Shown one piece after another: positions 1 to 64,000 of a stretch of 64,000 nucleotides of DNA. This DNA is from an uncultured Gelidibacter sp. (GTDB taxonomy: Bacteria > Bacteroidota > Bacteroidia > Flavobacteriales > Flavobacteriaceae), in contig NZ_CANMTE010000001.1 of the NCBI RefSeq assembly GCF_947500795.1, forward strand, positions 124,001 to 188,000, read 5' to 3'. Numbering within the stretch: the stretch's first letter is position 1; each line of letters starts with the position of its first letter. A program made the translations under genes and the position numbers. A model generated the notes under the pieces. That model was not told where the DNA came from. It did not search any database and saw nothing but the letters and a program-made list of their open reading frames with translations.

Positions 1-1
1 T

Positions 2-91
2 GAACTAGAAGAGCTAAAGGTTTTTATTAAATCTTTAATACTACAGAATCCAGATCTAAACCAATGTTTAATCTATTTAAAAACAGAATAA
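2..91 (+). CDS. C-terminal end of an unidentified protein (partial)
   Basis: An open frame enters from the left edge and gives 29 residues, ending KTE, before a TAA at 89-91. A strong hairpin terminator follows three bases later, which supports this being the true end of a real gene. The fragment is Leu/Ile/Glu-rich and probably helical. It is too short to assign to a family. Confidence 0.5.
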   Translation, partial: ELEELKVFIKSLILQNPDLNQCLIYLKTE

Positions 92-93
92 TG

Positions 94-120
94 AAAAAGC
101 GACCAACCGGTCGCTTTTTT
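94..120. terminator. Bidirectional rho-independent terminator
   Basis: The arms GCGACC and GGTCGC are extended by five A on the left and six T on the right, around a four-base loop (105-108). The hairpin lies between the plus-strand gene fragment and the convergent oxyR stop, so it can serve both. Confidence 0.85.
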
Positions 121-1057
121 ATTTTGCTAATGGACTGATTATTTTTACATTTTGAAAGGCTATCGCACCTCTAATAATGCCGGAGATAATCCCGTGTAAG
201 GCATCAATGATTTGCATTTTCAACTCACTTTTATGATAAATGATACTCACCTCACGCGCCGGTGTAGGCTCATTAAAGTGATGAAGATTATTGACTAAAT
301 TTTCATTAAGCTCTAGCGTATGTAAGTATGGCAGCAATGTCATGCCCAATCCTTCATTGGATAGTTTGATGAGCGTTTCTATGCTCCCACTTTCCAACTG
401 AAAATTCTCATTAGTCTGGTCTTTAAACGCTTTACATAAATTAATGACGCCATCCCTAAAACAATGGCCATCCTCCAGTAACAACATATCATCTATCTCT
501 AAATCAGAAACATCAATGGTTTTCTTTTTGTAAAGGCGATGGTGTTCAGGGATGTAACCAACAAAAGGTTCGTAATACAATACGCGTTCTTTAATGTTTT
601 CACTTTCTAAAGGCGTAGCGGCAATGGCAGCATCTAAGTGACCATCCTTTATACGTTCAATAATATCTTCAGTGGTCAACTCTTCAATTTTAAGCTTCAC
701 TTTAGGATATTTCTTAATAAAAGCTTTTAGAAACATGGGAAGTAAGGTAGGCATGACCGTAGGAATAATGCCGATTCTAAATTCGCCACCAATAAATCCT
801 TTTTGCTGATCGACGATATCTTGAATGCGCTCAGATTCATTTACAATATTGCGAGCCTGGTGTACAATTTTACGACCGACTTCAGTTAATTCGATAGGTT
901 TTTTGCTTCGGTCAAAAATGAGTACGCTCAGTTCTTCTTCCAGCTTTTGTATTTGCGTACTTAATGTAGGTTGCGTCACAAAACACTTTTCCGCTGCTTT
1001 CGTGAAATTCTTATGTTCAGCAATCGCTAAAACATAAGTTAATTGTGTTATCGTCAT
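119..1057 (-). CDS. oxyR: LysR-family peroxide sensor, OxyR-type activator
   Basis: The protein has 312 residues: a winged helix-turn-helix at about 1-60 followed by a LysR substrate domain from about 90. Within the motif GHCFRDGVINLC the two cysteines fall at residues 199 and 208, the same spacing and numbering as the redox-active pair of E. coli OxyR. In that family H2O2 forms a disulfide between these residues and switches the tetramer to an activator of peroxide defence genes. The gene is divergent from a dps homologue, a classical OxyR target, which supports the assignment. The start is the ATG at 1057. Another peroxide-type LysR regulator is possible but less likely given the cysteines. 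Confidence 0.93.
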   Translation of the reverse strand: MTITQLTYVLAIAEHKNFTKAAEKCFVTQPTLSTQIQKLEEELSVLIFDRSKKPIELTEVGRKIVHQARNIVNESERIQDIVDQQKGFIGGEFRIGIIPTVMPTLLPMFLKAFIKKYPKVKLKIEELTTEDIIERIKDGHLDAAIAATPLESENIKERVLYYEPFVGYIPEHHRLYKKKTIDVSDLEIDDMLLLEDGHCFRDGVINLCKAFKDQTNENFQLESGSIETLIKLSNEGLGMTLLPYLHTLELNENLVNNLHHFNEPTPAREVSIIYHKSELKMQIIDALHGIISGIIRGAIAFQNVKIISPLAK

Positions 1058-1072
1058 AGATATTCATTTAAA

Positions 1073-1108
1073 CTATAAAAATATAAAAACTATCTATAAA
1101 AACTATAG
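1073..1108. promoter_or_regulatory. Candidate OxyR operator in the oxyR-dps divergent region
   Basis: CTATAAAAA occurs at 1073-1081 and again at 1094-1102, exactly 21 bases apart, which is two helical turns. The second copy is part of a perfect inverted repeat, CTATA-N5-TATAG (1094-1108), which also fits the LysR-family T-N11-A rule. The position just upstream of the dps -7 box suits an activator. The assignment is inferred from sequence and context only. Confidence 0.5.
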
Positions 1109-1129
1109 TAAAGTCAGTTAATTAAAGCT

Positions 1130-1137
1130 TAAATTTG
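1130..1137 (+). promoter_or_regulatory. -7 promoter box of dps (TAAATTTG)
   Basis: The box matches the Bacteroidota consensus TAnnTTTG at every fixed position and lies 25 bases before the dps ATG. No TTG is found at the usual -33 distance, which would fit an activator-dependent promoter. Confidence 0.5.
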
Positions 1138-1162
1138 AATTAACTCAAAAAATTATAAGAAG

Positions 1163-1642
1163 ATGACATTAAATACGATTGGTTTAGATGCCAAAAAAGC
1201 GAAGGATTTAGCAAATGATTTGAATGAATTACTGGCCGATTTTCAAGTGTATTACCAGAATCTGAGAGGAATTCATTGGAATATTAAAGGAAAGCGCTTC
1301 TTTGATTTACATGTCAAATTTGAAGAGCTTTATACCGATGCCAATATAAAGGTGGATGAAATAGCGGAGCGAATCTTAACTTTAGGGGAAACACCTTTAC
1401 ATACTTTTGAAGATTACAGTAAAATAGCCAAAGTTAAAGTTGGTAAGAACGTTTCACAAGATGAAAAAGCTGTAGAATTAATCGTTGATTCTTTATCTGA
1501 ACTGCTTAAAATTGAACGTATGATTTTGGATAAGGCAGCCGAAACAGGAGATGAAGGAACAAATTCTATGATGAGCGATTTTATCACAGAACAAGAGAAA
1601 ACGGTTTGGATGATGAAAGCTTGGTTAGGAGAAACGGTTTAA
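1163..1642 (+). CDS. dps: Dps-family ferritin-like DNA-protecting protein
   Basis: The 159-residue length and the helical pattern are those of Dps miniferritins, which oxidise Fe(II) with H2O2 and store Fe(III) in a 12-subunit shell. The inter-subunit ferroxidase ligands are visible with canonical spacing: His38 and His50, then Glu54 in place of the usual Asp, then Asp65 and Glu69. The N-terminal tail is short and not strongly basic, so DNA binding cannot be claimed from sequence. The gene stands alone between the oxyR divergent promoter and a terminator. Confidence 0.93.
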   Translation: MTLNTIGLDAKKAKDLANDLNELLADFQVYYQNLRGIHWNIKGKRFFDLHVKFEELYTDANIKVDEIAERILTLGETPLHTFEDYSKIAKVKVGKNVSQDEKAVELIVDSLSELLKIERMILDKAAETGDEGTNSMMSDFITEQEKTVWMMKAWLGETV

Positions 1643-1666
1643 ATAGAATTTCACATTAATAAATAT

Positions 1667-1693
1667 AAAAAGAGGACTAGCTGTCCTCTTTTT
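1667..1693 (+). terminator. Rho-independent terminator after dps
   Basis: The perfect 11-bp stem AAAAAGAGGAC / GTCCTCTTTTT surrounds a five-base loop, 25 bases after the dps stop. Confidence 0.85.
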
Positions 1694-1754
1694 ATTTGCA
1701 CTTAATCACAGGTTGCCCTAGCTATATTTTCGATGACATTTTCCTAAATACAAG

Positions 1755-3086
1755 TTAAAGCAAACCTCTCGATTTAATCTCCAAATATTTATTAATGGTA
1801 TCGATAGTTAAGTTTTCTGGAGTGGTCAGTATCGAATAAATGCCATACTTTTTTAATTCTTGCACGATGAGCCGCTTTTCAAAAGCGAATTTTTCAGCAA
1901 TCACTTTATCATAAACCTGTTGAATGGTAGTGGCCTTATGGTCAACAATCGCATTCAGTTCTGTGTTTTTAAAAAAGATCACCACCATCAGATGGTTCTT
2001 GGCAATTGCCTTTAAATAGGGCAACTGACGATTAAGACCGTCTAAGGTTTCAAAATTGGTGTAGAGTAGGATGAGGCTGCGTTGGGTGATGTGCCGCTTC
2101 ATGTTGGCGTACAATCGGCTGAAATCACTTTCAAAATAATCTGTTTTTACATTATAAAGTGATTCCAAAATCAAACGCATTTGTGAACTACGACGTTGCG
2201 CCACGACTATGTTTTCTACACTTTTGGAAAACGAAAGCATACCCGCTTTGTCGTGTTTTTTCAAAGCCACATTACTGATTACCAAAGTCGCATTGATGGC
2301 ATAATCCAACAGACTCAAGCCTTCAAAAGGCATTTTCATCATTCTGCCTTTATCAATGATTGAATATATGGGTTGCGACTTTTCGTCCTGAAACTGATTC
2401 ACCATTAAACTATTCTTCTTAGCCGTCGCCTTCCAATTAATGGTGCGTAAATCATCACCCAATACATAGTCCTTAATTTGCTCGAACTCCATGGTATGGC
2501 CAATTCTACGGATTTTCTTGACACCATAATCCTGTAAATTATGATTGATGTTTAGCAATTCAAATTTTCGCAACTGCTTAAAGCTAGGGTAGGTGGGCAC
2601 CATGGCTTCCCCATTAAATTGAAAACGTTTTGCTACCAGCCCGATTTTTGACGACGCGTAAATATTCAAGTGACCAAAATGGTATTCGCCGCGTTGCGTA
2701 GGCTTTAGTTGATAGGTTAACGACTTTTCCTTTTTTGGTGGAATGCTCAGTTTAATGTTAAAGTCACGCATCTGGAATTGTACAGGCACTTCGTCAATAA
2801 CAGTTGCGTCAATTGCAAACGGGTAATGATTGTTTATTATAATGTCAACTTGATTGGCATCGCCATTTGAGAACTTATCTGGTAACACGCGTTTCCCGCT
2901 AATCTTGGTGCTTCCTGCGAATACCATTGCCACATCCACTACAAATAGGATCACCACCACTAAAATTAAAAGTTGGGCCACTCCAAACAGTACAGGCACA
3001 AAATAGCTGAATACGAATAGTGCTATAATGCACAATCCACTATAAAAAAACCTAGGCTGTATGTAGAAGGATTTAAAGAAGTTCAA
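1755..3086 (-). CDS. DUF58 protein of the MoxR cluster, TTG start
   Basis: The protein has 443 residues with two hydrophobic segments at about 15-55, then a beta-rich region and a DUF58 core with the signature YVLGDDLRTINWKATAKK (around residues 208-225). In Bacteroidota this family sits beside a MoxR AAA+ ATPase and von Willebrand-fold proteins in the aerotolerance (Bat-like) cluster; its biochemical role is not settled. No ATG is available: TAA lies in frame 12 bases upstream of a TTG, and the TTG-initiated N terminus (MNFFKSFY) fits the usual start of the family. It is the last gene of the minus-strand operon, 46 bases after the MoxR gene. Confidence 0.88.
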   Translation of the reverse strand: MNFFKSFYIQPRFFYSGLCIIALFVFSYFVPVLFGVAQLLILVVVILFVVDVAMVFAGSTKISGKRVLPDKFSNGDANQVDIIINNHYPFAIDATVIDEVPVQFQMRDFNIKLSIPPKKEKSLTYQLKPTQRGEYHFGHLNIYASSKIGLVAKRFQFNGEAMVPTYPSFKQLRKFELLNINHNLQDYGVKKIRRIGHTMEFEQIKDYVLGDDLRTINWKATAKKNSLMVNQFQDEKSQPIYSIIDKGRMMKMPFEGLSLLDYAINATLVISNVALKKHDKAGMLSFSKSVENIVVAQRRSSQMRLILESLYNVKTDYFESDFSRLYANMKRHITQRSLILLYTNFETLDGLNRQLPYLKAIAKNHLMVVIFFKNTELNAIVDHKATTIQQVYDKVIAEKFAFEKRLIVQELKKYGIYSILTTPENLTIDTINKYLEIKSRGLL

Positions 3087-3132
3087 AGTGATGATGGGTT
3101 ATTGGCTATAAATTCAGGAATTAAAAATGTTT

Positions 3133-4185
3133 TTATCTAGGAATTTCTACGTTTTCAATAATCTGTTTAATGACATCTGTGCTAGTAATGCCTTCCATTT
3201 CACGTTCTGGCGTAACGATAACACGATGGTGTAACACCGGAATCGCTGCACGTTTAATGTCTTCAGGCGTTACAAAATCACGACCTTCCATCGCTGCAAA
3301 GGCTTTACTGGCTTTTAAAATAGCAATCGATGCTCGTGGTGAAGCCCCTAAATATAAAAATGGGTTGTTCCGGGTAGCGACAATTAAATCGGCTATATAT
3401 TTTAATAGATGTTCTTCTACCAATACTTGGGTCACCAGGGATTGATAGGACACGATTTGCTCTGCCGTCAAAAACGGTGTAATGGCATCTGTTTTAACGC
3501 GGTTTTGAAGTTGTTGTTCGCGCACTAAGATCTCTACTTCATCTTCATGATTAGGGTAATCCACCACGATTTTAAACAAAAAACGATCTAATTGCGCTTC
3601 AGGCAAACGGTAGGTACCTTCTTGCTCAATAGGATTTTGGGTGGCCAATACCATAAAAGGCGACTCTAATTTATAAAAGTGCCCATCAATGGTGATTTGC
3701 TGTTCTTCCATCACCTCAAAGAGTGCAGCTTGTGTTTTTGCAGGAGCACGGTTTATTTCGTCAATCAAAATCATTTGACTGAAAATAGGTCCTTTTTTGA
3801 ATTCAAATTCGGTTGTTTTTAGGTTGAACACCGAGGTTCCTAAAATATCGCTCGGCATTAAATCGGGCGTAAATTGAATTCTGCTAAATCCGACACTTAA
3901 AGATTTGGCCATTAATTTTGCGGTAATGGTTTTAGCAACACCCGGAACGCCTTCAATTAAGGAATGGCCTTTGGCGAGTAAGGATGCTAAAAGCATGTCA
4001 ACCATGTCCGTTTGCCCAACAATTACCTTGCCTATTTCCTGCTTAATGTTTTGAACGTTCTGTTGCAATTCCGAAAGATCCAAACGGTTGGTAAAGGTTA
4101 AATCTTGGGTGTTTTCTTCTTGAGTTATATCGGGACCAGACGAATGTGGTGTTTGTCCTTCTAAATTTTGTTCGTGTGCTTCCAT
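3133..4185 (-). CDS. MoxR-family AAA+ ATPase
   Basis: The 350-residue protein carries Walker A (EGVPGVAKT, about residue 78) and Walker B (ILIDEINRAP, about 139) with the NRAP sequence typical of MoxR chaperones, followed by the winged C-terminal lid region. MoxR ATPases act with DUF58/VWA-type partners in maturation of protein or metal-enzyme complexes. The ATG at 4185 is preferred over a TTG at 4209, because it leaves a four-base gap to the preceding gene instead of a 20-base overlap. It is co-transcribed with the DUF4350, DUF4129 and SpoIIM-like genes. Confidence 0.93.
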   Translation of the reverse strand: MEAHEQNLEGQTPHSSGPDITQEENTQDLTFTNRLDLSELQQNVQNIKQEIGKVIVGQTDMVDMLLASLLAKGHSLIEGVPGVAKTITAKLMAKSLSVGFSRIQFTPDLMPSDILGTSVFNLKTTEFEFKKGPIFSQMILIDEINRAPAKTQAALFEVMEEQQITIDGHFYKLESPFMVLATQNPIEQEGTYRLPEAQLDRFLFKIVVDYPNHEDEVEILVREQQLQNRVKTDAITPFLTAEQIVSYQSLVTQVLVEEHLLKYIADLIVATRNNPFLYLGASPRASIAILKASKAFAAMEGRDFVTPEDIKRAAIPVLHHRVIVTPEREMEGITSTDVIKQIIENVEIPR

Positions 4186-4189
4186 ATAA

Positions 4190-5395
4190 TTATGAATAAA
4201 ATTCTTCAATATATTTATTGAGCTTTAAGAGGTTTTCCTCAAAAAACTCATTTTTAGTCCGTAACCAGTTGATGAAAGTAATGGTTTTTTGAACGGATTC
4301 TTTTTTCTTCCCTGATTTTTGAGAGAGTTTCGTAATAAACTCATCATTTAATGTGGTGGTGTCCAAATTATAATCCGATCGTATTTTCTCTAAAAAATAG
4401 GTGATTTTCTTTTCAATTAGATTCTTATGATCTTCAGTTTCATAATACAAATTGGAAATTGTCTTTACAAAGCCAACGGTAGTATTCTCTAACGGTTTCA
4501 CAATAGGGATGATGCGTTGTCGCCTTTTCGCATTAAAAACCATAAAAAGCAACGTCAAGATAATCGTTAAATACCATGCCCATTTAAACGATGGCTGTTC
4601 TAAAAACCAGCTCAATTGCGATTTTTTCTCTGCATCGCCATATTGAGAATTAAGGTATTTGGTATACGAATCGAAATAAATGGTAGCATCTGGCAGATAG
4701 GAGAGAGCGCCCTCTGTGTAACGGTACCGGTTATCTTTTAAAATATTATAATTGGTGAAAATTTTTGGTTCTAAATGCAAATAGATGTTGCCCTCTTCAA
4801 ATGGAACTTTTAAGAAGTTGATTACATCAGGATTGTCATTAATGTATCCTAAAGCCGTTAAATTTTCATTGTCGATTTTAGAAAAATACGCAGTGCTGTC
4901 ACTTTTATCAATGTCGACGTTTTTAGATCTTAAAGCTGCATCACTAAAGCTTAATTTGCTGATGCTGTCCTTGTTTTTAATATCATCTACTGTTAGCTGT
5001 AATGTGTCCAAAAGCATTTTTGGAAAGGTGTAGTCGGACATGAATAAGGTATTGCCCTGACCAGCAAATATCAGGAGTTCCTCAATGTCTGCGTCGTCTA
5101 GATAATCTGAGTTGCCAATCAATAGATAATTACCTTCAGCAATATGATCGCCATAACCATCCTCTGAATTCGCATAAAAATAATTATAGGGGGTATAATA
5201 AATGGTTTTGATTTTTTGGTCCTTAAAGAGTTTGGGTAATTCTTTATAAAGCACACTGACACCATAAGGTTTGTTGCTTTTTTCATTAAAGCTCTCTGTC
5301 CAATCTACGGTACGGTTGCTATTATAATCAATAGTGATGGCAATGCTGATGATTGCAATGATGATAACTACTATGGTGATGACGTTTTTATTCAC
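4190..5395 (-). CDS. DUF4350-type membrane protein of the MoxR cluster
   Basis: The 401 residues start with a transmembrane helix (about 5-24), followed by a large extracytoplasmic domain whose middle part suggests a DUF4350 (GATase-like) fold. A second transmembrane helix lies at about 272-290, and a cytoplasmic helical tail ends the protein. The start is GTG, overlapping the stop of the preceding DUF4129 gene in a GTGA arrangement, so translation is probably coupled. No catalytic residues can be named. Position between DUF4129 and MoxR genes is the standard Bacteroidota arrangement. Confidence 0.8.
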   Translation of the reverse strand: MNKNVITIVVIIIAIISIAITIDYNSNRTVDWTESFNEKSNKPYGVSVLYKELPKLFKDQKIKTIYYTPYNYFYANSEDGYGDHIAEGNYLLIGNSDYLDDADIEELLIFAGQGNTLFMSDYTFPKMLLDTLQLTVDDIKNKDSISKLSFSDAALRSKNVDIDKSDSTAYFSKIDNENLTALGYINDNPDVINFLKVPFEEGNIYLHLEPKIFTNYNILKDNRYRYTEGALSYLPDATIYFDSYTKYLNSQYGDAEKKSQLSWFLEQPSFKWAWYLTIILTLLFMVFNAKRRQRIIPIVKPLENTTVGFVKTISNLYYETEDHKNLIEKKITYFLEKIRSDYNLDTTTLNDEFITKLSQKSGKKKESVQKTITFINWLRTKNEFFEENLLKLNKYIEEFYS

Positions 5396-6117
5396 GAGTT
5401 CACCTTTTTTATAAGTTGAACAAAACTCTCTTTTGCCAATTGATACTGCTCAGCATTTAGTGCAAACTCACCGTACCAGGTGTAATTATAAATATAGGAG
5501 GTATAGGCAAAATCTTTACTGAATTTTTGAGAAGCAATAGCCTGCATATAATCTGCATTGGTTTTGTCTTCCTCGTAGGTAATAAAGTTTTTTAGCGTCA
5601 ACTGTTTCAGCACTAATAGATAATAATATCTGATGGCTAAACGGTAATCATTTGTGTTTTCAGCATTCTTGATGAGTGTTTTAATGTCGACATGCGCTAT
5701 GTTTTCAGCAGAAATGTCCGTGAATGAGTTGATCTGCGTGTTTTTTCGTGACGAAAACAGCTTGCTACTCCCATCATTTAAAAGTGTGTAGGCTAAATAG
5801 CCGACAGCAAGAAACAGAATGACTACAAACATCCAATTTAAACCATTGAAGTTGAATGAAAATCCGTCAGCGCTTTCTTCTGGAATGTAAGGCTGGTCCT
5901 CTGAATATTCGGCGTTTTGTTGTTGGTGAGCAGAAGATGAACGCGCTTTTGGAGTGCCTTTGTAATTGTATTTTCTACCGGAATACGACTCTTTAAAGCC
6001 ATCGTTAAACTGACGTTCAGTTGGTGGTTGTTGCACGGTGGCTTCTGCCCAGAGCGATGTGTTCGCATTGAGCAAAAAGGTGCAGACCAGAAAAATAAGC
6101 GTCAGGTTAAGTTTCAT
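5392..6117 (-). CDS. DUF4129 domain protein of the MoxR cluster
   Basis: The protein has 241 residues with an N-terminal signal sequence (about 1-24), a low-complexity Gln/Ser-rich stretch, one transmembrane helix at about 94-112 and a C-terminal helical domain. The C-terminal region (RLAIRYYYLLVLKQL, then WYGEF about 25 residues before the end) matches the DUF4129 pattern found next to MoxR ATPases. Function is unknown. It starts directly at the stop of the SpoIIM-like gene, without spacing, and is part of the same operon. Confidence 0.82.
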   Translation of the reverse strand: MKLNLTLIFLVCTFLLNANTSLWAEATVQQPPTERQFNDGFKESYSGRKYNYKGTPKARSSSAHQQQNAEYSEDQPYIPEESADGFSFNFNGLNWMFVVILFLAVGYLAYTLLNDGSSKLFSSRKNTQINSFTDISAENIAHVDIKTLIKNAENTNDYRLAIRYYYLLVLKQLTLKNFITYEEDKTNADYMQAIASQKFSKDFAYTSYIYNYTWYGEFALNAEQYQLAKESFVQLIKKVNS

Positions 6118-7098
6118 TTAATTGAAGGGCGTCAGTTCAGCTTTCAATCTCTTCTGTACCCTAAAAGGATATACGAGATAATAATAGCTGATAATTCCTA
6201 AAGTGACTAAGATAATCCCAACGGATATCATTTTGGGCATCTCTTGTGAATATCTGGTGATAAACCCTTCTAAAAAGCCTGCGAAAAAAGTAAATGGGAA
6301 GGTGCTAATAACGATTTTTATCCCTGTTTTGGCACCTTCTTTAAATGATGTGAATCTTGAATAGGTTCCAGGAAATAGAATGCTTGCGCCTAGAATCAGT
6401 CCTGCAGCTGCTTCAATTACAATGGCGAAGATTTCCATTGATCCGTGTATCCAAATGCCTCTAACACTTTCCCAAAACACATTCTTTTCATAAAAGAAAT
6501 ATTGAAATGAGCCCAGCATGATGCAGTTTTTGAACAGGATATACACGGTGCCGAGTCCGCCAAAAACGCCCATGACAAAGGCAATGATGCCCACACGCAA
6601 ATTATTTACCGTAATGCCAATAAAACTCCCCCAATTGCTACCACTTTTATAGACCCCTACCGGATTTCCCGCCTCTATATTCTCTAAAGTCATATTGACG
6701 TACTCATCGCCTAAAATAGACCGTACAAACTCCCCATCATTAGCAGCGGAAATAACGCCAATTGCGGTAAATACGGTAAAGATGGCAAAGGCGATATACA
6801 CAAACTTCCGATAGTGGAACATGATTAAAGGCACTTCGGTTTTCCAGAAAGAGACAATTCGGTTACTGTCCTCGCGCTTGGTTTTGTAAATTTTTTGAAA
6901 AGCCTTGGCAGCTAATTGATTTAAGTAGGTAATTATTTTACTTTTGGGGTAGTAGGTTTGTGCGTAAGATAAATCGTTGATCAGTTGGATGTATTGAGAG
7001 GCGAGTTCGTCAGGATTTTTAAAGTCATTATTGAAAATAGCGGTTTCAAAGCTTAGCCATTTTTCCTTATTTTGCTTGATAAACGCTACTTCTCTCAT
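6118..7098 (-). CDS. SpoIIM-like (DUF95) integral membrane protein
   Basis: The 326-residue protein has a soluble N-terminal part of about 100 residues, then six or so hydrophobic segments with the small-residue motifs typical of the stage II sporulation protein M family (for example GVFGGLGTVYILFKN and IHGSMEIFAIVIE). Non-sporulating Bacteroidota carry this family beside RDD and MoxR genes; its function there is unknown and has nothing to do with sporulation. It is the first gene of the minus-strand operon, with its ATG only 24 bases from the divergent RDD start. Confidence 0.85.
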   Translation of the reverse strand: MREVAFIKQNKEKWLSFETAIFNNDFKNPDELASQYIQLINDLSYAQTYYPKSKIITYLNQLAAKAFQKIYKTKREDSNRIVSFWKTEVPLIMFHYRKFVYIAFAIFTVFTAIGVISAANDGEFVRSILGDEYVNMTLENIEAGNPVGVYKSGSNWGSFIGITVNNLRVGIIAFVMGVFGGLGTVYILFKNCIMLGSFQYFFYEKNVFWESVRGIWIHGSMEIFAIVIEAAAGLILGASILFPGTYSRFTSFKEGAKTGIKIVISTFPFTFFAGFLEGFITRYSQEMPKMISVGIILVTLGIISYYYLVYPFRVQKRLKAELTPFN

Positions 7099-7122
7099 AC
7101 AGTTGTTAAATTAAAATATAAA

Positions 7123-7839
7123 ATGGCAGAGTTACAAATTAACACCACTCAAAATGTAAAAATAAATTTTACGGCAGCCGGAGCTGGTGAGCGTTTGTTG
7201 GCATTCATTATTGACAGCATAATTAAAATCGGCTATCTGACCATTTTAAACATGACTGTTGGTGCGTTTCAGGATATGGATCAATGGTCTCAAATTGGAA
7301 TCAATACGGTGTTAGGGCTTCCTGTGGTGTTTTATACGCTGGCATTGGAATCTTTAATGGAAGGACAAACCATTGGGAAGCGAATCATGAATATAAAGGT
7401 GGTAAAAATAGATGGCTATCAAGCTTCCCTAGCAGATTATGTGGTGCGATGGTTTTTTAGGATTGTCGATATATACATTCTGGGTTTGGGGTTTTTCGTA
7501 ATCATATTTAATAAAAGATCACAGCGATTTGGCGATATGGCCGCAGGTACTTCGGTGATTTTACTAAAAGACAAAGTCAATATCAGCCATACCATTTTAG
7601 AAGAATTGCACGACAATTACAAACCGACCTATCCTACGGTCATCAAACTTTCAGATAATGACGCGCGGATTATAAAAGAAACGTTTACCATGGCAAAATC
7701 CACCAACGATTACCAAACCCTAATTAAGTTGCGAAATAAGATTACGGAAGTGATAGGGGTAAAGGCTATTAATGGCAACGACATTCAGTTTATCGACACC
7801 ATTTTAAAGGATTATAATTATTACACTCAAGGGATGTAA
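7123..7839 (+). CDS. RDD-family membrane protein
   Basis: The 238-residue protein has the RDD-domain pattern: an Arg in GAGERLLAFIIDSI, an Asp in the same helix, and a further conserved block GQTIGKRIMNIKVV before a third membrane helix. It then has RFGDMAAGTSVI and a soluble tail of about 90 residues. RDD proteins are small membrane proteins, some implicated in ion exchange; the role here is unknown. The start is the ATG at 7123; an upstream extension would overlap the divergent SpoIIM-like gene. This pairing is common in Bacteroidota. Confidence 0.88.
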   Translation: MAELQINTTQNVKINFTAAGAGERLLAFIIDSIIKIGYLTILNMTVGAFQDMDQWSQIGINTVLGLPVVFYTLALESLMEGQTIGKRIMNIKVVKIDGYQASLADYVVRWFFRIVDIYILGLGFFVIIFNKRSQRFGDMAAGTSVILLKDKVNISHTILEELHDNYKPTYPTVIKLSDNDARIIKETFTMAKSTNDYQTLIKLRNKITEVIGVKAINGNDIQFIDTILKDYNYYTQGM

Positions 7840-7866
7840 GCAGAGAGCCAAGTTTTGTTTTTACAA

Positions 7867-8216
7867 AACTTGTGCGAATCGCTTATCCCGCCTTTTCGCG
7901 GGATCTCAAGAGTGTAACCTATATTTTGTTAAGAAGGTCTAACTTGTGCGAATCGCTTATCCCGCCTTTTTTGCGGGATCTTAAGATTATAATCTGAATT
8001 ATTTTATTAGATGGTCACAAAAACTTGTGCGAATCGCTTATCCCGCCCTTTTGCGGGATCTTAAGAATACTACCGTAATTTATTTATCAAAATTCTCCTT
8101 GTGCGAATCGCTTATCCCGCCTTTTTTGCGGGATCTTAAGATTATAATCTGCATTACCTTATTAAATGGTTTCAAAACTTGTGCCAACCCCTTATTCTTC
8201 CAACAATCAGCATCTT
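7867..8216. repeat. Tandem hairpin repeat, four full copies and one decayed copy
   Basis: A conserved core of 43-45 bases begins at 7867, 7941, 8022 and 8098 (the last lacking the first two bases). Each core has ACTTGTGCGAATCGCTT (or close) followed by the inverted repeat ATCCCGC / GCGGGAT around a T-rich loop and then CTTAAG. Spacing alternates near 74 and 81 bases, so two copies form a 155-base higher-order unit, and the linkers after copies 2 and 4 are also nearly identical. A fifth copy at 8177-8216 keeps the start but has lost the hairpin. The array fills the gap between the RDD and TRIC genes. Confidence 0.9.
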
Positions 8217-8270
8217 AAAAAAAAACAAATATTGTATCAAGCGCAATTCACCAAACCTATTAATCCAGTT

Positions 8271-8292
8271 TGTCCTGAGCGCAGTCGAAGGG
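8271..8292. repeat. Bacteroidota interspersed repeat fragment (TGAGCGCAGTCGAAGG)
   Basis: TCCTGAGCGCAGTCGAAGG is a short sequence that I recognise as recurring between genes in many Bacteroidota genomes. Here it is a single copy in a gene-free stretch (8217-8452) that otherwise shows nothing except the TRIC promoter box. Confidence 0.55.
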
Positions 8293-8418
8293 CCAATCCG
8301 GGATTTTAGGATAGTTGTCAAAATAAATTCTATTATTTTAAATCCATCCTTTTCACCCTCAATTCCCCCACAAAAACACATTTCTCCCATTAAAGTTTAA
8401 ATTCATTCTAAGGCTTCC

Positions 8419-8426
8419 TATCTTTG
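8419..8426 (+). promoter_or_regulatory. -7 promoter box (TATCTTTG) of the TRIC gene
   Basis: TATCTTTG fits TAnnTTTG fully and lies 26 bases before the ATG at 8453. No convincing -33 TTG is seen at the normal distance. Confidence 0.5.
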
Positions 8427-8452
8427 GACGCTGAACTTTTTACAATAAATCT

Positions 8453-9058
8453 ATGTTTCTACTTACCATTGATGTTCTTGGAACCATTGCTTTCGCAATC
8501 TCAGGTGTATCTATAGCGATGGATAAAAGAATGGACGCCTTTGGTGTTTTGATCATTGCTTTCGTAACCTCGGTAGGAGGCGGTACCATGCGAGATGTCT
8601 TAATTGGTATTACGCCAGTAACGTGGATGACTAACATGACCTATGTTTATGTGATTTTTGGTGCGACCATTTTCACAGTTCTCTTCCGTCAAAAAATCAA
8701 TTATTTACGTACTTCCTTATTCTTATTTGATACTATCGGAATAGCTCTTTACACGGTTGTAGGTATACAAAAAGGATTGGCGATAGGTTTGCATCCCATT
8801 ATTTGCATTTCCTTAGGGACCATGACCGCATGTTTTGGAGGCGTGCTAAGAGATATGTTGTGTAATGAAATTCCTATCATATTCAGAAAGGAAATTTATG
8901 CAACTGCTTGTATTTTAGGGGGCATTGCTTATTTTGCTTTAAGTCAATTTCCTATTGAAGAAAATATTGTGTTTATGGTTGCGGGGGCTATCGTTATTAC
9001 GGTGCGATTGATAGCCGTTAAATTCAAAATTAGTTTACCAAGCTTATATAAAGCATAA
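8453..9058 (+). CDS. TRIC cation channel family (UPF0126) membrane protein
   Basis: The 201-residue protein has six to seven membrane helices arranged as two homologous halves. Each half carries the glycine-rich hallmark of the family: SVGGGTMRD at about residue 41 and CFGGVLRD at about 125. Prokaryotic TRIC proteins form trimeric monovalent cation channels. The gene is monocistronic, with its own promoter box and terminator. Transported ion and physiological role in this organism are not shown. Confidence 0.88.
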   Translation: MFLLTIDVLGTIAFAISGVSIAMDKRMDAFGVLIIAFVTSVGGGTMRDVLIGITPVTWMTNMTYVYVIFGATIFTVLFRQKINYLRTSLFLFDTIGIALYTVVGIQKGLAIGLHPIICISLGTMTACFGGVLRDMLCNEIPIIFRKEIYATACILGGIAYFALSQFPIEENIVFMVAGAIVITVRLIAVKFKISLPSLYKA

Positions 9059-9060
9059 AA

Positions 9061-9090
9061 AAAATGCCACGCTTTAAAACGTGGCATTTT
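9061..9090. terminator. Bidirectional rho-independent terminator
   Basis: A perfect 11-bp stem AAAATGCCACG / CGTGGCATTTT with an eight-base loop lies between the TRIC gene and the convergent M3 peptidase gene. Confidence 0.9.
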
Positions 9091-9110
9091 TATTAAAAAT
9101 TAGATGTTCA

Positions 9111-11270
9111 TTATTTTTTAGGAACCGGGAAACCTCTGTCTCTCATTAAGGCTTCAATCTTAGCATCACGTCCTCTAAACAAACGATACGCTTCTGCTGG
9201 ATCCATAGAATTTCTTGGAGCGAATAGATAGTCTACCAATTTCTTAGCAACATCAGCATCGTAGAATCCTCCTGGAGCTTCCTTAAAAGCTTCCGAAGCA
9301 TCACTCGTTAACACATCAGCCCACATATAGCCGTAGTATGCAGTAGCATAACCTTCACCGGAAAACACGTGACCAAACTGTGGCGTTCTGTGACGCATTA
9401 CCAATTCTTTAGGCATTTTCAATTCCTTTAAGGTTTCACGCTCAAACTTAGCGATGTCGATATTTTCAGGATCAGCTAAATGCAATTTCATGTCAATCAA
9501 TGCTGAAGCTAAGTATTCTGTAGTGCCAAAGCCTTGATTAAATGTTGATGCCTTCTTGATTTTTTCAACCAATGATGCTGGGATAGGCTCGCCAGTTTTA
9601 TAGTGCACCAAGAATTGATTGATCACTTCATCCGTAGATAACCAACGCTCTAATAATTGCGATTGGAATTCTGTGTAATCTCTTACGCCACCGTTTAAGG
9701 TTGGGTATTTCACGTTAGAAGAGAAGAAGTGGAGTGCATGTCCAAATTCATGGAAAAATGTAGTAGCATCATCCCATGACACTAAAACAGGCTCACCAGG
9801 AGCTGGTTTCACGAAGTTAGAGTTGTTAGAAGCCAAAACGGTTTCATCTCCATCAAAAGTTGTGTGGCTTCTGTACGTAGTTGCCCAAGCTCCAGAACGT
9901 TTTCCTTCACGTGCAAACGGGTCTAAATACCATAATCCGATATGTTTTCCTGAATCCTTATCAGTTACTTCCCAAACTTTCACGTCGTCATGAAATACAG
10001 GAACTGATCCTTCAGCAACTGGCGTAAACTCATAGTTGAATAATCGTCCAGCAGTATAAAATAAAGCTTGGGTTAATTTATCAAGTTGAAGGTATTGTTT
10101 TACTTCTTCACTGTCTAAATCGTATTTTTTCTGACGTACTTTTTCAGCGTAGTAGCGGTAATCCCAAGGCTCAATAGTAATGTTGTCGCCATTGGCATTA
10201 GCCACAGCTTGCATATCAGCTACTTCTTCCTTAACTCTTGCAATAGCCGCTGGCCAAACAGCCATCATTAAATCCATTGCATTTTCTGGAGTTTTAGCCA
10301 TTCTGTCCTGTAAGCGCCATTCTGCATAATTATCATAGCCCATTAAGCCAACACGCTCTTTACGAAGTTTTAAGATTTGTGCGATTAGCTCTTTGTTGTC
10401 ATATTCGTCACCATTATCACCACGAGAATAGTAATTGTTCCACACTTGTTTGCGTAACTCACGCTCTGTTGAGTACGTCAAGAACGGATCCATTGAAGAA
10501 CGCGTGTTGGTAATTGCGTATTTGCCATCTTGTCCTTTATCTGACGCTATTTTAGCTGCAGATTTTGTAAAAGATTCAGATAAGCCTCCTAATTGTTCTT
10601 TAGTCAAATACGTTACATAGTTCTCTTCGTCGTGCAATACATTGTTTGAAAACTTCGTGTAAAGTGAAGATAATTCCTTGTTGATTTCAGCATAGCGCTT
10701 CTTTTTCTCAGCATCCAAGTTGGCACCGTTCATTTCGAAGCTTTTGTAGGTTAAATCAACTACACGTTGTTGGTCTGCATCTAAAGGCGTGGTTTGTGAA
10801 GCATCATAAACTGCTTTTATACGTTGAAATAATTTCTCGTTTTGGGAGATTTTAGAATTGTATTCAGATAATTTAGGAGCTAACTCTGTTTGGATATCTC
10901 TAAACTCAGGAGAAGACATGTTGCTGCTTAAGATACCATAGTAGGTAAACACGCGGTCCAACTCTTTTCCAGAGCGTTCCATGGCAGCAATAGTGTTTTC
11001 AAAAGTTGGAGGTTCTGGGTTGTTGGCGATTTTTTCAATATCCTCCAAACCGAGTTCCATTCCTTTTTCTACAGCTTCCTTAACGTCCTTGACGTCCATT
11101 TTGTCAAATGCAGGAACACCGTCAAATGGGCCTGTCCATTCTTGTAGCAGAATGTTTTCATTATTAGCCATTGTGTCTTCTTTTTTTTCTTCGTCTTTAC
11201 AACTGGTCGTAAAGGCAATTAGTGCACATAAACTCAAGGTTTTAATGTGTCTGAGGTTGTGTTTTGTCAT
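9111..11270 (-). CDS. M3-family zinc metallopeptidase (dipeptidyl carboxypeptidase type), lipoprotein
   Basis: The 719-residue protein contains the M3 zinc signature FFHEFGHALHF (about residues 505-515), with the downstream family block FGTTEYLASALIDM and the C-terminal SGEGYATAYYGYMWAD. Family members (Dcp, oligopeptidase A) cleave short peptides. The N terminus has a hydrophobic segment ending in the lipobox-like FTTSC, so the enzyme is probably an exported lipoprotein, as in other Flavobacteriaceae, rather than cytosolic as in E. coli. It lies 61 bases downstream of the cyclophilin gene on the same strand. Confidence 0.92.
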   Translation of the reverse strand: MTKHNLRHIKTLSLCALIAFTTSCKDEEKKEDTMANNENILLQEWTGPFDGVPAFDKMDVKDVKEAVEKGMELGLEDIEKIANNPEPPTFENTIAAMERSGKELDRVFTYYGILSSNMSSPEFRDIQTELAPKLSEYNSKISQNEKLFQRIKAVYDASQTTPLDADQQRVVDLTYKSFEMNGANLDAEKKKRYAEINKELSSLYTKFSNNVLHDEENYVTYLTKEQLGGLSESFTKSAAKIASDKGQDGKYAITNTRSSMDPFLTYSTERELRKQVWNNYYSRGDNGDEYDNKELIAQILKLRKERVGLMGYDNYAEWRLQDRMAKTPENAMDLMMAVWPAAIARVKEEVADMQAVANANGDNITIEPWDYRYYAEKVRQKKYDLDSEEVKQYLQLDKLTQALFYTAGRLFNYEFTPVAEGSVPVFHDDVKVWEVTDKDSGKHIGLWYLDPFAREGKRSGAWATTYRSHTTFDGDETVLASNNSNFVKPAPGEPVLVSWDDATTFFHEFGHALHFFSSNVKYPTLNGGVRDYTEFQSQLLERWLSTDEVINQFLVHYKTGEPIPASLVEKIKKASTFNQGFGTTEYLASALIDMKLHLADPENIDIAKFERETLKELKMPKELVMRHRTPQFGHVFSGEGYATAYYGYMWADVLTSDASEAFKEAPGGFYDADVAKKLVDYLFAPRNSMDPAEAYRLFRGRDAKIEALMRDRGFPVPKK

Positions 11271-11331
11271 TAGTATAAGTGTTGATTTTTAAAGTTTCCA
11301 AGATATTGAATTTAAGCCTCAATTTTCTTAA

Positions 11332-12039
11332 TTAATTTATAATTTCCACGCTACGGATATAGATATTATTCAATGGCCATTCAGAGCCATCTGTTTCTTG
11401 GGAAGCAATTTTATCTACAACGTCCATACCGTCAATTACCTTTCCAAAAACAGTGTAGCTGCCATCAAGATGATGGGCGCCACCATGTTTTTGAACGATA
11501 AAAAATTGATAAGGGGAGGCTAGTTTGTGTGGGTTTTCAATTTCACTACTTGGCATACTGATGACGCCTCTGTCATGAACAAATCCGCGGTTTGTATCTG
11601 TTGGGAGTAAGTATTGACCGATTTTTTGCCGTCTTTCAGCAATAGATAGGTCGTCACTACTGCCGCCCTGAATAACAAAATTTTTGACAATGCGATAAAA
11701 TTGGGTATTATCGAAATAGCGTTGTTTAGTAAGGAAGATGAAATTAGCACGGTGAAACTTGGTCTCATCAAACAGAAGAATGTCTATCGTACCAAAATCG
11801 GTGGTAATGCGGACCTTATTTTCTTTATGTTCTTTCTCATATTCCAGAAAGAATTCCATCGCATTTTTATCGGTGAGTTTAGGGTATTTGCGCTGGGGTT
11901 TTTGTGGTTCCTTTTTCTCCTCCACAATTGTTGAAGTGGTTAAGGAATCTGCTGCTGAATTGTTTGCTTTTTGGCGAGATTGTTTATCTTCACAGTTGAG
12001 AAAAACGAAAAATAAGCCAATGAACACTAAAATTCTCAT
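11332..12039 (-). CDS. Cyclophilin-type peptidyl-prolyl isomerase, lipoprotein
   Basis: The 235-residue protein starts with a hydrophobic segment and a cysteine (FVFLNC) as in lipoproteins, then a charged Ser/Lys/Gln linker. A cyclophilin domain runs from about 75, with FYRIVKNFVIQGG and YTVFGKVIDGMDVVDKI. Cyclophilins catalyse cis-trans isomerisation of prolyl bonds, and an exported one would assist folding in the envelope. Its ATG is only six bases from the divergent Nudix ATG, so each promoter must lie inside the other gene. Confidence 0.9.
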   Translation of the reverse strand: MRILVFIGLFFVFLNCEDKQSRQKANNSAADSLTTSTIVEEKKEPQKPQRKYPKLTDKNAMEFFLEYEKEHKENKVRITTDFGTIDILLFDETKFHRANFIFLTKQRYFDNTQFYRIVKNFVIQGGSSDDLSIAERRQKIGQYLLPTDTNRGFVHDRGVISMPSSEIENPHKLASPYQFFIVQKHGGAHHLDGSYTVFGKVIDGMDVVDKIASQETDGSEWPLNNIYIRSVEIIN

Positions 12040-12045
12040 GACTAA

Positions 12046-12687
12046 ATGAATTTTGAAATATTTTTAAAATCTATCTCAAAAATAGAACATATTCCCCTTC
12101 CCGGGCAAGATTCACAGTTTAAAATGTCGCCTCCTTATCGTACCCAACTGATTCTTCAGCAACAAGAAGCCATGAAAAACGCTAAAAAAGCGGGGGTAAT
12201 GGCCTTGTTCTATCCTGATGTTCAGCAAAACACCAAGCTGATTTTAATATTGAGAAAAACCTACAAAGGCGTCCATTCTGCACAAGTTGGTTTTCCTGGA
12301 GGCAAATTAGAACCTAACGATCCGTCGCTAGAATATGCTGCCTTACGAGAAACTTATGAGGAAATTGGTGTGCCATTTGGTGCCATAACCGTGTTACGAC
12401 AAATGACCGAATTGTATATTCCGCCGAGTAATTTTACGGTATATCCCTTTTTGGGAGTCACAAATGAGACGCCAAAATTCCTTAAACAAGATGATGAGGT
12501 TGAAGATCTCATTGAGGTGACCTTCAATGATTTCATTAATGATGAATATGTTACATCGCAACGGATAATGACCTCCTTAAATAAGGAAGTTGAGGTTCCG
12601 GTATTTAAATTAAACGGACACACGGTTTGGGGGGCAACGGCCATGATGCTCAGTGAAATAAAAGACTTGTTGAAAATAGTAGTCTAA
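12046..12687 (+). CDS. Nudix hydrolase, probable CoA pyrophosphatase (NudL/CoAse type)
   Basis: The 213-residue protein has the CoA-pyrophosphatase variant of the Nudix motif, GFPGGKLEPND followed by ALRETYEEIG (about residues 84-113). The preceding LILRKTYKGVHSAQVGFPGG matches the signature of this subgroup. Such enzymes split CoA or oxidised CoA to 4'-phosphopantetheine and 3',5'-ADP. It lies upstream of a phospholipid acyltransferase gene with an 87-base gap. Substrate is inferred from subgroup only. Confidence 0.85.
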   Translation: MNFEIFLKSISKIEHIPLPGQDSQFKMSPPYRTQLILQQQEAMKNAKKAGVMALFYPDVQQNTKLILILRKTYKGVHSAQVGFPGGKLEPNDPSLEYAALRETYEEIGVPFGAITVLRQMTELYIPPSNFTVYPFLGVTNETPKFLKQDDEVEDLIEVTFNDFINDEYVTSQRIMTSLNKEVEVPVFKLNGHTVWGATAMMLSEIKDLLKIVV

Positions 12688-12774
12688 GTTGTGGTTTTTA
12701 TTAAATTTGTTTTTTGGAATATGCTGAAGATTGATCATGTGTAACCAGTATATCATAATTCGTAAAAAGAAATA

Positions 12775-13584
12775 ATGGGATTATTTAAGAAAAACCCTTT
12801 TGGACATATACTTTTTGTAAAAAAATGGCTCATCCGAATCTTGGGAGCCTTGACCCACAGACGATTTAGAGGCTTTAATGAGCTTCAAATTGATGGTTCT
12901 GAGATTATAAAAAATCTGCCGGACACCAATGTGCTGTTCATTTCCAACCATCAGACCTATTTTGCTGATGTTGTGGCTATGTTCCATGTGTTCAACGCAA
13001 GTTTGAGTGATCGTGATGATAATATTAAGAACATTGGGTATTTGTGGAATCCGAAATTGAACATTTATTATGTTGCTGCTAAGGAAACCATGAAGGCAGG
13101 CCTGTTGCCAAAAATATTAGCTTACGTGGGTTCTATTAGTATTGAACGTACTTGGAGAGCAGAAGGTAAGGATGTGAAAAGACAGGTTAAGATGAGCGAT
13201 ATTACCGCTATCTCTAAGGCTTTGGATGATGGTTGGGTGATTACCTTCCCGCAAGGTACTACAACCCCGTTTAAACCGATTAGAAAGGGTACGGCGCACA
13301 TTATTAAACGCTATAAGCCAGTCGTTGTTCCTATTGTGATTGACGGATTTAGACGTTCCTTTGATAAAAAAGGGATTCGTATCAAGAAAAAGAACATTCT
13401 TCAATCTATGGAGATTAAGGCGCCATTAGAAATTGACTACGACAACGAAACAATCGATCAGATTGTTGAAAAAATTGAATACGCCATTGAGCAACACCCT
13501 TCTTTCTTAAAGGTGATTCCTCAGGAAGAAATCATGGCACAGCAAGAGTTGAACAAACTTCGTAAATGGAAAGTTGAAGAATAG
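12775..13584 (+). CDS. 1-acyl-sn-glycerol-3-phosphate acyltransferase-like (PlsC family)
   Basis: The 269-residue protein has the acyltransferase block ISNHQTYFAD (about residues 56-65) and a second block FPQGTTTPFKPIRKGTAHI (about 159-177) that corresponds to the usual FPEGTR. PlsC enzymes move an acyl chain to lysophosphatidic acid at the inner membrane. The first block reads H-x5-D instead of the canonical H-x4-D and Gln replaces Glu in the second, so it belongs to a divergent subgroup and the acceptor is uncertain. The stop codon is inside a shared terminator hairpin. Confidence 0.82.
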   Translation: MGLFKKNPFGHILFVKKWLIRILGALTHRRFRGFNELQIDGSEIIKNLPDTNVLFISNHQTYFADVVAMFHVFNASLSDRDDNIKNIGYLWNPKLNIYYVAAKETMKAGLLPKILAYVGSISIERTWRAEGKDVKRQVKMSDITAISKALDDGWVITFPQGTTTPFKPIRKGTAHIIKRYKPVVVPIVIDGFRRSFDKKGIRIKKKNILQSMEIKAPLEIDYDNETIDQIVEKIEYAIEQHPSFLKVIPQEEIMAQQELNKLRKWKVEE

Positions 13585-13617
13585 AAATGCTAAAATTAGT
13601 TTAGCATTTCTAATTTT
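13583..13617. terminator. Bidirectional terminator overlapping two stop codons
   Basis: The perfect 12-bp stem AGAAATGCTAAA / TTTAGCATTTCT has a five-base loop and a T-rich tail. The left arm overlaps the acyltransferase TAG, and the loop contains the TAA of the convergent membrane protein gene, so one hairpin closes both genes within coding sequence. Confidence 0.85.
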
Positions 13618-14243
13618 TTCAATTCTTTATAGTTTCTGTTCAATTTTCTAAGTAACAGGCCGTATATCAGCCAATAGAATAGTAGTAAGATTCCTGCAAA
13701 AACAGCAATTACACCAGCAACAATCAGTATGATCTTGGCGTAAAACATAAAGACATCGCCGTTGGCTGCTGCAATTTGAGCTTTGCTGATCATGGTTGGA
13801 TCTTGATCCAATTCGATATATAAAACCGAAGCAAAGGAAGCTACCATAAAAATCAAGTTGAAAATCACGTAATTTTTGACTGTTTTCCTGGTCTTTAAAA
13901 TATTCTCCATTAACACTTTCGCGCTGTCCGTCACAGAAATACGTCTGTAGTTTCTGTAAAACAAATAGAAAAAATAAGCTAAGATGATGTAGCCTGCTAC
14001 GCTTAACGGTATGAGGAGGTAGTCTGAATCTAGTTTGTCAAAATTCTGTGTGCCTTTTGAGTCTTTAAAGATCAGCGCAAGGCTTGTCCAAAGGCCAAAC
14101 TCCAATAAACTGATGATAAGCACCCATTTAACGATAGATGATGATCGTTTCAAGATCATTTTATATATGGCATTCGCAGAGACATGAGGATACTCGGTAT
14201 CTTCTCTCTTCCAATGTTTTTTTAATAATTCTAATTCATCCAT
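13596..14243 (-). CDS. Four-helix membrane protein, probable anti-sigma partner
   Basis: The 215-residue protein has a charged cytoplasmic N terminus (ELLKKHWKRED) and four membrane helices (about 38-58, 75-95, 120-143 and 165-195), ending in a basic, helical tail. It lies four bases downstream of the ECF sigma factor gene. I recognise no catalytic domain. Position and topology suggest that it holds or regulates the sigma factor at the membrane, as is common for ECF pairs; this is inference. Confidence 0.7.
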   Translation of the reverse strand: MDELELLKKHWKREDTEYPHVSANAIYKMILKRSSSIVKWVLIISLLEFGLWTSLALIFKDSKGTQNFDKLDSDYLLIPLSVAGYIILAYFFYLFYRNYRRISVTDSAKVLMENILKTRKTVKNYVIFNLIFMVASFASVLYIELDQDPTMISKAQIAAANGDVFMFYAKIILIVAGVIAVFAGILLLFYWLIYGLLLRKLNRNYKELKKLEMLN

Positions 14244-14247
14244 AAGA

Positions 14248-14742
14248 TTACGGATTAAGTATTGTCTTTAATTTGTTTTTGATCCTGTTCATTTTCACTC
14301 TGGCATTAACCTCACTAATTCCTAAGGTTTCGCTTATTTCTCTATAATCTTTATCTTCTAAATAAAGGAAAACGAGTGCTTTTTCGATGTCATTCAGCTG
14401 CCTGACGGCATCATAAAGCAATTTTAACTGTTGTTCTTCAGTGTCGTCATAATCTTCAGCAGTAAGCTTGAATTGGTACGTGTCTAACTCATACGTATTA
14501 ATTGTACGCTTGGATTTTCTATACAAAGTGATGGCTGTATTCAGACCAACACGATACATCCACGTGCTGAATTTTGCATCGCCTCGAAACTTCGGGTACG
14601 CTTTCCATAGCTGAATAGTGATCTCCTGAAACAAGTCATTGTGCGCCTCTCTATGGTTTGTGTAAAGTCTACAAACTTTGTGCACAATGTTCTGATGCTC
14701 CTCTAGCAACGCGACAAAATTATGTTCTAAATCTTTGTCCAA
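14248..14742 (-). CDS. ECF-family RNA polymerase sigma factor, TTG start
   Basis: The 164-residue protein has region 2 (DLFQEITIQLWKAYPKF and FSTWMYRVGLNTAI) and region 4 (LEDKDYREISETLGISEVNARVKMNR) in the normal ECF layout. These factors redirect RNA polymerase to small regulons. No ATG lies between an upstream in-frame TAA and the conserved N terminus, so TTG at 14742 is the likely start. It is co-transcribed with the membrane protein that follows; target promoters are unknown. Confidence 0.9.
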   Translation of the reverse strand: MDKDLEHNFVALLEEHQNIVHKVCRLYTNHREAHNDLFQEITIQLWKAYPKFRGDAKFSTWMYRVGLNTAITLYRKSKRTINTYELDTYQFKLTAEDYDDTEEQQLKLLYDAVRQLNDIEKALVFLYLEDKDYREISETLGISEVNARVKMNRIKNKLKTILNP

Positions 14743-14911
14743 ATCGGGTAGTTAGTTACAGTGTTAGTAGAGCGATCATGCAAATTGTTACAAGGATTAT
14801 GATTTATTTTTTAAAAAATACTACTGATGATTTTTTTTTAAACTAAAGATTTAATTGTTAATAGTTAAAGAACTGATTTTAAACAATTTAAATTACTATC
14901 ATAGATAAAAG

Positions 14912-15580
14912 CTATCGTTGTTTTAAGACTCCCAAGACGATAAAATATTGTGCTAAGCCGTACGTCAGCATGATGTAAATGGCAGAGAATTGTATCGGTG
15001 AGTAAAATTTATTCAGCGCTAAAATACTGTCGGATATCGCAAATAAAAGCGCTCCCGAAAATACTAAAATAAAACTTTTTTCAGGTACTTTTTTATGTCT
15101 TAAGTAGGATGTGATGACCATCATCAAAATGACCATCATGTAAATTATAACAGGAATTAACAAGTCGTTTAATCCATCTTTTAGGAAGTAGAAAAATCCT
15201 AAAGCGTAACCCAGTAAAATTAAAATGATGCCTAACGGATTTGTTTTTGGATTTCTATAGTTAAGAAAAACGAAGCAGTAAACTAAGTGCGCCAACAAAA
15301 ACGCCACTAATCCTAACATGAAATAAATGGCTGATTGGTCATCAAACATTAATAGGATATCGCCCAATAATGAGAATGCAAGGGCGGCTAACATCATAAT
15401 TCTTGTCTTTGACCCTAGACCTTTGCTTTGGCTATAAAAATAGAATAGCAAGCTTATAAGCAAGGATGGCTTAGTGATGTAATGCCATGTGGAAAGGTTT
15501 TCTACGCTGCCGCAGATAAGTTCGGTAATGAGTAGAAATGAAAAAATCAGTGCAAATAGTTTGTCGGTTTTGGTGAGCAT
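14912..15580 (-). CDS. Lysoplasmalogenase-like (YhhN/TMEM86 family) membrane protein
   Basis: The 222-residue protein has about eight membrane helices with the family pattern: LLGDILLMF (about residue 71) and FAISDSILALNKF (about 185), whose acidic residues are conserved in YhhN/TMEM86. Eukaryotic TMEM86 hydrolyses lysoplasmalogens; bacterial function is largely inferred. The gene stands alone and no partner is visible. Confidence 0.82.
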   Translation of the reverse strand: MLTKTDKLFALIFSFLLITELICGSVENLSTWHYITKPSLLISLLFYFYSQSKGLGSKTRIMMLAALAFSLLGDILLMFDDQSAIYFMLGLVAFLLAHLVYCFVFLNYRNPKTNPLGIILILLGYALGFFYFLKDGLNDLLIPVIIYMMVILMMVITSYLRHKKVPEKSFILVFSGALLFAISDSILALNKFYSPIQFSAIYIMLTYGLAQYFIVLGVLKQR

Positions 15581-15706
15581 GGGTTGGAATTTGGTTCTAA
15601 GATACTAAAAGGGCGGAATTCTTTATGCCCAACAATGATTCGTCATAGACTATTGACCGCTTTTCAATAAAATAAAGGATTAAATTCCAAAGTTCTAATA
15701 TCTCAA

Positions 15707-16793
15707 CTACGACGGATTATTATTCGAAGCGTTCTTTTCCTTGAGTTTCTCCAATTGTTCTTTCGCCTTTTCGAGCTGTTCCTTTGTGACTGGCTTGGGA
15801 AGTTGTTCTTTGGCGCGATCCGGTTCATAGGTCAATTCTACATACAAGGGGAAATGATCTGAATCGATGGAATTTCCAACAATTAAATCAGCCAATCGAA
15901 ATTCTGGAGACACGAAAATATGGTCTAAAGGCCAGCGGAATAAGTGTTTGTTTGCATCGAACGTGCTGTAAAAACCACGTCCCACTCTTGTCAAGCAATT
16001 CGCCTGTGGCTTGGAATAAAAGTGTCGTTGGAGACCAGGCAACATCATTAAAATCGCCAATTACAATCACTGGAATTCTTGAATTACGCGCTAATTCTGA
16101 TGTCATCATGAGTTCGGCATCTCTGTCCGTCGATAATGGGTTTTCCTGTGGCATTGGTGGTGTTGGATGTATGGCGTAAACCTGCGCAAGATCGCCTTGT
16201 GGTAAGCGTACCTTGGTGTGAATGGATGGGATGGAATCAGTCACCATGAATTTTACCTCCGGATTGACCAACTCTAATTTGGAGTACATCAAAATGCCAT
16301 ACGTATTGTCTAAGGGCAATTCTACCTTGTACTTGTAATCGGATGAAAGTGTTCTCACTATAGCGTCTCTCCAACGGTTGTTCGCTTCTGTGAACACCAT
16401 AATATCTGCATCCAACTCTTTGATGATGTTTTTAAGCTCATCATCTTTCTCATTTTTCTGCAACACATTTGCCGTGAGTAGCTTTATTTTCGGTTGATTC
16501 TTATCGGTGGAAGCATCTAAGACTTCTTTATTATAAAAAGGAGTAAAGGGAACGATTTTAGCAAATTGGAAAATAAAACACGCTATCAGCAAAGTTATAA
16601 AGGCGTAATCTTTAATGTTTCTAAAATCGAATTTTATATAGTAAACCAAAATGGCGATAAACGTCAGGGAAGTCAATTGGATGTGAGGAAAATCGAACAT
16701 TCGTATCCACCAATAGTCAGCAGGTATTAAGGGGATTAACGTGAAAACTATGGCAGTAATTCCAAATCCGATCAAGAATTTTTTTAGTAGCAT
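15707..16793 (-). pseudogene. Endonuclease/exonuclease/phosphatase-family membrane protein, frameshifted
   Basis: The upstream frame (from ATG 16793) encodes three N-terminal membrane helices and most of an EEP domain: LLTANVLQKN, then VFTEANNRWRD, then VIGDFNDVAWSP. It runs as far as LLD, residue 268, at 15990-15992. The conserved continuation RVGRGFYSTFDA, DHIFVSPEFR and the catalytic SDHFPLYVEL are in another frame from 15988 on. One base too many or two too few at about 15989 splits the gene. Joined, it would be a full-length protein with a Lys/Glu-rich tail. Either a recent mutation or a sequencing error; all other codons look intact. Confidence 0.85.
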
Positions 16794-16886
16794 ATATTTT
16801 GTTTGCCTTGAAATTAATAATAAGTCACGTAAAAAACATGCTATTTTAAGATAAATGTTTTAGCGTTAAAGCTTTTGGCAATTGAA

Positions 16887-16920
16887 ACACAATTGTTATT
16901 GTAGTTTTTAGAAATTGTGT
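16887..16920. promoter_or_regulatory. Inverted repeat upstream of the Cys-rich protein gene
   Basis: ACACAATT (16887-16894) and AATTGTGT (16913-16920) form a perfect 8-bp inverted repeat with an 18-base spacer, ending 16 bases before the ATG at 16937. It could bind a dimeric, possibly metal-responsive, regulator or fold in the leader. No regulator gene is adjacent. Confidence 0.35.
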
Positions 16921-16936
16921 AGAAAATCTTTTTATT

Positions 16937-17254
16937 ATGAAAACGGTGTATCAAAATTGTATTGAAGCCTGCCAAAAGTGTTTGGTAGATTGCCAAAATT
17001 GCCTCATTGAAATGGCTGGCAAAAAGAGTATGAACGACTGTCCAAAATGTTGTGTGGAATGTATAGATGCCTGCTTGGTGTGTATAAAAATGATGTCCGC
17101 AAACAGTAATTTTGTGGCTGAATACTGTGAGTTGTGTGCTGAAATTTGCGACTGGTGTGCCGAGCAATGCAGTCAACACGATCATGCGCATTGTCAAAAA
17201 TGTGCTGAATCTTGCAGAGCATGCGCTGAAGAATGTAGAAAACTAGCGGCTTAA
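16937..17254 (+). CDS. Cys-rich four-helix-bundle protein, cytosolic copper-storage (Csp) type
   Basis: The 105-residue protein contains 21 cysteines, mostly in CxxxC and CxxC steps along predicted helices (for example CQKCLVDCQNC and CAESCRACAEEC). This is the pattern of DUF326/Csp proteins, whose four-helix bundle is filled with thiolate-bound Cu(I). No signal peptide is present, so it would be a cytosolic Csp3-like store. It is 27 bases upstream of the GH3 gene. Copper is the family ligand; binding here is inferred. Confidence 0.85.
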   Translation: MKTVYQNCIEACQKCLVDCQNCLIEMAGKKSMNDCPKCCVECIDACLVCIKMMSANSNFVAEYCELCAEICDWCAEQCSQHDHAHCQKCAESCRACAEECRKLAA

Positions 17255-17281
17255 ATTCTTCTTAATCTTTATCTTTAATCT

Positions 17282-18805
17282 ATGGCAATACTCGGAAATA
17301 TCATTAAGGGATTCATTGATGTCAAAGAATCTTTTTCTTCGGAACACAACCCTGTAAAGGAACAACAGGAAGTTTTAAAAAAACTGTTATCAAAAGCTAA
17401 AGACACGGCCTTTGGAAAGCATTATGACTTTGAATCGATTTTAAATTCAGAAAATCCTGCGGAAACTTTTGCCAACACAGTGCCTTATTTTGATTACAAT
17501 AAGATTCACGAAGAATGGTGGTATCGCTTACAGGATGGGGAGGAGGATGTGACCTGGCCTGGGCATCCAAAATATTTTGCTTTGAGTTCAGGAACTACCG
17601 GAAAATCGAGTAAACGTATACCTGTAACGGATGATATGATAGATGCCATCAAACAAACAGGTATCCAGCAAGTTTTTGCCTTGAGTAATTTTGATCTACC
17701 TGCAGATTTTTTCGAAAAGGAGATCATGATGCTAGGGAGTTCTACGGAGCTTAAGGAACACAATGACCATTTGGAAGGAGAAATTAGTGGAATTAGTGCT
17801 AGTAATATCCCGTTTTGGTTCAGATCGTATTACAAACCAGGAGAAGAGATTGCAAAAATTGACGATTGGGATGCGCGCGTACAGCGGATTGCCGAAAATG
17901 CAGAAAATTGGGACATTGGTGCCTTAAGTGGAATCCCATCGTGGATTGAACTCATGCTTCAAAAAGTCATCAGCCATCATAACTTGAACAACATTCATGA
18001 AATTTGGCCAAATCTTCAAGTGTATACGTCAGGTGGAGTTGCCTTTGGGCCTTATGAAAAAAGTTTTAATGCCTTATTAGGGCATCCCATAACGGTTATC
18101 GATACGTATTTGGCTTCAGAAGGATTTGTGGCATTTCAATCGAGACCAGAAACTAATGCTATGAAATTGGCTACTGATGAAGGGGTTTATTTCGAATTTG
18201 TCCCTTTTAAGCCAGAATATATCAATGAGGATGGATCTTTGGTTAAAGATGCGCCGTCAGTGACTTTGGAGAACGTAACAACTGATCAGGATTATGTGTT
18301 AATTATGAGTACCGTTAGTGGTGCTTGGCGCTATGAAATTGGCGATACGATTGCTTTTACAGATGTGGAACGCGCTGAAATTAAAATTACAGGACGCACC
18401 AAATTTTTCCTGAATACCGTCGGATCTCAGCTTTCTGTCAATAAAATGGACGATGCCATGAAGCATTTGGAGGAAGCCTTTTCAACAAAAATTCCAGAAT
18501 ATACGATTTGCGCCAAACGTTGTGAAGATGGCGAGTTTTACCATTGCTGGTATATTGGTTCGGAAGATCTTCTCAATGAAGAGGAGGTTGCCAATAGTAT
18601 AGATGAATTCTTAAAGGAAGCGAATAAAAATTACAAAGTTGCTCGAAGTAAAGCCTTAAAAGGTGTTAGGGTTAAGGCAGTTCAGCCCACAGTTTTCCAT
18701 GAATGGAGTGGTGCCAACAAGAAAAAAGGGGGACAGGTTAAAATGGAACGCGTAATGAACGAAGATAAATTTAAAGAGTGGGAGGACTTTGTTACTGAAC
18801 AATAG
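17282..18805 (+). CDS. GH3 auxin-responsive-promoter family protein (acyl-adenylating)
   Basis: The 507-residue protein has the GH3 layout: the nucleotide-binding block SSGTTGKSSKRIP (about residue 101), GALSGIPSWIELML, the TSGGVAFGPYEKSF block, YLASEGFVA, and GDTIAFTDVERAEIKITGR near the hinge. Plant GH3 enzymes join amino acids to jasmonate or auxin through an acyl-adenylate; bacterial substrates are unknown. The last 14 bases overlap the convergent M48-like gene tail to tail. Co-transcription with the Csp-like gene is possible, given the short gap. Confidence 0.88.
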   Translation: MAILGNIIKGFIDVKESFSSEHNPVKEQQEVLKKLLSKAKDTAFGKHYDFESILNSENPAETFANTVPYFDYNKIHEEWWYRLQDGEEDVTWPGHPKYFALSSGTTGKSSKRIPVTDDMIDAIKQTGIQQVFALSNFDLPADFFEKEIMMLGSSTELKEHNDHLEGEISGISASNIPFWFRSYYKPGEEIAKIDDWDARVQRIAENAENWDIGALSGIPSWIELMLQKVISHHNLNNIHEIWPNLQVYTSGGVAFGPYEKSFNALLGHPITVIDTYLASEGFVAFQSRPETNAMKLATDEGVYFEFVPFKPEYINEDGSLVKDAPSVTLENVTTDQDYVLIMSTVSGAWRYEIGDTIAFTDVERAEIKITGRTKFFLNTVGSQLSVNKMDDAMKHLEEAFSTKIPEYTICAKRCEDGEFYHCWYIGSEDLLNEEEVANSIDEFLKEANKNYKVARSKALKGVRVKAVQPTVFHEWSGANKKKGGQVKMERVMNEDKFKEWEDFVTEQ

Positions 18806-19412
18806 ATTCACTCTCCTTAGTTTCGGCATTCCTATGTTCAATCATGTCCATAATTTCTTCAGGAGATAAATAATATTTTTTTATCCGAAGTTTATAAGCT
18901 TCGTGAATGTCTGCGTTATTTAAAATGAAATCTTTCGTTTTAAGGATGTACTCTTCCATGTTATGCTGTACGGCATACGTGTCGGCAGCGCGTTCAGCCT
19001 CAACTATATGGTGGTCTGATAATAAATATCTAATTCCAAACCAAATGAGATTGAGTTTACTTCTATCTCTATAATCCATGATGTGTCCCAATTCATGGCC
19101 AATCCAACCTACTAAAATATCTGATGGAATATGCGTAGTTAAGAATTGTTTGTCGGCAATTTTAAATGATTCGCTGATAAGCACCACATAAGTTCTGTTT
19201 TTACGACTTTTAAAAAAACTGCCAAACGTAGGTCTGGCCTGCATGGTCGATTTCTTAATATGAGGTTTGAATCTAAATTCAATAGCCGTCTCGTTTAATT
19301 CTGGATAAAACTCAAGAGCTTTATTGATTTCCTTAGAGATGGAATTGGGTATGATATGTTGTGCGTTCATTGACGTAGTGAGGATTAAAAATAAATATAG
19401 AATATGTTTCAT
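18792..19412 (-). CDS. Secreted M48-like zinc metallopeptidase
   Basis: The 206-residue protein has a signal peptide (residues 1 to about 17, ending MNAQ) and a zinc-binding HELGH at 106-110 followed by a second conserved block, EAERAADTYAV, that supplies the third ligand and the ExxxD pattern of M48-type gluzincins. Substrate is unknown. The gene is monocistronic and convergent with GH3. Confidence 0.78.
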   Translation of the reverse strand: MKHILYLFLILTTSMNAQHIIPNSISKEINKALEFYPELNETAIEFRFKPHIKKSTMQARPTFGSFFKSRKNRTYVVLISESFKIADKQFLTTHIPSDILVGWIGHELGHIMDYRDRSKLNLIWFGIRYLLSDHHIVEAERAADTYAVQHNMEEYILKTKDFILNNADIHEAYKLRIKKYYLSPEEIMDMIEHRNAETKESESIVQ

Positions 19413-19582
19413 AGCGTAGAAACTTGAAAATACATTTATTTTAAAGAAAAAATCCAGGTTTTAATTTAAATTAACTAAAAAATGCATTCGGTTAAATTAT
19501 ATGTCGATTGAGGCAAACCCTTGGGCTGAATTAAAATATTTTTGAATACGGAAGCCTTAGAAATAGGTTTTCTCTGATCTTT

Positions 19583-19628
19583 TTTTTGCCCCCACTTTGA
19601 AAAAGACGGTTACTTGACCGTTTTTTTA
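19583..19628. terminator. Weak hairpin with T-run in the gap before the kinase-fold gene
   Basis: ACGGT and ACCGT form a short five-pair stem with a long T-run after it. The gap 19413-19647 otherwise shows nothing that I can name. As the two flanking genes are both on the minus strand and the T-run is on the plus strand, its role is unclear. Confidence 0.3.
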
Positions 19629-19647
19629 TGCCTAAGAATTTCTGGGC

Positions 19648-20919
19648 TTAATAGCATTCAAAACACTTCAAATAATGCCCGTTAAATTGTACATCATCTG
19701 AGCCTTTTAAAGGTGTCGTTGGGTATTCCTTTTCGTTTAATATCCGCTTAAAGGCCATGGCATAGTTGAGCAATTCATTTCTTCTACTTTTAAGTTTTGC
19801 CTCGATAGTTTTGCCGTCCAAATCATAAATTTGAGGTGGCCACTGGCGTAGTGCTTTTTCAATTACAGTATCCGTTAAAAGCTGTTGGAGTTTCTGTGCT
19901 TCTTCTATAAATACAGATTCTGGAGTGCTTTTCAAAAAATAAACATCAAAATCATGGATCAGTCCAGGCATGTAATCGATGTCCGATTGAAACGGGCGCA
20001 TTTCCGGAGTTACGTTTTTATTGGCGATAATAGTAGGAATAACGCCACTAATATTAAAAAATGCGTTGTCCCTATCAGCCGGTAGCGGAATTGCAATTTG
20101 ACTGTCTCCATTTTCCTTTATAATCCAGCCCCATTGTTTAGCATGTCGGTCCCAATCTCCAATAACCAAATCGAATAAGCGCGCTCTTACAAGTGCGTGT
20201 TCGTCTAGCTTTAGGGCATCACCCCGTTCTAATTTTAGTTCTTGTAAGTCGTCTGTTTCTATAATTTTGCTAACATTGTCAACGCTTGTCCAATTGGTCC
20301 CGCTTTCCGTTTCATGTTCAAAAACAAAGACCTTGTTGCCGTAGTTTTCATTAAACTCCTTTAAAGATGCTTGTTTCGGAATGAAATATATTTTGGGATT
20401 TGTATGTTGAATTTGAGCGGCATCAGCTAAAATTGCCACAACGGTAGCGGCATAAGGATGTTGTGCTGAAATGCCATCTACAATAATATTTTCTAGCCCC
20501 AGGGTTTTAGCAAATTCAGGCACTAGCGGTGCTGGGGTTTTATTGATGCTTCTTAGAGTGTATTTATTTCCAATACTATCTTCAAGTTTTAAAGATTTGG
20601 TTTGATTGCCGCCGCCTTCTTTTACAACAGTCAATCCGCCTAATAACGTATCCAAAAACGCGATTTTCACTTTAATAGGCGTAGACCATGCCTCACGGTA
20701 ATGCTCGCCTTGCATTATCTTTTTTAAGTCGTTTGCCTCATACAGCGTACTGGCAGCAATAGTTAGTGAATCATGTTCTTTAAAATTAATATGTTCTATG
20801 TTTTTTGGTCCGACAATAGTTGAGGTTTTGTAATCCTCAGGAGTGCTATTTAATGACCAATAAATTAGGATGATAAAAAGGACGAGTATCGCGCCTAAAA
20901 TTATAATGATTTTTTTCAT
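19648..20919 (-). CDS. Membrane-anchored protein with a HipA/Fam20C-like kinase fold signature
   Basis: The 423-residue protein has an N-terminal membrane helix (about 3-21) and then a large domain that should lie outside the cytoplasm. It has GGLTVVKEGGGNQTKSLKL (93-111), YTLRSINK (120-127), the catalytic-loop-like DWDRH (255-259) and PADRDNAFF (280-288). A DRH motif followed by a second acidic metal site is what HipA, CotH and Fam20C-type kinases show. In other Bacteroidota a similar region is, as I recall, found C-terminal to metallophosphoesterases. I infer an atypical extracytoplasmic kinase or nucleotide-binding protein; activity is unproven. The gene is alone. Confidence 0.6.
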   Translation of the reverse strand: MKKIIIILGAILVLFIILIYWSLNSTPEDYKTSTIVGPKNIEHINFKEHDSLTIAASTLYEANDLKKIMQGEHYREAWSTPIKVKIAFLDTLLGGLTVVKEGGGNQTKSLKLEDSIGNKYTLRSINKTPAPLVPEFAKTLGLENIIVDGISAQHPYAATVVAILADAAQIQHTNPKIYFIPKQASLKEFNENYGNKVFVFEHETESGTNWTSVDNVSKIIETDDLQELKLERGDALKLDEHALVRARLFDLVIGDWDRHAKQWGWIIKENGDSQIAIPLPADRDNAFFNISGVIPTIIANKNVTPEMRPFQSDIDYMPGLIHDFDVYFLKSTPESVFIEEAQKLQQLLTDTVIEKALRQWPPQIYDLDGKTIEAKLKSRRNELLNYAMAFKRILNEKEYPTTPLKGSDDVQFNGHYLKCFECY

Positions 20920-20989
20920 GAAGTGAGCTTTTGACTATTTCTAAGTTGGTATAACAATGCTATGTCCAACATTAAAAATATGTTTTTAC

Positions 20990-21559
20990 TTAGTTTTTAT
21001 TTTCTTTGCGCCATTTGATATTACATCCAATACTTGGCTTTTGGTTTTGTGGTGGCGATTGATTGTTTAAAAGTAAATTGATTGCATTAGCCATATCTTC
21101 TCCGGTAACAGGAATACTATTTCCTGGACGTGAACTATCTAATTGCCCTCTATAAAATAATTCTAATTTCGAATCAAAGAGATAAAAATCCGGGGTACAT
21201 GCAGCATCATACGCTTTTGCTACACTTTGGGTTTGATCATATAGGTATGGAAAAATATAACCTTCTTCAATTGCTGTTTGTTTCATAAACTTAGGCGCGT
21301 CTTGCGGGTAATTTTCCACGTCATTACTGGAAATTGCTACAAATTCAATACCCTTAGATTTATATGCCTTGGCGAGCTGGGTAAGTTTGGCATTTACATG
21401 TTTTACAAAAGGGCAGTGGTTACAAATAAACATAATGACTGTTCCTTTTACGCCTTTGCACATGTCCAGCGTAAGCATTTCATCGCTCACGATATCCAGT
21501 AGTTCAAAATTAGGAGCTTTCGTGCCCAGGGGTAACATATTTGACGGAGTGTCGGCCAT
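20990..21559 (-). CDS. Thioredoxin-fold peroxiredoxin/AhpC-TSA-like protein
   Basis: The 189-residue protein has the thioredoxin-family redox motif CNHC at residues 46-49, in VIMFICNHCPFVKH, followed by the typical AISSNDVENYP and a later CTPDFYLF block. This small redoxin group is widespread but lacks a defined substrate. No signal peptide is visible, so it is probably cytosolic. It lies 42 bases from the divergent csaA-like start. Confidence 0.88.
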   Translation of the reverse strand: MADTPSNMLPLGTKAPNFELLDIVSDEMLTLDMCKGVKGTVIMFICNHCPFVKHVNAKLTQLAKAYKSKGIEFVAISSNDVENYPQDAPKFMKQTAIEEGYIFPYLYDQTQSVAKAYDAACTPDFYLFDSKLELFYRGQLDSSRPGNSIPVTGEDMANAINLLLNNQSPPQNQKPSIGCNIKWRKENKN

Positions 21560-21601
21560 AAGTTTATTTTTTTATCTTGTAAATTATTAAGAATATAAAG
21601 T

Positions 21602-21937
21602 ATGGAAAAGATAATAACTTTTGAGGAGTTCACCAAAGTCGATTTGCGTGTAGGAACGATAATTGAGGTCAAAAACTTTCCTGAGGCACGAAATCCCGCA
21701 TATCAGTTAATAATTGACTTCGGAGCCCTCGGCATCAAGAAATCTTCAGCCCAAATTACAACGCTTTACGCTAAGGAAGATTTGTTGCATAGGCAGATTG
21801 TTGCGGTGGTCAATTTTCCAAAAAAGCAGATTGGGAAATTTATGAGCGAATGCCTAGTGGTTGGCGCGGTAAAAGAACGGGATGTTTTTTTGTTACATCC
21901 AGAAAAGCCCGTTAAAAATGGGTCGGTAGTAGTATAA
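21602..21937 (+). CDS. csaA: tRNA-binding domain protein, CsaA type
   Basis: The 111-residue protein is a stand-alone OB-fold tRNA-binding domain, starting FEEFTKVDLRVGTI and ending with VKNGSVV as CsaA does. The length is that of Bacillus CsaA (110 residues), a homodimer that binds tRNA and has been described as a secretion-related chaperone. A strong terminator follows. Confidence 0.9.
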   Translation: MEKIITFEEFTKVDLRVGTIIEVKNFPEARNPAYQLIIDFGALGIKKSSAQITTLYAKEDLLHRQIVAVVNFPKKQIGKFMSECLVVGAVKERDVFLLHPEKPVKNGSVVV

Positions 21938-21992
21938 AGTGTATTGTTGGCGAATTATTTTATGCCATCGATTACTTAAGGGATAAAAAATG

Positions 21993-22040
21993 AACAACCC
22001 AAAGTTTTGCAGTTTGCTACAAAGCTTTGGGTTGTTTCAT
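21993..22040. terminator. Long bidirectional terminator hairpin
   Basis: AACAACCCAAAG (21993-22004) pairs with CTTTGGGTTGTT (22025-22036), with an inner TTTG/CAAA pairing. It separates the convergent csaA-like and M14 genes. Confidence 0.8.
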
Positions 22041-22059
22041 GTGATGAAATGGATTTGGA

Positions 22060-24567
22060 TTAAAGCTCTTCCCTAAAAAAGATAGCGTTCATCATTAATT
22101 TATTTGTTCCAAACCAGAATGCTCTAAAGTTAGTGTTATCCGTAAATGCAACTACTTTGCCTCGTTTTAAACGTTGCATTTGGTAAGGCACGCTCAACGC
22201 CAAACTATCCAAATTTGGTTTGGATACATAACCGCTCAGCAATGGGTTTTTAGTGTACTGAATTGGGTTGTTATAACTCTGTTTGTCGGGATTAATAAAT
22301 ATAGTGGTGCCTCTAAACATCGGTAGTTTGTCATTTTTGTATCCAAAATTAATAGGGTGGGAGCGGTCTAATTTTGCTTCAAAAATGGCACCGCCAATTA
22401 CTTGAGCGCCATTATAGTCGCTGCGGTCTTCAAAAGTTACATTCTTAGCAATGCGTTCGGATTTTTTAAAATCTAGCTTCATAAGTTTATTGGTATCGAA
22501 CCATTTTACAGCATTTTCAAATCCAATGAGCGTCCCACCATTTTCAACCCACGCGGTTAATTTTTCGGCAGCACTTTTGCTGAGATTGGCGCTTGGTAGG
22601 ATGATGGTGTTGTAACGGCTTAAATCAGCGCGCTCTAAATTATCAGTATCCAATTTTGTTAAGGTCATGTCATAACGTTGATCGAGCAAATGCCATATTT
22701 CTCCAGCGTCATAAGGTGATACACCACGGCCTACAATTAATGCTACTTTTGGTTGAGAAAGCGATCTGAATTGATTGCTGCCCAAATCAATTCCTTGGGT
22801 CAATCCAGTAGAAACGGCATCTAATTGCACATGTCCTTCTTTTGCCAAGTCATTTAAAAAGGTGTACAATTCATCGCTGTTTTTCGATTGATTTTGAACA
22901 GGAATCATAATTGTGCCATAATCGTACGCTTTACCGTTAGCGGTAAATTGCTTCATGGCGACTTTGGCGCGTAAATCGTTTTTTAGAATTTGATTAAGGA
23001 CTTTTGGCGTGTAATACTCATGCCATTCCATTAAATAAGCATAATTGCTCTTTGCTGAAACTTGGCCAACTTTCATTTTTAAATCGGTCACTTGCGCGCC
23101 CATATACGAGGTTGAAATGCCTTCAGCATAATCTAAATTGAATGCCAATGGTAAAGTCCAAGCGGAAATGTCGTAAAACAAACTGTCTTGAAAAGTGATG
23201 CGTTTTTCAAACATGGCATTAATCAAGCGCGTGTTTTTTTGATTTTTAGGAATGACATAACTATAGCCTTTTTTGAATTTTTTACCGTCAATAGTAGTAT
23301 CATCCTTAAGTTCGTACAATTTGATTTGATGTCTTCTTAAGATTTCTGCTAACTCAAAAGTTTTCGCAGCATCTTTTTCATCGCCAAAAACTATGGTTTT
23401 AGCAGATTCTTTCTTGGCTTCAGCACGTGCATTTTTGAAGAAATCATGTTGGTATTTTAAAATGTCTTCGCGCATGATTTTTGCTGCTTCCAAAGTAGAA
23501 AGTGCCGCGGTAAACTGATTGCGAATGGTAAATGGAAATGTTATCAATCCGTTGTCACTTTCCTGAACATGGCCTCTAGAACTTGCTTGTTCAAAAAGAA
23601 TACCGATGCCGCCATTAATATCTGGAAACGTTGATCCTTTCCCGTAAAAGAAATCATCAAAACTTTCCTCTGTATAATAGAAAGACCCAATTTTGTCCAG
23701 TGCTTTCGCATGGAAATCTCCAATACGCTTGGTCAGTTCTTGATTTAATGTTGGTGTTAACGGATGTGTTCTGCTAGGGATTCCTGGTTGAAAAAAGAAA
23801 GTGGAGTTGGTACCCATTTCATGATGGTCAGTTAAGATATTTGGTAGCCATTTATGGAATGTTTCTAATCTGACTTTAGATTCCGGAAGTTGTACGGGCA
23901 ACCAATCTCTATTCATGTCAAACCAATAATGGTTGGTTCTACCGCCAGGCCAAACCTCAGAAAACTCACGATCATTAGGGTCAGGATTTAAGTTTTTGCT
24001 TCTGTTGGAATTCGCCCAATAAGAGAATCGCTGCAATCCGTCAGGATTGAATGAAGGATCAAAAAGAATAATCATGTTATCTAACATCTCTTTAACCTCG
24101 CTACTTTCTGCGGCAGCGAGATAATAAGCTGCCAAAAGTGCTGCGTTAGAACCACTTGGTTCATTGCCGTGAATTGAAAACCCTTGATTGACTACAACAG
24201 GCATGGTGCTAACGTTTACAGAAGCATTATCCTCTGTAGCAGCAATATGTTGCTCACGGATGGCATCAATGTTTTGATGGTTTTTTGGGGACGTAATGGT
24301 CAATAAAATGAGCGGTCGGCCTTCAAAGGTAGTACCTCTATTTTCGAGTGTGATTCTATCGGAACTTGCCGCTAACGCTTTCATGTATTCTACAAGTTTG
24401 TCATGCGTAACATGCCATTCGCCAACCTCTTGTCCAATAACCGATTGAGGTGTCGGGATGGTTTGGTTATAACTTGTGTTTTGCGGTAAATAATACGATA
24501 AGTCAGTTTGCTTTTGGCCAAATATGAAACAAGACCATAAAAAGAGGAGCGTGTACAGAAATTTCAT
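22060..24567 (-). CDS. Secreted M14-family zinc carboxypeptidase with C-terminal GATase-like domain
   Basis: The 835-residue protein has a signal peptide (to about residue 17) and an M14 peptidase domain. Its zinc ligands are visible in SIHGNEPSG (HxxE) and ILTDHHEMG, and the catalytic Glu in GILFEQASSRG. From about residue 610 a class I glutamine amidotransferase-like fold follows (VALIVGRGVSPYDAGEIWHLL, NTIILPSANLS), probably without catalytic activity. The enzyme probably removes C-terminal residues or acts on peptides in the periplasm or outside. Two-domain proteins of this size are common in Flavobacteriaceae. Confidence 0.9.
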   Translation of the reverse strand: MKFLYTLLFLWSCFIFGQKQTDLSYYLPQNTSYNQTIPTPQSVIGQEVGEWHVTHDKLVEYMKALAASSDRITLENRGTTFEGRPLILLTITSPKNHQNIDAIREQHIAATEDNASVNVSTMPVVVNQGFSIHGNEPSGSNAALLAAYYLAAAESSEVKEMLDNMIILFDPSFNPDGLQRFSYWANSNRSKNLNPDPNDREFSEVWPGGRTNHYWFDMNRDWLPVQLPESKVRLETFHKWLPNILTDHHEMGTNSTFFFQPGIPSRTHPLTPTLNQELTKRIGDFHAKALDKIGSFYYTEESFDDFFYGKGSTFPDINGGIGILFEQASSRGHVQESDNGLITFPFTIRNQFTAALSTLEAAKIMREDILKYQHDFFKNARAEAKKESAKTIVFGDEKDAAKTFELAEILRRHQIKLYELKDDTTIDGKKFKKGYSYVIPKNQKNTRLINAMFEKRITFQDSLFYDISAWTLPLAFNLDYAEGISTSYMGAQVTDLKMKVGQVSAKSNYAYLMEWHEYYTPKVLNQILKNDLRAKVAMKQFTANGKAYDYGTIMIPVQNQSKNSDELYTFLNDLAKEGHVQLDAVSTGLTQGIDLGSNQFRSLSQPKVALIVGRGVSPYDAGEIWHLLDQRYDMTLTKLDTDNLERADLSRYNTIILPSANLSKSAAEKLTAWVENGGTLIGFENAVKWFDTNKLMKLDFKKSERIAKNVTFEDRSDYNGAQVIGGAIFEAKLDRSHPINFGYKNDKLPMFRGTTIFINPDKQSYNNPIQYTKNPLLSGYVSKPNLDSLALSVPYQMQRLKRGKVVAFTDNTNFRAFWFGTNKLMMNAIFFREEL

Positions 24568-24616
24568 AAGTAGATATTATAAAAAGTGTTTGGTTAGTTG
24601 AAATTTAAATATAAAA

Positions 24617-24642
24617 AAAACCGCTCATAATGTAGCGGTTTT
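24617..24642 (-). terminator. Terminator of the DUF3276 gene
   Basis: AAAACCGCT and AGCGGTTTT form a 9-bp stem with an eight-base loop. Read on the minus strand it is followed by a run of T, so it ends transcription from the gene at 24667-25056 before the M14 gene. Confidence 0.75.
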
Positions 24643-24666
24643 AATGGTGTTTTATGTGCTTTCAGA

Positions 24667-25056
24667 TTAGATATCCTCAAAATTGATATCTGTAAATTTC
24701 TCTGTAGATTTAAGTGGCTCTGAAATTAAATCAACTTCTTCAGAATCAAATTCATCCTTTTTGAAATCTTTTTGATGGCGCTCGCTGATTACTTCATCAC
24801 CTTTTTCATTAATGACATAATCTGTCATTTCTTTTAAAATCTCATTGAATTCGCTAAAATCCTCTTTGTAAAGATAAATTTTATGTTTTTTGTAGTGAAA
24901 AGAACCGTCGTCATTGGTGAATTTTTTACTCTCTGTAATAGTAAGGTAATAATCTCCAGCTTTAGTGGCTCTAACGTCAAAAAAATAGGTTCTTCTTCCT
25001 GCGCGCAATACTTTAGAGAATATTTCCTCTTTCTCCATCATTCCGTGATCACTCAT
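24667..25056 (-). CDS. DUF3276 protein, PUR-alpha-like nucleic-acid-binding family
   Basis: The 129-residue protein has the single PUR repeat pattern of the Bacteroidota DUF3276 family (SKVLRAGRRTYFFDVRATKAG, then YLTITESKK). Homologues bind single-stranded nucleic acid with a PUR-domain dimer. The C-terminal 35 residues are acidic. The gene has its own terminator; no partner is evident. Confidence 0.85.
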   Translation of the reverse strand: MSDHGMMEKEEIFSKVLRAGRRTYFFDVRATKAGDYYLTITESKKFTNDDGSFHYKKHKIYLYKEDFSEFNEILKEMTDYVINEKGDEVISERHQKDFKKDEFDSEEVDLISEPLKSTEKFTDINFEDI

Positions 25057-25299
25057 AGATTTTTATTTTTATTAGTAACAGTTTACGTACCAAAAATCTA
25101 AAAAAAAAGAATAGTAACCAACAATTTCTGTTATTTCTTTTCAGTTAGTTTTCAGAAATGTGTTACAATGCTTTAAATGATTTTGGAGCAAGGGTAGAAG
25201 GCATTCTATCCGCCTTAGCTATAGCTGACATAACACAAACAATAGAGGTTTGCTTGATAGGTTTATCCGAAAAAAAATAATTGGTATTCTTTATACTTC

Positions 25300-27054
25300 T
25301 TAATGATTTTCAGTAAGCTGTTTGATGTAAAGTTCTTTGTAATAACCATCAACATCAATGAGCGAATCATGTGAACCGGTTTGAATAATCTTCCCGTCTT
25401 CCAACACAATAATTTTGTCCGCACTTTTAGCTGAAGAAACTCTATGACTCACGATAATAGTGGTTTTGTCCTTAGTGATCGTTCTCAGGTTATTCAGGAT
25501 TTTCTCTTCTGTTTCAGTATCTACGGCAGATAAACAATCGTCAAACAACAGAATCTGTGGAGCCTTTATAATGGCTCTCGCAATAGAGATACGCTGCTTT
25601 TGTCCGCCAGAAAGTGTAATCCCACGTTCGCCCAAAACAGTATCATAACCTTTAGCAAAACCTTTAATGTTTTTATGGACATCAGCGTTTTTGGCAGCGT
25701 TTATGACTTCTTCTTCAGTGGCATCTTCTTTTCCAAACATGATGTTGTTTCTAATACTATCGGAGAACAGGAACGCTTCCTGTGGCACGTAACCCATATT
25801 GTCCCTTAAACATGTTAAATTAAGATCGGCAATTGGAGTGTTGTCAATTTTAATTTCTCCTGAAGTGACGTCGTAAAGTCGCCCAATAAGATCTAAAATT
25901 GTCGATTTTCCAGAACCTGTTTTGCCAATTATAGCCATCGTTTCCCCTTTGTCAAGTTTAAAACTGACGTTGTTAAGCGCTTGGATATTGGTGTCTGGAT
26001 ATGTGAAAGAAACGTTTTTGAATTCAATTTCACCCTCAATATGAGAAGGATTAGGATTGGTGTTTTTTATGGTTGGTTCCTGTTTTAAGAACTCATTGAT
26101 ACGCTTTTGGGAAGCTTCGGCTTGTTGTACCACAGAGGTCACCCAGCCAACAGTGGCTACGGGCCAAGTTAAAAGGTTGACATAGATTATGAATTTAGCA
26201 ATGACGCCTAAACTTTCAATTTCGCCATCAATATATTGTTTGCCTCCAATGTAAATAACGATAATGTTACTAAGCCCGATTAAAAAAATCATCAAAGGGA
26301 AAAATAACGCTTGAATTTTAACCAAGGCAATATTTTTTTGTCTGCTTTCCGCAGATAATCTGTCAAAATCAGCATTGGTACCACCTTCTAAACCGTATGA
26401 TTTGATAACGCTAATACCGCTGAATGTCTCTTGACTAAACGTAGAAAGTTTGGAAAGCCATTGCTGAACAATTGTACTGCGCTTATGGATCGATTTACTT
26501 AAAATATAAATAAAATAGGAGAGAATAGGTAATGGGATGATGGTATACAATGTTAATGTAGGCGCAGAATTGAACATTAATATCAGCGCAATGATAAAAA
26601 GCGTTGCAGTATTGATGCTGTACATTAAAGCAGGGCCCGCATATTCCCTCACTTTTCCAACATCTTCACTAATTCGGCTCATCAAATCTCCGGTGCGGTT
26701 AGATTTATAAAAATCTAAGGATAACCTTTGGTATTGCTGATACACTTCGTTTTTTAAATCGTATTCAATCTCGCGAGACACATATATAATGGTCTGACGC
26801 ATCAAAAAAGTGAAAACGCCCCCAATGACGGCAGCGCCAACGATATAAAGAATATTAATGAGTAATTCCGTTTTAACGACACCAATATCTGTGGTGATAC
26901 CTTTTCTATAATTGTCAATAACATCTACAGAATTTCCCACCAATTCCGGTGTAAATAGAAGGAAAATTCGTGCAACAATCGTAATTAAAATACCTGCAAG
27001 CAACTTATAGCGGTACTTATAAAAGTATTTATTGACGTGTTGTAACTCTTTCAT
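25300..27054 (-). CDS. ABC exporter half-transporter (MsbA/LmrA type)
   Basis: The 584-residue protein has six membrane helices fused to an ATPase domain. Walker A is GKTGSGKST (about residue 370), the signature LSGGQKQR (about 474), Walker B ILLFDDCLSAVD, and the switch His in IIVSHRVSS. A homodimer would export a lipid, peptide or drug; substrate cannot be told. No second half-transporter gene is adjacent. The 243-base gap before DUF3276 shows no gene. Confidence 0.92.
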   Translation of the reverse strand: MKELQHVNKYFYKYRYKLLAGILITIVARIFLLFTPELVGNSVDVIDNYRKGITTDIGVVKTELLINILYIVGAAVIGGVFTFLMRQTIIYVSREIEYDLKNEVYQQYQRLSLDFYKSNRTGDLMSRISEDVGKVREYAGPALMYSINTATLFIIALILMFNSAPTLTLYTIIPLPILSYFIYILSKSIHKRSTIVQQWLSKLSTFSQETFSGISVIKSYGLEGGTNADFDRLSAESRQKNIALVKIQALFFPLMIFLIGLSNIIVIYIGGKQYIDGEIESLGVIAKFIIYVNLLTWPVATVGWVTSVVQQAEASQKRINEFLKQEPTIKNTNPNPSHIEGEIEFKNVSFTYPDTNIQALNNVSFKLDKGETMAIIGKTGSGKSTILDLIGRLYDVTSGEIKIDNTPIADLNLTCLRDNMGYVPQEAFLFSDSIRNNIMFGKEDATEEEVINAAKNADVHKNIKGFAKGYDTVLGERGITLSGGQKQRISIARAIIKAPQILLFDDCLSAVDTETEEKILNNLRTITKDKTTIIVSHRVSSAKSADKIIVLEDGKIIQTGSHDSLIDVDGYYKELYIKQLTENH

Positions 27055-27187
27055 ATGTAATAGCAGACCGTTTTGTATTGATAATATGATAATTTAGGGG
27101 CTATATCCTTGCTATAACTCTATTATTGATTTATTTTTGAGCTTAGTTTTTAGATAATCTAAAAACCCCTGAATAAATTTAAAATAT

Positions 27188-28288
27188 ATGAATTCAAAAG
27201 TTATAAGTACTAAGGAACTTGCAAAGGCAGATCCTGTCTTTGGACAACTTTCTTTTGATGATCACGAACAAATTGTTTTTTGCAACGACAAAGATACTGG
27301 TTTAAAAGCAATAATAGGTATTCATAATACGGTTTTAGGACCAGCTCTTGGTGGTACTAGAATGTGGAATTATGCTAATGAATGGGAAGCATTAAATGAT
27401 GTATTGAGGCTCTCTAGAGGGATGACTTTTAAATCAGCTATTACTGGCTTGAATTTGGGGGGTGGAAAAGCCGTTATTATTGGGGATGCTAAAACCCAAA
27501 AAACACCTGAATTGATGCGTAAATTCGGTGAGTTTGTACACTCCTTAAGCGGTAAATATATTACGGCTGAAGATGTTGGGATGACCACTGAAGATATGGA
27601 TACGGTAAGAGAAGTGACGCCTTATGTTACTGGAATTTCCGAAAGTAAAGGTGGCGCAGGCAATCCATCTCCAATTACAGCGTATGGTGTTTTTATGGGA
27701 ATGAAAGCTGCCGCTAAATATAAATTTGGCTCCGATGTTTTAGAAGATAAATCAGTATTTGTACAAGGTATTGGTAATGTTGGCGAAGCTTTAGTGGAAC
27801 ACTTGGTAAATGAAGGTGCAAAAGTGACCATTACAGATATTAGCCAAGAACGCATGGAAAATGTGAAAAGTAAATATGGTGTCACTATATATACAGGTAA
27901 TGATTTTTATAGTGAACCTATGGATATTTATGCGCCTTGTGCACTTGGAGCTACCATAAATGATGACACAATCAATAAAATTAAAGCGAAAGTTATTGCA
28001 GGTGCGGCTAACAACCAATTAGCTGAAGATAGACATGGAGTAATGTTGCAAGAAAAAGGAATTGTATATGCTCCGGATTTTCTGATCAACGCCGGAGGCA
28101 TCATTAATGTCTATGCTGAACTTGAAAACTATGGTAAACAAGAGATAATCCGTAGAACGGAAAATATATACAATACAACTTTAGAGATCTTAGAGCGTGC
28201 GGCAACAAATGGTGTTACAACTAATGTGGCAGCGGTAAATATTGCTAAAGAGCGTATTGCAAAACGAAAAAGCGAAGATTCAAAATAA
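27188..28288 (+). CDS. Leucine/valine dehydrogenase-like amino acid dehydrogenase
   Basis: The 366-residue protein has the Glu/Leu/Phe/Val dehydrogenase core. NLGGGKAVI (about residue 86) has the catalytic lysine, ITAEDVGMTTEDM follows, and GNPSPITAYGVFMGMKAA precedes the NAD-binding GIGNVGEAL (about 196). The blocks are closest to leucine dehydrogenases, which deaminate branched-chain amino acids to 2-oxo acids with NAD+. HMG-CoA lyase at 38.4 kb would act further down leucine degradation. The gene ends before a terminator hairpin. Confidence 0.9.
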   Translation: MNSKVISTKELAKADPVFGQLSFDDHEQIVFCNDKDTGLKAIIGIHNTVLGPALGGTRMWNYANEWEALNDVLRLSRGMTFKSAITGLNLGGGKAVIIGDAKTQKTPELMRKFGEFVHSLSGKYITAEDVGMTTEDMDTVREVTPYVTGISESKGGAGNPSPITAYGVFMGMKAAAKYKFGSDVLEDKSVFVQGIGNVGEALVEHLVNEGAKVTITDISQERMENVKSKYGVTIYTGNDFYSEPMDIYAPCALGATINDDTINKIKAKVIAGAANNQLAEDRHGVMLQEKGIVYAPDFLINAGGIINVYAELENYGKQEIIRRTENIYNTTLEILERAATNGVTTNVAAVNIAKERIAKRKSEDSK

Positions 28289-28312
28289 GGTAATATATCT
28301 TAGAAATTTGTT

Positions 28313-28340
28313 TTGAAGTTATAAATTAATACTATTTTTG
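28313..28340 (+). promoter_or_regulatory. Candidate nusB promoter (TTG-N17-TATTTTTG)
   Basis: TTG (28313-28315) and TATTTTTG (28333-28340) are separated by 17 bases. Transcription would begin at or inside the hairpin that follows and precede the nusB ATG by about 50 bases. Confidence 0.5.
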
Positions 28341-28342
28341 CA

Positions 28343-28376
28343 GGGCGAAAAGTCAAATAGACTTTTCGCCCTTTTT
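28343..28376 (+). terminator. Terminator-type hairpin between the dehydrogenase gene and nusB
   Basis: A perfect 12-bp stem GGGCGAAAAGTC / GACTTTTCGCCC with a five-base loop is followed by five T. It can terminate the upstream gene; since a promoter box lies immediately upstream, it may also be within the nusB leader. Confidence 0.85.
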
Positions 28377-28396
28377 AATTTAATAAGTTCTTACAA

Positions 28397-29341
28397 ATGC
28401 TAAATAGAAGACATATTCGTATTAAAGTGATGCAAACCCTTTATGCGTTTAAAGGTGGAGAAAGTGATGATTTCCACAAAGATGAGCGATTCTTGCTTCA
28501 AAGTCTTGATCACATGTATGATTTACACCTCTTAATGTTGTCGCTTTTAATTGAAGTGCAAAAACGCGCAGAGGATCATCAGGAGAAATCCCAACGTAAA
28601 ATTTTAGCAACCAAAGAAGACAAAAATCCCAACACAAAATTTATTAATAACGAAGTTTTACAACTCTTAAGAGAAGACAGATCGCTTCAAATTGAGATTG
28701 AAAAACGAAAAGTAGATTATTGGTATCTCGATTTTGAGTATGTCGATATTATCTTTAAAAGTATCGTGGAAAGTGAGTTGTATAAAGATTATATGGCTAC
28801 CACTGTTTCTACCTTTAAAGAAGATAGGAACTTTATAGCGGATGTGTTTAGTGAAATCATTGCGCCTAATGAGAAGCTTTACGATTATATTGAGGATAAG
28901 AGATTGACTTGGTTAGACGATTTACCGGTTGTAAATACGGGAATTCTGAAACTGCTGAGCAAAGTAAAGAAAGAGAACAGTGCCATCTACTTTACACCAA
29001 AGCTTTTTAAAGACACGGAAGATAAGGAGTTTGCTACGACGTTGTTTAAGAAAACGGTTCTTAATAAATCGAAGTTTAACGAAGAAATTGCGGCTAAAAC
29101 CAAAAACTGGGATGCTGATCGTATTGCTAGTTTAGATGCGGTTTTACTTCAAATGGCAATTTGTGAATTTCAAAAATTCCCATCCATCCCTGTAAAGGTA
29201 ACCATCAATGAATATATTGATATTGCAAAAGAATATTCGACGCCTAAAAGTAGTTTCTTCATCAATGGTATTTTAGATAAAATTGTTAAGGAATACACTG
29301 AAAAAGGCGAGTTAAATAAAATAGGACGAGGGTTGATGTAA
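28397..29341 (+). CDS. nusB: Transcription antitermination factor NusB, long Bacteroidota form
   Basis: The C-terminal 120 residues match NusB: DADRIASLDAVLLQMAICEF and IPVKVTINEYIDIAKEY with SFFINGILDKI. NusB with NusE forms the boxA-binding antitermination complex needed for rRNA transcription. The 314 residues exceed the 139 of E. coli NusB because of an N-terminal helical extension that is normal in Bacteroidota. DUF1573 and yajC follow on the same strand. Confidence 0.92.
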   Translation: MLNRRHIRIKVMQTLYAFKGGESDDFHKDERFLLQSLDHMYDLHLLMLSLLIEVQKRAEDHQEKSQRKILATKEDKNPNTKFINNEVLQLLREDRSLQIEIEKRKVDYWYLDFEYVDIIFKSIVESELYKDYMATTVSTFKEDRNFIADVFSEIIAPNEKLYDYIEDKRLTWLDDLPVVNTGILKLLSKVKKENSAIYFTPKLFKDTEDKEFATTLFKKTVLNKSKFNEEIAAKTKNWDADRIASLDAVLLQMAICEFQKFPSIPVKVTINEYIDIAKEYSTPKSSFFINGILDKIVKEYTEKGELNKIGRGLM

Positions 29342-29409
29342 TAAGAAATTATTGCTATTTTTACATTCTCATATTTTATTTGAATTAAACATTTAAAAAA
29401 AAGAGTATA

Positions 29410-29958
29410 ATGAAAAAAATAATGTTAGGTGTTAGCGCACTATGTATGGTAGCTTTTATGTCTTGTAAAGAAGATGCTACAGCAAAAATCAAATCGGAAA
29501 ATGTAGCTGAAGCTGCAGAAAGAGATGCTAATTCAGGAAATTTCGCAGTAATCGAATTTGAAGAAACTGAACACGACTTTGGAACTATTAAAAATGGAAC
29601 TCCAGTAGAAACTGTATTTAAATATAAAAATACTGGTACATCTCCATTAGTTGTTAGTGATATTAAAAGTACTTGCGGTTGTACAGTACCATCAGATTGG
29701 ACAAGACAAGTTGCTCCTGGAGAAACTGGTGAGTTCAATGTAAAGTTTGACGGTAAAGGAAATGGAATGGTTACAAAATCAATCACCATGTCAACCAATA
29801 CTGAAAAAGGATCAGAAACAGTAAGAATTAAAGCAATGGTAGAAGGTGATGCTGGTTCAGTACAACCTGCTGCACAAGGAAACGTTCAATCTATCATGCA
29901 ACAACCAGCTGTTAAATCAAGCACACAACCTGGCCACGAAGGTCATAATCACGACTAA
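29410..29958 (+). CDS. DUF1573 lipoprotein
   Basis: The 182-residue protein begins with a lipoprotein signal (MVAFMSC, Cys20) and has a DUF1573 Ig-like domain with HDFGTIKNGTPVETVFKYKN and the motif STCGCTVPSDW containing the paired cysteines. This domain is abundant in Bacteroidota envelopes; function is unknown. A Gln/Pro-rich tail ends with GHEGHNHD, a small His cluster. It is 16 bases before yajC, so the two are probably co-transcribed. Confidence 0.88.
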   Translation: MKKIMLGVSALCMVAFMSCKEDATAKIKSENVAEAAERDANSGNFAVIEFEETEHDFGTIKNGTPVETVFKYKNTGTSPLVVSDIKSTCGCTVPSDWTRQVAPGETGEFNVKFDGKGNGMVTKSITMSTNTEKGSETVRIKAMVEGDAGSVQPAAQGNVQSIMQQPAVKSSTQPGHEGHNHD

Positions 29959-29974
29959 TAATAATTAAGAATTA

Positions 29975-30280
29975 ATGGGAGAAGGAATAAGTTCATTTTT
30001 GCCTTTTATAGCAATGTTTGCTGTAGTGTATTTTTTTATGATTGCACCACAAATGAAACGTGCCAAAAAGGAGAAAAAGTTTGCAAGTGAATTAAAAAGA
30101 GGCGACAGAGTAATTACCAAAAGCGGAATGCACGGTAAAATTGTTGACCTAAATGATAAAGATGGCAGTTGTGTTATTGAAACGTTGGCTGGAAAGATCA
30201 AGTTTGATCGTTCTGCAATTTCAATGGAATTGAGTAGCAAGCTTATGGCTGACTCAGCAGCAACTACTACAACAAAATAA
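29975..30280 (+). CDS. yajC: YajC, Sec translocase accessory subunit
   Basis: The 101-residue protein has one N-terminal membrane helix (about residues 5-24, ending FFMIAPQMKRAKKEKK) and the conserved cytoplasmic block LKRGDRVITKSGMHGKIVDL. YajC joins SecDF in the Sec complex. A terminator follows directly. It lies downstream of nusB and DUF1573, an order common in Bacteroidota. Confidence 0.93.
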   Translation: MGEGISSFLPFIAMFAVVYFFMIAPQMKRAKKEKKFASELKRGDRVITKSGMHGKIVDLNDKDGSCVIETLAGKIKFDRSAISMELSSKLMADSAATTTTK

Positions 30281-30298
30281 TTTTTATTTATTGAATTT

Positions 30299-30328
30299 AA
30301 AAAAGCCACTGTAAAGTGGCTTTTTTTT
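30299..30328. terminator. Bidirectional terminator
   Basis: AAAAGCCACT / AGTGGCTTTT form a 10-bp stem with a GTAA loop and a T-run. It separates yajC from the convergent YdeI-like gene. Confidence 0.88.
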
Positions 30329-30331
30329 GTT

Positions 30332-30928
30332 TTAACAATTTTTGTATTTGTCGTGAAGTCCGACGCCTTTTAAAATCATCGGTTTTATTTTTTCCAATCT
30401 GGAAAGTTTAGTAGCATCGCGTTTTGCCGTTTCAATATGGTCAGCGTATTCTCTCTGTTTTCCTGGTGTGAGCTTTTTAAAGGACTCCTTTAACTCTGCA
30501 TCTTCTTCAAATGCCTCCTTTAAGAACTCCGGAAGAGCCACGGTTTTGCCTTTGCGTTCAGGTTGTAATTCCTTCCCCAGTTGCTGATTGTCGATGGCTT
30601 CTTTTACGTAAGCCAACACTGATGATTTATCAATGTCTTCTACAGAATTAAATCGCATTTGTCGTAAGCCTTTGGTTTTCTCTTGAGCTTGTTCCAACAA
30701 CTTTTTTTCGTCTTTTAAAAAGACACCGTTAAAGAACCAAATGCAGAAATGGTTTTTAAACGCACCAAGGCCCAACACATTTTTTCCGTTAAGGGAGTAT
30801 ACTGGAGCATTCCATTTTAAAGTTTCCTCCAATTCAGTAGAAGTGATAATTTCTCGTAAAATTTGAAGCGCTTCACTAAAATGCGCATGAACTTCAAAAT
30901 AGTCTTCAACAGAATTTACTTTTTGCAT
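30332..30928 (-). CDS. YdeI/OmdA-family protein with DUF1801 domain
   Basis: The 198-residue protein has an N-terminal DUF1801 domain (ELEETLKWNAPVYSLNGKNV, FKNHFCIWFFNG) and a C-terminal OmdA-type block (FLKEAFEEDAELKESFKKL then GKQREYADHIETAKRD). The family has been linked to bacteriocin resistance and stress, but the mechanism is unknown. The gene stands alone. Confidence 0.85.
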   Translation of the reverse strand: MQKVNSVEDYFEVHAHFSEALQILREIITSTELEETLKWNAPVYSLNGKNVLGLGAFKNHFCIWFFNGVFLKDEKKLLEQAQEKTKGLRQMRFNSVEDIDKSSVLAYVKEAIDNQQLGKELQPERKGKTVALPEFLKEAFEEDAELKESFKKLTPGKQREYADHIETAKRDATKLSRLEKIKPMILKGVGLHDKYKNC

Positions 30929-31016
30929 AAGGTGCTTTTTAATTAAAAATTTGTCGTCTTCTTAAAATCTGCAATCAATTATTGAATAGAATCAAAACCG
31001 AAAGCAACTCAGTATT

Positions 31017-32255
31017 TTACTGCTTTAATGCTGTCAATTCTGCAATCTTACAAATTACCATCGTAGCTTTAATCATACTTTCAACAGGAACATATTCATA
31101 ACGTCCGTGGAAATTATGACCTCCCGCAAAGATGTTAGGGCATGGTAAGCCCATATAACTTAATTGAGAACCGTCAGTTCCACCGCGTATTGGTTTGATG
31201 ATAGGTTTGATATTAAGAGCAAGCATCGCTTCTTCTGCAATATCTACAATGTGCATTACCGGTTCAATTTTCTCTTTCATATTGAAATATTGATCCTTAA
31301 TATCTATCGTAACCACTTCACGCTCATATTGCGTGTTCAAATCGAAAGTCAATTGGCGCATGGCTTCTTTTCTGGCGTTGAAATGGTCCTTGTTGTGGTC
31401 TCTAATAATATATTTTAAAACCGTCTCATCAACACTGCCATCAATGCTTGCAAGGTGGAAGAATCCTTGGTAATCCTCAGTATGCTCAGGCGTTTCCAAC
31501 ATAGGAAGCGAGTTGATAAACTCAGTAGCAATGTACATGGAGTTGATCATTTTGCCTTTTGCATAACCAGGATGTACAATTTTACCTTGAATTTTCACTG
31601 TTGCACCCGCCGCATTGAAATTCTCATATTCCAATTCGCCAATTTGACTACCGTCCATGGTGTAAGCCCATTCAGCGCCGAATTTCTCTACGTCAAATTT
31701 ATGAGCCCCACGACCGATTTCTTCATCTGGAGTAAAACCTACACGAATTTCGCCGTGCTTAATTTCAGGATGCTGAATGAGGTACTCCATTGCAGATACA
31801 ATCTCAGTAATTCCTGCTTTATCATCCGCACCTAAAAGCGTAGTTCCATCAGTGGTGATGAGTGTTTGACCTGTATATTGTAATAAATCATCAAACAAAT
31901 CAGGCGATAGAATAATGTCTTGCTCAGCATTTAAAACGATGTCTTTGCCATCATAATTCTCAATAATCTGTGGTTTGACATTCGCTCCTGTAAAATCTGG
32001 CGACGTATCAAAATGAGATACAAATCCAATTACAGGCACCTCATGGTCCACATTACTGGGTAAGGTTGCCATGATATATGCATTCTGATCAATGGAAACG
32101 TCTTTCATGCCAATAGCAGTGAGCTCTTTAACCAGCGCATGTGCTAAATCCCACTGTTTTTCAGTGCTCGGCGTAGTATCTGAATTAGGATCAGACTCAG
32201 TGTCAATAGTGACGTAACTTATAAATCTATCAATGATGTGTTTTTTGTCAATCAT
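31017..32255 (-). CDS. pepT: Peptidase T (M20 tripeptidase)
   Basis: The 412-residue protein has the M20 metal sites: SHFDTSPDF (about residue 80), [10 protein letters not shown] (about 142), [13 protein letters not shown] (about 175) and the C-terminal [15 protein letters not shown]. The pattern is that of peptidase T, a cytosolic di-zinc aminotripeptidase. Length agrees with the family (about 410). The gene is monocistronic. Confidence 0.95.
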
Positions 32256-32739
32256 GTTTTTTTTCTTTTACTATGCAAAATAAAGCATATTCAAATGAAC
32301 AATTACAATGTTAAATAAATTTTCAATAAATATCCTCTATTTAACATGGGGTTCTAATTTGTATTATGGAATAAATAAATGTATCAATTCAATTATTTTC
32401 TTATATTTGATTGATATTCTTATGATTATGTAAGTTTTTAAGATAATATGTAATAAAATTGTATAGTCTTTAGCTTATTTAATGAAGATTTTAAATAGTT
32501 GGCTTTTATGTTCATTATGGTTTCGATTCATAGCAAGAACGTTTATTAAATCAACCTACCTTTTTTGCTTCCTAATGCCAACTTTTTATCAGATTTTAAT
32601 TCTGCCCCTTTTATAGTTTTTAAATAATTCAGACGTAAAACAGTGTCCATGTGGATTGCTACAAGTGTTGTACTTGACCATGTAAACTCTTTCGGCGTGT
32701 AAACTGATTTTTAATAATTAATCCTTAATTCAATATATT
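32256..32739. other. Long intergenic region before a TonB receptor gene
   Basis: The 484-base gap between divergent pepT and the TonB receptor gene is very AT-rich. I see no open frame of interest, no hairpin terminator and only one isolated TAnnTTTG match (32402-32409), too far upstream to be a clear promoter. Such long leaders are common for TonB receptor genes, but no regulator site can be named. Confidence 0.4.
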
Positions 32740-35610
32740 ATGAAAAAAAATTACCTTTTATTTTTTCTGATTATGTTTTCCTATTCATTGTATGCCCAAA
32801 AAGTGACGGGTATTGTGAAAGATGAGAACGACCAAGCCTTAAGTGGTGTCACCATTATGGTTAAAGGCACTTTAGCGGGCACAATTTCTGATTTTGATGG
32901 TAAATACGAAGTAAATGCTGATATAGGAGACAAGTTGATTTTTTCCTATGTCGGTTATAATTCGCAAGAGATTACCGTAGAAGGTACTACGCTTAATGTA
33001 GCCATGAAGCCTGGAGTATCCTTAAATGAAATTGTACTCGTGGGGAGTAGAAATCCTGCAAGGACTGCCGTTAATTCCTTAGCACCAGTAGATGTAATTG
33101 ACGTTTCTGAGCTTGTAGCAAGTAGTCCGCAAGTCAACTTGAATCAAATTTTAAATTTCGTAGCACCTTCTTTTTCATCCAATACGCAAACAATTGCTGA
33201 TGGGACGGATCATATTGATCCTGCTTCTTTAAGGGGCCTCGGTCCAGATCAGGTATTGGTGCTTATTAACGGGAAACGACGCCATACATCATCTTTGGTT
33301 AATGTGAATGGAACCTTTGGAAGGGGAAGTGTCGGAACCGATTTAAACGCGATTCCTACAGCGGCTATTAGACGTATTGAAGTGTTAAGAGATGGTGCTG
33401 CTGCGCAATATGGTAGTGATGCCATTGCAGGGGTGATCAATATTGTACTTGACAATGCGACTAACGAATTAAAATTGAATGTGACCACAGGCGCTCATTT
33501 TACTAAAAATGCGAATGAACAAACTGGCGGCGTGGATGGTGCAACAACCAATATTAGTGCTAATTATGGTTTGAAGATAGGGGAGAGAGGCGGTTACATC
33601 AACTTCACTGGAGATTTTGATTACAGAGATGATTATAATCGTATGAAAGAGTGGGAAGGAACTATTTTTAATAAATATAATACGATAGAGCGCTTAGCTT
33701 CCGCAGAGGGTTACGATCTTACTAAACTATTGGATAATGATGTCAGTGATGTGATTAAATACGGAAATCAAGCAGGTTTTAACCTCGATCCAAATGCGAC
33801 AAAAGCAGAACTTGGGCCTATTTTGAAAATCGATAATACGGCGGCTGAATTGGCCAGTAGAAACCTAACGCGATCAGATTTTAACATGCGCGTTGGACAA
33901 TCTCAAGTGAGAGGAGGGCGATTCTTTGCAAACTTTTCTTTACCGTTAGATGATAATGGGTCTGAAGTCTATTCTTTTGGAGGTTTGAGTTCCCGTACTG
34001 GTAATTCTGCAGGGTTTTATCGTCTGCCTAACCAAAGTAGAACGTATACTCCAGCTTATATCAACGGGTTTTTACCAGAAATCAATTCCACCCTTACAGA
34101 TCAATCACTTTCTGTTGGTGTAAAAGGTAAAATAGGGGATTGGAATGCTGATTTCAGTAACACCTATGGTAAAAACGCATTTCTATATACTATTGGAAAC
34201 ACGTTTAATGCATCCTTACAAAATGCATCTCCAACAACGTTTGATGCGGGTGGCTTTAACTTTTCTCAAAACACAGTTAATTTAGATCTGAATCATTTTT
34301 ATGAGGATATATTTTCTGGGCTTAACGTTGCGTTTGGAGCAGAATATCGTCTTGAAAACTATCAAATAGTTGCAGGAGAAGCAGCTTCGTACTTACAATA
34401 TACTGCCCAAGGCGAGGGTATTACATTGGCCAGTCAGCAACCTTCCTTAGACTTCTTTGGTAATCCAAGACCGGGTGGCGCACAAGTGTTCCCAGGCTTT
34501 AGTCCGAAAAACGAAGTCAATAGAGGTCGCAATAGTATTGCAGGATATGTCGATTTTGAAGCTGATATTACGGAATCCTTCTTGTTGAGTTTTGCTTCCC
34601 GATTTGAGGATTACTCTGATTTTGGATCGACCATTAATTTCAAACTGGCAGCACTTTTAAAAGTGAATGAAAGCTTGAATTTAAGAATCGCAGGTAATAC
34701 CGGATTTAGAGCACCTTCATTACATCAATTAAATTTCAATTCTACATCTACTATCTTTGATCAAGCAGGAAATCCACAGGAAGTGGGAACTTTTGCGAAT
34801 GATAGCCGTGCGGCAAAATTGTTGGGAATTCCAGAACTTAAGCAAGAAACTTCAAAAAGTTTAAGTCTAGGTTTTACAATGAAATTGCCTGACGCAGGAA
34901 TTAATATAACCGTGGATGGTTATTATGTAGGTATTGATGATAGAGTGGTTTATACAGGTCAATTTGTGGGCCCTGGTACAGGTACAGAATTGGATCGATT
35001 GTTAGCGCAAGCCAATGCAACGGCGGCTTCCTTTTTTGCTAATGCCATTGATACCGAATCTAAGGGGTTGGATTTAGTTTTTACCCATAGAATGAGTCTT
35101 GGTGCTAATATGTTGCTTAAAAATGATTTGGCAGCAACATTCTCAAAAACCAAAAAAGTGGGAGCCATAAACGCATCTCGCGTTTTGGAAGATGCTGGTT
35201 TAGTGAACACTTATTTCGCAGAAGATAGCCGCATATACTTAGAGGAGGCAGTGCCGAATACAAAAGTAAACTTATCACATACTTTGAGTTCTGGCGATTT
35301 TAACTTTTTCCTACGTAACGTGTATTTTGGAGAAGTTACTGAAGCAACAACCATCGTAGCGTTTCAGGAGGTGTTAAGTTCAAAAATAGTCACAGATCTT
35401 TCTGTAGGATATAAATTTGCAGATAGTTTTATGCTTACCGTTGGGGCTAATAATTTGTTCGATATTTATCCGGATCGTCTTGGTAAGGACCTTGATGGCA
35501 AAGGGAATAATAATCGTAGTGAAGGCCGTTTCGATTGGTCACGAAGAGCACAGCAATTTGGAATGGGCGGACGATTTTTATTTGCAAGACTAAGCTTTAA
35601 CTTTAAATAA
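32740..35610 (+). CDS. TonB-dependent outer-membrane receptor with N-terminal carboxypeptidase-like domain
   Basis: The 956-residue protein has a signal peptide (to about residue 19), a CarboxypepD_reg-like domain ([17 protein letters not shown], about 23-100) and a plug. The plug includes [19 protein letters not shown] and [20 protein letters not shown]; a long beta-barrel follows, ending in a C-terminal aromatic/Phe-rich strand (RLSFNFK). No SusD partner follows, so a siderophore, cofactor or small-molecule ligand is more likely than a polysaccharide. It is monocistronic with a terminator after it. Confidence 0.92.
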
Positions 35611-35631
35611 ATTTTTTTAATGATTCACTTT

Positions 35632-35661
35632 AAAAACTACCCTATATTTGGGTAGTTTTTT
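35632..35661 (+). terminator. Terminator after the TonB receptor gene
   Basis: AAAAACTACCC and GGGTAGTTTTT form an 11-bp stem around a seven-base loop with a T-run. The tail runs straight into the pyrD promoter box. Confidence 0.88.
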
Positions 35662-35668
35662 ATTTTTG
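35661..35668 (+). promoter_or_regulatory. -7 promoter box (TATTTTTG) six bases from the pyrD ATG
   Basis: TATTTTTG matches TAnnTTTG; a box this close to the ATG at 35675 would give a leaderless or nearly leaderless transcript. A -33 TTG at the normal distance is not visible. Confidence 0.4.
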
Positions 35669-35674
35669 TGACCT

Positions 35675-36709
35675 ATGTATAAAACCTTACTTCGACCACT
35701 TCTTTTTTTATTCGATCCGGAATCCGTTCATCATTTCACCTTTAAATTAATAAGGTTTGCCAATACTGTAGGCTTTGGCAGTGTTTTTAAAAGCACCTAT
35801 CAAGTAGCCGATAAGGCTCTTGAACGTCAACTTTTTGGACTAAAATTCCCTAATCCTGTAGGTCTTGCTGCCGGTTTTGATAAGGACGCGAAGCTTTATA
35901 AAGAACTTTCAAATTTAGGTTTCGGTTTTATTGAAATTGGAACCGTGACCCCTAAGCCACAACCTGGTAATGAAAAACCACGCTTATTTAGGCTTAAAGA
36001 AGACTCCGCTATTATCAATAGAATGGGTTTTAATAATGGTGGGGTAGAGGAAGCGGTTGAACGTTTAAAGGAAAATGCTGCGGTGGGTAATAAAAACCGT
36101 GTATTGATTGGTGGCAACATCGGTAAAAATAAGATAACGCCAAATGAAGACGCCGTTAATGATTATATCATCTGCTTTGATGCACTTTTTGATTATGTCG
36201 ATTATTTTGTGGTTAACGTAAGTTCACCAAATACGCCAAACCTTCGTGCGCTACAGGAAAAGAAACCATTGACTGATTTATTGCAAACGCTTCAGAATAA
36301 AAATAATCTAAAGCAAAAACGAAAACCAATTCTTTTAAAAATTGCTCCTGATTTAACTGATGAGCAACTTTTAGATATTATTGATATTGTTAACGTCACC
36401 AAAATTGACGGAGTTATTGCTACCAATACGACTATTTCAAGGGAAGGACTGCAAAGCGAAAATAAAGAGGAAATGGGCGGCTTAAGTGGGCGTCCGTTAA
36501 CAAAAAGATCTACGGAAGTCATTCGGTTTTTAGCTGAGAAAAGCAATAAGGCATTTCCAATTATTGGAGTGGGAGGGATTCATTCGCCAAAAGATGCCTT
36601 AGAAAAATTGGATGCTGGCGCTGATTTAGTACAATTGTATACTGGATTTATTTATGAAGGGCCTCAGTTAATAAAAGATATTAATAACGCAATTTTAAAT
36701 AGGGCATAA
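35675..36709 (+). CDS. pyrD: Dihydroorotate dehydrogenase (quinone), class 2
   Basis: The 344-residue protein has the N-terminal membrane-associated helices of class 2 enzymes ([20 protein letters not shown]). The FMN site follows: [15 protein letters not shown], then [15 protein letters not shown], the catalytic-Ser region [15 protein letters not shown], and [15 protein letters not shown] near the end. It oxidises dihydroorotate to orotate with menaquinone in pyrimidine synthesis. Length agrees with E. coli PyrD (336). Confidence 0.95.
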
Positions 36710-36759
36710 GATGCAATAATGCCAGTTTAGACGTTCAACAATGAACGGTCTAATTTACC

Positions 36760-37374
36760 ATGATAGAAGCTCTCATCTCTTTTTCAGTCGCTACCCTTGC
36801 ATTGGCCATTTCTCCAGGTCCAGATAACATTTATGTGCTCACACAATCGTTGATCAATGGGACTAAAAGCGGTATTGCTACAACGGCAGGATTGATAAGT
36901 GGTTGTATTGTTCACACGACCTTATTAGCCTTCGGAATTTCCGCAATTATCACCACTTCAGAAACACTTTTTTATGGCATAAAAGTTTTAGGAGCTTGTT
37001 ATTTACTCTTCTTAGCTTATAAAGTGTATCAAAGTGATGATGCCATTTTATTAACTACCGATGCACCCAAGAAATCTTATTGGGAACTTTTTAAAACTGG
37101 GGTAATTATGAATTTGCTCAATCCGAAAGTGATGATTTTCTTTTTGGCATTTTTCCCTGGTTTTTTGTGGGATAAAGATGGGAATACGGTGACGCAGTTT
37201 TATGTGTTGGGCATTGTGTTTATGGTGGTGTCCTTTCTGACTTTTAGTAGTATTGCAGTAATGGCTGGACGAATTTCTAATATTATTGTTGAGAAAAAAG
37301 GCGTTGGGGTGTTTTTGAAATGGCTCCAAATACTTGTCTTTGTAGGTATAGCCCTGTACATAATTGCAGTCTAA
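36760..37374 (+). CDS. LysE/RhtB-family amino acid exporter
   Basis: The 204-residue protein has six membrane helices and the family signature SPGPDNIYVLTQSLINGTKS (residues 19-38), followed by the block NLLNPKVMIFFLAFFPGF (about 113-130). The family exports amino acids such as lysine, threonine or homoserine lactone; specificity cannot be told. It is 50 bases after pyrD and may be co-transcribed. Confidence 0.9.
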   Translation: MIEALISFSVATLALAISPGPDNIYVLTQSLINGTKSGIATTAGLISGCIVHTTLLAFGISAIITTSETLFYGIKVLGACYLLFLAYKVYQSDDAILLTTDAPKKSYWELFKTGVIMNLLNPKVMIFFLAFFPGFLWDKDGNTVTQFYVLGIVFMVVSFLTFSSIAVMAGRISNIIVEKKGVGVFLKWLQILVFVGIALYIIAV

Positions 37375-37495
37375 ATAACATCGCTTTAAGTGTAAATGTC
37401 TGTAAATCATATTTTTAAAATGTGATTCTTGGGTTTTTGGTATTGCTTATGTGTATGAAATGCTGTACATTAGTCTTTAACTCAAGTAAGCACTT

Positions 37496-38212
37496 ATGAA
37501 AAACTCGGCAATTCTTATAGGAATAATTCTAATATGTTATTCCTGCAATTCTGGTGATAAGAAAACTTCAGATTCAGTATCTAAAAATAATACCGATCAG
37601 GTCAGCAGTAAGGCAGGGCAAAAATCGTACGATTGTCTTAAAAATTATCAAGAAGATTACAGTAAATTACTCACAAAAGAGGAAATGGCTGCGGCGTATC
37701 CTATCGATTTTGAAAAGGCAAAACACGAATTGCGATCAGGAAGTTATGGTGAGTATGTGTATAGATGGCCAAGTGATCGTCCGTCGTTCACCATTGAAGT
37801 CAGTGGAATGAAAATCCAGAATCCCGACCAAAATACGATAGGTATAAAAATGCTTTCTTTTTTCTCTGACAAAACTGATGCTCAATCAGCTGCGGAAACT
37901 TTTGATATGGCTTACAAACAATTATCCGATGAAGAGTTGGATAAAATTAAAGCTAATCTCGATAAACAAAATGATGAGATTAAAAAGACTGGGGAAGATA
38001 TGATGAAAGTCCGTGCCAAGCGCAGTTGGGAGTTTGTAGAAGGTTTGGGATCACGGGCTTGGTATAAGTGGGATGACCAATATGGAGGTGAATTGGCAGT
38101 GTTGGCTGGAAAATCTAAATTTTATATCATTAATAAAATCAGTAATGATCCACGAGAAAATCTCGAGGTTGCGAAAAAATTGGCTGAAAAGGTCATTGTA
38201 AAATGTGATTGA
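37496..38212 (+). CDS. Hypothetical lipoprotein
   Basis: The 238-residue protein starts with a lipoprotein signal (ILICYSC, Cys16), a Ser/Lys/Asn-rich linker, and then a mixed domain with charged helices (DEELDKIKANLDKQNDEIKK) and a Trp/Tyr-rich end (SRAWYKWDDQYGGEL). I recognise no known domain. It is alone between LysE and HMG-CoA lyase genes. Confidence 0.7.
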   Translation: MKNSAILIGIILICYSCNSGDKKTSDSVSKNNTDQVSSKAGQKSYDCLKNYQEDYSKLLTKEEMAAAYPIDFEKAKHELRSGSYGEYVYRWPSDRPSFTIEVSGMKIQNPDQNTIGIKMLSFFSDKTDAQSAAETFDMAYKQLSDEELDKIKANLDKQNDEIKKTGEDMMKVRAKRSWEFVEGLGSRAWYKWDDQYGGELAVLAGKSKFYIINKISNDPRENLEVAKKLAEKVIVKCD

Positions 38213-38356
38213 TCACTTATCAGAATAGTATAATTGCCGACTTTTGATAGATGTAAATTTTATGTTTTTCCGAGTTTATTTGGGAGTAAAGAACTGAAAT
38301 GCTAATTTGGTTTCTCGAAAAATAATTCTGAAGTGATTTTTTTATAGGGATGGATT

Positions 38357-38383
38357 TTGTGTTCAAATGAATTCCTATCTTTG
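38357..38383 (+). promoter_or_regulatory. Promoter (TTG-N16-TATCTTTG) five bases from the HMG-CoA lyase ATG
   Basis: TTG is at 38357-38359 and TATCTTTG at 38376-38383; the ATG is at 38389. The distance implies a leaderless mRNA, unless translation begins at the internal Met14. Confidence 0.5.
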
Positions 38384-38388
38384 AACCC

Positions 38389-39249
38389 ATGCAACACGTT
38401 AAAATCATAGAATGTCCAAGAGATGCCATGCAAGGCATCAAGGACTTTATTCCAACAGATAAAAAAGTACAATACATCCAGTCGCTGTTGCGTGTCGGTT
38501 TTGATACTATCGATTTTGGAAGTTTTGTATCGCCAAAGGCCATTCCGCAAATGGTGGATACCGCTGAGGTGCTATCCAAATTGGATCTTTCCAAAACGAA
38601 AAGCAAGCTCCTTGCAATTATCGCCAATACCAGAGGTGCGGAAGATGCTTCTGTACATCCTGAAATCAATTATTTGGGCTATCCATTCTCCATTTCTGAA
38701 AATTTTCAAATGCGGAATACCCATAAAACGATTGCAGAATCTGTGGTGACCTTAAACGAAATATTAGAAATTGCCGATAAAACCAATAACGAGGTGGTAG
38801 TGTATATTTCTATGGGATTCGGTAATCCTTATGGTGATCCATGGAATGTTGATATTGTGGGCGATTGGACAGAACGCTTGGCGAATATGGGCGTGAAAAT
38901 TCTATCGTTGAGTGATACCGTTGGAACTTCTAATCCGGAGAATATCAACTATTTGTTCTCTAATTTAATTCCGAAATATCCGCATATCGAATTTGGTGCA
39001 CATCTCCATACAACACCTTTATCATGGCATGAAAAAGTAGATGCGGCGTATAACGCAGGCTGTCTGCGGTTTGATGGTGCCATTCAAGGCTTTGGAGGTT
39101 GTCCTATGGCAAAGGATGAATTGACCGGCAACATGCCAACTGAAAAATTACTTTCCTATTTTACGACAAAACAACGTTGCGATCTTAACGCATTAAGCTT
39201 CGAAAGTGCATATAATGAGGCCACAAAAATCTTTAAGGCCTACCATTAA
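38389..39249 (+). CDS. Hydroxymethylglutaryl-CoA lyase
   Basis: The 286-residue protein has the TIM-barrel HMG-CoA lyase pattern: IIECPRDAMQGIKDFIP (about residues 6-22), GFDTIDFGSFVSPKAIPQM, GAHLHTTP, and the catalytic-cysteine loop GAIQGFGGCPMA (about 227-238). It cleaves HMG-CoA to acetoacetate and acetyl-CoA, the last step of leucine degradation, which agrees with the leucine-dehydrogenase-like gene at 27.2 kb. Confidence 0.92.
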   Translation: MQHVKIIECPRDAMQGIKDFIPTDKKVQYIQSLLRVGFDTIDFGSFVSPKAIPQMVDTAEVLSKLDLSKTKSKLLAIIANTRGAEDASVHPEINYLGYPFSISENFQMRNTHKTIAESVVTLNEILEIADKTNNEVVVYISMGFGNPYGDPWNVDIVGDWTERLANMGVKILSLSDTVGTSNPENINYLFSNLIPKYPHIEFGAHLHTTPLSWHEKVDAAYNAGCLRFDGAIQGFGGCPMAKDELTGNMPTEKLLSYFTTKQRCDLNALSFESAYNEATKIFKAYH

Positions 39250-39333
39250 TCATTTTTATATACTGTTAGTCGGCGTATTTTCAATCCGTTAAGGCTTTGT
39301 TAAAAATATTATTTTAAATTAATCTAAATAAGC

Positions 39334-39364
39334 TTTGTGGAATTAAATTCCTGTTTTATTTTTG
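39334..39364 (+). promoter_or_regulatory. Porin promoter with an internal palindrome
   Basis: TTTG (39334-39337) and TATTTTTG (39357-39364) are 19 bases apart, the ideal spacing. Between them lies the perfect palindrome GGAATT-A-AATTCC (39339-39351), placed where a repressor would block RNA polymerase. The ATG is 56 bases downstream. Confidence 0.6.
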
Positions 39365-39420
39365 CCGAATAATTAATTATACATAATCATTCTAAATAAA
39401 AATAAATTCAAACTTTCAAG

Positions 39421-40596
39421 ATGAAAAATATTTTATTGGTAGTAGCGCTATTAATTTCAGCTGTTACTTTTTCGCAAAAGGATCAAGATTCCATCAAAAA
39501 CAACAAAAAAGAACAGAATTCTGCTGAACGTATTCTTTCGGGAAATATTAGCTCTGGGGTAACAGTTGGCGGTTATGGTGAAATTACTTACAATCAGCCA
39601 GAAGGCGATAATGGCGAACTTGACGTACAGCGTTTGGTATTAATGTTCGGTTATAAATTTAATGACAAAGTGCAATTTGTAACTGAAGTAGAATTCGAAC
39701 ACGTTAGTGAAGTTTACGTAGAACAAGCTTTTTTACAGTACAGTTTAAATGATAATGTGAACCTTAGAGGTGGATTGATGCTTGTGCCGATGGGAATCAT
39801 CAACGAATACCACGAACCAACGACTTTTAATGGTGTTGAACGCCCAAGTATGGACAACAGCATTGTGCCAACAACGTGGAGAGAAATTGGTGTTGGTGTT
39901 GCCGGTACTATGGATGACGCATCATTACGCTACCAAGCCTATATTTTTAATGGATTTGCATCAGTTAATGGATCTAAGTTTTTAGGCGGAAAAGATGGCT
40001 TGAGAAACGGAAGACAAAAAGGAATAAAATCTACAGTTGATTCTCCTAACTTTTCAGCAAAAGTAGATTATTACGGATTGCCAGGTTTACGTCTTGGATT
40101 ATCTGGTTATGTTGGACGCTCACAAGCTGAAGATGACGTAGAGGAATTAGAGGGCTCAAGTATTGGTATTTCTATGGTTGGCCTTGATGCACGCTACAAT
40201 TTCAAACGTTTTGCAGCTCGCGGACAGTTTGTATATTCATCTTTGACTGATACGGAAGCATATAATGAATTGCATTATGATTTAGATGCTAACCCGAAAC
40301 AAGGTTTAGGAAGTGCGATGCAAGGTTGGTATTTAGAGGCTGCGTATAACTTGTTACCAATGACCAAAAAACAACAACTATATGCTTTTGCACGCTATGA
40401 AGAATACGATACTAATGCATCTGTTAGTGGCGATTTGTTAGTGAATGATGCCTATAACAGAAGTGATTGGACTGTAGGTCTATCTTATAAATTAGCTCCT
40501 GGAGCAGTATTAAAAGCCGATTATCAGTTTAAAAATGATGCCACGACTGCTAGTTTGGCAAACCAATTAAACTTTGGTATTGGTGTTTGGTTCTAA
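39421..40596 (+). CDS. Outer-membrane porin, phosphate-selective-porin-like
   Basis: The 391-residue protein has a signal peptide (to about residue 19) and alternating beta strands of a 16-strand type barrel, beginning GGYGEITYN and ending LNFGIGVWF with the terminal Phe. The blocks LRGGLMLVPMGIINEYHEPTTF and RYNFKRFAARGQFVYS resemble the OprO/OprP-like porins of Bacteroidota. The substrate is unclear. Two genes for an FMN-binding protein and a membrane protein follow, with an own promoter. Confidence 0.85.
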   Translation: MKNILLVVALLISAVTFSQKDQDSIKNNKKEQNSAERILSGNISSGVTVGGYGEITYNQPEGDNGELDVQRLVLMFGYKFNDKVQFVTEVEFEHVSEVYVEQAFLQYSLNDNVNLRGGLMLVPMGIINEYHEPTTFNGVERPSMDNSIVPTTWREIGVGVAGTMDDASLRYQAYIFNGFASVNGSKFLGGKDGLRNGRQKGIKSTVDSPNFSAKVDYYGLPGLRLGLSGYVGRSQAEDDVEELEGSSIGISMVGLDARYNFKRFAARGQFVYSSLTDTEAYNELHYDLDANPKQGLGSAMQGWYLEAAYNLLPMTKKQQLYAFARYEEYDTNASVSGDLLVNDAYNRSDWTVGLSYKLAPGAVLKADYQFKNDATTASLANQLNFGIGVWF

Positions 40597-40618
40597 AACC
40601 ATTCAATACTAAAAAGTA

Positions 40619-40655
40619 GCCAAATGCTAGAGAAAAAAATGCTCTAGCTTTTGGC
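40619..40655 (+). terminator. Hairpin after the porin gene
   Basis: Arms of 14 bases (GCCAAATGCTAGAG / CTCTAGCTTTTGGC) with one mismatch surround an A-rich loop, 22 bases after the stop. No T-run follows, so termination may be partial. Confidence 0.5.
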
Positions 40656-40662
40656 ATATTTA

Positions 40663-40692
40663 TTGGACAAGAGAAACATTTAAATATCTTTG
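40663..40692 (+). promoter_or_regulatory. Promoter (TTG-N19-TATCTTTG) four bases from the FMN-binding protein ATG
   Basis: TTG (40663-40665), 19 bases, then TATCTTTG (40685-40692) is a full match to the Bacteroidota vegetative promoter. The ATG at 40697 would be at or next to the transcription start. Confidence 0.6.
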
Positions 40693-40696
40693 TTAC

Positions 40697-41224
40697 ATGA
40701 ATTTGAAATTAACCATTATCCTTTTTATACTTACGGCTTTTCAAAATGTTGAATTGCCTAAAAATATACAGAAGAAAGTTGATAAGCAAATTACCGAAAC
40801 GTTCGAGACAACTGCGTTTAAGTACGACGCATTAAAAGTGACTTCAGAAGTAGCGAAGGGCTTGCCGTCGAAATTTGGATCGGATAATTTTTTTAAAATT
40901 CATTCCAAAAACAAATTGATAGGTTATGCTTATGTTTCCAAAGCACCAAGTAAAACCGATGAATTTGATTATTTGGTGTTATTAAATCCTGACCTTGTTG
41001 TCTTAAGTACAAAGGTTTTGATATATCGTGAAGATTACGGCGGAGAGATTGGCAGTAAGCGTTGGTTAAAACAATTTACTGGAAAGACCCAAAATGATAA
41101 TCTGCGTTATGGCGATAATATAATGGCTATTTCCGGGGCTACTATTTCAGTGAGATCAATGACTTCTGCAATGAACGATTTGTTGAAATCTCTAAAAATT
41201 CTTCATTCCAAAAACATCATTTAG
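40697..41224 (+). CDS. Exported FMN-binding domain protein (RnfG/NqrC-type)
   Basis: The 175-residue protein has an N-terminal hydrophobic segment and an FMN_bind domain, in which flavin is linked by ApbE to the threonine of SGAT. Here SGAT is at 146-149 in AISGATISVRSM. The aspartate that often precedes this motif by three residues is Met143. The enzyme side of the domain should be outside the cytoplasm. It overlaps nothing but is one base from the next gene, so the two are translated together. I infer a flavin electron carrier for the membrane protein next to it. Confidence 0.8.
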   Translation: MNLKLTIILFILTAFQNVELPKNIQKKVDKQITETFETTAFKYDALKVTSEVAKGLPSKFGSDNFFKIHSKNKLIGYAYVSKAPSKTDEFDYLVLLNPDLVVLSTKVLIYREDYGGEIGSKRWLKQFTGKTQNDNLRYGDNIMAISGATISVRSMTSAMNDLLKSLKILHSKNII

Positions 41225-41225
41225 C

Positions 41226-41732
41226 ATGCAACTCAATGGCTTAATTTTCACATTTCCTAAGGAAATAAAATTTTTAATTGCAGCTTTTATAATCGTGTTA
41301 AGCGTTGGGTTTTATACGGGGTTACTTTTTGTAGGTGATACCTCAGGCGCTCAGCCCAAAGGCATAGAAGAACAGTATTTAGGAAATGAAAATGACGAAG
41401 CCGCTACGGTTATGAAATTTAAAAAAAGTGAGCAGGAGATGCTTACCTTGGTTCATAACCACATCTTATCCATGTCGATAATTTTCTTTCTGGTTGGATC
41501 CATCCTAAGTACAACGCAGTTAAATAAAAAATTCAAACTCTTTCTAATAGTTGAGCCTTTTCTATCAGTAATCTTAACATTTGGAGGGCTTTATTTTCTT
41601 TGGTCAGGCCACCTTTGGATGAAATATATCGTCATGTTTTCAGGAATGTTGATGGCACTTACGTTCACCTGCTCTGTAGTGATAATTTTAGTACAATTAT
41701 TCCAGTCTAAGAAGAGAGCATTGACGCAGTAA
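41226..41732 (+). CDS. Four-helix membrane protein beside the FMN-binding protein
   Basis: The 168-residue protein has four membrane helices (about 15-35, 75-95, 105-125 and 135-158). A periplasmic loop after helix 1 is rich in Glu/Asp, and the second helix opens with LVHNHILSMS, with two histidines that could be heme or metal ligands. I recognise no family. Its gene starts one base after the FMN-binding gene, so a joint redox function is likely. Confidence 0.7.
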   Translation: MQLNGLIFTFPKEIKFLIAAFIIVLSVGFYTGLLFVGDTSGAQPKGIEEQYLGNENDEAATVMKFKKSEQEMLTLVHNHILSMSIIFFLVGSILSTTQLNKKFKLFLIVEPFLSVILTFGGLYFLWSGHLWMKYIVMFSGMLMALTFTCSVVIILVQLFQSKKRALTQ

Positions 41733-41907
41733 GTTGGTTATTTTTAAGGAATTTTCCTGTTGATGAATTTAATTACTGAGCATCAGCAAGTCCTTTTATC
41801 ACACATTATTCTTCATATCAAGTTTTATAAATATTAAAAGTGCATTTAGTACAGAATAAAATAATTATTTTATGAGAATCCGAAAACTATTTTCGGTATA
41901 AATATTG

Positions 41908-41915
41908 TATATTTG
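41908..41915 (+). promoter_or_regulatory. -7 promoter box (TATATTTG) of guaB
   Basis: TATATTTG matches TAnnTTTG and is 23 bases before the ATG at 41939. A TTG at the -33 distance is not evident. Confidence 0.5.
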
Positions 41916-41938
41916 CACGCAATTAAAACGTAATTGCA

Positions 41939-43411
41939 ATGACAGCACACGAAAGCAAAATAGTAGGTGAGGGATTAACCTATGATGATGTCCTACTAAT
42001 TCCCGCATATTCTGAAGTCCTTCCACGAGAGGTCAATATTCAAACCCAGTTTACACGTAATATCAAGATCAACATTCCAATTGTGTCCGCAGCTATGGAT
42101 ACGGTTACTGAAAGTGCTATGGCCATTGCTATTGCGAGAGAAGGTGGTATTGGCGTGTTGCACAAAAACATGACCATTGCACAGCAGGCCAATGAAGTGC
42201 GTAAAGTGAAGCGTGCTGAAAGCGGTATGATCACTGATCCAGTGACCTTGCCTTTAACGGCAACTGTTTTGGATGCTAAGCAAAATATGGCGGAACACAG
42301 TATTGGTGGGATTCCTATTACTGATGAGAATGGCGTTTTAAAAGGGATTGTTACAAATCGTGACCTGCGTTTTGAAAAAGATGGTACACGTCCTATTGTT
42401 GAGGTGATGACCAAAGATAATTTGGTAACCGCTGCAGTTGGTACGTCATTGCGAGATGCTGAAGGCATTCTTCAAAAAAATAAAATCGAAAAATTGCTGA
42501 TTGTTGACGAGAATTATAAACTCGCCGGATTAATCACTTTTAGAGATATCACAAAATTAACTACAAAACCAATTTCAAATAAGGACACTTTTGGTCGCTT
42601 GCGCGTTGCTGCTGCTATTGGAGTTACTGGAGATGCGGTGGAGAGAGCAGAAGCTTTAGTGAAATCTGGAGTAGATGCAGTCATTATTGATACCGCTCAC
42701 GGACATACGAGAGGTGTGGTGACTATTTTAAAAGAAATCAAAAAACAATTTCCTGAACTAGAAGTAGTCGTTGGTAATATAGCTACTGCTGAAGCTGCAA
42801 AGTATTTGGTAGAAGCTGGTGCTGATGCTATTAAAGTAGGAATCGGACCTGGTTCAATTTGTACTACAAGAGTAGTTGCAGGTGTTGGATATCCTCAGTT
42901 TTCGGCAGTTTTAGAAGTTGCAGCCGCTATAAAAGGTTCAGGCGTTCCAGTTATTGCTGATGGTGGAATTCGCTATACTGGTGATATTCCTAAAGCAATT
43001 GCCGCTGGTGCTGACACTGTTATGTTAGGTTCCCTATTGGCAGGTACAAAAGAATCTCCTGGAGAAACTATTATTTATGAAGGTCGAAAATACAAATCCT
43101 ATAGAGGGATGGGTTCAGTTGACGCCATGAAACAAGGTAGTAAGGACCGTTATTTCCAAGATGTTGAAGATGATATCAAGAAATTAGTTCCAGAAGGTAT
43201 TGTTGGACGCGTACCATACAAAGGAGAGCTTTTTGAAAGCATTCACCAATTTATCGGCGGTTTACGTGCTGGAATGGGATATTGTGGTGCAAAAGATGTT
43301 GAAACGCTTAAGGAAACTGGCCGTTTCGTGAAAATCACCTCTTCTGGTATTAACGAAAGTCACCCACATGATGTGACCATTACCGAAGAGTCTCCTAATT
43401 ATTCAAGATAA
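41939..43411 (+). CDS. guaB: IMP dehydrogenase
   Basis: The 490-residue protein is a TIM barrel interrupted by two CBS domains (about residues 95-215). The catalytic cysteine is in [19 protein letters not shown] (about 300-318), and the flap follows after [10 protein letters not shown]. It converts IMP to XMP with NAD+, the rate-limiting step of GTP synthesis. Own promoter box and terminator. Confidence 0.97.
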
Positions 43412-43433
43412 TTTCACGGATTTCATTATATAT

Positions 43434-43467
43434 AAAACACGACCTTTATGGGTCGTGTTTTTTTTTT
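43434..43467 (+). terminator. Terminator after guaB
   Basis: AAAACACGACC / GGTCGTGTTTT form an 11-bp stem with a six-base loop and a run of T. Confidence 0.9.
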
Positions 43468-43519
43468 ATGGAATTATAAAGTTTTCAGTGTCTAAGTGTT
43501 GAAATTCTACAGTTGCGAA

Positions 43520-44023
43520 TTATGGATATTCAATGTTCATAATTTCAAATGTGCGGTCTTCTTTTGCCAATTTTAAAACAGCGATGTCGCCCACATTCTT
43601 ATCGGTCAATAATTTGGCAATTGGCGATAAAAATGAAATCTTACCCTTTGATATATCAGCTTCATCAACCCCTACGATTTGATATTTTTGAAGTTTTTTG
43701 TCGTTGCCTATTTTTAAGGTGATTATTGCTCCAAAGCGCACTTCGTCTTGGGGTTGGGTAGAAAGGTCCACGATTTTAGCGGTTATAATGCGATTGTTTA
43801 GCAGTTGTAATTTGGCATTTATATAATTTGTGGCGATTCGTTTTTCCTTTTCATCGGTCATATCTAAGGCATCACGTTCCGCATTGAGCCGTTCTTTCTC
43901 CTCCAATAATTCATCCATACCAGCCTGTGTCATATAATTGATAGCGCCCTCTGGTAAATCAGCTCTTGGCGGAACCATTGGTACTTCTTCTTGATCTTCT
44001 TCTTTAACAAATCCTCTGCTCAT
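43520..44023 (-). CDS. GreA/GreB-family transcription elongation factor-like protein
   Basis: The 167-residue protein has an N-terminal coiled coil (about 27-85, GMDELLEEKERLNAERDALD) and a C-terminal FKBP-like domain (KYQIVGVDEADISKGKISFLSPIAKLL). Gre factors stimulate RNA cleavage in backtracked polymerase. An extra acidic, Pro-containing N-terminal tail precedes the coiled coil, and the domain is a divergent Bacteroidota form, so true GreA or GreB identity is open. Confidence 0.88.
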   Translation of the reverse strand: MSRGFVKEEDQEEVPMVPPRADLPEGAINYMTQAGMDELLEEKERLNAERDALDMTDEKEKRIATNYINAKLQLLNNRIITAKIVDLSTQPQDEVRFGAIITLKIGNDKKLQKYQIVGVDEADISKGKISFLSPIAKLLTDKNVGDIAVLKLAKEDRTFEIMNIEYP

Positions 44024-44192
44024 GATTTTTGCTTTTGATGTTTGAATACTCAGAATTAGCCCTATTAAAGGCTAAAACGATGATTTATGAAGATACTAAG
44101 AATACTGCAAACCTCTTGTCTGTATACGTTGATTAATGAATGCTATGACTATTAGCACTGCAAATTGGTGACCATTTACGTACTCAGGATGA

Positions 44193-44840
44193 TTAGGATT
44201 CTTTAAGGAGTTCCGTTAATACTTGTTTAAAGACATCAACTGGTTGTGCGCCAGTAACGGCACTTTTCCTGTTGAATACAATCGTTGGCACCGAAGTTAC
44301 ACCTAATTGACGCCAAAATTCTTCAGCATTCTTTATGTCAGTACGTGATTTTTCATCCTCGAGCTTTGCTAAAGCTTCATCAGCATTTAAACCTACTTCC
44401 AATAAAATTTGTTTTAAGACGGCTCTATCTGAAACATCTTTACGTTCGCTAAAAAAGGCTTTAGTCAAACCCATTTTTAGTTCAGTTTGCTTGTCAAATT
44501 CCTTAGCATAATCCAATAAAACATGAGCGTCAAAGGTGTTGACAATTCGCATATCATCAAAATAATCGAACTTGAAATCAACTTCTTCACCTGCAGCAAT
44601 CATGTGTTGGTGAGATGCATTTTGCTGTTCCGGCGTAGAACCATATTTTTCTGCCAGATGTTCCTGTAAATTTTGGCCTTCTGCAGACATGTTTGGATTT
44701 AATTCAAAAGGTTGCCATTCAATCTCAACCTGATCTTGAATGCCCATTTCAGTAATCGCTTTTTCCAAACGTTTGTAACCTATGGTGCACCATGGGCATA
44801 CCACATCTGAAACGATATCAATTTTTAAATTTTCTTTCAT
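44193..44840 (-). CDS. FrnE-type DsbA family oxidoreductase
   Basis: The 215-residue protein has a CPWC motif at residues 15-18 (VVCPWCTIGYKRL), a helical insertion, and the cis-Pro region TSVPTIVFNRKSAVTGAQP. The absence of a signal peptide places it in the cytosol, as for FrnE proteins. Disulfide reductase or isomerase activity is likely; substrate is unknown. Confidence 0.9.
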   Translation of the reverse strand: MKENLKIDIVSDVVCPWCTIGYKRLEKAITEMGIQDQVEIEWQPFELNPNMSAEGQNLQEHLAEKYGSTPEQQNASHQHMIAAGEEVDFKFDYFDDMRIVNTFDAHVLLDYAKEFDKQTELKMGLTKAFFSERKDVSDRAVLKQILLEVGLNADEALAKLEDEKSRTDIKNAEEFWRQLGVTSVPTIVFNRKSAVTGAQPVDVFKQVLTELLKES

Positions 44841-44892
44841 TGTTTTAAATTTTGTCTAATTCTTAATCGTAAAAAATTGCGGAAACTTTCAA

Positions 44893-45456
44893 TTAAATTT
44901 TTAAAAATCCTCGAAAACCGCGACCAGCATAGTAAGCTTGAGCCCCGTTGTGATACACAAAAACCGTGTTAAATCGGAAATCTCCAAAAATAGCACCACC
45001 TAACTTCCTTATTTTTGGAGGTGTTTGTAGCCAACTGGATGTTTTTGTATCGAAATCGCCGAATTTTTGCAATTCTCGATATTGGTCTTCAGTTAATAAT
45101 TCAATTCCCATTTCTGAAGCCATATCAACAGCATTGTTCTTAGGTTTATGTTCTTTTCTCGATTCTAAACCTTCTCTGTCGTAACAAACACTTCTTCTGC
45201 CTTGAGGACTTTCCGCAGAACAATCATAGAAATGATAATTAGTTTTCGCTGTGCCATCAGCAATCACATCAGGTTCGCCACCGGTTCTCTCCATTTCCTT
45301 GAGTGACCACAACGCATTGGGATTAGCCCTTAACGTTTCATCCACCGCAGTCCAATCAACCTGGGCATGCCTGTTCATGTTTTCAGTAAAACGTTTTTTT
45401 AAAATTGTAATTAAGTCTTCTTGTTGTTCAGCAGATAACTGTTTTTGAGATGTCAT
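44893..45456 (-). CDS. DUF4256 protein
   Basis: The 187-residue protein matches the DUF4256 pattern: KEMERTGGEPDVIADG, SVCYDREGLESRK, and a C-terminal WLQTPPKIRKLGGAIFGDFRFN with VFVYHNGAQAYY. Function is unknown. I chose the ATG at 45456; an upstream GTG at 45519 would add residues not typical of the family. It is 52 bases upstream of the DsbA gene on the same strand. Confidence 0.85.
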   Translation of the reverse strand: MTSQKQLSAEQQEDLITILKKRFTENMNRHAQVDWTAVDETLRANPNALWSLKEMERTGGEPDVIADGTAKTNYHFYDCSAESPQGRRSVCYDREGLESRKEHKPKNNAVDMASEMGIELLTEDQYRELQKFGDFDTKTSSWLQTPPKIRKLGGAIFGDFRFNTVFVYHNGAQAYYAGRGFRGFLKI

Positions 45457-45570
45457 GGTCAAAATTTTTATAGTGCAATGATGTTCTTTATTAAAAATTA
45501 TTGATGTTAACGCTAACACTATAAAAAAAACAGTAACGGTTTTAATTTTGTTCTATTTGCGAAACGTTTT

Positions 45571-45963
45571 TCACACCCATTTTACGTCTAATTTTTTTAA
45601 TTCTGATTTTAAATCCGCAATTGAATCTTTGTGGATAGGCGGAATTTGTATTTTCATTCTTTCAGTAGTGGAGCTCAAGATATATTCACCCGAGGCATGT
45701 TTAATTTGTGTGATTTCCTCTAATTTCATTTGCTTTCCGAATAGCCAATTCTGCTTTATGATGCCGTTATCAATAGATAAATAACCCTTAGTTTTCTGAT
45801 TGTAATAGACTATGAGGTGAAAGGCAGGGAGTAAAAACCAAAAACAATTTAACCAATTTGGGTTTTCATTCATTGTGACTTGTAAAATGGCATTTAAAAG
45901 CCAAATAACACCTGAAATCAAATTGAGGGTCGTCTGCTTTTTTGAATACTGTATTCTAATCAT
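45571..45963 (-). CDS. Small membrane protein, PH-like
   Basis: The 130-residue protein has two N-terminal membrane helices (about 13-55) and a beta-rich soluble domain with GIIKQNWLFGKQMKLEEI, similar to bacterial PH-like domains. No function can be named. The 273-base gap that follows (45964-46236) shows nothing that I can identify. Confidence 0.6.
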   Translation of the reverse strand: MIRIQYSKKQTTLNLISGVIWLLNAILQVTMNENPNWLNCFWFLLPAFHLIVYYNQKTKGYLSIDNGIIKQNWLFGKQMKLEEITQIKHASGEYILSSTTERMKIQIPPIHKDSIADLKSELKKLDVKWV

Positions 45964-46236
45964 ATAATAATTTTTCCGCTATAATTCCTGTTGCCCAATG
46001 AATCCTTATTTTATCTAATATAATCCATATTTTCATTTTGCTCCTTTTTCTGAAGTGAAAAATCTGCTTTGCGATGCCCATTTAGTCATCATAAATCTTT
46101 TAAAAAGTAAACTATAGCTTTCCTGGAACATCTTAAAAAGTTCCTAAACAGGTTCCCTCAATAAATATAAAGTCATAAAATCCAAGTTTATAAAACCATA
46201 AAACTGTAATTTCGCGCCAAATAATGATAACATTCA

Positions 46237-46998
46237 ATGACGGATTTTAAACCTATAATTAAGGTTCTTGAAGAGGCTTATGAAATTCCGCATTTGCAGG
46301 CTACCAGAAAAATATCTGCGTTGTTGCCTTACAATTACTATGAAACGGATAAACATTTCCCTGTGCTTTATTTACAGGATGGGCAAAATTTGTTTAACCC
46401 CATGTCTCCTTTTGGCGATTGGGCTATAGATCAGTCGTTGGCAAAACTGGCCGAGCAGGGCATGAGTGATATTATTGTCATTGCTATAGATCATGGAGAA
46501 GACGAGCGTATCACTGAGTATCTGCCGTATTACCATCCGAGATATGGTGACGGGAAAGGCAATTTCTATATTCAGTTTATCCTTGAAAAATTAATTCCTT
46601 ACATTAACAGTAATTATAGGACGCTGCCTGATTTTCAAAATACGGGGATTGGTGGGAGTTCTTTGGGAGGGCTGATTAGCCTACACGCGGGATTGTCAAA
46701 TCCGGGTGTTTTTGGTAAAATGATGATCTTTTCACCAAGTCTGTGGATTGCGAAAACAATTTTCAATCAAACGGAATCATTTCAGCCTTTACAGGAGTCT
46801 AAAATTTATTTGTATTCAGGAGGTAATGAAAGTGCAGAACATTTGCCAAATGCCCAAAAATTAGAAGCCATTTTTAGAGAAAAAATGGTTGAAAACCATG
46901 CGATAGATTTCCATTTTTCAATCAATGAAATAGGAAAGCATGCGGAAATTTATTGGAAACATGAGTTTCCAAAAGCTGTGAAATGGCTTTATTTTTAA
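46237..46998 (+). CDS. Esterase-D-like alpha/beta hydrolase
   Basis: The 253-residue protein has the esterase PF00756-like pattern: LPYNYYETDKHFPVLYLQDG, the nucleophile elbow GSSLG at 140-144 (Ser142) and a late His in EIGKHAEIYWKHEF. No signal peptide is visible. It is nine bases before the M17 aminopeptidase gene, so the two are probably co-transcribed. A similar fold is encoded at the far end of the ligase cluster (54697-55401). Confidence 0.85.
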   Translation: MTDFKPIIKVLEEAYEIPHLQATRKISALLPYNYYETDKHFPVLYLQDGQNLFNPMSPFGDWAIDQSLAKLAEQGMSDIIVIAIDHGEDERITEYLPYYHPRYGDGKGNFYIQFILEKLIPYINSNYRTLPDFQNTGIGGSSLGGLISLHAGLSNPGVFGKMMIFSPSLWIAKTIFNQTESFQPLQESKIYLYSGGNESAEHLPNAQKLEAIFREKMVENHAIDFHFSINEIGKHAEIYWKHEFPKAVKWLYF

Positions 46999-47007
46999 TT
47001 TGAAATT

Positions 47008-48420
47008 ATGATTTATAAACACATTACCCAACTCAATATCCATCAAGATGTCATTGTGCCATGTCGTAAAGGGCAATTGGACCATCTTAGTCAGTATACC
47101 ACTGTAAAAGACCCAGATTTTAATGGTGAGTTTTCAACCGTTCAAATGCTTTACGGAGCAGAAGACAATAGAGTTTATTTGTTAGGACTAGGAGAGGAGA
47201 AAGATGCCGTTAATATTGATGACGCCTTCAGAAAACTCAGCTTCGATTATAAAAAATATTGGAAAGAGCCTGTTCAAATTATAACAGAAGGTTTTTCTGA
47301 TGCTGAACTTCGCAAAGTGGTGATTGGTTTAGAAATGTCGGCTTATAATATAGGCGCTTTTAAATCTAAAAAGGAGCAGGAGGGGGCAATTACATTTGAA
47401 ATTGTGAATTCTCAAGACGTGACCGCTCTTCTCGAAGAATCTCAAGCGATTGGCGCTACTATTAATAGAATTAAAACTTTAGTAGATGCGCCGGCCAATC
47501 AAAAAACACCTGAGTTTTTAGGGCAGTGGGCACAGGCCTCTGCGCATGATGCTAATTACACGTGCACGGTGTTGCACAAAAAGGAACTTGAAGCACAAGG
47601 TTTTCACGCCGTTCTGGCCGTTGGGCAAGGCAGTGTGAATTCGCCAGTGGTTATTGTAACCCAATATATGCCGAAAAAAGGAATGGCCGTAGATATCGGT
47701 TTGGTAGGTAAAGGGATCACCTTTGATACCGGCGGTTTGTCAATTAAGCCTTCAACCAATCTTCATTATATGAAGAGCGATATGGGTGGCGCTGCTGTTG
47801 TACTAGGCGTTGTAGAACTGGTGGCAAAATTAAAACTCAACGTCAATGTTGTTGGGGTAGTCGCTTCAGCAGAAAATGCGGTGGACAGCAATAGTTACCG
47901 TCCGGGAGATGTTATTAACAGTTATTCTGGCAAATCTATTGAAATTATTGATACTGACGCTGAAGGCCGTTTGATCTTAGCAGATGGTTTGAATTATATT
48001 ATCAAGGAATTCCAACCCAAACAAGTCATTGATCTTGCTACTTTAACTGGGAGTGTAGTACAAACCTTAGGGTATTCGGCTGCGGGTATGTTTACTAACA
48101 ATACCGAGATGGCTCAGAATCTTTCAAAAATAGGTTTTGAAATAAATGAACGGGTGTGGCCGTTACCGCTGTTCTCTGACTTTGATAGTGATTTGCACAG
48201 TGACATTGCGGATCTTAGAAACTTTAGCGGGAAACCTATTGCAGGTGCAACTACCGCAGCAAAGTTTTTAGAAGCATTCACGGAGGAGCATCAAGCATGG
48301 ATGCATTTGGATATTGCGGGCGTATCGTTTGGCGACTCTAAGTATGCTAAAATGAAAAGTGCAAGTGGCTATGGCGTGCAATTAATGGTGAATTATATCA
48401 AATCTATTTCTGAGAACTAA
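47008..48420 (+). CDS. M17 leucyl aminopeptidase
   Basis: The 470-residue protein has the M17 metal-binding sites GKGITFDTGGLSIKPS (about residue 230), MKSDMGGAAVVLG and the signature DTDAEGRLILADGL (about 315). Enzymes of this type are hexameric di-metal peptidases that remove N-terminal residues from peptides, including Cys-Gly in some bacteria. The N-terminal domain is normal. Its position next to peptide-ligase genes suggests turnover of the product, which is inference. Confidence 0.93.
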   Translation: MIYKHITQLNIHQDVIVPCRKGQLDHLSQYTTVKDPDFNGEFSTVQMLYGAEDNRVYLLGLGEEKDAVNIDDAFRKLSFDYKKYWKEPVQIITEGFSDAELRKVVIGLEMSAYNIGAFKSKKEQEGAITFEIVNSQDVTALLEESQAIGATINRIKTLVDAPANQKTPEFLGQWAQASAHDANYTCTVLHKKELEAQGFHAVLAVGQGSVNSPVVIVTQYMPKKGMAVDIGLVGKGITFDTGGLSIKPSTNLHYMKSDMGGAAVVLGVVELVAKLKLNVNVVGVVASAENAVDSNSYRPGDVINSYSGKSIEIIDTDAEGRLILADGLNYIIKEFQPKQVIDLATLTGSVVQTLGYSAAGMFTNNTEMAQNLSKIGFEINERVWPLPLFSDFDSDLHSDIADLRNFSGKPIAGATTAAKFLEAFTEEHQAWMHLDIAGVSFGDSKYAKMKSASGYGVQLMVNYIKSISEN

Positions 48421-48452
48421 AGGTTTATTTTGTATTTTGTGTGTGAATTAAG

Positions 48453-48473
48453 CTGAAGTAACCGTTGCTTCAG
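48453..48473. promoter_or_regulatory. Near-perfect 21-base palindrome upstream of the first ATP-grasp gene
   Basis: CTGAAGTAAC and GTTGCTTCAG flank one central base, with one mismatch. It lies in the 115-base gap before the ATG at 48536 and could be an operator or a hairpin after the aminopeptidase gene. Confidence 0.35.
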
Positions 48474-48535
48474 TTAATGATTTTAATTAGGGCAGCTTAT
48501 TTAAAATCCTTTATCATTAAAAATCCCACCAAAAT

Positions 48536-49738
48536 ATGTCTACAAAACGACCACTCAATTTTCTATGTGTTACCACGTATCATAAAGGCGCCGATTTTAT
48601 AAAAAGCTGTAAAGCTGAAGGCAATAATGTGTATTTATTGACCAAAAAGAAATTGGAACACGAGGTGTGGCCGTGGGAAGCCATTGATGATGTGTTTTAC
48701 GTGGAAAATTGGAACCAAAGTGATGTCACCAAAGGTATCGCTTATAAATTCAGAACGATAAAATTCGATCGTTTTGTGGCCTTGGATGATTTTGATGTCG
48801 AAAAAGTAGCGCTTTTACGCGAACATTTCAGAATGCCCGGCATGGGCAGAACAACCTCTCATTATTTTAGGGATAAATTGGCCATGCGTATGAAAGCGCA
48901 GGAGGAAGGCGTCAATGTGCCCAAATTCACGGCGCTTTTTAATAATATCGACATTAATGCTTATGCGGATAATGTGAGTCCGCCGTGGTTCCTAAAACCA
49001 CGTTTGGAGGCCTCGGCAACCGGCATAAAGAAGATCAACAATCGGGAAGAACTTTGGCAAATTATTAATGCATTACAGGACGAACGCGATAATTATTTAA
49101 TTGAAAAGTTTGCCCCAGGCGATGTGTACCACGTAGACAGTCTGACGGTTGATGGAAAAGTCGTGTTTAGCAGAGTGAGTAAATATTTGGATACGCCGTT
49201 TGAAGTGGCACATGGCGGCGGAGTATTCCGATCTGCAACTTGTAAAATTGGCACTACAATCGAAAAGGCATTAACTAAAATGAATGCTGAGGTCATCACC
49301 GCTTTCGGAATGCAGTTTGGAGCGTCACACACTGAGTTTATCGAATCTAAAGACACTGGCGAATTGTTCTTTCTTGAAACATCTTCACGAGTAGGAGGCG
49401 CTAATTTAGCGGAAATGGTAGAGTTGGCATCCGGCATTAATCTTTGGGGAGAATGGGCGCGTATTGAAAGTGCCACCTTAAAAAAGGAAGTATATACCTT
49501 GCCTGAAGTCAAAAATCAGTATGCGGGAATTGTGGTGTCCTTAAGTAAATTTGAAACTCCGGATACGTCAAGTTTTGACGATCCTGAAATTGCATGGCGA
49601 ATGGATAAGAAATGGCACATTGGGATGATTGTAGTATCTGAAAATGCAGACCGGGTGATGGAGTTGTTAGATGACTATACCCAACGTATTGCGACCGATT
49701 TCCATGCGAGTATTCCTGCACCAGATAAAAGTTTGTGA
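48536..49738 (+). CDS. ATP-grasp ligase A (carbamoyl-phosphate-synthase/carnosine-synthase-like)
   Basis: The 400-residue protein has a pre-ATP-grasp N-terminal domain and an ATP-grasp fold. Key marks are FLKPRLEASATGIKKI (Lys near residue 157), the Glu pair in YLIEKFAPGD, and the metal site SHTEFIES with ELFFLETSSRVGG. Ligases of this type join a carboxylate to an amine using ATP through an acyl-phosphate. The substrate is unknown. It is the third plus-strand gene of the cluster and converges with the minus-strand ligase operon. Confidence 0.85.
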   Translation: MSTKRPLNFLCVTTYHKGADFIKSCKAEGNNVYLLTKKKLEHEVWPWEAIDDVFYVENWNQSDVTKGIAYKFRTIKFDRFVALDDFDVEKVALLREHFRMPGMGRTTSHYFRDKLAMRMKAQEEGVNVPKFTALFNNIDINAYADNVSPPWFLKPRLEASATGIKKINNREELWQIINALQDERDNYLIEKFAPGDVYHVDSLTVDGKVVFSRVSKYLDTPFEVAHGGGVFRSATCKIGTTIEKALTKMNAEVITAFGMQFGASHTEFIESKDTGELFFLETSSRVGGANLAEMVELASGINLWGEWARIESATLKKEVYTLPEVKNQYAGIVVSLSKFETPDTSSFDDPEIAWRMDKKWHIGMIVVSENADRVMELLDDYTQRIATDFHASIPAPDKSL

Positions 49739-49742
49739 TATA

Positions 49743-49845
49743 GAACGCTGACGACACTGATTGTTTTTGATATTCACTGATTTTTAAAAAGAAATTTCCG
49801 AGAATCCGCTTCACCCACCTGAACGGTCGGGCAGGTCAGTGTTCC
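49743..49845. repeat. Interspersed palindromic element, copy 1
   Basis: GAACGCTGAC and GTCAGTGTTC close the element at each end, with one G-T wobble, and an inner ACCTG / CAGGT hairpin lies in the right half. The first 28 bases are shared with the copy at 50407-50487, in the same orientation. It lies just after ATP-grasp gene A. Confidence 0.7.
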
Positions 49846-49863
49846 AATTAAAGGAACTTAAGA

Positions 49864-50160
49864 TTAAGAAATCCTATTTTCAAGATTTCGAGCAGAGTGA
49901 TGAACGGTCAAAATGTCTATACGTGATGGAGTGACAACTTTATAGATAATTCTATAATGGCCTTCAATTAATTGTCTTGTATGATGCTTGTTTATTTCAG
50001 GAACGATTTGTCCAGAATAAATTTGAGAATGTAAAATCTTCGTGCGTTTCTTGATTCTTATAATTTGAAGCTTTGCGTAGTTTTTAGAATCTTTTGAAAT
50101 GTAAACAAAAATAGCTCTTAAATCTGCTACAGATTGATGGGTCCAATTTATTTGAACCAT
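49864..50160 (-). CDS. RelE/ParE-family toxin
   Basis: The 98-residue protein has the RelE/ParE pattern IXWTHQSVADLRAIFVYISKD at the start and the terminal sequence IIYKVVTPSRIDILTVHHSARN. Such toxins block gyrase (ParE) or cut mRNA (RelE). The start overlaps the antitoxin gene by 13 bases. The N-terminal helix pair and basic residues suggest ParE-like, but this is not firm. Confidence 0.85.
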   Translation of the reverse strand: MVQINWTHQSVADLRAIFVYISKDSKNYAKLQIIRIKKRTKILHSQIYSGQIVPEINKHHTRQLIEGHYRIIYKVVTPSRIDILTVHHSARNLENRIS

Positions 50161-50330
50161 TTTTCTAGTTCAGTAGTTAAATCAGATTCAGAAACATAAT
50201 TCCCACTCTCAGACTGTTGGTACCCGCTCTCTATTTTTTCAATTAAAATTAATCGCTCAACGAGTTCATCAATAGTAAACTCTTCAGGTAAACTTTCGAT
50301 CTGTTCTTTTAATTTAGTCTTTGTAATCAT
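50148..50330 (-). CDS. Antitoxin of the RelE/ParE pair
   Basis: The 60-residue acidic protein (SLPEEFTIDELVERLILIEKIE, ending TTELEKWFK) precedes the toxin with a 13-base overlap, the typical order. The start is set at the ATG 50330; an upstream GTG or TTG is possible. No DNA-binding motif is obvious. It belongs to the small helical Bacteroidota antitoxins. Confidence 0.75.
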   Translation of the reverse strand: MITKTKLKEQIESLPEEFTIDELVERLILIEKIESGYQQSESGNYVSESDLTTELEKWFK

Positions 50331-50406
50331 CACACAAGATTGAAGTCTAATATACAAAATTATTGATTTGGTCTACTTAAAAAGAGAATTAACTTGGTAA
50401 TCCGAT

Positions 50407-50487
50407 GGAACGCTGACGACGCTGATTGTTTATGATTTATAAATAGATATCTGTGATAATCAGTTAAATCTGTGTCCTCAGTGTTCC
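50407..50487. repeat. Interspersed palindromic element, copy 2
   Basis: GGAACGCTGA and TCAGTGTTCC close the element, with the same G-T wobble as copy 1, and the interior contains the AATCAGTTAAATCTGTGT sequence that recurs in Bacteroidota spacers. Together with copy 1 it brackets the toxin-antitoxin pair. Confidence 0.7.
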
Positions 50488-50494
50488 AGCTATC

Positions 50495-51694
50495 TCAAGG
50501 CTCAAAAAAGCCTGTGCTGCCACCAACCCAAGTTTTATTCTTGTTGTATTTTACGCCCACCATTTCGCCTTTACTGAGTCGCATCAAATTACTGACAATT
50601 TGAGTTTGATTGGTTTTGCTATTATGGAGTAACATCATCCGAATCTCACACTTTGCCGGTTCGTCCATCGTTTGTATGATAGGCGCATAGGCTACTTTTT
50701 CTTGCAATAGGTAATTCGATTTATCTTTAACAGCATCAATCTTCGCTTGGTCAACATGAATTTCAACACCAGCACCCGCAAAAGAGTAGAGTGGTTTTAA
50801 AACATAATTTTCTAAATCAGTCGGGATGTTTTCGAGTTGGTCCAAATAATAGGATTTTGGAACATAGTCGCCTTTTAGTAATGGCATCGTGTATTTGCTA
50901 ATTCTGAAAAACCAATTGGGGTGGCCTATCCACTCAATATCCACTTCGTCTTTAAAATCAAATTCCCGGTCTAAATCTGGCCGTTGGTCCAATTCATCAA
51001 AAATGATACGGTTATAAATCTTTAAGACTCTAATTTCTTCGCCATTAGCATCTACATAAAATAATTGCTTTCCTCTTTTAATCAATTTGGAAATGCACAA
51101 CACTTTAATTCCTAATAACACTTCCGTGGCATAAAAGTCGATGGCTGTAGCCTGTTTTTCAGGCTCAATTTCTAAAAGAATCACTTGTTTTGGAGCGGTG
51201 TCTCCAACAATCTCGGTTCTTAACAATTCAAGATATTCCTCAGAAGTTAATCCGTTAAGGTGCTGTGAAAAATCATCAGGGATGCCGTCGTAATGTTTGC
51301 GATACATTCTGCCCATCAATTCCTGAAAAAAGTAAAGGGACGGAAATCCCTGCAATTCGATCAGTTTTGGGGTGAGTTGTCCTTTTTCATCTAAGCATAC
51401 CCCGAAATCCAATTGTAGAAATTTTGCTTGTGCATCTTCATAAGGCACTCTCATAGCCTCGTTAAAAAATGCACCATCAGTAAGGTCTTTAAAATTAGGC
51501 TGATTGATCACTTTCATGACGTCCTCACAAGCTTCTATCAACTGCTTTTTTAATGCTTTGGGAATAAAAACAGGCGTTTCAGCCACTTTAAATTGTGGCG
51601 TATAGTCGAATTGCGTATTGAGATCTGCCAGCATGCCAGCATATTTATCATCCGTAAATTGCGCGTTAAATGCTTGGCGTAATGAGGCAATCAT
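50495..51694 (-). CDS. ATP-grasp ligase B (glutathionylspermidine-synthase-like)
   Basis: The 399-residue protein has an N-terminal helical part and an ATP-grasp-like core with LKPLYSFAGAGVEIHV (Lys near residue 296), YLLQEKVAYAP, and EIRMMLLH with KTWVGGSTGFFEP at the end. The Ser/Gly-rich loop and C-terminal GGS differ from ligase A and suggest the circularly permuted or glutathionylspermidine-synthase-like branch. Substrate is unknown. It is the last gene of the minus-strand ligase operon, four bases from the amidotransferase gene. Confidence 0.75.
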   Translation of the reverse strand: MIASLRQAFNAQFTDDKYAGMLADLNTQFDYTPQFKVAETPVFIPKALKKQLIEACEDVMKVINQPNFKDLTDGAFFNEAMRVPYEDAQAKFLQLDFGVCLDEKGQLTPKLIELQGFPSLYFFQELMGRMYRKHYDGIPDDFSQHLNGLTSEEYLELLRTEIVGDTAPKQVILLEIEPEKQATAIDFYATEVLLGIKVLCISKLIKRGKQLFYVDANGEEIRVLKIYNRIIFDELDQRPDLDREFDFKDEVDIEWIGHPNWFFRISKYTMPLLKGDYVPKSYYLDQLENIPTDLENYVLKPLYSFAGAGVEIHVDQAKIDAVKDKSNYLLQEKVAYAPIIQTMDEPAKCEIRMMLLHNSKTNQTQIVSNLMRLSKGEMVGVKYNKNKTWVGGSTGFFEP

Positions 51695-51698
51695 AGTA

Positions 51699-52517
51699 TT
51701 ATGAGATTAGTTCTGGTGACAAGTGTTTAATAGCGCTTGCAATATAGTTGGGTAGAATGATTTTATGGGTTCTGATGATTTTATCCGGGTCGTCCATTTT
51801 ATCCATCATATCATCATATTTTTCTTCGCCAAAATTGGCAATGACTTTGTGCTTATTGGCATCGGCTAAAAAATGCGCACGCATCCCGATAGGATCTGCT
51901 TCGGGGTGGAATTGTGTACCTACAAATTCCTTAGAAAAACGTACCGCCATAATGGCGCGCTCATAACTGACGTGGCTGCGGATTTTTTCTAAACTTAAAA
52001 TAGAAGCGCCGTGCTCCTTAAAGACTTTCAGTCGGGGTTGTACCAATTGCCAATCCCGAGAATCTACAGCATAAAACGGATCGTCCAAACCTTCTAAAAG
52101 CGGGTCTTTTAGCCCTGCTTTAGTTTTGTGGATGGGCAAAACCCCAAAAGAAGTGCTGCGTCTTGGTCGCATTTCTCCTAATTTAAAATAATCGCATACC
52201 ACTTGAAAGGAGTAGCAAATGAAAAACATGTATTTTTTTTGATCTGTTGAACTCTTATTGAAATCCCACAATTCTTGAACCAAATTCAGATAGGGAATGC
52301 GCCAAGGTCCATCCTCAAGAGGACTGTCCGGTCCGCCACTCGAAATATAAATATCGTAAGAGCTGTCTGGTAATTCATCAGCACCTCTCACATTAAATAT
52401 GGCATAATCAACTTCATCTTCAAAGCCTCTCACAATATCAGCAATACAACGCAAGCCCTGATTGGGTTGGTTGTTGTTCATATCCAGTATGGCTATTTTT
52501 ATCTTTTCTTTAGGCAT
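51699..52517 (-). CDS. Class I glutamine amidotransferase-like protein
   Basis: The 272-residue protein has the class I fold with SGGPDSP (60-66), a nucleophile in FFICYSFQ (Cys101) and FHPEAD with His204 and Glu206, so the triad is intact. The elbow lacks the usual Gly on both sides (ICYSF in place of GxCxG). Such domains release ammonia from glutamine or cut gamma-glutamyl bonds. The position between a GCS2 and an ATP-grasp gene fits either an amide-forming or a gamma-glutamyl-removing step. Confidence 0.85.
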   Translation of the reverse strand: MPKEKIKIAILDMNNNQPNQGLRCIADIVRGFEDEVDYAIFNVRGADELPDSSYDIYISSGGPDSPLEDGPWRIPYLNLVQELWDFNKSSTDQKKYMFFICYSFQVVCDYFKLGEMRPRRSTSFGVLPIHKTKAGLKDPLLEGLDDPFYAVDSRDWQLVQPRLKVFKEHGASILSLEKIRSHVSYERAIMAVRFSKEFVGTQFHPEADPIGMRAHFLADANKHKVIANFGEEKYDDMMDKMDDPDKIIRTHKIILPNYIASAIKHLSPELIS

Positions 52518-52527
52518 GTATAGTTTT

Positions 52528-53622
52528 CTAAGTTCCTAAAACGGTCTGTGCAATAATATAATCGACCACCTTGGTCAAATCCTTGGTGTCTTCATAAACA
52601 GCAATTTGCCGATCAGCTCCCGTTCCGTTAACTAACATAGTCTTAATATGCTCTATTTCCTTACGCGATCCGAGCTCATCCACAACATCATCCACAAATT
52701 CAAGTAATTCGAGCATCAATTCTTTGGTAGGAACTTCAATTTCCTTTCCAAAATCAATCATTTTACCTTCAAGTCCGTATCTGCTGGCACGCCATTTATT
52801 TTCATTGATCAAGGCGCGGTGGTAGAGCATAAAATTAAGATTTTGAGTTCTTAATTTATAAAGTTTAGCAACTAGAGCTTGAATTAAGGCGGCAATGCTC
52901 AGGGTTTCTTCAATAGTCATTGGCACGTCGCAAATTCGCACTTCCACTGTTGGGAAAACTGGATGGATGCGGATGTCCCACCAAATCTTCTTCGGATTGT
53001 CAATACACTTCGTTTTGATCAGGATGTCAATATAGTGCTCATATTCGGCCACGGTTTGAAATACTCCAGGAATTCCTGTCCTGGGGAATTTGTCAAATAT
53101 CTTGGAACGAAACGATTTAAACCCTGTGTTACGGCCTTCCCAAAATGGTGAATTTGTTGACAACGCGTATAAATGCGGTAAAAAATAACGCATGGCATTG
53201 GTTAAATGCAAGGCCAATTGTTTGTCTTCAATACCAACATGTACGTGGAGTCCAAAAATTAAATTAGAACGGGCGGTATCTTGGAGTTCGTTGACAATCT
53301 CGTCATAACGAGGGTTTGGTGTCATCAATTGTGTTTCCCATTTGGTAAACGGATGGGTGCCAGCTGCGGCAATTTTAAATCCTAAAGTACCAGCAATATT
53401 GGAGATTGATTTTCGCAAATGGGTCAGTTCTCTCCGAGCTTCACTGATATCCTTACAAATATTGGTGCCCACCTCCACAACAGCCTGATGCATTTCAGCT
53501 TTTACCTGCTCATTTAGGAGCTTGGCAGCTTCCGATACAATTTGCTGATCATGGGAAATCAATTCTCGGGTTTTCGGACAGATGACTTGATATTCTTCTT
53601 CAATGCCTAATGTGAATTTCAT
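52528..53622 (-). CDS. GCS2/YbdK-family carboxylate-amine ligase
   Basis: The 364-residue protein begins with the GCS2 signature LGIEEEYQ (residues 5-12, metal-binding Glu cluster). It continues with GLHVHVGIED (about 134-143) and the WWDIRIHPVFPTVEVRICDVP block. YbdK has weak glutamate-cysteine ligase activity in vitro. A gamma-glutamyl or related amide is the probable product. The ATG at 53622 is chosen over an upstream TTG. It lies ten bases upstream of the amidotransferase gene. Confidence 0.9.
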   Translation of the reverse strand: MKFTLGIEEEYQVICPKTRELISHDQQIVSEAAKLLNEQVKAEMHQAVVEVGTNICKDISEARRELTHLRKSISNIAGTLGFKIAAAGTHPFTKWETQLMTPNPRYDEIVNELQDTARSNLIFGLHVHVGIEDKQLALHLTNAMRYFLPHLYALSTNSPFWEGRNTGFKSFRSKIFDKFPRTGIPGVFQTVAEYEHYIDILIKTKCIDNPKKIWWDIRIHPVFPTVEVRICDVPMTIEETLSIAALIQALVAKLYKLRTQNLNFMLYHRALINENKWRASRYGLEGKMIDFGKEIEVPTKELMLELLEFVDDVVDELGSRKEIEHIKTMLVNGTGADRQIAVYEDTKDLTKVVDYIIAQTVLGT

Positions 53623-53699
53623 AAAATACAAATGGTTTTAAATTACTTTTGTGGCATAAAATGCTGACCTTTCAAATCTATTGAAAGATTAAAATACAG

Positions 53700-54662
53700 T
53701 TATTTGTAAGTGGTTTTTTTACCGGTAATTTGGTCTTTAACAAAAGTTCCCCAAGTGAGATTCATCTTGTCTTTTTTATATTTCTTAGCCTTCGCAATGG
53801 CCATGTTGGCCGCGTTTTCAACAATCCATTCAAAATTGTCCTGACCTACTGAATTAATATCAGCATCTGGTGCTGGATTACAAAAATCTATGGCATAGGG
53901 GATGCCGTCTCTTACGGCAAATTCCACCGTGTTAAAATCGTAGCCTAAGGCTTTATTGAGTCGGATACAGTATTTTTTAATCAAATCTAATAGCTCTTGT
54001 TTTATCGGTGGCCCGTCAATGACATAGCGTAAATGATGCGGATTTCGCGGTTCATACTGCATAATATGCACGTTGTCCGTATCTAACACATAACATCTGA
54101 AATACTCGGTAAAATTGATTTCTTCTTGCAACATCATTACCAAGTTTTCAGTTTCGCCGTGTTTTTTCCACAAATCTTGCGAATTTTCAACACGATACAC
54201 ACTTTTCCAGCCGCCACCATCATGAGGTTTCATATAGGCAGGAAAGCCAATGGTATCGAACATATGTTCCCAAGCAAAAGGGAATTTCATGTTTCTAAAG
54301 GAGTTTTCATCAGTATCTGGCGGACGATGTGAAGACGGTAAAATGAATGTTTTTGGTACCGGCACACCCACTTTTTCTGCCAAGGCATTATTGAAGAATT
54401 TTTCGTCGGCACTCCACCAAAACGGATTGTTGATGACCGCAGTCCCAGAAATTGCCGCGTTCTTTAAATAAGCGCGATAAAATGGGACGTCCTGAGATAT
54501 TCTGTCAATTATTACCGCATAATCCGTAGGTTTTGCCTGTTCTACCATGTCGATAGAAACGGCTTCCGCCATAATATTTTTTACTTTCTTCTCATTAACA
54601 CGATCTATAAAAGCCTGTGGAAACGTGTTTTCTTTTCCGAATAGGATGCCAATTTTTTTCAT
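53700..54662 (-). CDS. ATP-grasp ligase C (RimK/D-Ala-D-Ala-ligase-like)
   Basis: The 320-residue protein starts MKKIGILFGKE and has an ATP-grasp fold with AYMKPHDGGGWKSVY (Lys near 158). Its metal site is DFNTVEFAVRDG and AIDFCNPAPDAD, in which the last acidic residue is Asp and Asn supports Mg. It differs in sequence from ligases A and B. Its substrate is unknown. It is 34 bases downstream of the esterase gene and 77 bases upstream of the GCS2 gene. An upstream GTG/TTG extension seems spurious. Confidence 0.85.
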   Translation of the reverse strand: MKKIGILFGKENTFPQAFIDRVNEKKVKNIMAEAVSIDMVEQAKPTDYAVIIDRISQDVPFYRAYLKNAAISGTAVINNPFWWSADEKFFNNALAEKVGVPVPKTFILPSSHRPPDTDENSFRNMKFPFAWEHMFDTIGFPAYMKPHDGGGWKSVYRVENSQDLWKKHGETENLVMMLQEEINFTEYFRCYVLDTDNVHIMQYEPRNPHHLRYVIDGPPIKQELLDLIKKYCIRLNKALGYDFNTVEFAVRDGIPYAIDFCNPAPDADINSVGQDNFEWIVENAANMAIAKAKKYKKDKMNLTWGTFVKDQITGKKTTYK

Positions 54663-54696
54663 ATGTATAAATTTTTGGTGGTGTATCTTAATTAGT

Positions 54697-55401
54697 TTAA
54701 AGTTTTGAAAGGTATTCTGGAAACATCTCGCGCCATAATGGCCAATCGTGTTTTGCCCACTTACGGACATCATACCAAAAGGGAATATTTTTATCGCGGA
54801 GTATTTGGGCCATTTTTTCGTTCGCTTCCAAACAAATATCCCATTCGCCGACGCCAAGGATGATCTTCATTTTCCATAAATCGGGATGGTTATTTCCGGG
54901 TAGAAAATCGATGGGATTATTGAAAAATACATTGTTATCATAATGACCGTCTACAAACGATTTGATATCAAAAGCGCCGCTCATACTATACATATGGCTT
55001 ACTTTTTCTGGATGCTTAAACGCGAAATTTGAGGCTTGATAGCCTCCAAAACTCGGTCCTGCTACCGCAACCTTAGGCAATCCTTTGTCCTGACAAATAG
55101 GGTTGACTATTTCATTCATAATAAACTGATCGTACCATTCGTGGTTTTTTGCACGTTGTGATGGATGGATTTTTTTATTGTACCAACTCAGTTCGTTAAT
55201 ACCATCAGGACAATAGATTTGGACTTTACCTTGCTCCACAAACCATCGGACAGATTCTACAAGTTTCATGTCTTTACATTCGTTGTGTTTCCCCATGGTC
55301 GTTGGAAATAGGATCACAGGATACCCTGCGTGTCCAAAAACGAGCATTTCTATATCCTTGCTAAGGGTTGGAGAGTACCATTTGTGATGTTGTTCTTTCA
55401 A
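54697..55401 (-). CDS. Esterase-D-like alpha/beta hydrolase, TTG start
   Basis: The 234-residue protein has a nucleophile elbow GPSFG at 115-119 (Ser117) and a C-terminal KHDWPLWREMFP with the catalytic His. It has no signal peptide. Start is TTG: the next upstream in-frame codons lead to TAA within 15 bases without ATG, and the conserved N terminus (WYSPTLSKDIEMLVFGHAG) begins close to it. It is the first gene of the ligase operon. It may act on an ester or thioester intermediate. Confidence 0.85.
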   Translation of the reverse strand: MKEQHHKWYSPTLSKDIEMLVFGHAGYPVILFPTTMGKHNECKDMKLVESVRWFVEQGKVQIYCPDGINELSWYNKKIHPSQRAKNHEWYDQFIMNEIVNPICQDKGLPKVAVAGPSFGGYQASNFAFKHPEKVSHMYSMSGAFDIKSFVDGHYDNNVFFNNPIDFLPGNNHPDLWKMKIILGVGEWDICLEANEKMAQILRDKNIPFWYDVRKWAKHDWPLWREMFPEYLSKL

Positions 55402-55817
55402 TAGTTGAGTGCTTTAGTGTGTAAGGTGTCCTCGTAAAACTATGTGTGGACGCAGTGGTCAGTCATAGGTTAAGCTTGTTCTGTTTTAACTTGATACAGA
55501 TACAACAATATACTTTTTTTAATTATAAATTGCCATAAAATACGGTGAGATTCTTAAATTATTATGAAGTCTATAATATTTTAGATTTAAATTCAGATTT
55601 TTGAGATGTTATGGTGCTAAAACAGTATTGTTCTCTAAGTCGTTTTGCTTTAATTCGCCAATCGGAGAGCTGTAGTGGTAAAAAAAATGGTTTTATTAGA
55701 GGCATGGTGCTTTGAATTGACAGTTCAGCCTTGTTATTCAACAACTGGGTGATCTTAATTATTTAAATAGGTCATACTCAGGGATATTTGTTGGCATCAT
55801 CATAAACACATATCCTT
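55402..55817. other. Gene-free stretch upstream of the ligase operon
   Basis: This AT-rich gap holds no open frame longer than about 40 codons in an order that makes sense. I see no full TAnnTTTG box on the minus strand close to the esterase gene and no terminator. Regulatory elements may be present but cannot be named. Confidence 0.35.
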
Positions 55818-55988
55818 ATGAATCATCTTATCATTATCATCGTAAGTTTTATTACCGGAGTGGCTTCAGCACACTTCGATAGTCGTCGGTTAACTTTAGA
55901 AAAAGCACCATTTACTCTCTTCAGTACAATGAGTAGAGGGGAACAGCATGTTGATTTGAATTTTGAGGATTCAAACAAAAATCTGTAG
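55818..55988 (+). CDS. Possible small secreted protein (56 residues)
   Basis: The reading frame begins ATG at 55818 and codes a typical signal peptide MNHLIIIIVSFITGVASA with an ASA cleavage site, followed by 38 polar residues. It ends at TAG 55988, 91 bases before the histidine kinase gene. The signal-peptide character argues for a real gene; the short length argues for caution. No family is recognised. Confidence 0.35.
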   Translation: MNHLIIIIVSFITGVASAHFDSRRLTLEKAPFTLFSTMSRGEQHVDLNFEDSNKNL

Positions 55989-56079
55989 AGCAAACCACTC
56001 GAATTTTTAAGCATTATAAATTCGAAAAACTTTTTCCTAATTTTAAACCAGTATTTCGAAGCCTTTTTAAGAATATCTC

Positions 56080-57399
56080 ATGAAAAACATCCTCCTTACT
56101 TTTTTTATCGGTTGTGCAGTTTTTGTTTTTGGGAATGTGCTTTATGATGGTTTTCAATTTGAAAGCTTTACAGAATTTTTACAGAGTTTTAGTTTCTACC
56201 AACTGTACGGTTTCTTATTGGGTTATTCCAATTATTATTTCTTCGCATACCTTGAAAAGTTAAGTTGGAGGGGCGAGGAGCGTTTTAAAAGGATAGGTAT
56301 CGGACTAATAGGCTCTGTGATCATTACTATGATAGGCCTTGTCCTATTAAACGGATTGCAATACGTGATTTATCGCGGGTCTTCTTTTTCCGATTTCATA
56401 CAAACCCAAACTTGGGGTAAATATAGTTTTGGATTGTGGATTACACTGACTATCGTAATTATTTTTCACGTAGTGTATTTTTATATTCGCTATCAGCAAA
56501 CCAAGATAAAAGAACAAAAAGTCATAGCCAATACGGCCAGCGCCCAATTTGAGAGTCTAAAAAATCAGATTGATCCACATTTTTTATTCAACAGTTTGAA
56601 TGTGCTGACCTCATTAATAGAAGAAAATCCGGTTAATGCGCAGCGCTTTACCGTTTCCCTGTCAAAAATATACCGCTACGTTCTAGAGCAAAAGGACAAG
56701 GAATTGGTAACTGTCGCAGAAGAATTGGAATTTGCAAAGACCTATATGAATCTGTTAAAAATGCGTTTTGAAAACAGCATCAATTTTGAAATGCCAGAAC
56801 ATTTTAATAATGAAGATGCCAAGGTGGTGCCTTTATCCTTGCAATTGCTTTTAGAAAACACCATTAAACATAACACGGTAAGCGAATCTAAACCGTTGAA
56901 CATTACCATTTCAGTTGAAGATAACCTCCTGGTTGTACGAAATAATTTACAAAAAAAAGGAGTGCTTCAAACCAGAAAAGGGGTAGGCCTTCAAAATATT
57001 GTCAATAGATATGGTATCCTCACCAAACGGTACGTGTTGATTGACGAATCAGCAACAGACTTTAAAGTGAAAATACCCATTTTAACTAAACAAACATCAC
57101 ACATGGAAACAAGATTTTTATACAATGAACAAGACGCCTACTACCGCGCAAAAAAAAGAGTAGAAGCTATTAAAGGATTCTTTGGCAATCTAGTATCCTA
57201 TTGTGTCGTCATCCCATTTTTAATTTTCATCAACTATAAAACCTCATGGAATTTTCAATGGTTTTGGTTCCCAATGTTGGGATGGGGGATGGGAATCATC
57301 TTTCATGCCTTTGGTGTATTCGGCTTCGGAAAAAATTGGCAAGAACGAAAAATTAATGAAATCTTAGAGAAAGAACAAAACTCAAAAACATGGAACTAA
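56080..57399 (+). CDS. LytS-type sensor histidine kinase fused to a C-terminal 2TM domain
   Basis: The 439-residue protein has four membrane helices (to about 135) and a His_kinase domain with QIDPHFLFNSLNVL (phospho-His167). The HATPase part has NTIKHN and GVGLQNIVNRYG, ending VKIPI. From about residue 342 a 2TM domain (RAKKRVEAIKGFFGNLVSYC) is fused in frame. Met342 is also a possible internal start (ATG at 57103). It pairs with the LytTR regulator below. The signal is unknown. Confidence 0.9.
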   Translation: MKNILLTFFIGCAVFVFGNVLYDGFQFESFTEFLQSFSFYQLYGFLLGYSNYYFFAYLEKLSWRGEERFKRIGIGLIGSVIITMIGLVLLNGLQYVIYRGSSFSDFIQTQTWGKYSFGLWITLTIVIIFHVVYFYIRYQQTKIKEQKVIANTASAQFESLKNQIDPHFLFNSLNVLTSLIEENPVNAQRFTVSLSKIYRYVLEQKDKELVTVAEELEFAKTYMNLLKMRFENSINFEMPEHFNNEDAKVVPLSLQLLLENTIKHNTVSESKPLNITISVEDNLLVVRNNLQKKGVLQTRKGVGLQNIVNRYGILTKRYVLIDESATDFKVKIPILTKQTSHMETRFLYNEQDAYYRAKKRVEAIKGFFGNLVSYCVVIPFLIFINYKTSWNFQWFWFPMLGWGMGIIFHAFGVFGFGKNWQERKINEILEKEQNSKTWN

Positions 57400-57713
57400 T
57401 GGAACCTAATTATTTTGAAAAGGAACGTTACGAACGAGCTAAAAAACGGGTCAAACAAATCACCGGATTTTATACACATTTCTTGGTATATATAGTGATC
57501 AATATAATGATTGTCATCTTAAACTTCCAGCAATTGGATTCCGGAGAAAGCTATTTTAAATGGCAGAATTTTACCACACTGTTTTTCTGGGGCATCGGAC
57601 TTTTAGCCCACGGATTGTCCGTTTTTATGCCATATATTATACTGGGTAAAGACTGGGAAGAACGGAAAATTAAGGAGCTTATGGAAAAGGAACGCAAAAG
57701 TAAATGGGAATAA
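57390..57713 (+). CDS. 2TM-domain protein
   Basis: The 107-residue protein has a helical charged start (RYERAKKRVKQITGFYTHFL) and two membrane helices (about 27-47 and 62-85), ending in a charged helix. It is the same domain as fused to the kinase above and overlaps it by ten bases. Such 2TM proteins flank LytTR systems in Flavobacteriaceae, and their role is unknown. Confidence 0.85.
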   Translation: MELMEPNYFEKERYERAKKRVKQITGFYTHFLVYIVINIMIVILNFQQLDSGESYFKWQNFTTLFFWGIGLLAHGLSVFMPYIILGKDWEERKIKELMEKERKSKWE

Positions 57714-57776
57714 TGCCCATAAAAAAGATCTAAGATATCTCACAACTCATTACCTAATACTTAATACTAAATAAGC

Positions 57777-58532
57777 ATGGACGTCATTATTATAGAAGAT
57801 GAAAAACCATCAGCAAGACGGTTGCAACGGATGTTAGGAAATCTGGATCTTGAAGCGCATACCATGTTGCATTCCGTTGAAGAATCTATTGCGTGGTTTT
57901 TAGAACATCCGCATCCAGATTTGATATTCTTGGATATTCAGTTGAGTGATGGCTTGTCTTTTGAGATTTTTGAAGCTTTGGAAATCAATTCTGCGGTCAT
58001 TTTCACTACGGCTTTCGATGCTTATGCCTTACAAGCGTTTAAACTGAACAGTATCGATTATTTATTGAAACCGATTGATGAGGATGAATTGGCCAACGCG
58101 GTAACTAAATATAAACAGCGTTTGCCTGCGAAAAATCAGGTGGTGCTAGATTTTAATGACATTCGAAAAATGTTGGTGAATCCGATAGATCGCTCGTATA
58201 AAAAGCGATTTTCGGTTAAGGTGGGGCAGCATCTCAAATTGATTGCTACTGAAGATATTGAATGTTTTTATAGTGAAAATAAAGGTACTTATGCCTACAC
58301 AAATGATGGTCGGAATTATCTTTTAGATGTGACTTTAGAACAGTTGGAACCGGACTTGGAACCTCAAAGCTTCTTTAGGGTTAGTAGAAAGTTTTATGTT
58401 AATATTGAAGCGATAAGGGATATGATCAGTTACACCAACTCGCGCCTTCAAATAAAATTAAACACCTATGATGAGCAAGAGGTTATCGTGGCCAGAGAGC
58501 GCGTAAAAGATTTTAAGGATTGGTTGGAATAG
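57777..58532 (+). CDS. LytTR-family response regulator
   Basis: The 251-residue protein has a receiver domain with acidic pocket IIEDE (5-9), phospho-acceptor Asp53 in FLDIQL and Lys in YLLKPID. It ends in a LytTR DNA-binding domain (about 140-251, with FYSENKGTYAY and FFRVSRKFYVN). It is the partner of the LytS-type kinase upstream; target genes are not visible. Confidence 0.93.
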   Translation: MDVIIIEDEKPSARRLQRMLGNLDLEAHTMLHSVEESIAWFLEHPHPDLIFLDIQLSDGLSFEIFEALEINSAVIFTTAFDAYALQAFKLNSIDYLLKPIDEDELANAVTKYKQRLPAKNQVVLDFNDIRKMLVNPIDRSYKKRFSVKVGQHLKLIATEDIECFYSENKGTYAYTNDGRNYLLDVTLEQLEPDLEPQSFFRVSRKFYVNIEAIRDMISYTNSRLQIKLNTYDEQEVIVARERVKDFKDWLE

Positions 58533-59705
58533 TTATTCATCAATCCTATTCTCATCAAATGCTGAAGGGAGTAATTTCGGGATAAACTTGATAAATAAAG
58601 GCAGTAAAAGCGCACCTCCTGGCAACATAAAGATGGCTAAACTTGGTATCGATTTAAAGATGTCCATCAATTGTTCTTGAACTTTTTTATGTTCAGCCGC
58701 TGTGAGTTCGCGTGTGGTGGACTTGGTTAAAAGCACCATCAATTCTTTACTCTCTTTTAATTCCTGTAAAAGTCTTTTGCTGTTTCTGCTAATCAGCTTC
58801 ATGACCATCTTGCTCGAGTTGTCATAAAAACTCTGCACAAAATTTTTAGATCCTAAGGCAGCAATTTTACTTTTATTTGAGCTATAAAAAAGGTCAATAT
58901 CCACAATAGACTGCGTTAATACCGCTAATTCCAGATCTAGATGTTCACAAAATTGAGCTAAAAACAGGTTCTCACTCTTGTCAATCACATTATCTGTCCA
59001 GGATGCCATGCAGGCAATATCAATGATATACCGTTTTTCTAAAGAGGTCTTGAGCGTGGCGATGGCTTCACCATAATCTAAAGGGCCGTTGGAATGGTAG
59101 CGTCTTGATAATTTAAAGAGCTTGGTTAAACTGTCGTCATACTTACTCTTTTGCAGTTTCGATTCAAAAACTTCTATGACAATAGTCTCAATAGACGTTT
59201 CAATGTCTTGTAGATATTTGTCTGAAACGGTGTTAGTGTCCAAATATTTCTGATACGCTAAGACATCTACAAATAAAAGGGCATTGGTAATGAAATAATT
59301 GAAATTCTTGGTAAACACGTTGTCATCAATATGTACGCGTTTCTCAATAAGGTCTTCCAATAGCGCCGCAGATTTCTTTTTGATTAACAGGGATTGAAAA
59401 ACGGAAGTTTTACTGACAGTAATGGCACTATAGAAATTGATAACCGTGTCTATGAATTTTTCTTCGGAGGGGTTTCGCTTATAAAAATAGAAAAACGCCA
59501 GTATTAAATTGACTTTACACAATTCTTCGTCGGTCAGGTCTTTCTTGGGAATAGCATTGCTGACAACGTCCACATTACTACCATAAATAAATCCACACTG
59601 CTTAAGTTCCTGATAAAAGCTTTCAAGAGTATTGTTCAGAAAAGTTTCATCTACAGAAACTTCCTTCAGTAATTTTTTAATCCAACCAGAGGCAGAGGGA
59701 TTCAT
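58533..59705 (-). CDS. LETM1-related biofilm-associated protein
   Basis: The 390-residue protein is mostly alpha-helical. The C-terminal 60 residues (FKSIPSLAIFMLPGGALLLPLFIKFIP) match the LETM1 membrane-segment motif. This type of protein in Flavobacteriia is called LETM1-related; a link to biofilm has been reported, though the mechanism is unknown. The stop abuts the LytTR stop (58532/58533), tail to tail. It is monocistronic. Confidence 0.8.
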   Translation of the reverse strand: MNPSASGWIKKLLKEVSVDETFLNNTLESFYQELKQCGFIYGSNVDVVSNAIPKKDLTDEELCKVNLILAFFYFYKRNPSEEKFIDTVINFYSAITVSKTSVFQSLLIKKKSAALLEDLIEKRVHIDDNVFTKNFNYFITNALLFVDVLAYQKYLDTNTVSDKYLQDIETSIETIVIEVFESKLQKSKYDDSLTKLFKLSRRYHSNGPLDYGEAIATLKTSLEKRYIIDIACMASWTDNVIDKSENLFLAQFCEHLDLELAVLTQSIVDIDLFYSSNKSKIAALGSKNFVQSFYDNSSKMVMKLISRNSKRLLQELKESKELMVLLTKSTTRELTAAEHKKVQEQLMDIFKSIPSLAIFMLPGGALLLPLFIKFIPKLLPSAFDENRIDE

Positions 59706-59766
59706 AGTCGCTATTCAATTAGACTGCAAAGATACTTTTAAAAATAAATTTGCGCAGTTTTTTATG

Positions 59767-59787
59767 TTAACAAAACTTTAACAAAAC
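59767..59787. promoter_or_regulatory. Direct repeat TTAACAAAAC x2 upstream of the DUF4331 genes
   Basis: TTAACAAAAC occurs at 59767-59776 and 59778-59787, an 11-base step, one helical turn. It lies about 65 bases before the ATG at 59852, where an activator or alternative sigma factor could bind. No TAnnTTTG box is nearby. Confidence 0.35.
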
Positions 59788-59851
59788 CGGCCTCTTTAAT
59801 TTTCCGTAGGTATGCACAGAGACATTAATAATTAACAAAAATCTCATTATT

Positions 59852-60502
59852 ATGAAAAAATCAAAACTTTTATTAGGAGCAGCAGTTATCGCGGTAACGG
59901 GCTTCTTCGCAATTGCGGCAGATCATATTGATGCGCCAGCAGTTACAGGTGGTACAAATGACATCACCGATTTCTATGCCTTTCAAGGGCAGAACACTAA
60001 CAATATTGTTTTTGTAGCCAACATTCAGGGACTTTTATCTCCTACGGCAACTCAAAAGGCAAAATTTGATGAAAACACCATGTTGGAAATTAATATTGAC
60101 ACCAATGGTGATGCGATTGAAGATTTAGTCATCCAAGCTATTCCTAAAGATGGCAAAATGTATTTCTTTGGTCCAGTTGCTCCCGGGCAAACAGGAATGA
60201 GTAGTACGGTACGCACCTCAGGGACAATGTCTAGTGTAGACATTACACCAGCGGGTTCAAATGCTATGGTAGCGACTAATGCAGGCATGAGCTTTTTTGC
60301 TGGCCCACGTGATGATCCCTTCTTTTTTGACTTTGATCAATATACCGCAATTTTAGCTGGTAATGCGAGTGGTTTTAATAACCCAGGAACAGACAAATTT
60401 AAAGGTACAAATGTGTTATCAATTGTGGTAGAAGTGCCAAAATCAATGATTGGTGGTAGTGGAAATATCAACACATGGATAGAATCAAAAAGAAAACAAT
60501 AA
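59852..60502 (+). CDS. DUF4331 protein, N-terminal half
   Basis: The 216-residue secreted protein (signal peptide to about residue 22) has the DUF4331 start: ADHIDAPAVTGGTNDITDFYAFQ. It ends at NTWIESKRKQ. Full DUF4331 proteins are longer and continue into the part found in the next gene. DUF4331 is a periplasmic beta-rich domain of unknown function. It is 19 bases before the second half. Confidence 0.85.
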   Translation: MKKSKLLLGAAVIAVTGFFAIAADHIDAPAVTGGTNDITDFYAFQGQNTNNIVFVANIQGLLSPTATQKAKFDENTMLEINIDTNGDAIEDLVIQAIPKDGKMYFFGPVAPGQTGMSSTVRTSGTMSSVDITPAGSNAMVATNAGMSFFAGPRDDPFFFDFDQYTAILAGNASGFNNPGTDKFKGTNVLSIVVEVPKSMIGGSGNINTWIESKRKQ

Positions 60503-60521
60503 ACTCTAAAAAACTTATATT

Positions 60522-61070
60522 ATGAAATTCAATAACATAAAAATTGCTGCACTAGCAGTATTGGTATCATTAACTGCATATAACTGTAGTAATGACGACG
60601 ACGCGATGGATAACTCAGGACCTGACTTTTCAGGCAACTACGTCCAAGAAGATCAAATGGCAAGGCCAGCGATTAACACGGTATTTGTAACAACTGGGAA
60701 CAAAGATGCTTTTAATACAACGGTGCCTTCTAAACAAAATGCTGCTTTTCAAGCTTCATTTCAAAGTAGATTACTTGCTTTAAATTCTGGATATACTACA
60801 AATGCATTAGGCATGGATGCTGCAACTTTTACCGGTGCGCTGGCTACTGATGTTTTGACGGTTTCCTTAGATGGAAAAACTACATTTTTTGACGGTACGA
60901 ATGTCTTAACAGGTCGTGCATTAGCTGATGATGTGATTGACACAGAATTACTCCTGATTTTTGGTGGCCCAACAGGTGGCGATAATGGTGCTGTAACGAG
61001 TGATAATGTAAGTGCGAATGATAAACCATTCTCTAATTCATTCCCTTACTTGGCTGCGCCTCACATGTAA
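60522..61070 (+). CDS. DUF4331 lipoprotein, C-terminal half
   Basis: The 182-residue protein has its own lipoprotein signal (TAYNCSND, Cys22) and continues the DUF4331 domain: DQMARPAINTVFVTTGNKDAFN and a late block FGGPTGGDNG near the end with FPYLAAPH. Together with the upstream gene it makes a complete domain in two exported chains, likely to form a complex. No sign of a frameshift, since each chain has a start, signal and stop. Confidence 0.82.
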   Translation: MKFNNIKIAALAVLVSLTAYNCSNDDDAMDNSGPDFSGNYVQEDQMARPAINTVFVTTGNKDAFNTTVPSKQNAAFQASFQSRLLALNSGYTTNALGMDAATFTGALATDVLTVSLDGKTTFFDGTNVLTGRALADDVIDTELLLIFGGPTGGDNGAVTSDNVSANDKPFSNSFPYLAAPHM

Positions 61071-61152
61071 TTATATAATCCCTGAATTCGCACTCACGTT
61101 AGTTCAGGGTTATTTTACAATACTCATAACAAAAACTCAAAAACTCAAACTC

Positions 61153-62442
61153 ATGAATCCACACTATATCTTATCACTTTTTACTTTGGTGACCCTAAGT
61201 AGTTGTAGCACATCTCCAAATAAAGTTAGCAATGTTTCAGATTATAATGATTATCTGAATATTGCAGAAAACAAAACGATGATGGATGCGCAAAAAGACT
61301 ACGATTTTTGGACTGCAAAATCTGCAGAGGCTCATAATCCATATTCTTATGCAAGTCAGATTGCAAATTCACAGTCGGCTTTATTTGCTACAACTGGAAA
61401 TATCGATTACTTAAAATCAGCCGAAGCACATTTAGTTCAACTGAATCAATCTAGCAACTACAGTGTTTCTGGCCCAATGAAAAGCTTAGCGGCCAATTAC
61501 ATATCACAACATAAATTTAAGGAAGCTTTGCAATTATTAAACAAAGCTGAAATGAATGGTGATAATCTTGTCGGCACTCAAAAAATGTTGTTTGATGTGC
61601 ATTTGGAATTAGGCAATTATCAACAGGCAAAATCTTATTTGGAAAAATTTGAAAACATGTCTGATTTCGATTATCTGATCCGACTATCAAAATGGAGTGA
61701 CCATCAGGGCAATTTGAATGCTGCCATTACCTATATGGAGAAGGCAAAAGCAATTGCCGAAGCATCCAATATGGATGGTGTCAAACAATGGTCTTATACC
61801 AACTTGGCCGACTTTTACGGACATGCCGGTAGAATTGAAGATTCTTACAATCATTTTTTAAAAGCATTGGAACTTGATCCAAATGATGCTTATGCTAAAA
61901 AAGGCATTGCATGGATTGTTTATTCCCACGAGAAAAATGCGGATGAAGCTTTACGTATTTTAAATTCAGTGATGAAAGATTATCAAGCTCCCGATTATTA
62001 TCTGCTAAAATCTCAAATTTTTGAATTTAAGGGAGATATGCTTGCTAAGAATGAACAATTGGCCCTCTATCAAAATGCCGTTAAAAACACTGCTTACGGT
62101 GCCATGTACAATCAATATAACGTGCAATTGTACACCCAGGAGAATCATAATTTGCTGGAGGCCATTGCCATTGCAAAAACAGAAATCGAAAATCGTCCAA
62201 CGCCACATTCCTATGATTTATTGGCTTGGTCTTATTTTAAAAACGGACAATTGCAAGAAGCATTACAATTGACTAAGAACAATGTATTAGGACATACTTC
62301 GGAACCTAAGGCGTTATACCATAGTGCTGAAATATTAAAGGCTTCCGGTAATTTAGAAAAAGTAAAGGAACTCAAGCCAGATCTCATGGCAAGCGCATAT
62401 GAATTGGGACCGATAATGGCAGAAAAAGTAAGCCAACTATAA
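61153..62442 (+). CDS. TPR-repeat lipoprotein
   Basis: The 429-residue protein has a lipoprotein signal (LVTLSSC, Cys18) and about seven or eight TPR-like repeats (for example NHFLKALELDPNDAYAKKG, QALQLLNKAEMNGDN-like units). TPR domains bind partner proteins, here probably on the periplasmic face. The ATG at 61153 is preferred to a start at 61012 that would overlap the DUF4331 gene. It is 12 bases from the TonB gene. Confidence 0.82.
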   Translation: MNPHYILSLFTLVTLSSCSTSPNKVSNVSDYNDYLNIAENKTMMDAQKDYDFWTAKSAEAHNPYSYASQIANSQSALFATTGNIDYLKSAEAHLVQLNQSSNYSVSGPMKSLAANYISQHKFKEALQLLNKAEMNGDNLVGTQKMLFDVHLELGNYQQAKSYLEKFENMSDFDYLIRLSKWSDHQGNLNAAITYMEKAKAIAEASNMDGVKQWSYTNLADFYGHAGRIEDSYNHFLKALELDPNDAYAKKGIAWIVYSHEKNADEALRILNSVMKDYQAPDYYLLKSQIFEFKGDMLAKNEQLALYQNAVKNTAYGAMYNQYNVQLYTQENHNLLEAIAIAKTEIENRPTPHSYDLLAWSYFKNGQLQEALQLTKNNVLGHTSEPKALYHSAEILKASGNLEKVKELKPDLMASAYELGPIMAEKVSQL

Positions 62443-62454
62443 AAGTGGACCCCT

Positions 62455-64000
62455 ATGAAACTTGTAAATTTAACAACATTGTTTGCGGTGTTGGGTGGTA
62501 TCGCTCTGGCGCATTCCCAACAAATAAAAGGTAAGATTACTGATCAACAAAACCAACCCTTAGAAGCCGCTTACGTATATAATATTAACAGTAAAAGTCA
62601 TGCCCACACGTCGGAAAACGGTGTGTTTATTATCGAAAACAATAGGGTAGGTGACAGTCTAAAAATAGGACTGTTAGGCTACGAAACTAGAATTATTGCT
62701 ATGAACGATTCCAACTTTTCACAGTCAATCACCACAATTCTTCAAGAAAAGGCATTTCAGTTGGATGAGATGGTGCTTACAGAAGAGCTGAATCCGGTAA
62801 GTACAATCAGTCGTTTAGATTTGAATACCAATCCCCTGAATTCCTCCCAGGAAGCCTTGCGGAAAATTCCAGGTTTGATTATCGGTCAGCATGCCGGTGG
62901 CGGTAAGGCAGAGCAAATATTTTTGAGAGGTTTTGATATTGATCATGGTACGGATATTTCCATTTCAGTAGACGGGATGCCAGTAAATATGGTTTCTCAT
63001 GCCCACGGACAAGGGTATAGCGATTTGCATTTCCTAATCCCAGAAACCGTCAATAAGATTGATTTTGGAAAAGGCCCCTATTCTGCGAAGCATGGCGATT
63101 TTGCCACTGCGGGTTATGTCGATTTTTCAACGCGAGATGTTTTGAAAGAAAGTTCAGTATCCGTCACTGCAGGACAGTTTAGTAGTTTGCGGACCTTAGG
63201 TTTATTCAATCTATTGGAAACTACGACAAATCAAAATGCCTATATCGCAGCCGAATATTTAGCGAATGATGGACCTTACGAATCCCCTCAAAACTTTGAT
63301 CGGATCAACATTTTTGGGAAGTATGTGGTGTTTTCTCCCAATAATGATAAGCTATCCTTAACAGCGTCGCATTTTACAAGTGGGTGGGATGCTTCCGGGC
63401 AAATACCGCAGCGTGCTGTTGATAGTGGAATGATTTCAAGATTTGGAGCCATTGACGCTACTGAAGGTGGCGAAACGGAACGCACCAATTTAAATGTGCA
63501 ACTCAGCAAGCGCTTATCCAATAAAACAACGTTTAAAACCAACGCCTATTATTCGCATTACGCATTTTTACTGTATTCTAATTTCACCTTCTTTTTAGAA
63601 GATCCTATTAACGGTGATCAAATTAAACAAAAGGAAGATCGAAACATATTCGGCTTGAATACGTCACTAATGCACGATACCAATTTAGGAAACACGCCAT
63701 TGACGTTAACCTCAGGTTTAGGCTTCAGAAACGATAGGGTAGATGGTATTGAGTTATCGCACACCTTAAACAGAAGCACGATTTTAGAACACCTGCAATT
63801 GGGCGATTTAAATGAAACGAACGTGAATGCCTTTATAAATGCCGAATTTGAATTAGGGAAATTCAGAATTGCCCCAGCCTTACGTTTGGATTATTTTAAA
63901 TTTCTATACCAAGATCAATTGCAAACAGAATACCAAAATCTTTCAGAAACTAAGGCCATAGTGAGTCCGAAGTTGAATTTTTACTGGGATGTAAAAGATA
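62455..64000 (+). CDS. TonB-dependent receptor (partial, runs off the window)
   Basis: The 515 visible residues have a signal peptide (to about residue 22), a carboxypeptidase-like domain (KGKITDQQNQPLEAAYVYN) and a plug with LRGFDIDHGTDISISVDGMP and NMVSHAHGQGYSDLHFLIPE, followed by the first barrel strands. The FDIDHGTD and HAHGQGY motifs, with their histidines, recall TonB receptors of metal or chalkophore uptake. The 3' end is outside the window. It belongs to the DUF4331/TPR operon. Confidence 0.88.
   Translation, partial: MKLVNLTTLFAVLGGIALAHSQQIKGKITDQQNQPLEAAYVYNINSKSHAHTSENGVFIIENNRVGDSLKIGLLGYETRIIAMNDSNFSQSITTILQEKAFQLDEMVLTEELNPVSTISRLDLNTNPLNSSQEALRKIPGLIIGQHAGGGKAEQIFLRGFDIDHGTDISISVDGMPVNMVSHAHGQGYSDLHFLIPETVNKIDFGKGPYSAKHGDFATAGYVDFSTRDVLKESSVSVTAGQFSSLRTLGLFNLLETTTNQNAYIAAEYLANDGPYESPQNFDRINIFGKYVVFSPNNDKLSLTASHFTSGWDASGQIPQRAVDSGMISRFGAIDATEGGETERTNLNVQLSKRLSNKTTFKTNAYYSHYAFLLYSNFTFFLEDPINGDQIKQKEDRNIFGLNTSLMHDTNLGNTPLTLTSGLGFRNDRVDGIELSHTLNRSTILEHLQLGDLNETNVNAFINAEFELGKFRIAPALRLDYFKFLYQDQLQTEYQNLSETKAIVSPKLNFYWDVKD

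What the first reader, a model, noticed from the sequence alone, without database searches (positions are those of the whole stretch)
46237..55401. Ligase-rich cluster: three ATP-grasp enzymes, GCS2/YbdK, class I amidotransferase, M17 peptidase and two esterases
Seen: in 9 kb there are three sequence-distinct ATP-grasp proteins (48536, 50495, 53700), a GCS2 ligase, an amidotransferase with an intact Cys-His-Glu triad, an aminopeptidase and two hydrolases. The minus-strand set (esterase, ligase C, GCS2, amidotransferase, ligase B) has gaps of 34, 77, 10 and 4 bases, so it is one operon. Known: each family makes or breaks amide, peptide or ester bonds. Inferred: a non-ribosomal route to a small peptide or gamma-glutamyl amide, with aminopeptidase and amidotransferase in trimming or recycling, product unknown. 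I recall comparative surveys of amidoligase neighbourhoods but cannot check if this exact set was described.
Basis: partly seen in the sequence, partly recalled or inferred. Interest (0 to 1): 0.8.

Follow-up and report, generated by a model that had tools for sequence, protein, structure and literature searches.

The report
Co-inherited peptide-ligase operon in Bacteroidia
Eight neighbouring genes in a flavobacterium encode a set of bond-making and bond-breaking enzymes, the key ones of which relatives keep or lack together, pointing to an unidentified small peptide-like compound made without ribosomes.

Summary
The window lies in Gelidibacter (Flavobacteriaceae). All eight genes are present, the minus-strand gaps are exactly as stated, and the catalytic residues checked are conserved. 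The set is not a chance pile. A core operon (Est2-GraspC-GCS2-GAT-GraspB) recurs across class Bacteroidia. In 395 genomes GraspB occurs in 67, GraspC in 68 and both in 65, including genomes where the two lie far apart. The second module (Est1-M17-GraspA) is rarer: GraspA occurs in 17 genomes, all GraspB-positive. In one relative genus all eight genes sit on one strand. GraspA is closest to L-amino-acid (dipeptide) ligases, GCS2 belongs to the YbdK family, and GraspB folds like glutathione synthetase and YgiC/glutathionylspermidine synthetase while the window's copy passes no Pfam or NCBIfam cut-off. GAT folds like plant gamma-glutamyl peptidase and stand-alone glutamine amidotransferases. Best reading: an NRPS-free pathway to a small, probably gamma-glutamyl, peptide or peptide amide, with GAT-GraspB as finishing pair and Est1-M17-GraspA as dipeptide-handling accessory. 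The product is unknown. A replacement thiol is unlikely, because the host also carries bshC of bacillithiol synthesis. A 2009 amidoligase survey, recalled but not held, may have listed part of this set.

The parts
46237..46998 (+). Est1: PF00756 esterase, first gene of accessory module
   Evidence: Pfam PF00756 102.9 bits; beside M17 and GraspA in 8 of 13 further GraspA loci (in L110 one ORF lies between)
47008..48420 (+). M17 leucyl-aminopeptidase-type metallopeptidase
   Evidence: PF00883 370.8 bits; K235, D240, K256, D258, D317, E319, R321 in 23 of 23 sequences
48536..49738 (+). GraspA: ATP-grasp of L-amino-acid-ligase type
   Evidence: ATP-grasp_4 32.4 bits, cut-off 27; best PDB matches L-amino acid ligases 4wd3 (E 2.4e-19) and 3vot (1e-10); 17 of 395 genomes at E<=1e-30, all GraspB-positive
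50495..51694 (-). GraspB: ATP-grasp with glutathione-synthetase/YgiC/GspS-like fold; passes no Pfam or NCBIfam cut-off
   Evidence: model pLDDT 89.8; Foldseek 5oet, 1m0w, 8fbz, 7uk8, 2io7 at E 7e-14 to 1.2e-12; hhalign to E. coli YgiC 8.3e-5 over 73 columns; 67 of 395 Bacteroidia genomes
51699..52517 (-). GAT: class-I glutamine-amidotransferase-like protein
   Evidence: PF00117 31.7 bits, cut-off 22.8; triad in 71 of 71 sequences; model pLDDT 91.3; Foldseek top GGP1 9k7i, then 3l7n, 1o1y, 8khs, MetA
52528..53622 (-). GCS2: YbdK-family carboxylate-amine ligase (ATG start 53622)
   Evidence: PF04107 221.5 bits, NF010039 535 bits against cut-off 371; 32% identical to E. coli YbdK; only PF04107 match in the genome
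53700..54662 (-). GraspC: RimK/Ddl-like ATP-grasp (ATG start 54662)
   Evidence: R2K_2 23.1 bits, below cut-off 26.2; RimK TIGR00768 34.7 bits, below cut-off; 68 of 395 genomes at E<=1e-20, 65 shared with GraspB
54697..55401 (-). Est2: alpha/beta hydrolase, first gene of the core operon (start codon uncertain, TTG at 55401)
   Evidence: PF00756 33.8 and PF00561 30.8 bits; S117, D188, H218 in 53 of 53 sequences

Best explanation
The locus is a two-module, NRPS-independent pathway for a small peptide-like amide. Core (Est2-GraspC-GCS2-GAT-GraspB): the YbdK-type ligase GCS2 and the RimK-like ligase GraspC build a short peptide, probably with a gamma-glutamyl link; GraspB (glutathione-synthetase/YgiC fold) then activates a carboxylate as acyl phosphate and joins it to an amine, and GAT, its most constant neighbour, most likely supplies glutamine-derived ammonia to GraspB, so that the two act as a glutamine-dependent amide synthase; Est2 releases or trims an ester. 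Accessory (Est1-M17-GraspA), only in some core-bearing genomes: the L-amino-acid-ligase-type GraspA makes a dipeptide building block and the M17 peptidase breaks such peptides down. Shown: families, folds, conserved catalytic residues, linkage and co-inheritance. Inferred: every substrate, the order of steps, the GAT-GraspB partnership and the physiological role. The confidence given is for the pathway reading as a whole; I put GAT as ammonia donor at about 0.4, as gamma-glutamyl peptidase at about 0.35, something else at 0.25.
For: Co-inheritance: GraspB 67, GraspC 68, both 65 of 395 Bacteroidia genomes (Fisher 4e-68; at genus level 41 of 41 GraspB genera also have GraspC), in several genomes with the genes on different contigs or far apart; GraspA 17 of 17 inside the GraspB set. 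Fisher ignores relatedness, and the three searches used different E limits (1e-3, 1e-20, 1e-30). Linkage: of 60 regions examined of the 67 GraspB genomes, same-strand GAT in 53, GCS2 in 42, GraspC in 41, Est2 in 35, all four in 31. All eight genes on one strand in G015 and G312 (L058, L076). Est1-M17-GraspA together in 8 of 13 further GraspA loci, away from the core. Folds: GraspB like glutathione synthetases, YgiC, GspS and Cp1B. Per PMC12568646 (passages read) Cp1B joins an acid to amino acids, and YgiC/YjfC are peptidylpolyamine synthetases. GAT like GGP1 and stand-alone GATases. GraspA like dipeptide ligases. Catalytic residues conserved.
Against: No substrate or product is known. GCS2 is missing near GraspB in 18 of 60 regions and all four partners in 7 of 60 (some regions end at a contig end), so the set is not obligatory locally. 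In G084 and G411 GAT sits with GraspC-GCS2 and not with GraspB, which weakens the GAT-GraspB pair. GAT's nearest fold includes a gamma-glutamyl peptidase. Its elbow is C-x-S in 71 of 71 where class-I GATases usually have C-x-G (recalled). Structural overlap of GraspB is loose (TMq 0.39-0.65, rmsd 6-13 for the 24 matches at E<=0.001), and sequence profiles find only YgiC, weakly (E 0.0083 and 0.019).
Confidence: 0.6

Rival explanations
1. Gamma-glutamyl on/off cycle: GCS2 puts gamma-glutamate on an amine or peptide, GraspC/GraspB extend it, and GAT is a gamma-glutamyl peptidase (like plant GGP1 or PuuD) that removes it; M17 then cleaves the dipeptide, as in glutathione turnover.
For: Best fold match of GAT is Arabidopsis gamma-glutamyl peptidase 1 (9k7i, E 7e-13); GraspB matches glutathione synthetase with bound gamma-glutamylcysteine (1m0w); GCS2 is a YbdK family member; GAT follows GCS2 in the operon, and in G084/G411 it stays with GCS2 without GraspB.
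Against: The same search ranks glutamine amidotransferases and MetA close behind (1o1y has the higher TM-score), so the fold does not separate the two. GAT is beside GraspB in 53 of 60 regions.
Confidence: 0.3
2. The product is a low-molecular-weight thiol that stands in for glutathione or bacillithiol.
For: YbdK-type ligase plus glutathione-synthetase fold plus M17 (Cys-Gly peptidase activity known for some M17 enzymes, recalled); no gshA (PF04262) in the genome and GshB-like hits only below cut-off.
Against: The own genome has bshC over the cut-off (474.7 v 265.8 bits), and 66 of 67 GraspB genomes are listed with a BshC match (my count; bshA and bshB not searched), so the product does not replace bacillithiol; bacillithiol derivatives are reported or predicted thiols of Bacteroidetes (PMC6282198, passages).
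Confidence: 0.08
3. Peptide tagging of a protein or build-up of an acidic polymer by the RimK-like GraspC, with GraspB and GCS2 as priming or capping enzymes.
For: GraspC resembles RimK/R2K ATP-grasps weakly; 37 of 70 GraspC sequences carry a C-terminal tail of 30 or more residues, 22 of them Lys/Arg- and Ala/Pro-rich, the longest 280 residues, as a holder for a polyanion might.
Against: The window's own GraspC has no such tail; among the 25 largest flank clusters shown I saw no target-protein gene that travels with the set.
Confidence: 0.12
4. Nitrogen-storage metabolism tied to cyanophycin.
For: In G015 and G312 the eight genes lie beside cyanophycin synthetase and cyanophycinase (both over cut-off in L058) and a beta-aspartyl-peptidase-like gene (below cut-off).
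Against: One genus only; the window's genome has no CphA over the cut-off; CphA is over cut-off in 155 of 395 genomes and, by my count, in 34 of 67 GraspB genomes (32 rows printed, G076 and G388 counted from E=0); p 0.02 without correction for relatedness.
Confidence: 0.04
5. Unrelated housekeeping genes that happen to be neighbours.
For: M17, PF00756 esterases and class-I GATases are common enzymes (recalled).
Against: 65 shared genomes for GraspB and GraspC and 17 of 17 for GraspA, linked or unlinked.
Confidence: 0.03

Closest known systems
Amidoligase gene neighbourhoods (Iyer et al. 2009, Mol Biosyst; recalled, not held in the library)
   Same: Linked ATP-grasp and GCS2-type ligases with peptidases and GATases, interpreted as non-ribosomal peptide synthesis (recalled)
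   Different: I could not check whether this exact eight-gene set was listed there
NAGGN osmolyte system (asparagine synthase AsnO, GNAT-family Ngg, glutamyl aminopeptidase; PMC8070244 passages)
   Same: Works alike in plan: peptide ligase, amidotransferase and aminopeptidase in one operon for a small peptide amide
   Different: Different families: a GNAT-family ligase and an asparagine-synthase-type amidotransferase there; three ATP-grasps, GCS2 and a class-I GATase here
Glutathione biosynthesis and turnover (GshA, GshB or eukaryotic GSS, GGP1, dipeptidase)
   Same: Fold of GraspB (GSS) and GAT (GGP1); YbdK-type GCS2
   Different: No PF04262 GshA in the genome; GraspB is not a GSS by sequence; host carries bshC
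YgiC/YjfC peptidylpolyamine synthetases and GspS
   Same: ATP-grasp fold; loop K-P-x-(F/Y)-S-x-x-G-x-x-V (hhalign); an E-x-(N/Q) motif, compared by eye only
   Different: Alignable over 73 columns only; GraspB has Q115 in 78 of 79 sequences (one gap) where YgiC seems to have N; different operon partners
Cp1B of the E-64 pathway (PMC12568646 passages)
   Same: ATP-grasp of the same fold acting in NRPS-free amide synthesis (Foldseek 9cjn, E 3e-10)
   Different: Fungal, substrate epoxysuccinate, no GATase partner described in the passages read

Membership tests
YbdK / GCS2 carboxylate-amine ligases (gene GCS2) | Curated family models over cut-off | tested here: met
   PF04107 221.5 v 21; TIGR02050 314.8 v 176.4; NF010039 535 v 371
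YbdK / GCS2 carboxylate-amine ligases (gene GCS2) | Gamma-glutamyl transfer to Cys or another amine | not testable with these tools
   needs enzyme assay
L-amino-acid ligases (GraspA) | Sequence similarity to solved LALs and ATP-grasp_4 | tested here: met
   4wd3 E 2.4e-19, 3vot 1e-10; PF13535 32.4 v 27; no NCBIfam model over its cut-off
L-amino-acid ligases (GraspA) | Dipeptide synthesis from free amino acids | not testable with these tools
   needs enzyme assay
GSP_synth PF03738 (GraspB) | Over the Pfam cut-off | tested here: not met
   window protein 16.5 v 29.3 bits; 6 of 43 sequences match at E<=0.01, best E 5.2e-5 (bits of that one not printed)
GSS/YgiC/GspS-type ATP-grasp fold (GraspB) | Same fold | tested here: met
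   24 Foldseek matches at E<=0.001, all of this group, best 7e-14, TMq 0.39-0.65; pLDDT 89.8
R2K ATP-grasp clade (GraspC) | R2K_2 model over cut-off | tested here: not met
   23.1 v 26.2 bits; 8 of 22 sequences match at E<=0.01
R2K ATP-grasp clade (GraspC) | Second Lys/Arg replaces the linker lysine (PMC4431377 passages) | tested here: inconclusive
   K/R153 in 22 of 22, but K88, which I take for the linker lysine, is also kept in 22 of 22
Class-I glutamine amidotransferase-like (GAT) | PF00117 and Cys-His-Glu triad | tested here: met
   31.7 v 22.8 bits; triad 71 of 71; no NCBIfam model over its cut-off
Gamma-glutamyl peptidase GGP1 (GAT) | Fold and specificity | tested here: inconclusive
   top fold match, but glutamine amidotransferases and MetA follow closely; specificity needs an assay
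M17 aminopeptidases | PF00883 and metal/catalytic residues | tested here: met
   370.8 v 25 bits; motifs in 23 sequences. NCBIfam leucyl-aminopeptidase models match below their cut-offs, best 394.9 v 432
NAGGN osmolyte system | GNAT-bearing ligase, asparagine-synthase-type amidotransferase | tested here: not met
   no such families among the eight proteins
Canonical glutathione pathway | GshA PF04262 and GshB TIGR01380 over cut-off | tested here: not met
   0 matches for PF04262; TIGR01380 best 206 v 299 bits

The most novel reading that the evidence does not exclude
About one in six Bacteroidia (67 of 395 sampled) carries a dedicated pathway, built round an ATP-grasp family (GraspB) that lacks a passing Pfam or NCBIfam model and an equally co-inherited ligase (GraspC), for an undescribed cytoplasmic peptide amide. 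It could be a compatible solute, cofactor, storage or signal compound made beside bacillithiol; in the lineages whose GraspC has a long lysine-rich tail, the product may be a polyanionic chain held by that tail.
Probability: 0.35. Interest if true: 0.75.

Novelty: new variant of a known kind. Interest (0 to 1): 0.52.

Why it matters
If right, a sizeable share of Bacteroidia makes a peptide metabolite that I could not find named, and the genes that make it are now delimited well enough to delete and assay. It would also give a first functional anchor to an ATP-grasp family without a passing Pfam or NCBIfam model, and show how a YbdK-type ligase, a family whose true substrates are unsettled (recalled), is used.

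Tried and rejected
Replacement thiol: tested by BshC distribution; the window's genome and 66 of 67 GraspB genomes have a BshC match, so rejected as a replacement. BshC is so common (364 of 395 with any match) that the test cannot show more.

Cyanophycin link: striking in G015/G312 but not general.

R2K membership of GraspC and GSP_synth membership of GraspB: below cut-offs.

Recurrent extra partners: clustering of 837 unlabelled ORFs from the flanks of 80 of 81 loci. I looked at the 25 largest clusters shown; the largest covers 11 of 80 loci (ABC-transporter-like by eye), and I judged none to travel with the core. A divergent esterase related to Est1 (EstX, mostly 23-33% identical to Est1; not scanned against Pfam) was the one repeated extra neighbour. 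Isoaspartyl-peptidase-like ORFs lie near six loci at varying distance; the two scanned are below the model's cut-off.

Mobile-element origin: no GraspB or GraspC in plasmids, no GraspC in viral contigs.

Literature: ten searches; in the rows shown (lists were capped, for example 10 of 53) no title or start of abstract described this set. The 2009 amidoligase paper itself is not held, so 'not described' is not claimed.

I considered mapping glutathione-synthetase substrate residues onto GraspB from memory; no solved glutathione synthetase came up in the profile searches, so no residue mapping is claimed.

Full report
WHAT IS THERE. The window lies at G000:C1:124001-188000. Named near relatives of GraspB are Gelidibacter species at 86-94% identity; the hit coordinates in the unnamed same-genus genome G001 equal those in G. 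salicanalis IC162 (L012), so the genus is taken to be Gelidibacter. With ATG starts at 54662 and 53622 the minus-strand gaps are 34, 77, 10 and 4 bases. Pfam confirms over cut-off esterase PF00756, M17, ATP-grasp_4, class-I GATase, GCS2 and an alpha/beta hydrolase; GraspC reaches only weak R2K_2 and RimK scores and GraspB no family at E<=0.001. I call the three ATP-grasps GraspA (48536), GraspB (50495) and GraspC (53700).

WHAT EACH PROTEIN IS. GraspA is closest to solved L-amino-acid (dipeptide) ligases, 4wd3 at 2.4e-19 and 3vot at 1e-10. GCS2 is a full YbdK-family protein, 32% identical to E. coli YbdK and the only PF04107 match in the genome. GraspB was modelled from 15 sequences with mean pLDDT 89.8. 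The 24 solved structures that match it at E<=0.001 are glutathione synthetases and glutathione-synthetase-like proteins, YgiC, YjfC, glutathionylspermidine synthetases, trypanothione synthetase and Cp1B (best E 7e-14, TMq 0.39-0.65). By sequence it touches only YgiC (E 0.0083; 0.019 with a larger profile; hhalign 8.3e-5 over 73 columns) and, below cut-off, PF03738 GSP_synth in 6 of 43 sequences. GAT was modelled with pLDDT 91.3. Its top structural matches are Arabidopsis gamma-glutamyl peptidase 1, SMU.1228c, several stand-alone glutamine amidotransferases (1o1y, 8khs, 7d54) and homoserine acyltransferase MetA, so its chemistry cannot be read off the fold. Catalytic positions are conserved in the sequences fetched: GAT Cys-His-Glu in 71 of 71, Est2 Ser-Asp-His in 53 of 53, M17 metal and arginine residues in 23 of 23, GraspB K300, E350 and R352 in 79 of 79 and E113 and Q115 in 78 of 79 with one gap, GraspC K210/G214-216/D324/N327 (ORF numbering of that call) in 71 of 71. 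These sets hold the window's own copy (L100) and a few genomes fetched twice (for example L020/L041, L032/L043). These look like working enzymes.

IS IT A UNIT? In 9 of 9 same-genus genomes, own included, GraspA, GraspB, GAT and GCS2 lie in one 4.2-kb stretch; of 11 more distant relatives only one had GraspB. Of the 21 loci found in genome contigs, nine show all eight genes in the same order (L012-L019, L022); several others end before the set could be seen whole. The profile of GraspB was then searched in 395 Bacteroidia genomes drawn evenly from the class: 67 positive, 41 of 197 genera. GraspC: 68 (G137, G178 and G303 are partial matches and G053 a distant one of 240 bits). Both: 65; GraspB alone G350 and G399; GraspC alone G053, G136, G303; by genus 41 of 41. 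GraspA: 17 genomes, all GraspB- and GraspC-positive. The Fisher values (4e-68, 1e-14) ignore shared ancestry, but in several genomes the two genes lie on different contigs or far apart (in G128 3.2 Mb as numbered on one contig), which linkage alone cannot explain.

ANATOMY. I fetched 60 of the 67 GraspB regions, some cut short by contig ends. On the strand of GraspB, GAT is present in 53, GCS2 in 42, GraspC in 41, Est2 in 35, all four in 31, none in 7 (score limits of my choosing). Many genomes have a second, divergent esterase ahead of Est2, here EstX, related to Est1 by profile and mostly 23-33% identical to it. Where the core is split, Est2/EstX-GraspC-GCS2 lies at one site and GAT-GraspB, or GraspB alone, at another; in G084 and G411 GAT stays with GraspC-GCS2. 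Est1-M17-GraspA is a second module: of 13 further GraspA loci, eight show all three together (L105-L107, L109-L112, L114), the others GraspA alone or with partners scattered. In G015 and G312 both modules form one run of eight genes on one strand (L058, L076), which ties the modules together independently of the window.

MECHANISM. Two ATP-grasps co-inherited almost without exception, a third found only with them, and a GCS2 ligase beside them in most regions, with no carrier-protein or NRPS domain among the eight proteins, point to stepwise amide formation on a small molecule. The structural kin of GraspB act late on peptides or acids: homoglutathione synthetase condenses gamma-glutamylcysteine with beta-alanine, YgiC and YjfC are described as peptidylpolyamine synthetases, and Cp1B joins epoxysuccinate to amino acids (PMC12568646, passages only). 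Since GAT is the most constant neighbour of GraspB, I read the pair as a glutamine-dependent amide synthase, with the gamma-glutamyl-peptidase role as the close rival. M17 with GraspA reads as dipeptide breakdown and formation. All substrates are inferred.

RESULTS AGAINST OR LIMITING. The product is not a replacement thiol: BshC is over the cut-off in the own genome, and in 335 of 395 genomes overall; 66 of the 67 GraspB genomes are listed with a match, G389 being the exception (my count). The own genome has no PF04262 GshA and only sub-cut-off GshB-like hits. The neighbourhood of G015/G312 holds cyanophycin synthetase, cyanophycinase and a beta-aspartyl-peptidase-like gene, but cyanophycin synthetase is in 34 of 67 GraspB genomes by my count against 155 of 395 overall, p 0.02 uncorrected, and not over the cut-off in the window's genome.

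AN ODD FEATURE. In 37 of 70 GraspC sequences with a delimited C terminus the protein carries a tail of at least 30 residues, in 22 rich in Lys/Arg and Ala/Pro, the longest 280 residues. The window's copy lacks it. GraspC also has D-F-x-N where most ATP-grasps have E-x-N (the usual motif is recalled; conservation).

KNOWN OR NEW. Linked amidoligases as a kind are known (2009 survey, recalled, not held). A ligase, amidotransferase and peptidase operon for a peptide amide exists in the NAGGN system (PMC8070244 passages), with different families. In the rows shown by ten searches of the held library I saw no paper describing this set; most subscription journals are not in it. I file it as a new variant of a known kind: the principle is known; the composition, the GraspB family without a passing model and the strict co-inheritance are what it adds.

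Noticed in passing
window 49864-50160 (-) and 50148-50357 (-): A ParE-type toxin gene (PF05016, 42.7 bits) with a 69-aa ORF overlapping its start, a likely antitoxin, sits between the two convergent modules; ParE was found in only some of the same-genus loci and matches in pieces in some.
   Followed up: partly
L045, L074, L079, L082, L086 and others (GraspC C termini): Long Lys/Ala/Pro-rich basic tails on GraspC in about half of the sequences, absent in the window.
   Followed up: partly
L058:10688-15362 and L076: Cyanophycin synthetase, cyanophycinase and a beta-aspartyl-peptidase-like gene directly beside the eight-gene run in one genus.
   Followed up: yes
L065:10548-13043: GraspA lies 12 bases from a glucose-1-phosphate adenylyltransferase gene (GlgC); glycogen-branching-enzyme-like ORFs lie near L058, L071 and L076 (by eye).
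   Followed up: no
window 17282-18805 (+): A GH3-family protein (PF03321 108 bits; GH3 members include acyl-amido synthetases, recalled), another possible amide-forming enzyme in the same window.
   Followed up: no
window 58533-59705 (-): A protein with a LETM1-like domain (PF07766, 34.8 bits) in a bacterium.
   Followed up: no
L096 (G411:C48): GraspB is in two pieces in this genome while GraspC, GCS2 and GAT look full-length at another site.
   Followed up: no
G000:C1:694693-695673 (L141): A GshB-like ATP-grasp below the curated cut-off (206 of 299 bits) in a genome without a PF04262 GshA match.
   Followed up: no
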